Source: a virus
Virus record (IMG/VR): IMGVR_UViG_3300048996_000017
Location: 1 to 25,533 of that record
Strand: one strand, 5' to 3'
DNA length: 25,533 nucleotides
The position numbers and the translations under genes are program-made. Below are positions 1 to 25,533 of the stretch, piece after piece. Within the stretch, counting starts at the first letter, position 1. Each line of letters opens with the position of its first letter. Below the pieces are notes generated by a model, which saw only the letters and a list, made by a program, of their open reading frames with translations, ran no database searches and had not been told where the DNA came from.

Positions 1-212
1 GGGCCGTTGTTGAGGAGCTTGCGCCCGGTAATGCGCCGGAATAAATCAACGATCGCCCCGCGTCCGCCAGCTTTCCTCCACTCCCACCACATGTGCCTTT
101 CGCTGTACGAACTGGCGATGGCGCGCTGGGCCGCGCGGCGGTCAGCCTCGGTCACTTTCAAGTAATAGGAAAACGTCCCGTCCTCGTAATGCGTCACAAT
201 CCTGCGAGCCAT
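1..212 (-). CDS. Hypothetical protein, partial (C-terminus beyond window start)
   Basis: The reading frame opens at an ATG (complement of 210-212) and stays open to the window edge, giving 70 residues without a stop. The start follows directly on the TAA of the upstream 44-aa gene. A purine-rich AGGGGTGG lies about 6 nt before the ATG, which fits as a ribosome site. The protein begins MARRIVTHYEDG, has a central run rich in Arg and Ala, then a Trp-rich stretch (MWWEW) and a basic segment (LFRRITGRKLL). I do not recognise a family. It is the most downstream visible member of a four-gene minus-strand unit divergent from the terminase. The stop codon and full length cannot be seen. Confidence 0.7.
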   Translation of the reverse strand, partial: MARRIVTHYEDGTFSYYLKVTEADRRAAQRAIASSYSERHMWWEWRKAGGRGAIVDLFRRITGRKLLNNG

Positions 213-347
213 TTAGACCACCCCTGTGCGGATCGAAACCTTGAATGCTAATGTCACCGATATCGCCATACCATTGGTGAACCGTCGAAATTTCCGTTGC
301 ACGGTCACCGGCACGGGCACGCAATTGAGCTTGCCGCGATCCTCCAT
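213..347 (-). CDS. Small hypothetical protein, 44 aa
   Basis: This is a short gene that length filters would miss. Its ATG (complement of 345-347) overlaps the TGA of the DUF397 gene in an ATGA arrangement. Its TAA (213-215) abuts the ATG of the next gene, so both junctions look translationally coupled. The product starts MEDRGKLNCVPVPV and alternates hydrophobic and polar residues in likely beta strands, with one Cys and a net positive charge. No membrane segment or signal peptide is seen. A competing frame across 142-324 exists but has no coupling to its neighbours. No family is recognised, and the function is unknown. Confidence 0.6.
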   Translation of the reverse strand: MEDRGKLNCVPVPVTVQRKFRRFTNGMAISVTLAFKVSIRTGVV

Positions 348-613
348 CACATCGCCGTCGGCAGGTCGAACTCGTTTCGCTTCACGCCGACGAGGAAAGC
401 CTGCCAGTCGTCAGGGGTGATGGTGAGTACGACCTCGGGGTTCTTCGAGTCCCGCAACTGCACGTGGCCATCGCAGGACCGCATCTCCACGCAGTCGCCG
501 TAGGTACAGGCGCTCGACTTCATCCACCGCGTTTCCACGCACGTCCCCATGCTGCATTCGGTGCTCTTCGTCCACTCGGTCGTCATCATCGCTCCCACTC
601 CGTCGTCGCTCAC
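347..613 (-). CDS. DUF397-family protein with duplicated CVE motif
   Basis: The 88-aa product has the hallmarks of DUF397: a W-x-K-S opening, a G-x-CVE strand, a VQLRDSKNP turn, then W-x-AFL and VKRNEFD at the C-terminus. DUF397 proteins are small actinobacterial partners of XRE-type regulators (WhiJ-like systems in Streptomyces), often adjacent to them. No such regulator is visible here. The N-terminal motif occurs twice at an exact 16-residue spacing (residues 14-29 and 30-45), and each copy carries a C-x4-C pair. The GTG start overlaps the upstream TGA (GTGA). An alternative ATG at residue 9 is preceded by GGGAG, so the first eight residues are uncertain. A role against host regulators or the phage's own switch is inference. 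Confidence 0.8.
   Translation of the reverse strand: MSDDGVGAMMTTEWTKSTECSMGTCVETRWMKSSACTYGDCVEMRSCDGHVQLRDSKNPEVVLTITPDDWQAFLVGVKRNEFDLPTAM
479..574 (-). repeat. Tandem 16-residue duplication inside the DUF397 gene
   Basis: Two adjacent 48-bp units (527-574 and 479-526) encode the pattern W-x-K-S-x-x-C-x-x-G-x-C-V-E-x-R. The nucleotide sequences have diverged, so the duplication is not recent and both copies look constrained at the protein level. Confidence 0.8.
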
Positions 614-846
614 TTTCTCGTCGCCTTCAAAATGCGCTTCATGTTGACCAGCTTGTTGTGCAGCGCGATGTCCTTATACAGCTCGGCGGCCATGTTGAAT
701 TTGTGAATCGAGGACTTGAACTCCTCTCGTGCAAGGTCGTGATTGCCTAGTTCGCGGTACAGCTTCGCCATTACCTCGTGCGCCTGCGCCTGAATCGACA
801 AATTCTCGGCGGTTCGCCGCGCCTTTTTCACCTTGTACTTTCCCAT
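610..846 (-). CDS. Small helical, TPR-like hypothetical protein
   Basis: The 78-aa product starts MGKYKVKKARRTAENL and is strongly helical. The stretch AHEVMAKLYRELGNHDLA followed by an A-x-ELYKDIA segment resembles one or two TPR-type hairpins. Both ends are basic. The ATG (844-846) is preceded on the minus strand by AAAAGGGGAG, which supports this start over a longer frame beginning at 891 that would run into the terminase gene. Its TGA overlaps the GTG of the DUF397 gene, so the two are probably co-translated. It is the first gene of the minus-strand unit, 17 bp from the terL start codon. A protein-interaction role is plausible but no function is assigned. Confidence 0.7.
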   Translation of the reverse strand: MGKYKVKKARRTAENLSIQAQAHEVMAKLYRELGNHDLAREEFKSSIHKFNMAAELYKDIALHNKLVNMKRILKATRK

Positions 847-863
847 GTCTCCCCTTTTCCCCG

Positions 864-2519
864 ATGTCGCTCCGCGACAAGATCGTACCATGGGAGGTCA
901 CGTTGCGACTCCCGTTAGCACCGGACGGCCTGCCCGCCGGTATGCCGGACGAGTACGGAATCGCCACTCTCGGCTGGGGCGTCCTCGCCTGGGGCAACGA
1001 GTTCCTTGCCCAGCCCGACGGCACCGAGGCCGGTCTCCCCTGGGAATGGACGAAGACCCAAGCCCGAATCGTCGCCTGGTGGTACGCCGTTGATAAGCAA
1101 GGCCAATGGCTTTATCGGCGCGGCCAGATCGTATTGCCGAAGGGCTCCGGAAAGTCACCGCTCGCCGCCGCCCTCTCCTGCTGCGCACTGGGAGCCGAGG
1201 TACTTTTCGACGGCTTTGACGCATATGGGGAAGCCGTGGGACGGCCGCACCCGTCGCCGCACGTGCAATTGGCGGCCGTCAGCCAGGATCAGACTGACAA
1301 CACGATGTCGCTGGTGCTCTCCATGCTTCGCGAGGGCAATGCGATCAACGAGATTGAAGGTCTCGACCTCGGTGTCACGCGCGTGCGTACGCGCAACGGG
1401 AAGCTGGAGCCGGTTACCGCGTCCGCGCCTTCGCGAGAGGGCGCGCGACTGACCGATGCCATCCTCGACGAGCCGCACCTGTGGAACACCGTCAATGGCG
1501 GCATCCGGCTCGCCTCCACGTTGCGCCGCAACCTGGGAAAGATGAATGGGCGCTCGCTGGAAACGACGAACGCTTGGACGCCTGGCGAGGAATCCGTCGC
1601 CGAGCTGACCTCGATCTACGCGGACAAGATTGCCGAAGCCGAGAATGACGGCGGCGAGCGGCGCGGCGACGGCGGGCTCATGCGGTACCACCCGAAGGCC
1701 GTTGTCAGGGATTTGTCCGACGAGCCGCGCTTGCGCGAGGCGCTGACCGAGCTTTACCGGGACGCGCCATGGGTGAATGTCGACCGCATCGTCAATGAGG
1801 TCTACGACCCGTCCACCCACCCCGCCGATGCGCGGCGCTTCTATCTAAATGAGGTGGCGAGCGCTGACGACGCATTGGTCACGGCCGCTGAATGGGACGA
1901 GTGCGCCGTCGAAGATACGCTCGAACCTGGCGACGAAATCACTCTGGGATTCGACGGCTCGAAGAGCGATGACTCCACCGTCCTCGTCGCTTTGCGAGTG
2001 TCCGACCGATTCGCCACGGTCCTCGGCGCAATGGAGAAGCCACGCGGCCCGGCCGGTGAGGGTTGGGAAGTCGACCGAGAGTATTTCGACGGACTCATCG
2101 CTTCGGCTTTCGCCCTTTACCGAGTACGCGGTTTCTATAGCGACGTGGCGTACTTCGAAACCTACGTCGACAAGTGGTCCAACGAGTACAGCTCGGGACT
2201 GGACGTAAAGGCGTCCACGAATTCCGCCGTCGGGTGGGATATGCGTGGTCGGCTGTCGCTATTGACGGTCGCGACCGAGCGCCTGGTGGCGGCGATTCAA
2301 GATGGATCGCTGATCCACGACGGCGGGTCTCTTTTGCGTCGACACGTGCTCAACGCGCGTCGTCGGCCGAACCGCTGGGGCATTTCCTTCGGGAAGGAGC
2401 GCAAGGATTCGCCGAACAAAGTCGACGCGTTCGCTGCGCTGCAACTGGCGGATATGGCTCGTGCTGATCTTCTTGCGGAGGCGTCCAAGAAGCGAGTTAG
2501 GACCGGAAAGGTTTGGTAA
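864..2519 (+). CDS. terL: Terminase large subunit
   Basis: This is the ATP-driven DNA packaging motor and nuclease that docks on the portal and cuts the concatemer. The 551-aa product has a Walker A loop PKGSGKS (residues 92-98) and a Walker B DAILDE (198-203), followed by an RNase H-like nuclease domain. That domain shows acidic positions in GFDGSKSDD (D364), SDVAYFETY (D427) and NKVDAFAAL (D521). Length and motif order fit phage TerL. The start is not certain: ATG 864 has only pyrimidines upstream, whereas TTG 903 follows GGGAGG at 5-nt spacing. I kept 864. The stop overlaps the portal ATG (TAATG). No small terminase is visible beside it. Confidence 0.95.
   Translation: MSLRDKIVPWEVTLRLPLAPDGLPAGMPDEYGIATLGWGVLAWGNEFLAQPDGTEAGLPWEWTKTQARIVAWWYAVDKQGQWLYRRGQIVLPKGSGKSPLAAALSCCALGAEVLFDGFDAYGEAVGRPHPSPHVQLAAVSQDQTDNTMSLVLSMLREGNAINEIEGLDLGVTRVRTRNGKLEPVTASAPSREGARLTDAILDEPHLWNTVNGGIRLASTLRRNLGKMNGRSLETTNAWTPGEESVAELTSIYADKIAEAENDGGERRGDGGLMRYHPKAVVRDLSDEPRLREALTELYRDAPWVNVDRIVNEVYDPSTHPADARRFYLNEVASADDALVTAAEWDECAVEDTLEPGDEITLGFDGSKSDDSTVLVALRVSDRFATVLGAMEKPRGPAGEGWEVDREYFDGLIASAFALYRVRGFYSDVAYFETYVDKWSNEYSSGLDVKASTNSAVGWDMRGRLSLLTVATERLVAAIQDGSLIHDGGSLLRRHVLNARRRPNRWGISFGKERKDSPNKVDAFAALQLADMARADLLAEASKKRVRTGKVW
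892..897 (+). promoter_or_regulatory. Candidate Shine-Dalgarno for alternative terL start
   Basis: GGGAGG lies 5 nt before an in-frame TTG (903). It is the only strong ribosome site near the terL 5' end, since ATG 864 has none. It could simply be the coding sequence of W-E-V, so it is listed as a competing start only. Confidence 0.35.
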
Positions 2520-3949
2520 TGGCCGCTCTTGACGAGCTGGGCGCAGTCAATCGCGCAAAGAAGCTGTTCGGGAAGTGGCAGACCGAGCGTGAACGCCTCG
2601 ACGTCATCGACCTTTGGTATCGGTGGCACCAGGAGCCGGTGCGTCTCCCCCGCAATGCGACGCCCGAACTGAGGGGCCTCGCGGACTTGTCGCGGGTGCC
2701 GTGGCTTTCGCTGGTCGTGACGACGGTGGCCCAATCGATGTATGTCGACGGCTACCGGTCGAAGCTCGACGATCCGAGCGCCGAGGACACGGACCCGAAT
2801 TCGCCGTGGCACGTGTGGATGGCGAATGGGATGGACCAGCGGCAAATCGCTATCCACCGTGCGGCGCTCGCCTATGGCTACTCGTTCGCTTCGGTGCTGC
2901 CCGGAGAGAACTTCCTCGGTGAGCCCGAGCCCGTCATTCGGGGAATCAGTCCCCGGAAGATGTACGCGGCCTACGACGACCCGGCCTCCGACGATTGGCC
3001 GATGTACGCGCTGAAGGTCGAGGAGGACGGCGACGATTTCATTTGCCACCTCTTTGACGACCAGCTCGTGCACGAGATCCACGTCGACAACATTGGGGAG
3101 AATTTCTCCTACGCCGGTTCGGTGAAGCACGGACTCGGTGTCGTGCCGATCGTGCGGTACTGCAACGAATTGGATCTCGACGGGCGCACGCCTGGCGAGG
3201 TCGAGCCGCACATCGGCCTGGCGCGGCGGATCAACAAGACCGCCTACGACCGGATGCTCACGCAGCATTTCTCGTCGTGGAAGATTCGCACGGTCGCCGG
3301 ACTCGCCGAGCCCGACACCGAAGAGGCGGCGAACCGCAAGAAGCTGCAATTGCGCCAGGACGACCTTCTGGTCGCCGAGGACCCCGACACCAAGTTCGGG
3401 ACATTGGATGAAACCCCGCTTGAGGGATTCATTTCTGCGTGGAGGAGTGACATTGAAGCCCTTGCCGCCGTCAGTCAAACGCCTACTCACGAACTTACTG
3501 GGCAGCTTGCAAACCTTTCTGCAGAAGCTCTCGCAGCGGCTAGAGCGTCTCTGACGCAGAAGGTCGTCGAGCGGCAGAAGTCGTTTGGCCGGTCGCACGC
3601 ACAGGCATTGCGCCTCGCGGCGATGATTTCCGATGCCGACGAGTACGCGCGTGACCCTTCGGGCCGCGTCACCTGGCAGGACATGGAGATCCGCTCCATC
3701 AGCCAGGCCGTTGACGCGCTGGGCAAGGCGGCGACGATGCTCGGCATTCCCGTCAAGGCTCTCTGGGGTCGCATTCCCGGCGTCGAGCGGTCGGACGTCG
3801 AGGAGTGGGCGAAGATGGCAATGGAGGGCGATCCCATCATGCAAATGCGATGGGAAATGGAGGCGCAGGCAAAGGCTTCTGCGGTTCCCGAGCCCGCCGA
3901 CGTCGAAAGCGCGCCCGAGGAGCAGGCTCCGCGTGTTGTGAGCCAGTAA
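2519..3949 (+). CDS. Portal protein (SPP1 gp6-like)
   Basis: This 476-aa protein is expected to form the dodecameric ring at the unique capsid vertex, through which DNA enters and leaves and on which TerL and the adaptor dock. The N-terminus (LDVIDLWYRWHQEP, then a VPWLSLVVTTVAQSMYVDGYR segment) matches the SPP1_Gp6 portal family. The long middle carries repeated acidic and aromatic strands. A helical C-terminal half (residues about 310-400, ELTGQLANLSAEALAAARASL) fits the stem and crown. The tail is Pro/Glu-rich and probably disordered. Start and stop both use TAATG overlaps with terL and the MuF-like gene, giving the canonical terL-portal-MuF order. Confidence 0.93.
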   Translation: MAALDELGAVNRAKKLFGKWQTERERLDVIDLWYRWHQEPVRLPRNATPELRGLADLSRVPWLSLVVTTVAQSMYVDGYRSKLDDPSAEDTDPNSPWHVWMANGMDQRQIAIHRAALAYGYSFASVLPGENFLGEPEPVIRGISPRKMYAAYDDPASDDWPMYALKVEEDGDDFICHLFDDQLVHEIHVDNIGENFSYAGSVKHGLGVVPIVRYCNELDLDGRTPGEVEPHIGLARRINKTAYDRMLTQHFSSWKIRTVAGLAEPDTEEAANRKKLQLRQDDLLVAEDPDTKFGTLDETPLEGFISAWRSDIEALAAVSQTPTHELTGQLANLSAEALAAARASLTQKVVERQKSFGRSHAQALRLAAMISDADEYARDPSGRVTWQDMEIRSISQAVDALGKAATMLGIPVKALWGRIPGVERSDVEEWAKMAMEGDPIMQMRWEMEAQAKASAVPEPADVESAPEEQAPRVVSQ

Positions 3950-4782
3950 TGGCGAGTACCCCCGAGGGCCGGCGCCTGACTAACGCAATGCGCCGCGAGC
4001 AGGTGCGAATCAAGGCCGCGTTCATGAAGGAATTCCTGGACATTTGGCCGCTGCTGAATCCCTACGACCTCGACACAACGGGGGGCCCGTGGATTCAGGC
4101 CGCAATGCCGATCATTCAGCGGTACCGGGATCTCTCGGCCGATCAGGTCGAAGAGTATTACCGCCGGTTCCGCGAGATCGAGGCCGCCGAGAAGGCAGCC
4201 GAGAAGCCGCCGCCGCGTATTACGCGTGGCTATCGCTCAAATCTCGTGCGGCCGACGATCGATTGGACCGATTTCGACAAGGCGACGGAAATCTCGCTCG
4301 CCGTGACCGGCCCGTCGAACATCAAGGCAAAGCGGAAGCGCGGAAAGAGCCCCGAGCAGGCAAAGCGGGATGCCCTTGTGCAGGCGGGCGGCTCCGCTGC
4401 GCGCCATGTCCTCTCCGGAGGTCGTGAAGCGCACCTGGAGCTGGTCAATCGGGACCCGATTGCCGTTGGGCACATTCGCGTGACCCGTACCGGCTGTTGC
4501 TCGTGGTGCGCAATGCTCGCCTCGCGCGGCCCCGTCTACAAGAACGCGAACTCCGCGACCCGCGTCGTACGCGGGCGCAACCGACCCGTTGGCGCCGAAT
4601 ACCACGACAACTGCATGTGCACCTCCGAAGCGGTCTATTCGAACTCGCAGGCGTGGCCCGGAGATGCACGGAAGTTTCAGCAGATGTGGATTGACTTCGC
4701 CAAGGGGAAAAAGGACTCCGTCAATGCGTTCAGACGCGCATATGAACGGGAGCAACGGGAAGCGGCACGTAAGGCCGTCTGA
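3949..4782 (+). CDS. MuF-like minor capsid (head morphogenesis) protein
   Basis: The 277-aa product follows the portal, where MuF/SPP1 gp7-type proteins sit. Those proteins bind the portal inside the prohead and assist assembly or DNA release. The N-terminal half is helical with a basic, Lys-rich middle. The C-terminal half holds TGCCSWCAM (Cys 183, 184 and 187) and HDNCMC (H219, C222, C224). This matches the conserved Cys/His core seen in actinophage MuF/VG15-type proteins and looks able to bind a metal. Some actinophage annotations call this position a capsid maturation protease, but I see no clear protease triad. The start uses a TAATG overlap with the portal gene. Confidence 0.8.
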   Translation: MASTPEGRRLTNAMRREQVRIKAAFMKEFLDIWPLLNPYDLDTTGGPWIQAAMPIIQRYRDLSADQVEEYYRRFREIEAAEKAAEKPPPRITRGYRSNLVRPTIDWTDFDKATEISLAVTGPSNIKAKRKRGKSPEQAKRDALVQAGGSAARHVLSGGREAHLELVNRDPIAVGHIRVTRTGCCSWCAMLASRGPVYKNANSATRVVRGRNRPVGAEYHDNCMCTSEAVYSNSQAWPGDARKFQQMWIDFAKGKKDSVNAFRRAYEREQREAARKAV

Positions 4783-4798
4783 CCTCAATTGATTACTT

Positions 4799-4820
4799 AC
4801 CGGCTCCGCAAAGGGCCGGT
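4799..4820 (+). other. Small stem-loop before scaffold gene
   Basis: ACCGGC (4799-4804) can pair with GCCGGT (4815-4820) around a 10-nt loop in the 66-bp gap between the MuF-like and scaffold genes. No T-run follows, so it is not an intrinsic terminator. It could be an RNA-stability or processing element, or chance in GC-rich DNA. Confidence 0.3.
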
Positions 4821-4848
4821 GATCCCGCACGGGGAAAGGAAGACAGGA

Positions 4849-5535
4849 ATGCCTGGAAAGCCGAGGGTCATCAATGACCGCGACAACGACGACGATCTCG
4901 CCGAAGACGAGGCGCGACGCCTTCTCGGAGACGACGACGCCGACGATGACAACGAGCACGATGACGACAATGACGTAGAGGACGACGACGACTCGTCCAA
5001 TACGCACCGGACTCGTGAGCGCAATCGCGGCAATGACGACGAGGACCGTGGCGACCCTTCAAAGCTCGGCGACGCCGGTAAGAAGGCGCTCGATTCCATG
5101 AAGCGCGAGCGGAATCTAGCCCGCAAGGAGCTGGCAGCCATTCGCGCGAAGATGAAGGAATACGAGGACGCCGGAAAGTCGGAGTCGGAGCGATTGATGG
5201 AGGCCAAGGAGGAGGCCGCTAGTCGGGCTGCAAAGGCCGAACAGCGCGCCAAGGCTCTTTCGGTCGCGATGGATCGCGCTCCCGCGCACGCGACGCTGGC
5301 GCAAGTTAAGGCCGTCGCAAAGCGTGTTCGGGGCGAGACCGACGAGGATTTGGACGAGGACGCCGACGAGCTTTTCGAGCTTTTGGCGCCTGCACCCCCG
5401 GAGAAGCCGGAAAAGGTCGAGCGGAAGCGAGTTGCCGGATCTCCGCGTGAGCGCCTTCGCGGCGGCGCGGACCCGGAGGACGACGACGAAGAGTCTGACC
5501 CCCGAAAGCTCGCAACCATGATTTTCGGCCGCTAA
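4849..5535 (+). CDS. Capsid scaffolding protein
   Basis: The 228-aa product sits immediately upstream of the major capsid gene and has the usual scaffold composition. Its N-terminal 70 residues are extremely acidic, with many Asp runs. A long helical, coiled-coil region follows (SMKRERNLARKELAAIRAKM through KAEQRAKAL). The tail is charged, Pro-containing and ends KLATMIFGR. Scaffolds act as an internal assembly core for the prohead shell and are removed before packaging. I chose ATG 4849 because AAGGA lies 8 nt upstream and the product then begins MPGKPRV. A TTG at 4789 would add 20 residues without a ribosome site. No protease domain is seen. Confidence 0.82.
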   Translation: MPGKPRVINDRDNDDDLAEDEARRLLGDDDADDDNEHDDDNDVEDDDDSSNTHRTRERNRGNDDEDRGDPSKLGDAGKKALDSMKRERNLARKELAAIRAKMKEYEDAGKSESERLMEAKEEAASRAAKAEQRAKALSVAMDRAPAHATLAQVKAVAKRVRGETDEDLDEDADELFELLAPAPPEKPEKVERKRVAGSPRERLRGGADPEDDDEESDPRKLATMIFGR

Positions 5536-5543
5536 TTCGCATT

Positions 5544-5578
5544 ACCGCGAGGCTAGAAGCCACTTCGGCTTTTGCGGT
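5544..5578 (+). promoter_or_regulatory. Nested stem-loop / attenuator-like element before capsid gene
   Basis: In the 65-bp gap before the capsid gene, AAGCC (5557-5561) pairs with GGCTT (5567-5571). An outer ACCGC (5544-5548) pairs with GCGGT (5574-5578). The AGCC can instead pair with GGCT at 5551-5554, so two folds compete. The inner hairpin ends in only four T residues, so any terminator would be weak. It may set the scaffold-to-capsid expression ratio or mark an mRNA 5' end. Confidence 0.4.
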
Positions 5579-5600
5579 CACCTAGATTTAAGGAGTTGAA

Positions 5601-6551
5601 GTGGCAAATACCTATTTGAAGTCCAACCGTATTGCGGCTGCGGCCCTCGGCATTCTTGAGCGGGAGATCATCCTGCCTGGTGTGACCTGGCGCGACGCTG
5701 GCGGATCGTTCAAGGGCGCTTTCGGCGACACGATTTCGCTTCGCGTCCCGGCGCGGACCACGGCACGGACCCGCACTTTCCGTGGCGCGCGACCGTCTGC
5801 CTCTGAGGGCTCCGGCGTCATCGTCATGGACGAGCTGACCGAGACCAAGGTCGACGTCACGCTCGACACCGCTCCGTACTCCGCCATTGCGATTACGGAT
5901 GAGGAGCTGACGCTCGACATCACCAATTTCGGCGAGCAGATTCTCACCCCGCAGGTCCGCGCGTGCGCGGAGGCGGTGGAGAACGCCGTCGCTGCCGAGA
6001 TGACCGGCGCCACCTACGCCACGAACCTCGTCCTCGACACCGCCGAGCCGTTTAACACGGTCGTTGACGCCCGCGTCGCGCTCAACAAGGCGAATGTCCC
6101 GATGAGCGACCGCTACCTCGTTGTCGGTGCCGACCTTGAGGGCATTTTCCTCAAGAGCGACCACCTCAACCAGGTCGACAAGTCCGGTACGGACTCCGCG
6201 CTGCGGCGCGCCGTCATTGGCCGCTTGGCCGGATTCGACGCGGTCATCGTTTCCAACGCCCTGCCCTCGAATGTCGCGTTCGCGTTCCACAAGAGCGCGT
6301 ACGTGCTTTCGATGCAGGCCCCCGCCATTCCCGAGGGTGCCACCTTCGGTGCCTCGCGTTCGGCTTACGGCCTGGCGATGCGCTGGTTGCGCGACTACGA
6401 CTTCCGCAACGTTCAGGACCGGTCCCTGGTGGACACCTACATCGGCACGAACATTGTTGCCGACGGTCCGTTGGTCGACCTCGACGGCGCGGGCGCGGGC
6501 ACGGCTATGGGCCCGTCGTTCGTTCGCGCGGTCAAGATCACGGCGGCGTAA
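5601..6551 (+). CDS. Major capsid protein (HK97 fold, P22 coat-like)
   Basis: The 316-aa shell protein starts at GTG 5601 behind AAGGAG (5590-5595, 5-nt spacing), one of the best ribosome sites in the window. That suits the most abundant virion protein. The N-terminus MANTYLKSNRIAAAALGILE, the GDTISLRVPART strand and ITDEELTLDITNFGEQIL are typical of the P22 coat-like branch of HK97-fold capsids in actinophages. The remainder alternates strands and helices, with LVVGADLEGIFLKSD and RLAGFDAVIVSNALP as A-domain-like segments. The order scaffold, capsid, adaptor confirms the call. Length is normal for this branch. Confidence 0.93.
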   Translation: MANTYLKSNRIAAAALGILEREIILPGVTWRDAGGSFKGAFGDTISLRVPARTTARTRTFRGARPSASEGSGVIVMDELTETKVDVTLDTAPYSAIAITDEELTLDITNFGEQILTPQVRACAEAVENAVAAEMTGATYATNLVLDTAEPFNTVVDARVALNKANVPMSDRYLVVGADLEGIFLKSDHLNQVDKSGTDSALRRAVIGRLAGFDAVIVSNALPSNVAFAFHKSAYVLSMQAPAIPEGATFGASRSAYGLAMRWLRDYDFRNVQDRSLVDTYIGTNIVADGPLVDLDGAGAGTAMGPSFVRAVKITAA

Positions 6552-6556
6552 GTCAA

Positions 6557-7009
6557 ATGGAGCCGCCTCTCGTCAATGTGGAGGATTTGGAGTACCGGCT
6601 CGGCCGGACCTTCAATTCCGAAGAGTTGCCGAGGGTTGAGGCGGTTCTCGATGACGCCAGTGCACTAGTTCGGATGGAGGCCGGACAGACGTGGATTGAC
6701 CCCCTCACAGGGGATATCGCGTCTGTCCCGGCCCCCATCCGAACAATCGTGCTGCGGGTCGCGGAGCGCGTCATGCGCAATCCGCAGGGGTTCAAGTCTG
6801 AGTCCGCCGGTGACTACTCGTACCAACGGACAGATGGGGATTCGAGCCTCTATCTGACGGACCGCGAAATCGCCATGATCCGGCGAGCCCTCGGGCGCTC
6901 CGGATTGTGGACTCAACCCGTGGAGCGCGGCGACGACTATTGCGCCACGCTCTTTGTGGAGGACAACTACGGATGCGAGTTGTTTCCGCTGACGGCGGAA
7001 GGGGACTAA
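6557..7009 (+). CDS. Head-tail adaptor (Gp19/Gp15-type connector)
   Basis: The 150-aa product resembles the Gp19/Gp15/Gp42 family (SPP1 gp15, HK97 gp6 type), which forms the first ring below the portal after packaging. Family features include NVEDLEYRLGRTFNSEEL at the N-terminus and a helix with DDASALVRMEAG. It also has the helix IRTIVLRVAERVMRNPQGF with SESAGDYSYQR after it, and LTDREIAMIRRAL. The gene directly follows the capsid gene (5-nt gap) and directly abuts the next connector gene. The ribosome site is weak (AAGTCA), so translation may be coupled to the capsid gene. Confidence 0.85.
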   Translation: MEPPLVNVEDLEYRLGRTFNSEELPRVEAVLDDASALVRMEAGQTWIDPLTGDIASVPAPIRTIVLRVAERVMRNPQGFKSESAGDYSYQRTDGDSSLYLTDREIAMIRRALGRSGLWTQPVERGDDYCATLFVEDNYGCELFPLTAEGD

Positions 7010-7360
7010 ATGTCCATTCTGCTCGACTCGGGGCCGCACACCGTGACCGTCTTTCCGGAAATCCACGGAGAGGATTCGCGCGGGAATCAGTTCTACAAGC
7101 CGTCCGACGTCGGCATTGTGATTCACGGCTGCCTAATGACCCCTCTCGCCTCGACGCGTGGTGCGTTCGCGGCGGTCTCGGTTCAGCAGGGGCAGCGAGT
7201 CGACGCCGCGTGGCGGCTGTTCGCGCGGTCCGCACCTATCGGGTGGTGGTCCCGCGTCGAGTGGAATGGTTTGTCCCTCGCAATTCTCGGTGGGCCTCTG
7301 TACTTCACGTCATCTGACGGCACGCAGCACGTCAGCGCGACCTTGAAGGAGGAGCGCTAA
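7010..7360 (+). CDS. Head closure / stopper protein (putative)
   Basis: The 116-aa, beta-rich product (start MSILLDSGPHTVTVFPE, later WWSRVEWNGLSLAILGGP) sits second among the four connector genes. In other siphophages this position encodes the stopper that closes the portal channel and meets the tail. The pattern of a short N-terminal strand, a VIHGCL strand, a W-x-x-x-WNG turn and a C-terminal SATLKEE strand fits the SPP1 gp16 / HK97 gp7-like fold. The sequence match is weaker than the positional evidence. The ATG follows the adaptor TAA directly, and its stop overlaps the next ATG. Confidence 0.65.
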   Translation: MSILLDSGPHTVTVFPEIHGEDSRGNQFYKPSDVGIVIHGCLMTPLASTRGAFAAVSVQQGQRVDAAWRLFARSAPIGWWSRVEWNGLSLAILGGPLYFTSSDGTQHVSATLKEER

Positions 7361-7662
7361 TGGCCGTCCACATCTACGAAAGCTGCAATGACGACGTCGC
7401 CCACCTGGGCGGCGTCAAGAACGCAATCCGAGCCAAGCTGGAACAGGCCGAGTCTCGCGCCAAGGCAATTCTTGGCGCCAAGCCTTCAGGGCGGACGGCA
7501 CGGCACTCCTCGATTGGCTCTTACATGGGCGATACCGACGGACACCTTTACCTCGAAGATCCGGACGGCGGCGCACTCGCAATCGAGTTCGGCCGCACCG
7601 GTGCAATGGGTAAGGGCGGACCCACCCAAGGCGTACACGCCATTACGGGGGACGTCTGGTAA
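7360..7662 (+). CDS. Neck / minor head-tail connector protein (putative, DUF5403-like)
   Basis: The 100-aa product lies third in the connector block, where HK97 gp10-type proteins are found. It has an N-terminal helix (GVKNAIRAKLEQAESRAKAI) followed by strands and the phrase ALAIEFGRTG. This layout of a long helix then an EFG turn is shared by actinophage neck proteins, including the DUF5403 group as I remember it. It probably contributes to joining the completed tail to the head. Both ends use TAATG overlaps. The assignment rests mainly on gene order and overall layout. Confidence 0.6.
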   Translation: MAVHIYESCNDDVAHLGGVKNAIRAKLEQAESRAKAILGAKPSGRTARHSSIGSYMGDTDGHLYLEDPDGGALAIEFGRTGAMGKGGPTQGVHAITGDVW

Positions 7663-8093
7663 TGGCCCGTTACAGCCTCGACTACCTCGACCTGCTTTTG
7701 GGGCTGTTGCGGAATCCGGCGCTCGGCGTTCCCGCGAACGTCAAGGTCTTTAGCCGAATTCCAGACAACCTCGACAAGTTGGTTCCCGTGGTGGTCATCC
7801 GGCGCACGGCCGGACGCGTGGCAAATCCACGCTTTACCGATCGCCCGTGGATCAGCACTCAGGTTTGGGCGGATGACCCCGTCGACCCCTTTCGGGCCGC
7901 ATCAGACCTGTGCGACGCGGTACGCGGCGCGTATTTCAAGGCATGGGACGAGCAAATCGTCGTGCCGGGAGTCGGGCACATTGTCGATGTGCGCGAATCG
8001 AGCGGTCCGGAGGAATTGTCTGACCCGGACCTGCCTCGCATCGGGCGGTTTCAAATGCTGCACGAAATCCGAATGCGCCACGATTTTTCCTAA
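7662..8093 (+). CDS. Tail terminator protein (putative)
   Basis: The 143-aa product occupies the slot just before the major tail protein, where lambda gpU/SPP1 gp17-type terminators sit. These cap the tail tube and bind the head connector. It opens with a helix (YSLDYLDLLLGLLRNP) and continues with strands (VVVIRRTAGRVANPRF, ISTQVWADD). A helix with DPFRAASDLCDAVRGAYF follows, and it ends in a strand FQMLHEIRMRH. This alternating fold is typical of actinophage tail terminators. The start overlaps the previous stop (TAATG), and a 31-bp gap follows. Confidence 0.72.
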   Translation: MARYSLDYLDLLLGLLRNPALGVPANVKVFSRIPDNLDKLVPVVVIRRTAGRVANPRFTDRPWISTQVWADDPVDPFRAASDLCDAVRGAYFKAWDEQIVVPGVGHIVDVRESSGPEELSDPDLPRIGRFQMLHEIRMRHDFS

Positions 8094-8124
8094 TCAAGTT
8101 CCCCATGCCTGAATTGGAGTTCAA

Positions 8125-8673
8125 ATGGCACTGAATGACTCTGCCGTTTACATTCCGGGTACGGGCCGCGTCTACGTCGCGCCCGCCGAGACTGTTCGGC
8201 CCGTCAGCCTGGTTGCACCGACCACCCCGTGGGAGGAGCTGGGCCACACGTCGCGAGACGACGGCCTGACTATTACCCGCGACGGCGGCGACAGCGAGGT
8301 CATTGGCACCTGGCAAAACCCGAGCCTGCGTGAGCGGCGCGACCCCGCGTCCTTCGCGATCACGATGCAGTTGCAGCAGATCGACAACAACTCGCTCGAA
8401 ATGTACTTCGGCGGCGGCGACGCCTCCGTTGTGGGCGAGTTCGGTATCCCCACCGTTTCGGAGACCACCGAGCGCGCGGTCTACGTCCGCATCATCGACG
8501 GCGCCAACGAGATCGGGCTTTATGTCCCCAAGGTGAGCATCGCGGCCGAGGATGACATCGAGCTGGACGTCGAGGGCTTTATGAGCCTGCCCGTCCGGAT
8601 GACCGTTCTCGGTGTGACCGGCGAGAGCCTGATGACGTTCCTTGCCGCGCACCTCGGCGACACCACTCCGTAA
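8125..8673 (+). CDS. Major tail protein
   Basis: The 182-aa protein should form the hexameric rings of the tail tube. It begins MALNDSAVYIPGTGRVYVAP behind GGAG (8116-8119, 5-nt spacing). It is beta-rich with RRDPASFAITMQLQQID, EIGLYVPKVSIAAEDDIEL and LPVRMTVLG strands, as in actinophage major tail proteins. Only the core tube domain is present, and I see no Ig-like C-terminal extension. It is followed at once by the strongest terminator in the window, which suits a highly expressed gene, and then by the chaperone pair and tape measure. Confidence 0.87.
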   Translation: MALNDSAVYIPGTGRVYVAPAETVRPVSLVAPTTPWEELGHTSRDDGLTITRDGGDSEVIGTWQNPSLRERRDPASFAITMQLQQIDNNSLEMYFGGGDASVVGEFGIPTVSETTERAVYVRIIDGANEIGLYVPKVSIAAEDDIELDVEGFMSLPVRMTVLGVTGESLMTFLAAHLGDTTP

Positions 8674-8682
8674 CCCCCGATC

Positions 8683-8730
8683 GGCCGCTGGCGACGAATT
8701 GGACCCCGTCGCCAGCGGCCACCTTTTTTT
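8683..8730 (+). terminator. Strong intrinsic (rho-independent) terminator
   Basis: GGCCGCTGGCGACG (8683-8696) pairs perfectly over 14 bp with 8707-8720 around a 10-nt loop, and seven T residues follow (8724-8730). It lies 9 nt after the major tail protein stop. Since the downstream tail genes are on the same strand, it must be leaky, antiterminated, or bypassed by a new promoter. Confidence 0.93.
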
Positions 8731-8734
8731 GCTT

Positions 8735-8740
8735 TACCAT
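8735..8740 (+). promoter_or_regulatory. Candidate -10 element after the terminator
   Basis: TACCAT fits the actinobacterial TANNNT -10 pattern and ends 7 nt before the chaperone ATG (8748). That ATG has no Shine-Dalgarno sequence, so a leaderless transcript could start here. No good -35 element is seen. Confidence 0.3.
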
Positions 8741-8747
8741 TCGCTTT

Positions 8748-9164
8748 ATGACGGGTCCAATGGCTGATGAGCCGACCACTGTTGATGCATTGCAGGCGGA
8801 CGCCGCGCCGCGCGAATTCCCCAAGGGAAGCCCCGAGCTGATCGGGTATATGCGTTTGCCTTTCCGCAAGCGCGCACGATTCTTCAAGATGTTCTCGGAG
8901 TTGCAGGCGCAGCAGACCGAGTTGGAGAAGCTCGACAGGAAGCGCAAGCGCGTAAAGAACCCGTCGCAGGAAATGATGATGGAGCAGGCGACGGGCCTTT
9001 ACGAGCTGTACGGCGCCATGGACGAGCTGTTGGAGATGGCCTCGGCCGACCCGGAGAAGTACCGGGATTGGGTCGAGAGCAATGACGACGACTCTTTCCA
9101 GGAGCTTTTCTCCATTTACATCGAGCGGTCGCAGCCGGGGGAAGCTTCAAGCTCGTCGAGCTGA
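8748..9164 (+). CDS. Tail assembly chaperone, short form (gpG-like)
   Basis: The 138-aa product (MTGPMADEP start, ESNDDDSFQELFSIYIERS near the end) is the unshifted form of the tail chaperone. It has a helical middle (RFFKMFSELQAQQTELEKLDRK). It coats the tape measure before tube polymerisation and is absent from the finished virion. Its position between the major tail protein and the tape measure is diagnostic. No ribosome site is seen at ATG 8748, and ATG 8760 (MADEP) is an in-frame alternative. The last eight residues, EASSSSS-like, are encoded beyond the slippery site and look non-conserved, as expected for a frame that is normally left. Confidence 0.85.
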   Translation: MTGPMADEPTTVDALQADAAPREFPKGSPELIGYMRLPFRKRARFFKMFSELQAQQTELEKLDRKRKRVKNPSQEMMMEQATGLYELYGAMDELLEMASADPEKYRDWVESNDDDSFQELFSIYIERSQPGEASSSSS

Positions 9165-9520
9165 TCGAGGACCACGGCGCGGAGCTGGCTCTCGACCTGG
9201 CGAACCTCGGCCTCGACATTCGAGACCTCTTTCGCCCTGACGGGAAGCTCTCTCCGCGCTATGTCCTCATGCTCGTCGGGCAATTCGGCGACGAATCCGC
9301 GTACGTAGCGAGTGTGCGCGGCGGACACGAATTCCGGCCGTGGACTTCGCAAATGCATATGCTCGCCACATTGGTGAATCTCACTTACGCTGGGAACAGG
9401 CAGCGCGGAGGAAAGCCGACGCGCAAGCCATTGGTCGAGCCGCCGAAGAAGTCCCGCAAGCCGAAGAGGCTTACGGTTAGCGAATTGATTAAGATGCAGC
9501 AGGGTCCGCCGCGCGAATAG
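8748..9520 (+). CDS. Tail assembly chaperone, -1 frameshift fusion (gpGT-like)
   Basis: The long form is join(8748..9140, 9140..9520). Ribosomes slip back one base at GGGGGAA (9137-9143) and continue in the -1 frame for 126 residues to the TAG at 9518-9520, giving 257 aa. The downstream frame has no own start near the overlap. It reads coherently from the slip (GSFKLVELIEDHGAELALDL, later DIRDLFRPDGKLSPRY) to a basic tail with KKSRKPKRLTVSELIKMQ. The fusion arrangement is conserved across siphophages, and the T part is thought to recruit tail-tube subunits. The exact slip codon is inferred from the heptamer. Confidence 0.85.
9137..9143 (+). other. Programmed -1 ribosomal frameshift site
   Basis: The heptamer G-GGG-GAA is read in the zero frame as CCG GGG GAA. 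GGG can re-pair with GGG after a one-base backward slip, and the -1 frame is open from here to 9520 while the zero frame stops at 9164. Confidence 0.8.
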
Positions 9521-9541
9521 CAATTCCTTTGGGGGTGACCC

Positions 9542-12500
9542 GTGGCTGGTCCTGGTGGACCGGAAGTCGGCCGGGTAACAGTCCGGGTAGCACCCGACAC
9601 GAGCAAGTTTAAGGAAGACGCGGAAAAGGGTCTCGCCAAGGAGACCAAGAACGTCAAGGTCGACATCCCCATCAAGGGGGAAATCGACCGGGCACAGTTC
9701 CGCGCGGAAATCGAGAAGCTGCGGCTTCCGAAGATCACTGTTCCGGTCACGTTCGACCGCAAGCAAATCAAGGGCGAGCTGGACAAGGCCATTACCGGCC
9801 TTACGCCGACTAAGAAGCTCGCTGTTGCCGTTCGTTTCGATAAGACGCAGATCCGTACGGCCTGGGCAGAGGCGACGACCGGGCTTGAGCTTGCCAAGCT
9901 CAAGGTCGGCGTCGAGATTGACAAGGCGTCCGTCCGCAAGGCCGCAAAGGACGCTACGGCGGAGGTCGGCAAGATTATTGCCGATTCGCCGATCTCCCTG
10001 TCGAACCTGCACATCGACCGCACGAACATGTCGCGCGAGGTCGGGAGCCTCGTTCAAGACATCGAGTCGGCGAAGTCGGTAATCAACGTCGAGGTCAACG
10101 AGTCGAACTGGCCCGAATGGGCCCGCGAGGGCGCACGCGTCCTCGACATGAACCTCAATCTCGACTTCGACAAGATTCCGGACTCCATTCAGCAAACGCT
10201 GCGCGAGTTCGACCAGAAGGAAAAGAAGCTCGATCTCCGGATCGACACCGACCGCATCGCGGCCGACGCCGCAAAGGCCGATGACGCGGTCGCGAAGGTC
10301 GGCGAGACGCTTTCCGATGCGCTCGACAAGGCGAGCGAGGACGCCGGTAAGCGCGTCGCGGACAATCTCGATGAGCAGATCGAGAAGGCGACCAGCAAGA
10401 AGCGCACCCTCGACATTGACCTCGAAGCCGACAGCGCCGCCGTTAACAAGGCTGTCGAGACCGTTGTCAGCGAAGCCGAGAACACGGTCAAGCGCCACCC
10501 GCTCCTTTTGGAGTTCGACGCGAAGGAAGCGCTCCTGAAGCGCAAGCTCGCCGACGTCGAAAAGGACGTCGAGCGCCTTCAGCGTGAAGGCTTTGAGCTG
10601 GAGCTCGACGCCCGCACTGAGCCGATTCTGGCGCAAATGGACAAGGTCCGCGAGCGCCTGCGCCAGCTCGGTGCGGAAAAGGCCACGCCGTCCGTCGTCA
10701 CGCGGATGAACGGCGAGGAGGCCAAGCTCGCGCGTTTCCAGGCGCAGCTTGCGGCCATTGACCAGGACGAGATCCGGGCCAAGGTTGAACTCGACATCCT
10801 TGAGGCCGAGCGCAAGGCCGCGAGTTTCAAGTCGCAGCTCTTTCAGCTCTATAGCAAGCCGCTCAAGATCCCCGCCGACGTTGACGAAAAGGGACTCGGC
10901 GGCGCGGTCGACCGCGCCGTAAAGAAGCACAGCGGTAAGAAGATCAAGACCATTATCGAGCCGGACATCGACACGAAGCGCTTTCAGCAGGCGTCGGACG
11001 CGATGGGCAAGTCCGCCTCGCTCACCGCGCGCTTGATCGGTAGCACCTTCAGCACCATCGGCAAGTCGATGACCTCGCTTTTCGAGGATCTGCCACAAGC
11101 GCTCAACCGTGGCTTTGGCGGCTTCGGTACCGGCATCAAGAACATCGGTAAGGGCATCGGCCAGCTCGGTAAGGACTCGGACGCCGGTTTCGCGCTGATC
11201 CGAAAGGGCCTCGCGGAGGTCGCAGGCGCCGCCATTTCCGCCGGTGCGCTGATCCTCCGCCTCGGCTCGGTTACCGGCCTGCTCGCCATTGCCGGTGCGG
11301 GCATTACGCAGATCTGGGGCGCCGCTGCGGCTGCGATCAGTGCGGTCCCGGCGCTTATCGGCCTGGCCGGTGGCGCGCTCGCCACGGTGATGCTCGGCCT
11401 CGACGGCATCAAGGCCGCCGCCAAGACGATGCAGCCCGAATTCGACCGCCTGAAGAAGTCGGTCTCGAATACTTTTGAAAAGGGCATGACGCCCATTTTC
11501 AAGAACCTGAAGGGCACTCTCGACACCCTGACGCCGTCGTTCAATCGCATCGCGACGTCGATTATCAACATCGCCGCCGACACGCAGAAGTGGATTACCA
11601 CTCAGGGCGGACTCGGCGTCATTCAGGGCATTCTCGACAAGACCGCCGGTTCGCTGGACAAGATGCGGCCTGGGCTACAGGACATCGTCCAGACGTTCTT
11701 CACGCTGGCGAATCAGCAGACTGCCTTCGACGCGCTTACCCAATTCATCAACGACTTTGGCCGTGGGTTCAAGGAGAACGTCGCCGACGTCATCAAGGAC
11801 GGAACGCTCGTTGGAGCATTCCGAAACCTTGGTGACGTCCTTTCGGAGATCGCGGATCTCCTGAACGGCGCCATGAAGGCCGGTATCCAGATTTTCGCTG
11901 GCGGCGGCGGCGGCTTGCGCTCGTTCCTCGACTCCATCAACAGCGGGCTCGCAAAGGTCGACTGGGAGCGGATCGGCAAGGCCGTCGGTAATGTCTTCAC
12001 CGGTCTCAGCGAAATCGTCAACGGAATCGACCCCGCGTTCTTCGAAGAGATCACGGTTGCCTTCGAGAAGTTCGGCGAGCTGTTCCGCGACCCGTCGTTC
12101 CAGGAAAACATCCGCAAGGTCATCGAGGTTCTGCCGGAGCTGGTCGATTTCGCGCGCAAGCTCACCGAGATTGGTGCCGAGATCGCGGGCGCCGTGGCGA
12201 CCCTCATCGAATGGATGGGCGGGGATAACCTCGGCGTGGCCGTCGCCACCTTCGTCGGCATCTTTGCGGCCGGCAAGATCCTCGGCGCAATCGGCAAGTT
12301 CATTACCGGGTTCGGCACCAAGATCGGCATTCTCGGCGGCCTCTTTAAGAAGCTGTGGGGCCTGTTCTCGGGCGGCAAGGGTACGAAGCTCGATATCCCC
12401 GAAATCGATATCGACAAGGACATCAAGACAAAGGGCGGCAAGAAGAAGAAGCTCGGCGACCTGTTCGAGAAGGCCGTCGACGGAATTCCTGACATCGACG

Positions 12501-15334
12501 TCGATAAGGACGTCAAGACGAAGGGCAACAAGAAGAAGAAGTTCGGCGACTTCTTCAGCAAGGGCGCTGGCGGCGGCCTGGACATTCCCGACATTGACGT
12601 CGACCGCGACGTCAAGACCAAGGGCGGCAAGAAGAAGAAGTTCGGTGACTTCCTCTCCTTTGTCGGCCTCGGCGAGGAACTTCTCGACGCGTTCAACACC
12701 ATCGGGCCCGGCAAGTGGATCGACATTGCGTCGTCCCTCGTCGGCCCGGTCGCGAGCCTGCTCTCGGATGGTTTGTCCAAGGTGCTCGGCCTCCGGACGA
12801 TCACTGTCGATTTCGACAAGGAGAAGCTGACCGAGGACGTCAAGCAAGGCATCAAGGACGCCTACGGCGACCAGAGCGTCATTGACGCAATCAGCGATGC
12901 CATCGCACAGGCGTTCAAGGACGCCCTAAAGAATCAGGATCTCCTCAGCCCGGAGGGCGGCCCGGCCGCCCGCGAAGTCACCGTGGATTGGAAGTTCCGT
13001 GGCGACTGGGACAAGCTCGTCGGCCCGACGGCGCAGAATCCCCTTGCGTCCCCGCGCGAGGTCATCGTCAATTTCACCTACAACATCCCTACCGACGCGC
13101 CCACTTTCGAGGACACCGAAGTAGGCGTCACCTTCAATGTCACGCTGCCGGACAACTGGGACGAGCTGTTCGCGGCGAAGACCATTCCGGTCACGTTCAC
13201 CGTCGACCCGGCCGAGCTGGACGCTCTCCGCAACCAAGAGCCGATTGTCATTCCGGTACAGCTCGACGCGGGCGACGGCCTCAGCCTGGCGGACATGATC
13301 CGGCGCCAGCTCGCGGACGCGATCCAATCGGCGAAGACCTACGGCCGTCAGATCCCGGAGGCAATTCTTACCGAGCTGCGCAAGATCAACGACGAAGCCC
13401 CCGGCATCCTCGATGACTTTGCGCAGATCATCAAGGACAAGCTGAACACGGCGTCGACCAACGCCGCGCTCGGCATGGGCGCCATCGTCCTGGCGGTCGG
13501 AATCGGGATGGGCCTTGTGCAGGCCGCAATCCGTCTCGGCACCGTCGGCCTGGCGACCGTCCTGATTAAGCCGCTGGCGCTGATGGCGGCCGAGGTCGGT
13601 ATTGGCATGCTCGCCATCGTCGCGGCGACCAGGCTCGGCATGTCCGACATGGAAACGTCGATCGCGGACAAGCTCCTGATCATCCAGACGGCCTGGGATG
13701 AATGGTTCACCGCGCGGGCGGAGGAACTGCCCGCAAAGTGGGACGCCATCGGGGTTATTTGGACCGAGAAGCTCACGTTCCTGCAAACCGAGTTCAACCG
13801 CATCTTCGGGCTGATCACGACCGATGCGGCGACCCGGTTTGTCGAACTGCAAACGGCGTTCCAACTCGGCCTCGACAACATCGAGATTGCCATGACGACC
13901 GAATGGACGGCATGGCAGGCTTTGTGGACCACGCAATTCGGGCTCCTGAATACGCTCGTCACTACGTGGTTCGCGGACACCCTCTTGGTCACGATTCAGA
14001 CCGGAATGACGAATGCGAACGCCGCCTTCCTGACTGGCTTCACCACCATTCTCGCGACGGTCAACGCGCAGCTTTTGCTGATCACGCAGGCTTTCGACAC
14101 GAATCTGCTGGCCGTGACGACATCGATCAACACGAATGCGGCGGCCTGGGTTGTTGCTTTCCAGACGAACTTGCAGGCGTGCGTCGACACCGTGACCACA
14201 ATGCTCCCGCAGATCGAGACGGCCTTCACCACTTCGCTGGGGAATGCCCTCATCACGATCACGAATTTCGTGACGAACGCCTGTGCCGAATTCCAACGTC
14301 TTGTCGATTGCGTGACCGTCGCGATGACCACCATCCAGGAAATTCTGGGGACCGGTGGCGGCGGCGGGGGCGGCGGGGGCGGCGGCGGCGGGGGCGGCGG
14401 ATTCCTCGGATTCCTCGGGCGACTCGCCGAAATGGTGTCCGGAACTTTCCAATCAATGGTCGAGGGCGTGGGCGTGATCATCACGAACATTGCCGATTTG
14501 GTCGGGTCGTTCCTCGAAAATCTGGTCAATCTCTTCACGGGCAACTTTGACGCGATCGACCAGGTCTACCTCGACGCGTTCGAGCGGATGAATCAGCGCT
14601 GGGACGAATGGGCGCAGGGCGCGCAGGAAAAGGCGCGAGGCGCAATGGAGGGGTCGAACACGGAGATCTCGACTGGAATGGACCAAGGCGTTCAGGCCGT
14701 CGACGTCGGCACCGCCAATATGGGGGTCGCTTTCCAAAACGGATTGGCGCCGGTGCCCAACATCGTGGCGCAGGCGATGCAGGCTGCGGCCAACGTTCTG
14801 AACCAGGCGGTCACGCTCTTCTACAACCTCGGCGCGAACATTGGTCTTGCGCTGGCACAGGGCTTGCAATCGCAGGTGGGCAACGTGCAGATCGCGGCAA
14901 GCAACCTCGCGGCGGCGGCGGCATCGGCGGCGTCGAGCACGCTGCGCGTCGCTTCGCCGTCCAAGGTGTTCCTCGCCATTGGCCGATTCGCGGGCCTCGG
15001 TATGGCGAAGGGCATCGAGGACAGCACCGACGACGTCGCCAAGGCGGCAAAGCAAATGGCTGCCGAGGCGGAGAAGTACGCGAACGGGATCACGTCGGCA
15101 TTCAACGACATCGACATGGACGCGAACTACACGGCCAAGATTGACGTCGACCCGAAGCTCGTCAATTGGAACAAGCAGATGGCAATGGCGGGCACCTCGG
15201 ATACCTCCGAGCCCGCACAGCCGCTTGTCGGGAACATGTACGTGACGACGCCGCAGGGCGCCACCACAAAGGACATGATGGATGAGGCCCTGTTTAAGCT
15301 GCGGCACACCCGTCGTGGCGTCTACTCGCGGTAA
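9542..15334 (+). CDS. Tape measure protein
   Basis: At 1930 aa this is by far the largest gene. It sets tail length, and at about 0.15 nm per residue it predicts a tail near 290 nm. GTG 9542 follows GGGGGTGA. Residues about 11-482 hold some fourteen strand-then-helix units of the type VxVxFDxxxI. Hydrophobic segments lie near 556-624, 896-945 and 1304-1370. Three near-identical Asp/Lys-rich repeats lie at 952-1037, a second strand block at 1144-1247, a long Thr/Phe-rich helical part at about 1380-1600, and a 16-Gly run at 1605-1620. The C-terminus has the usual SPSKVF phrase of tape measures. I see no peptidoglycan hydrolase motif. Confidence 0.95.
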   Translation: MAGPGGPEVGRVTVRVAPDTSKFKEDAEKGLAKETKNVKVDIPIKGEIDRAQFRAEIEKLRLPKITVPVTFDRKQIKGELDKAITGLTPTKKLAVAVRFDKTQIRTAWAEATTGLELAKLKVGVEIDKASVRKAAKDATAEVGKIIADSPISLSNLHIDRTNMSREVGSLVQDIESAKSVINVEVNESNWPEWAREGARVLDMNLNLDFDKIPDSIQQTLREFDQKEKKLDLRIDTDRIAADAAKADDAVAKVGETLSDALDKASEDAGKRVADNLDEQIEKATSKKRTLDIDLEADSAAVNKAVETVVSEAENTVKRHPLLLEFDAKEALLKRKLADVEKDVERLQREGFELELDARTEPILAQMDKVRERLRQLGAEKATPSVVTRMNGEEAKLARFQAQLAAIDQDEIRAKVELDILEAERKAASFKSQLFQLYSKPLKIPADVDEKGLGGAVDRAVKKHSGKKIKTIIEPDIDTKRFQQASDAMGKSASLTARLIGSTFSTIGKSMTSLFEDLPQALNRGFGGFGTGIKNIGKGIGQLGKDSDAGFALIRKGLAEVAGAAISAGALILRLGSVTGLLAIAGAGITQIWGAAAAAISAVPALIGLAGGALATVMLGLDGIKAAAKTMQPEFDRLKKSVSNTFEKGMTPIFKNLKGTLDTLTPSFNRIATSIINIAADTQKWITTQGGLGVIQGILDKTAGSLDKMRPGLQDIVQTFFTLANQQTAFDALTQFINDFGRGFKENVADVIKDGTLVGAFRNLGDVLSEIADLLNGAMKAGIQIFAGGGGGLRSFLDSINSGLAKVDWERIGKAVGNVFTGLSEIVNGIDPAFFEEITVAFEKFGELFRDPSFQENIRKVIEVLPELVDFARKLTEIGAEIAGAVATLIEWMGGDNLGVAVATFVGIFAAGKILGAIGKFITGFGTKIGILGGLFKKLWGLFSGGKGTKLDIPEIDIDKDIKTKGGKKKKLGDLFEKAVDGIPDIDVDKDVKTKGNKKKKFGDFFSKGAGGGLDIPDIDVDRDVKTKGGKKKKFGDFLSFVGLGEELLDAFNTIGPGKWIDIASSLVGPVASLLSDGLSKVLGLRTITVDFDKEKLTEDVKQGIKDAYGDQSVIDAISDAIAQAFKDALKNQDLLSPEGGPAAREVTVDWKFRGDWDKLVGPTAQNPLASPREVIVNFTYNIPTDAPTFEDTEVGVTFNVTLPDNWDELFAAKTIPVTFTVDPAELDALRNQEPIVIPVQLDAGDGLSLADMIRRQLADAIQSAKTYGRQIPEAILTELRKINDEAPGILDDFAQIIKDKLNTASTNAALGMGAIVLAVGIGMGLVQAAIRLGTVGLATVLIKPLALMAAEVGIGMLAIVAATRLGMSDMETSIADKLLIIQTAWDEWFTARAEELPAKWDAIGVIWTEKLTFLQTEFNRIFGLITTDAATRFVELQTAFQLGLDNIEIAMTTEWTAWQALWTTQFGLLNTLVTTWFADTLLVTIQTGMTNANAAFLTGFTTILATVNAQLLLITQAFDTNLLAVTTSINTNAAAWVVAFQTNLQACVDTVTTMLPQIETAFTTSLGNALITITNFVTNACAEFQRLVDCVTVAMTTIQEILGTGGGGGGGGGGGGGGGGFLGFLGRLAEMVSGTFQSMVEGVGVIITNIADLVGSFLENLVNLFTGNFDAIDQVYLDAFERMNQRWDEWAQGAQEKARGAMEGSNTEISTGMDQGVQAVDVGTANMGVAFQNGLAPVPNIVAQAMQAAANVLNQAVTLFYNLGANIGLALAQGLQSQVGNVQIAASNLAAAAASAASSTLRVASPSKVFLAIGRFAGLGMAKGIEDSTDDVAKAAKQMAAEAEKYANGITSAFNDIDMDANYTAKIDVDPKLVNWNKQMAMAGTSDTSEPAQPLVGNMYVTTPQGATTKDMMDEALFKLRHTRRGVYSR
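12395..12652 (+). repeat. Three Asp/Lys repeats in tape measure
   Basis: Units beginning at residues 952, 982 and 1015 share IP-x-ID-x-D-x-D-x-KTKG followed by KKKK and a GD turn (23 residues, spaced 30 and 33). DNA copies are similar but not identical. Confidence 0.85.
14354..14401 (+). repeat. Sixteen-codon glycine tract in tape measure
   Basis: Sixteen consecutive GGN codons (residues 1605-1620) form a G-rich, slippage-prone stretch of GGC and GGG codons. It separates the helical middle from the C-terminal domain, which begins FLGFLGRL. Confidence 0.9.
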
Positions 15335-15343
15335 GGGAGCGGA

Positions 15344-16291
15344 ATGGCAATCGGGGCACCCACCTCTTCGCTGCCTATTGCGACGGGCACGCTGAATGGG
15401 CCGAGCACGGCGGACCTGCCGGACTTGGCCTACACGCTCGACGATTATCGGTTCGGGACCGGGACGTCAGTAATCGTCACTGACGTGACGGTCGGCGAGG
15501 TCGGCATCATCTCCACCGACTCGCAGCTCCCCCGCGCCGACGGCGTGCGGTTCGGCCGAGACTTTCAGTCGAACCGCACCATCACATTCGAGATCGCGAT
15601 TGCCGAGTCGCCGCACCGCGACGGCGGCAAGGCGCTCGATGTCCTCGACACGCTCACTGACGCCTGGTCGGCCGATGAGACGCGTTTGACGCCCGGCAAG
15701 GTGTCCACCCTGCGGATGGCCCGGAACGGCCGCGTACGGCGCTGCTACGGGCGCGCACGGAAGTTCGCTACGACCTCCGAGCGCACCAAGGGCGGCTGGA
15801 TCTACGCGACGGCCGAATTCGTCACCGTCGATCCGAACTTCTACGCCGACACGGAACTCAACAACACCGTGTCGATCATCCCGGTTCAGGGCGGCGGGCT
15901 GCTCGCGCCGTTGGAGGCACCGCTCTCCACGCTCGGCATTTCATACGGGCCGGGAGACGTCATCGTCGGCGGCACCGTCGCGTGCTGGCCGATTTTCCTC
16001 ATCAACGGCCCCATTCAGAAGCCGAAGATCAATGTCGTCGGGGAATGGTCGGCGACCGTCGACATCGACCTCGCCCACGACGAATGGCTCGTAATCGACT
16101 CGCGGCCTTGGTCGCGAGGCGTCCGCAAGAACAGCACCGTGAATGTCGCCGGTAGGCTGAACTCCGATGCTCCGCGACTTTCTGAAATCCGTTTGGCCCC
16201 TGGCCCGCACGAGGTCGTGTTGAGCGGTATTGACCCGACCGGGACATCGCAAATGACGATTGCCTGGCGCAACACGCACAAGAATTACTAG
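15344..16291 (+). CDS. Distal tail protein (Dit-like)
   Basis: The 315-aa product is the first gene after the tape measure, the usual place for the hexameric distal tail ring that links tube to tip. A strand phrase, GRDFQSNRTITFEIAIAE, is followed by an acidic helix with KALDVLDTLTDAWSADETR. The strands LRMARNGRVRRCYGRARKF then match the N-terminal tail-component (Sipho_tail) domain. The C-terminal half is a beta sandwich (KINVVGEWSATVDIDL, PHEVVLSGIDPTGTSQ) resembling the galectin-like second domain of Dit proteins. GGGAG (15335-15339) lies 4 nt before the ATG. Confidence 0.8.
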   Translation: MAIGAPTSSLPIATGTLNGPSTADLPDLAYTLDDYRFGTGTSVIVTDVTVGEVGIISTDSQLPRADGVRFGRDFQSNRTITFEIAIAESPHRDGGKALDVLDTLTDAWSADETRLTPGKVSTLRMARNGRVRRCYGRARKFATTSERTKGGWIYATAEFVTVDPNFYADTELNNTVSIIPVQGGGLLAPLEAPLSTLGISYGPGDVIVGGTVACWPIFLINGPIQKPKINVVGEWSATVDIDLAHDEWLVIDSRPWSRGVRKNSTVNVAGRLNSDAPRLSEIRLAPGPHEVVLSGIDPTGTSQMTIAWRNTHKNY

Positions 16292-16305
16292 GAAAGGGCT
16301 GCGCT

Positions 16306-17349
16306 ATGGCTTTCGAGGGTGTGCCGTGGTTTGTCGAGGGCGGTGCAATGCACTCTGCCGAGTCGGCACGGCTCATTGCCTATTTGGCGACCGGCGGCCA
16401 GGAGGGCGTGCTCACGTCGGCCTCGCTGGCGCTGGCGGCACTGCCGGTCCCCGGCGGGGCAATCAACGTGATGCCCGGTGCCGCGACTATTCGCAATCGC
16501 GCGCTCGGTGGGGACTTTCAGTCCTACGTGATGCGCTCGTCCGAGCAAACGCAGGTGCCGATTACCCCCACCGGCAGCTCGGGGCCGCGTACCGACCTCG
16601 TCATTGCCCGCGTCGAGAATCCGCACATCAGCGGCGAGCCGTGGAACACCCCGGCCGACGTCACCAACGGGCCGTACGTGTTCCCGCGCGTTGTCGAGGG
16701 CGTTGACCCCGCCATTCGCAGCATTCATGAGCTGGAATTGGGCTACTCGGCAATCACGCTGGGCAAGCTCACCATTCCGGCGAACACCGGCACGGTCACC
16801 GCCAGCATGATTACCGACCTGCGCTCGGTCTGTAACCCGACGACCGGCACACAGCCCCCGCCCGGCTCTGACGACGGCGACGGCGAGTGCGAGGAGCCGG
16901 ACCCGGTTGTGGTGTGCCCCGGCACCGGCGACGACGGCGACAACAACGACGGCGAGCCGTGCCCGCCCACGCAAACCGACTATTTCACCTGGCCGAGCAG
17001 CGCGGCGTGGAACATCAAGGTCCCCGAGTGGGCGAACTACGCCGACATCGAGATCACGGTGTCGAATGCACAGCTCCGGCTTGGCTCCCTGGGCGGTTTC
17101 CTGCGCCTCGTCATCGGCGGGTTGCAGATGTGGGAGCACCCGTGGCGCTGTGACTGGCCGAATGCCACCGTGCGGAACTCGATTACCTCGGTCCGCAAGG
17201 ACGTCGCCATTCCCGCGAACCTGCGCGGAAAGACCCTGACTTGGGCGCTGCAATTCAAGTGCCTGCCCGGTTTCCCGTCGGGCATGTTGCTCGCGACGAA
17301 GTCCACGCAGGTCAAGATGCAGATTAAGTTCAAGCAAAAGGCGGGGTGA
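16306..17349 (+). CDS. Minor tail protein with acidic Cys-containing linker
   Basis: The 347-aa product starts MAFEGVPWFVEGGAMHSAES, a typical opening of actinophage tail-tip proteins of the upper-baseplate type, and has GPRTDLVIARVENP in its first domain. From about residue 176 to 225 a linker rich in Asp, Gly and Pro carries several cysteines (for example ECEEPDP, VVCPGTG, EPCPP). After the linker comes a separate beta domain (NIKVPEWANYADIEITVSNA) that may bind the cell surface. GGAAAGG (16291-16297) precedes the ATG. Its 3' end overlaps the convergent minus-strand gene by 20 bp. It is likely part of the adsorption apparatus, but the receptor is unknown. Confidence 0.72.
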   Translation: MAFEGVPWFVEGGAMHSAESARLIAYLATGGQEGVLTSASLALAALPVPGGAINVMPGAATIRNRALGGDFQSYVMRSSEQTQVPITPTGSSGPRTDLVIARVENPHISGEPWNTPADVTNGPYVFPRVVEGVDPAIRSIHELELGYSAITLGKLTIPANTGTVTASMITDLRSVCNPTTGTQPPPGSDDGDGECEEPDPVVVCPGTGDDGDNNDGEPCPPTQTDYFTWPSSAAWNIKVPEWANYADIEITVSNAQLRLGSLGGFLRLVIGGLQMWEHPWRCDWPNATVRNSITSVRKDVAIPANLRGKTLTWALQFKCLPGFPSGMLLATKSTQVKMQIKFKQKAG

Positions 17350-17575
17350 GTACCAGGTTAAAGACGTCGGGCTCGCTGTACTCGCGCGGGTTCGTCACGT
17401 CTCGGAATGCGACGGTGGGGTCGTCCTGAGTCCAGGTGCCGTATTGGTTCACAGTGACGGGCCACGTGCCCCCCGTGATGGAAAAGAACATGTCGACGGG
17501 CAAGCCATCGTCAATGAACTTATCCGCTGTCAGCTTGATTCCATCGGAAAACAGTGCGATGTACCGATCGGTCAT
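17330..17575 (-). CDS. Orphan minus-strand hypothetical protein in tail operon
   Basis: This 81-aa gene fills the gap between two tail genes on the opposite strand. The product starts MTDRYIALFSDGIKL, has mixed strands (VDMFFSITGGTWPVTVN) and ends FNLVLTPPFA. No membrane segment or signal is seen, and no family is recognised. Codon choice is as GC-rich at third positions as in its neighbours, and no coding frame covers this stretch on the plus strand, which supports a real gene. There is no Shine-Dalgarno sequence. TACTAT (complement 17582-17587) sits exactly at -12 to -7 relative to the ATG. Longer starts at 17614 or 17638 would overlap the next plus-strand gene. It may be a small beta-fold tail-associated protein or an independently expressed accessory gene. 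Confidence 0.65.
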   Translation of the reverse strand: MTDRYIALFSDGIKLTADKFIDDGLPVDMFFSITGGTWPVTVNQYGTWTQDDPTVAFRDVTNPREYSEPDVFNLVLTPPFA

Positions 17576-17581
17576 CCGGCA

Positions 17582-17587
17582 ATAGTA
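17582..17587 (-). promoter_or_regulatory. Candidate -10 for leaderless minus-strand transcript
   Basis: On the minus strand this reads TACTAT (TANNNT consensus) and would place transcription start on the A of the ATG at 17575. The gene lacks a Shine-Dalgarno site, as leaderless actinobacterial genes do. No clear -35 element. Confidence 0.4.
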
Positions 17588-17600
17588 AGGACTTACGGCT

Positions 17601-17954
17601 ATGGCTAACTCCATCGACTTCCGCAATAAGGCCGTCAACGCTGTTGCGCAGAACGCGGCGGCGGACTACTTCTCGCTCCATTCGGCCGACCCGAGCACGA
17701 CCGGCGCGAACGAGATCAGTGGCGGCACCTACGGCCGCGTCGCTTCGGCATTCCCGGCCTCCACGACCGGCAGTGCGACTAACAGCGGCGCGACCTTGAA
17801 CGTCCCGGCCGGAAACACCATTACCCATTGGGGCCGCTGGACGGCGGCCACCGGGGGTTCGTTCTTCTGCGGCGGCGCTCTCCCGGCCCCTGAGACGTTC
17901 GGTGCGGCGGGCACGTACACGCTCACGAATACCGTCTCGCAGGGCTCCATCTAA
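17601..17954 (+). CDS. Minor tail protein, Gp80-like
   Basis: The 117-aa product (start MANSIDFRNKAVNAVAQNAA) has the layout of small Gp80-like actinophage tail proteins: an N-terminal helix, the phrase NEISGGTYGRVASAFP, and a beta sheet with LNVPAGNTITHWGRW and a Gly-rich turn before FFCGGAL. Such proteins are usually found among tail-tip genes, and their exact role is not established. A possible ribosome site (TAAGGAC) lies about 9 nt before the ATG. The gene starts 25 bp from the start of the divergent minus-strand gene. It is followed by the Gp37-like gene after 21 bp. Confidence 0.68.
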   Translation: MANSIDFRNKAVNAVAQNAAADYFSLHSADPSTTGANEISGGTYGRVASAFPASTTGSATNSGATLNVPAGNTITHWGRWTAATGGSFFCGGALPAPETFGAAGTYTLTNTVSQGSI

Positions 17955-17975
17955 TAGTCCGGAAGTGAGTAGTAG

Positions 17976-19688
17976 ATGGCCGACACGACGACGGAGCTGG
18001 GGCTCACAAGCGCCGTAACGGGCCAGAAGAATGTGGCCAGCACGCGGACGACGACGATGATGCTGTTCAATGCGCGGACCGGGGTTCACCGCAACTCGCA
18101 AACGGTGACCACCGCATTGAACATCGCGAAGGCGAATACAACCAGCAGTGTTCGGCACAACGTCAACACAACGCTCGAACTTTCGCTGGACAACTTCGTT
18201 TTCCACTTCGAGGCCGGCGGTCGATTGTCGCCGCCTCCGGAATTCGAGCTGGTCAGCCCGCAGTACATTCCGCCGTCGGGCCGCGGATTGCGGTTCATCG
18301 TGCAGGACACCATTAGCGGCGAATTCAAGGACTGGGATTTGCCGCTGACCGATGTCGAGCTGACCTACACCCTTTCGGGGCCGACCCTGCTCAAGGCGCG
18401 GCTGGGTCCGGAATACCCGGAGGCGCGCGAATACCAGCTCGACGCGTGGTCCACCTGGATTCACGTCGAACAAGACGGACTCATTCGCGCCTCGGTAATC
18501 GTGCAGCCGCTCGCCGTTGACGGCGAAGACCTGATTATCGACGGCATCGGCGTGACCGGTTACCCGGCCGGAATCCCGTACATGAGCCAGTTGCAGGAAA
18601 TCCTGATCGATCCTGCGGAAATCATCCGCCGCATTTGGTCGCACTTGCAGACCTACCCCGACGGCAACATGGGCGTGACCGTTTCGAATACCGCGACCCC
18701 GCTGCGCCTCGGTGATCCCGAACGGTGGGAATTCGACATCGACGCGGACGGCGTCCAAAAGGTTAAGGACGTCCCCGGCAAGCCGACCCTCGATGACCAA
18801 GGCCAGCCCGAAGACATGAAGAGCGTCATCGAGGACGAGACGCTGGTGATGGTTAAGCAGAATGAGGCGTTCTCGGGGACCTGGGCCGGATTGCAGCAGC
18901 TCGGCTACACCGCGAAGACCTACCAAAACATTCAGGTCATGTATCCCAAGGTCGGGGACCTGTACCGCGCAAAGGTTTTCGGCAAGCAATACGCGACGCA
19001 AACGCTGCCCGTCGTGAAGTACGTCGCGGCGAAGCCCTACGAGCTGGTGTGGTGGGACGAAAAGGACTGCGGGTCCGAGATTGACTCACTCGCCGCCGCA
19101 GCCCCAATCGACTACGTCGAGGTCTGCACGTGGAATGCCGGTCGCACCCTCGTCGACCATCACGTGCAACTCGGATTCCCCCGGCTAGGAACACGGCGGT
19201 TCGACCTCCGCTTTGTCGAGGACGAAAACCTCATGGAAGCTGTGTTCGCTCGGGAAACTCCCGACCAGTACGCCTCCCAGGTGATTGTGCGCGGCTCCGG
19301 GGAGGGGCGTGATTCGATTCGCGGGTACGCGGGTGGGAGGAATCCTCGGCGGCTCCGACGGGTCGTTGCCGTCACAGATCAGACCGTGACTAACGCGACT
19401 CAGGCAAACGCAGTGGCCCGCGCCGAATTGACCCGCCGCCTGGCAGTCACTTCCGTCGAATCCATCACTGTCGACGCTAATCATCCGAATGCCCCCATTG
19501 GTTCGTTCGCTGTCGGCGATGACATTCTGATCCAGGCGCAGATTCCCTACATCGGGACCCTGAAGCTCTGGCACAGAATTACCTCTATCACGTGGGCGCC
19601 GGATGACGGATTCGCGAAGCTGGCCGTGCGCCGCTCCGACCAATTCAACTACGGGCCGAATGCGACCGCCGCCGAGTCGGAGATTTAA
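17976..19688 (+). CDS. Tail-tip protein, ReqiPepy6 Gp37-like (Tal-like)
   Basis: The 570-aa product resembles the Sipho_Gp37 family, named after Rhodococcus phage ReqiPepy6. In actinophages it takes the place of the tail-associated hub protein. Features are an N-terminal low-complexity Thr-rich stretch, the strand phrases LTDVELTYTLSGPTLLKARL and YQLDAWSTWIHVEQDG, and a long middle. The C-terminal hub-like part includes ESITVDANHPNAPIGSF and VGDDILIQAQIPYIG, then a WHRITSITWAPDDG strand pair. No peptidase motif is seen. GGAAG (17961-17965) precedes the ATG. The stop is followed after 8 nt by the fibre gene. Confidence 0.82.
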   Translation: MADTTTELGLTSAVTGQKNVASTRTTTMMLFNARTGVHRNSQTVTTALNIAKANTTSSVRHNVNTTLELSLDNFVFHFEAGGRLSPPPEFELVSPQYIPPSGRGLRFIVQDTISGEFKDWDLPLTDVELTYTLSGPTLLKARLGPEYPEAREYQLDAWSTWIHVEQDGLIRASVIVQPLAVDGEDLIIDGIGVTGYPAGIPYMSQLQEILIDPAEIIRRIWSHLQTYPDGNMGVTVSNTATPLRLGDPERWEFDIDADGVQKVKDVPGKPTLDDQGQPEDMKSVIEDETLVMVKQNEAFSGTWAGLQQLGYTAKTYQNIQVMYPKVGDLYRAKVFGKQYATQTLPVVKYVAAKPYELVWWDEKDCGSEIDSLAAAAPIDYVEVCTWNAGRTLVDHHVQLGFPRLGTRRFDLRFVEDENLMEAVFARETPDQYASQVIVRGSGEGRDSIRGYAGGRNPRRLRRVVAVTDQTVTNATQANAVARAELTRRLAVTSVESITVDANHPNAPIGSFAVGDDILIQAQIPYIGTLKLWHRITSITWAPDDGFAKLAVRRSDQFNYGPNATAAESEI

Positions 19689-19696
19689 GGAGCGCA

Positions 19697-22036
19697 ATGC
19701 AGGTCAACACGGCGGGCACCGGCGCGCTGGAGACAGTCCAGTTCACCGACGAATTGGCGAAGCTCAAGCAGCGCATCGAGACAATCGAGCAAGGCTTGCG
19801 GACGGGCCAGCTCGGTAACAGCTCCGTCGAGAATGGCTCCATTTCGTTCTATGACGCGGACGGCAACGAGCGGACGCGGATCGGAAAGCAGCCGGACGGG
19901 TCCTACGTCGGCGGCGCGCCCATTTACCGGACGTTCCCCCCGACGGTGCCCAAGCCGCCGATTGTGACCGGCGGCCTCGGCCACGTGAAGGTGGAGAGCG
20001 ACGGCCCGACCACCGGCTCTTGGCCTGCCGACTTCTCGCACCTGAATGTCTACGTCTCGCCGGACGGGACCGCCGGTGTCAAGATCGGCTCGATTGTGGG
20101 CCGGGAAAACAGCATCTACATCTACTCCCCCGCCACCGTCGGAAATGTGTACACATTCTGGCTGACGTCGGTGAACCTGTCCGGGGCGGAATCGGCGCCG
20201 TCGGAAGTGCGGACCGGCGTCCCGTCGCAGCTCGTCGGGCAAGACATTCTCGACGGCGCCATTGGCGAATTGCAGCTCGCCAACGACGCCGTGACCGAGG
20301 CCAAGATTGCCGCCGGTGCGGTCGGCACCGCCGAGATTCAAGGCCAGGCAATCGACCTGTCCAAGCTGGCCGACGGATCGGTTTCGGCCGCCCAGCTCAT
20401 TGACGGCGCCGTCCAGACGGAAAAGATCGCTGCCGGTGCCATCGTCACCGAGCTTCTGGCGGCAAACGCGGTCGCGGCCGGGAACATCGCAGCGAGCGCA
20501 ATTACCACCGAGAAGCTGGCGGCCGAAGCCGTATCCGCCGAGAAGATTGCCGCATTCGCGATCAGCGCCGAGAAGATCGCGGCCAATGCGGTCACGGCGG
20601 ACAAGATCCTCGCGCTCAACATCACGTCGGACAAGATCGCGGCGAACGCGATTGCTGCCGGAATGATCCAGGCGGGCGCCATCACGGCGGCCAAGCTCGA
20701 AGCCGACATGATCATCACCAAGCGCATCATCGCCGGTACCGCGAATGGTGCCCGATCGGAAATGCACCCGTCGGACGGCTTTCAGGCATACAACTCGACC
20801 GGCATTCTCGTCGCGCGCTTCGGCGGCACCACCGGCGCCGCCTACCTCAAGGGCACCATCGAATCCGGGTCCGGCGTGGGCCTCGGCCCGACCGCCCTCA
20901 TGGACGGCGCCATCGGCGCGTACAAAATGTATCCGAACACGTCGAATCAGCAATACATTCTGCGGACGTGGACCTCGGATCTGACCGGCGGCGGCGTCGG
21001 CCCGGTCATGGACCTCTACCACGTCTCCCCGACTAACGTCCGGAACGGGCCATACCTCCACATGGAGGTCATCAACGAGACCTCCGGCGCAGCCGCAATT
21101 TGGATGGGCTTCCGCCCGGTGAGCGGCGCCAATACCGAACTCGGCGCCATGCTGAAGATGGGGCACAACCCAACCAACGGCGCCAAGTATTTCGGCCTCT
21201 ACATTCCCGACGGCCCCGGTGTCGAGGCACTGGCCAACGGCCAGGTCACCATTAGCGGCGGGACCACGGGCAATGACCCGTACTACGCCCTCGGGTCCGA
21301 CAATTCCGTGCAAATCCGCGCACAGAACAACCAGCTCGTTCTTCTGATGACCCCGGACGGTGTTGGCTGGTTCGGCGATACGGCGTTCAACAACGGACTT
21401 CAATGCGGCCCGGCAGGCTCTAACGGCATCTTCAACAACGGGGTCGGCAAGACATTCGTCATTGACCACCCGGACGACCCGGACCGATACCTCGTCCATG
21501 CCAGCACGGAAAGCCCCGTCGCAGGCGTCGAGTATTGGGGCACGTGTTCGCTCATCAACGGGTACGGCGAAGTCGAATTGCCGCCGTACTTCGAAAGCCT
21601 CTGCACCGAGGAGAACCGCGTCGTCATCCTCACGCCGGTCGTCGCGACCCTCGACCGGCCGGCCCCGAAGATCAAGAACAAGTTCGTGCCCAAGCGGCCG
21701 ACCCTCGAATACACCGACGTCCGAACCGGCGACAAGTACAAGCGTCAAACGCCGAACTTTGAAGAGGCCATCCCGGCACTCGCCGCGACATATCCCAAGA
21801 ACGGCCGATTCCAGATCCGCGCGGGCGCCTCCCACTCGAACGTGCTGGAAGTGAACTGGCTTGTAAAGGCGGTCCGGCGGAACACGCCGGTCGTGAATGA
21901 GCCGATGAAGAGTGACGTCACGGTCCAGGGCGACGGTCCCTACACCTACATCGACCTGGCGCCCGAACTCGTCAGGACCCAAGTCTCCGACGCCGAATCG
22001 CTCGGTGTCGATATCGCACTGCCGAAGTTCCAGTAA
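19697..22036 (+). CDS. Long tail fibre / minor tail protein with decapeptide-repeat shaft
   Basis: The 779-aa product starts with a coiled coil (FTDELAKLKQRIETIEQGLR), then a Pro-rich joint and an Fn3-like beta domain (residues about 95-175). Residues 188-347 are sixteen consecutive ten-residue repeats close to A-V-S-A-E-K-I-A-A-N, most likely a trimeric shaft. A domain with GARSEMHPSDGFQAYNSTG follows, as in tail proteins that attach a receptor-binding head. The C-terminal 400 residues are beta-rich and include ESLCTEENRVVILTPVVATL, as in a fibre tip. AAGGAG (19687-19692) gives a strong start. It ends just before the endolysin, so it closes the tail block. It is probably the main host-recognition protein. 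Confidence 0.8.
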   Translation: MQVNTAGTGALETVQFTDELAKLKQRIETIEQGLRTGQLGNSSVENGSISFYDADGNERTRIGKQPDGSYVGGAPIYRTFPPTVPKPPIVTGGLGHVKVESDGPTTGSWPADFSHLNVYVSPDGTAGVKIGSIVGRENSIYIYSPATVGNVYTFWLTSVNLSGAESAPSEVRTGVPSQLVGQDILDGAIGELQLANDAVTEAKIAAGAVGTAEIQGQAIDLSKLADGSVSAAQLIDGAVQTEKIAAGAIVTELLAANAVAAGNIAASAITTEKLAAEAVSAEKIAAFAISAEKIAANAVTADKILALNITSDKIAANAIAAGMIQAGAITAAKLEADMIITKRIIAGTANGARSEMHPSDGFQAYNSTGILVARFGGTTGAAYLKGTIESGSGVGLGPTALMDGAIGAYKMYPNTSNQQYILRTWTSDLTGGGVGPVMDLYHVSPTNVRNGPYLHMEVINETSGAAAIWMGFRPVSGANTELGAMLKMGHNPTNGAKYFGLYIPDGPGVEALANGQVTISGGTTGNDPYYALGSDNSVQIRAQNNQLVLLMTPDGVGWFGDTAFNNGLQCGPAGSNGIFNNGVGKTFVIDHPDDPDRYLVHASTESPVAGVEYWGTCSLINGYGEVELPPYFESLCTEENRVVILTPVVATLDRPAPKIKNKFVPKRPTLEYTDVRTGDKYKRQTPNFEEAIPALAATYPKNGRFQIRAGASHSNVLEVNWLVKAVRRNTPVVNEPMKSDVTVQGDGPYTYIDLAPELVRTQVSDAESLGVDIALPKFQ
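20258..20737 (+). repeat. Sixteen decapeptide repeats in tail fibre
   Basis: Sixteen in-frame 30-bp units encode A-[IV]-x-x-x-[KE]-[IL]-x-[AG]-x without a gap. Small residues and Ile/Val/Leu recur at fixed positions (1, 2 and 7), while DNA identity between units is moderate. Confidence 0.9.
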
Positions 22037-22042
22037 AGGAGG
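22035..22042 (+). promoter_or_regulatory. Shine-Dalgarno site fixing the endolysin GTG start
   Basis: AAAGGAGG, 4 nt before GTG 22047, overlaps the fibre stop codon. It decides the start, because the open frame extends 135 bp further upstream inside the fibre gene. Confidence 0.85.
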
Positions 22043-22046
22043 AACC

Positions 22047-22742
22047 GTGCCAACCGCTCAAAACGGTTGGCCCGCATCCGGCGACAAAAAGGTAATCGGA
22101 GTCGACGCCAATTTCGCGGTCGCGGGAGTCAAGTTCCCCGGCGGTGTAAAGGCGGGCGATGCCTCGGTCGTGCTCGGATACGTGGCCCAACAATTCCATA
22201 ATCGAGTCGAAAAGCTGGTGCAGGGATGGTGCTGGGGCTATTCGTTCCGGGAGATCCGTGGCACCTCAACGCAATTGAGCAATCACGCCGCCGCCGCCGC
22301 AATCGACGTGAATGCGCCGAAGCACCCCCTCGGGAAGAGGGGGACGTTCAATGCTGCGCAGGTCCGCGAGATCAATGCGATTGTGAATGAGTGCGGCGGC
22401 GTCGTCCGGTGGGGCGGCGTGTACTCCCGACCCGACGAAATGCATTTCGAGCTGGTCGGCAGTACCGCGCAAGTAGCCGCCGTTGCGCGCAAGCTCCGAG
22501 GCGGAATTGGCGCACCGCCTCCGCCCGCCAGCTCCGACACCGTGTTGCAGCGCGGGAGCACCGGCGACAAGGTTAAGCAATTGCAGCGGGTCCTCAACGC
22601 CTGGTATCCGTTCCTGCACCTCGCGGTCGACGGCATTTACGGTGCGGGCACTGAGGCGGGCGTGAAGGAGCTGCAACGCCGCGCCGGACTGGTAGTCGAC
22701 GGCATCGCTGGACGGGCCACCCTGGGCAAGCTAGGGCTGTAA
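22047..22742 (+). CDS. Endolysin: M15 (VanY-type) peptidase plus peptidoglycan-binding domain
   Basis: The 231-aa product cleaves the peptide stem of peptidoglycan at the end of infection. The N-terminal M15 zinc peptidase has SNHAAAAAID (S78, H80, D87), the family motif S-x-H-x-x-G-x-A-x-D with Ala in place of Gly, and DEMHFE with the third zinc ligand H133. A Pro-rich hinge (156-163) leads to a PG_binding_1 domain (165-230: LQRGSTGDKVKQLQ, VDGIYGAGTEAGVKELQ). There is no signal peptide, so export depends on the holins downstream. GTG 22047 sits behind AAAGGAGG. Specificity (D-Ala-D-Ala carboxypeptidase or L-Ala-D-Glu endopeptidase) cannot be told from sequence. Confidence 0.9.
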   Translation: MPTAQNGWPASGDKKVIGVDANFAVAGVKFPGGVKAGDASVVLGYVAQQFHNRVEKLVQGWCWGYSFREIRGTSTQLSNHAAAAAIDVNAPKHPLGKRGTFNAAQVREINAIVNECGGVVRWGGVYSRPDEMHFELVGSTAQVAAVARKLRGGIGAPPPPASSDTVLQRGSTGDKVKQLQRVLNAWYPFLHLAVDGIYGAGTEAGVKELQRRAGLVVDGIAGRATLGKLGL

Positions 22743-22901
22743 ATGGACGCGTTCGGTATCCCGGCGCCTACTGAGATCGACGACTCTAACGATTATGCTC
22801 ATTACCGCCTGTACGTGAACCTGGCGGCATTGGCAATCGCCGTATACGGGATGGCGACTTTCTTTAGAGAGTTGTCTCCGGAGAGTGGGCCAGTGCCGTG
22901 A
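22743..22901 (+). CDS. Small single-pass membrane protein in lysis cassette
   Basis: This 52-aa gene starts at the ATG immediately after the endolysin TAA and ends in a GTGA overlap with the next gene, which is strong evidence for coding. The N-terminal 22 residues are acidic and polar (MDAFGIPAPTEIDDSNDYAH). They are followed by one transmembrane helix (LYVNLAALAIAVYGMATFF) and a short tail. Such tiny membrane proteins beside lysins are often lysis regulators or pinholin-like proteins. No family is recognised. Confidence 0.72.
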   Translation: MDAFGIPAPTEIDDSNDYAHYRLYVNLAALAIAVYGMATFFRELSPESGPVP

Positions 22902-23131
22902 TTCCCAAGCCGCTGGCAAACGCGATCGTCATTCTGGTCTCCCTCGTGTGGGCGTCAAATTTCGTCGCCAGTATCTTTCTCAGCGAGTATCAGCCGGACA
23001 GCACTCTCAACTTTGTGTTTATGACGATCGTCGGCGGCGCACTCGCATTGCGGCGCGGTCCCACAAACCCTCCGGGTGATGCCCCGCCGGAACCGCCCGC
23101 ACCTCCGCAACCGCCGGGAGTCGCGCCGTGA
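22898..23131 (+). CDS. Two-TM membrane protein, holin-like, Pro-rich tail
   Basis: The 77-aa product starts at GTG 22898 (GTGA overlap). It has two predicted transmembrane helices (ANAIVILVSLVWASNFVASIF and LNFVFMTIVGGALAL) separated by a short polar turn with SEYQPDST. A cytoplasmic-type tail follows, with Arg residues and then many prolines (DAPPEPPAPPQPPG). Size, two helices and the position after the endolysin suit a class II holin or an antiholin. The cassette contains another better holin match at 23940, so the division of labour is unknown. Its TGA overlaps the GTG of the next gene. Confidence 0.7.
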   Translation: MIPKPLANAIVILVSLVWASNFVASIFLSEYQPDSTLNFVFMTIVGGALALRRGPTNPPGDAPPEPPAPPQPPGVAP

Positions 23132-23565
23132 CCTACATATGGTCGTCCGCACTTTGGGCTTTGGCCGGTCTGCTAGTGGGGTACTTCATTGGCAGAGCTG
23201 GCCGGGAGGTCGTCATTACCGAAACATCGACCGTCCGGCGGACCTCCGTCGGTGACAACGTAATCGGCGTGGTCGTCATCCTTCTCGCTATTGTGACGGT
23301 CATGGGTTTGGCATACCAGGCGTCGGAGGCGAAGCGCGCCACGCATTGCCAAACCGAATTCAATGCCCAGTTCATGCGCGCAATCCAGGAGCGCCAGGAA
23401 TCCGCCGCAACGGAACGGCAAGCCCAGCGCGAACTGCTGACCGCCGTCATCGCCCCCGGACGAAATGGAGGGGGAGCCATTCAGCGCTATATCGACTCCC
23501 TCAATGCGGCAGATGCGCAACGCACTGCAAATCCGTATCCCATTCAACCCGACTGTGGAGCTTAA
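23128..23565 (+). CDS. Two-TM membrane protein with helical C-terminal domain
   Basis: The 145-aa product starts at GTG 23128 (GTGA overlap). Helices at residues about 4-22 (SSALWALAGLLVGYFIGRAG) and 44-63 (NVIGVVVILLAIVTVMGLAY) are joined by a charged loop with TETSTVRRTSVGD. The remaining 80 residues form a polar helix (QFMRAIQERQESAATERQAQRE) with Cys at both flanks (THCQTEF near its start and PDCGA at the C-terminus). No family is recognised. A possible role is a lysis regulator or membrane-anchored partner of the soluble coiled-coil protein encoded next, inferred from the shared operon only. Confidence 0.65.
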   Translation: MTYIWSSALWALAGLLVGYFIGRAGREVVITETSTVRRTSVGDNVIGVVVILLAIVTVMGLAYQASEAKRATHCQTEFNAQFMRAIQERQESAATERQAQRELLTAVIAPGRNGGGAIQRYIDSLNAADAQRTANPYPIQPDCGA

Positions 23566-23940
23566 ATGGGTTGGCTCGATCCTTTCAGTGCTCGCGATCA
23601 ACAAGTCGCGGAACTGGAATGGCGTCTCCAAATCCAGGAGCGCCGCAACGCAATACTGTCCAACAGAATGAAATGGATGGAGATTCAAATGGCTAAGAAC
23701 CAGGACGCCCTCGCAGCTCTCGACTCCGAGCTTGACGCCCTTGAGGCGTACATCAAGTCGGACGACGAGACCGACGCGGCCGAGGTGAATGCGCGCGCCG
23801 AGCGCATTCGCAACCTGCTCGTTTCCGCGCAGGGCTCGGGCGAGGTCGAGCCGGAGAAGGCCGCCGAGGTCGAGGAGAAGCTCACCGAGCTTGGCAGCGA
23901 GGTCCAGGGCCAGGGCTCGGACGCCTCCGCTTCCGAGTAA
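23566..23940 (+). CDS. Coiled-coil protein in lysis cassette, possible dual start
   Basis: The 124-aa product is soluble and mostly helical (AELEWRLQIQERRNAIL; DALAALDSELDALEAYIKS), with an acidic tail that ends in a Ser/Gly-rich stretch. ATG 23566 follows the previous TAA directly and has GGAG at 5-nt spacing. A second in-frame ATG at 23689 also has GGAG (23679-23682, 6-nt spacing) and would give an 83-aa protein, MAKNQDALAALD onward. The tail phrase with EKAAEVEEKLTELGSEV resembles small tail- or lysis-associated coiled-coil proteins of actinophages. The function is unknown. Its stop overlaps the next ATG (TAATG). Confidence 0.65.
   Translation: MGWLDPFSARDQQVAELEWRLQIQERRNAILSNRMKWMEIQMAKNQDALAALDSELDALEAYIKSDDETDAAEVNARAERIRNLLVSAQGSGEVEPEKAAEVEEKLTELGSEVQGQGSDASASE
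23679..23682 (+). promoter_or_regulatory. Internal Shine-Dalgarno for second start
   Basis: GGAG lies 6 nt before an in-frame ATG (23689) within the coiled-coil gene, which suggests a shorter 83-aa co-product. It matches the quality of the site at the full-length start. Confidence 0.4.
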
Positions 23941-24194
23941 TGGGAAAGCACTCGCTAATGGACGACGGAATCACGGGACGACGGCCTGAACCGGTGGCAA
24001 TTGCCTCCGCAATTCAGGCCGTGCTCGCCGCCGCCGTCACTATTGGCTGGGTGCAACTCGACGACACGACGCTCGCCACAATCGCTACGGCGGTCGCGGG
24101 CGTCGTGTCGCTCGTATTGACGCTAATCGCGCGTTCGAAGGTCACCCCGGTTTCCGATCCTCGCGTGACCGAGCTACACGACTATCAGGAGTAA
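23940..24194 (+). CDS. Holin (putative)
   Basis: The 84-aa product has two transmembrane helices (VAIASAIQAVLAAAVTIGWV and LATIATAVAGVVSLVLTLIA) with a short DDTT turn. It then has a positively charged boundary and the phrase RSKVTPVSDPR. This ends-in-RxKVTP layout is common to actinophage two-helix holins and holin-like proteins near their lysins, so this is the best holin candidate in the cassette. It would open the membrane so the signal-less endolysin can reach the wall. The start overlaps the previous stop (TAATG), and the fibre gene follows after 2 nt. Confidence 0.68.
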   Translation: MGKHSLMDDGITGRRPEPVAIASAIQAVLAAAVTIGWVQLDDTTLATIATAVAGVVSLVLTLIARSKVTPVSDPRVTELHDYQE

Positions 24195-24196
24195 GC

Positions 24197-24844
24197 ATGA
24201 CGCGCATTCAGGGGCGAGCACTCGATCCTGAGACGCTGGCCCCGATTGCCCGGCGTCTTGTTTACGCGACGCTCCACCCGACCAATGCGGTTCTCCCCGT
24301 GATTGGTACGCCCCCCGGCGTGGACCGCACATTCACTGACTCGAACGGCGATTGGGAGCTGAACCTCCGCCGGTCGGCCGGATACGCAGCGCATTACGTC
24401 GTGCGGGTGTGGTTGCACAAGACCTATCGAATTGACGTACCGGCCGAGCCCGGTCCGTATCAGGTGGAGAGCCTGCTCACCGACGAACCTGACGGTGACG
24501 CGGAGAATCCGCCGAGCTGGGGATTGCCGGACTACGTCAAGCGCAATGAGCTTGGTATCCCGTCCGGCGTTGCCACGCTCAACGCAGACGGAATCCTTAC
24601 TGAGGCGCAACGCCCGCCGTCAAATGGCGGGGGAGGTCCGTCGGGTCCGCTTTCGTACCAATACACGCAAATCGAGCCGTCTACGGTCTGGCTGATCACC
24701 CATGGCCTGTCATTCGTGCCTTCCGGCATCGAGGTCGTTGACCACATGGGCGTCCGCCAATACCCCGACATCACGCACCCGTCCAATACGGCCGTGCAGC
24801 TCGGCTTCGATACCGACGTGCGCGGGACCGCGCGCCTTTCGTAG
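24197..24844 (+). CDS. Fibre-type (head or tail fibre) protein
   Basis: The 215-aa product has an N-terminal beta domain (MTRIQGRALDPETLAPIARR, with TFTDSNGDWELNL) similar to carboxypeptidase-regulatory-like sandwich modules. It has a short Gly/Pro hinge with SNGGGGPSGP. The C-terminal domain has TVWLITHGLSFVPSGIEVVD and ends DTDVRGTARLS. That C-terminal domain matches in pattern the end of the next gene (THNLNSL, VEVVQ). Post-lysis genes of this type in actinophages encode capsid or tail fibres that decorate the virion. AGGAG (24188-24192) precedes the ATG. Which part of the virion it decorates is not known. Confidence 0.65.
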   Translation: MTRIQGRALDPETLAPIARRLVYATLHPTNAVLPVIGTPPGVDRTFTDSNGDWELNLRRSAGYAAHYVVRVWLHKTYRIDVPAEPGPYQVESLLTDEPDGDAENPPSWGLPDYVKRNELGIPSGVATLNADGILTEAQRPPSNGGGGPSGPLSYQYTQIEPSTVWLITHGLSFVPSGIEVVDHMGVRQYPDITHPSNTAVQLGFDTDVRGTARLS

Positions 24845-24853
24845 GAGTAACCA

Positions 24854-25405
24854 ATGGGTCGCCATGTTTTCCACGGCCAAGTGCAGGCGCAGGCCGCCTC
24901 TCAGTCGGCCGACGTTCCGATCAAGTCGCAGATGGATGCAGCGGTTGCGAGCGCACTTTCCCGCGCGAATCACACCGGGCAGCAAACCGTCTCCACTCTC
25001 TCCGATTTCACGACCGCCGTTGACGAACGCGTCCAGATTGTTGTCGGCGCTGCGCCCACCGCGCTGGACACGTTGGTAGAGCTGGCCGCCGCGCTCGGTA
25101 ACGACGCGGACTTTTCGACCACGGTCACGAACTCGCTGACCACGCTCGGGGACCGCGTAACGGCGCTCGAATCGGCTACCGGCACCGGCAGCTTTAAGAC
25201 CAATGTTGGCGACGCGACGGCAAGCACGTTCACGGTTACCCACAACCTGAACAGCCTCGATGTCGATGTCGAGGTGGTTCAGATTTCGAATGGGCAGACG
25301 GTCTTCCCTGTTGTCACTCGGCCGAGCGTCAACACGGTGGCCGTCGATTTCGGTTCGGCCGTCCCGGCGAACGCCTCGCACCGAATCCTCGTCAGCAAGA
25401 AGTAA
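24854..25405 (+). CDS. Fibre-type protein with trimeric-type repeat region
   Basis: The 183-aa product begins MGRHVFHGQVQAQAASQSAD. It contains the phrase RANHTGQQTVSTLSDF, a tail-fibre signature found where a fibre joins its tip, then alternating helices (LDTLVELAAALGNDADF, a register typical of trimeric coils). The C-terminal beta domain (STFTVTHNLNSLDVDVEVV to HRILVSKK) is related to that of the preceding protein. GGAG precedes the ATG (24854) by about 6 nt. It could be the receptor-binding or accessory fibre, and the host ligand is unknown. Confidence 0.7.
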   Translation: MGRHVFHGQVQAQAASQSADVPIKSQMDAAVASALSRANHTGQQTVSTLSDFTTAVDERVQIVVGAAPTALDTLVELAAALGNDADFSTTVTNSLTTLGDRVTALESATGTGSFKTNVGDATASTFTVTHNLNSLDVDVEVVQISNGQTVFPVVTRPSVNTVAVDFGSAVPANASHRILVSKK

Positions 25406-25414
25406 GGTCGTTCA

Positions 25415-25533
25415 ATGGGGCAGCATCAGCATTACCAGCAATTGCAGATGGGTGACGTTGAGGGCCTTGGCGATTCGCTGGATGCGAAGGCCCCCAATAT
25501 TCACGACCACACGGAGTTCGCGAAGCTCCCGTA
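25415..25533 (+). CDS. Fibre-like protein, partial (C-terminus beyond window end)
   Basis: An ATG at 25415, 9 nt after the previous stop with TAAGG upstream, opens a frame that runs off the window after 39 codons. The visible part begins MGQHQHYQQLQMGDVEG and continues LGDSLDAKAPNIHDHTEF. The phrase L-x-DSLDAKA followed by HDH is typical of fibre shaft-tip joints, so this is probably a third fibre-type gene in the same operon. The remaining length cannot be seen. Confidence 0.6.
   Translation, partial: MGQHQHYQQLQMGDVEGLGDSLDAKAPNIHDHTEFAKLP

Follow-up and report, generated by a model that had tools for sequence, protein, structure and literature searches.

Why would a phage carry a DUF397 protein with two consecutive copies of its W-x-K-S...CVE unit and, apparently, no XRE regulator to go with it? 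In antibiotic-producing actinobacteria, DUF397 proteins are present in greatly expanded numbers, as are their XRE partners. The XRE regulator Scr1 requires the DUF397 protein Scr2; direct binding of the two was not obtained in vitro, and published tests of Scr1/Scr2 revealed no toxicity (PMC6262351), as was also the case for 14 DUF397 proteins or pairs (PMC10364602). BldB, which does not bind DNA, hetero-oligomerises with most DUF397 paralogs, in two-hybrid data confined to paralogs of S. venezuelae (PMC10294661). Some conflict systems contain DUF397 genes without an HTH gene, and multimerisation has been suggested for them (PMC7159879).

The window, that is, the whole 25.5-kb linear virus fragment analysed here, carries terminase, portal, tape-measure and tail genes. 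Its DUF397 gene (347-613, minus strand) lies within a leftward cluster of small genes divergent from the terminase. Read from GTG 613, the frame encodes 88 residues, including EWTKSTECSMGTCVETRWMKSSACTYGDCVEMRSCDGHVQLRDSKNPEVVLTITPDDWQAFLVGVKRNEFDL. The ribosome-site context of ATG 589 is better than that of GTG 613, and therefore the native protein probably starts at ATG 589 and has 80 residues. Third codon positions are 89% GC. The product matches the PF04149 profile at 67.1 bits (E=1.6e-18; curated cut-off 24), with a further match to PHROG 10815, and contains CVE twice and RDSK once, the CxE and RDS motifs that the family carries in strands 2 and 3 (PMC7159879). As far as its sequence can tell, this is a genuine DUF397 protein, as the earlier note had claimed. 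It shares Pfam family, CVE/RDS motifs and C-terminal helix with Scr2/SCO4442, SCO4542 and the BldB paralogs (PMC10294661, PMC6262351). It differs from the Scr2/BldB-type partners of WhiJ/Scr1 XRE regulators in the compact, doubled 16-residue C-x4-C unit and in the lack of an XRE gene in the available sequence.

The protein consists of two W-x-K-S-x2-C-x2-G-x-C-V-E-x-R units followed by the RDS core. The first unit, WTKSTECSMGTCVETR (527-574, minus strand), is the extra, N-terminal one; the canonical DUF397 core begins with the second, WMKSSACTYGDCVEMR (479-526, minus strand), which falls within the PF04149 match (380-529, minus strand) that also takes in the RDSK motif and the C-terminal helix. 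The earlier note had read a C-x4-C pair in each of two consecutive units (479-574), and both pairs are present in the translated frame. It had also described an exact 16-residue tandem duplication, which holds for the spacing, the register between units being exactly 16 residues, but not for the sequence. The units agree at only 9 of 16 residues and 30 of 48 bases and thus are not a recent exact copy; an exact duplication of the unit is ruled out, and what is exact is the spacing alone.

How might the two units be arranged? An AlphaFold2 model based on 54 aligned relatives, with pLDDT 91-96 over residues 41-80, has a helix (residues 67-78), three strands that are clear and one short bridge, where the family fold is described as four-stranded with a helix at the C-terminus (PMC7159879). 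Unit 1 falls in the low-confidence part of the model, which, the alignment being shallow, is no proof of disorder. Searching by sequence returned no solved DUF397 structure (the best hit, T-cell receptor chains at E=0.11, was judged to be chance), and fold comparison likewise yielded no match in the PDB or among viral models at E<=0.001. In a model of a five-unit viral relative (L170), a pLDDT of about 70-84 is reached solely by the last unit and the core, and the extra units are therefore left unexplained by it. On these models, a second domain is a less apt description of the extra units than a flexible extension added at the N-terminus.

It has also been proposed that the paired cysteines bind a metal. 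A metal-binding or disulfide-linked structure as the purpose of the duplication would fit the two C-x4-C pairs of the window protein and the three found in each of L168 and L172, and cross-linking of DUF397 proteins through conserved cysteines has been suggested (PMC7159879). However, the first cysteine of the pair is absent from most multi-unit DUF397 proteins of hosts and phages, so that the conserved paired ligands of a metal-binding knuckle are missing from these relatives; the model, moreover, gives little confidence for unit 1. The proposed metal site thus gains no positive support, and a cysteine-based purpose is very unlikely.

Is the doubling itself peculiar to the phage? The earlier note had taken a single unit to be the rule in ordinary DUF397 proteins and the doubled motif to be novel. 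Two or three units are present, however, in 73 of the 75 readable host proteins among the best 80 loci that an artificial two-unit consensus recovered from genomes, a set that, being chosen by a doubled query, shows that doubling is widespread and does not give its share of all DUF397 proteins. Both claims fall with this result, and a doubled motif unique to the phage is ruled out. The genera involved are mostly Streptomyces, along with Actinacidiphila, Saccharopolyspora and Actinomadura. Three regularly spaced units occur in the host proteins of L120, L123, L124, L132, L134, L135 and L150. Alignments spanning both units are a minority of the matches in four of these host genomes (about 5 of 27 in the Streptomyces genome). 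When the doubled window protein served as the query, 296 Actinomycetota genomes yielded four matches at E<=1e-9, and the two with readable frames are single-unit.

The Streptomyces multi-unit proteins (e.g., L074, L120) resemble the window protein in having two or three W-x-K-S...CVE units and one RDS core. They differ in lacking C-x4-C, in their period, usually 20 residues (18-26 seen) instead of 16, and in lying mostly directly 3' of an XRE-like gene. At 71 of the 80 host loci, the DUF397 match begins at, or shortly after, the end of an ORF of 240 residues or more, and the ORFs inspected resemble WhiJ/Scr1-type XRE-DUF5753 proteins. Since host proteins with an XRE partner can be doubled too, doubling alone is no decoy signal; since most of them are paired, unit number is no simple consequence of the orphan state. 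Being ordinary in hosts, doubling is of little import on its own.

What is unusual in the window phage is the compact C-x4-C form together with the missing regulator. The single-unit C-x4-C pattern was found in 13 stretches of a viral collection of 2.9 million contigs, and it occurs twice solely in L002, a near-identical copy of the window phage; the doubling of this pattern is therefore no product of chance. The compact unit was found in none of 396 genomes of a phylum-wide sample, many of them poor in DUF397 genes. In a family rich in DUF397, it was found in 1 of 121 genomes, which together gave 511 matches to the ordinary pattern. The compact unit is likely to be enriched in viruses relative to hosts.

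The absence of an XRE regulator from the window, remarked upon earlier, is borne out by a profile search: seven known phage XRE partners are recovered at E<1e-44, and there is no match in either the window or L002. The latter is a 9.9-kb contig, 99% identical over the DUF397 gene, which extends the sequence by about 1.4 kb to the left and there encodes a sub-threshold MarR-like winged-helix protein. The genes next to DUF397 are complete in these two fragments, and neither fragment has the adjacent XRE-DUF5753 gene of an XRE-DUF397 pair. On the downstream side lies the start of a small gene (3-212, minus strand) that is complete in L002 (105 aa), for which no family was found. L002 also has a frame of collagen-like G-P-A/G-P-P repeats at its contig end (9675-9941, minus strand).

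On the upstream side, the same leftward cluster contains a small gene at 610-891 (minus strand; ATG 846 is its likely start). Its product could be a partner, forming with DUF397 a phage-specific pair that replaces XRE-DUF397: the genes are adjacent and on the same strand, with a spacing that permits co-translation. Its TPR-like stretch is, however, a sub-threshold match (E about 0.01), and 15 other orphan viral DUF397 loci, surveyed with a crude gene caller, have no neighbour gene in common. A TPR-like partner is thus quite unlikely.

Beyond this cluster, the terminase large subunit ORF (729-2519, plus strand; phrog_9, E=3.9e-61), whose true start lies further in, is followed by the portal gene (2513-3949, plus strand; PF05133, E=5.2e-51), which served to find related phages. 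These are actinobacterial phages, and the window sequence is that of a soil phage with a putative actinobacterial host. DUF397 occurs in 1 of 45 related virus records, in a phage (portal 61%) with a canonical XRE-DUF397 pair beside an integrase-like gene. This patchiness, like the varied neighbourhoods of orphan DUF397 genes, is what would be expected of an accessory gene of host origin that does little or nothing for the phage and whose unit number drifts by slippage. Against drift of this kind, the frame, with 89% GC at third positions, and the CVE/RDS core are intact, and tandem DUF397 genes, which are found at 12 of 71 orphan viral loci among the matches listed, suggest retention. A gene of little function is about as unlikely as the TPR-like partner.

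How do other viruses carry DUF397? IMG/VR loci collected with DNA patterns (fixed G and fixed spacing), together with their relatives, provided at least 156 DUF397 frames in at least 134 loci, some of them near-duplicates and many on fragmentary records. Of these loci, 63 have an XRE gene nearby, and in 71 none was found. Among the matches listed, multi-unit proteins occur at 20 of the 71 unpaired loci and at none of the 63 paired ones, or, counted by frame, in 21 of 91 versus 0 of 65 (p=5e-6, loci taken as independent). Because some unpaired loci end at a locus or contig edge, the search was extended to the whole of 50 unpaired records; DUF5753 is absent from 49 of them, several longer than 100 kb, and the remaining record is a misclassified pair. 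Integrases of the tyrosine or serine type occur in 24 of 31 paired and 11 of those 49 unpaired records (p=2e-6, records taken as independent), and so the orphans are not simply lysogeny modules. Viral DUF397 thus falls into two populations, one XRE-paired, single-unit and usually accompanied by an integrase, the other orphan, often multi-unit or cysteine-rich and seldom accompanied by one. The window protein is a member of the orphan population.

It is conceivable that the window protein is instead half of an ordinary phage pair, its XRE gene lying in a part of the phage outside the available sequence. Both the window and L002 are fragments, the portal-related phage has such a pair, and the cultured actinophages Picard, Samy, Success, PIS 136, Darolandstone and Austintatious (PHROG 10815), which likewise encode DUF397, differ from the window in that all those examined have a single-unit protein adjoining an HTH/XRE gene. 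Yet the XRE gene is adjacent in every paired viral case counted and the genes adjacent to the window DUF397 are not HTH genes; the near-complete lack of DUF5753 from the unpaired records and of multi-unit proteins from the listed paired cases also speaks against it. A pair cut off by the fragment end is unlikely.

The orphan proteins have up to five units. Closest to the window protein are those of L168, L170, L172, L325, L164 and L167, with no XRE gene, two to five CVE units and, in some, C-x4-C; they belong to other phages and neighbourhoods, and two units of the exact C-x4-C pattern are found only in the window phage. Copy number is amplified in the orphans both at the gene level and at the unit level. 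At least two DUF397 frames, often in tandem, occur in the orphan loci L241, L253, L255, L164, L207 and L235, as well as in L281, L256, L165, L257, L323 and L166 (at least two frames each). In L170 (10651-11043, minus strand) five W/F-x-K-S...C-x-x units precede a single RDS core, near a helicase-like gene, and DUF5753 is absent from the 75-kb record. A group of similar single-unit orphans (W-x-KSS-x-SFANGNCVE...) is seen in L257, L273, L279, L280, L290, L305, L306 and others, many on contigs longer than 100 kb and from several metagenomes.

What, then, could an orphan DUF397 do? Given the orphan pattern and the published findings on Scr1/Scr2, BldB and conflict systems, the simplest answer would be competition with, or mixing into, the regulator complexes of the host, and we tentatively favour a phage protein that competes with, or mimics, host DUF397/BldB-type partners on host WhiJ/XRE regulators. 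DUF397 would be the small protein with which actinobacterial XRE-DUF5753 regulators of the WhiJ/Scr1 type are partnered, here apparently without a regulator of the phage's own. Made during infection, as we infer, it may engage host regulators or host DUF397 (BldB-type) proteins and would then outcompete the native partner or form mixed oligomers, with a shift in host gene expression as the presumed outcome. The extra N-terminal W-x-K-S...CVE unit could add binding surface or valency. Two observations speak indirectly for action on host partners: the window gene and some 70 further viral DUF397 loci are orphans, and DUF397 proteins of the BldB family hetero-oligomerise (PMC10294661).

The interest of the window protein therefore lies in the recurring group of orphans to which it led. 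Should a DUF397 with amplified units and no regulator prove common in phages, action on host partners would become probable. A wider proposal, that actinobacterial phages carry a separate class of DUF397 proteins, free of a regulator and often with amplified repeats, that act as decoys or dominant partners in the large host WhiJ/BldB networks, is at present doubtful. Were it true, it would amount to an undescribed mechanism of host takeover or counter-defence, and a small phage protein would offer a handle on what the host network controls. No published description of a regulator-free phage DUF397 was found in the literature covered, mainly open, with few subscription journals.

Elsewhere in the window, the gene at 23128-23565 (plus strand) matches phrog_10261 (E=5.8e-10), a group of membrane proteins from phages that is classed under moron/host takeover.
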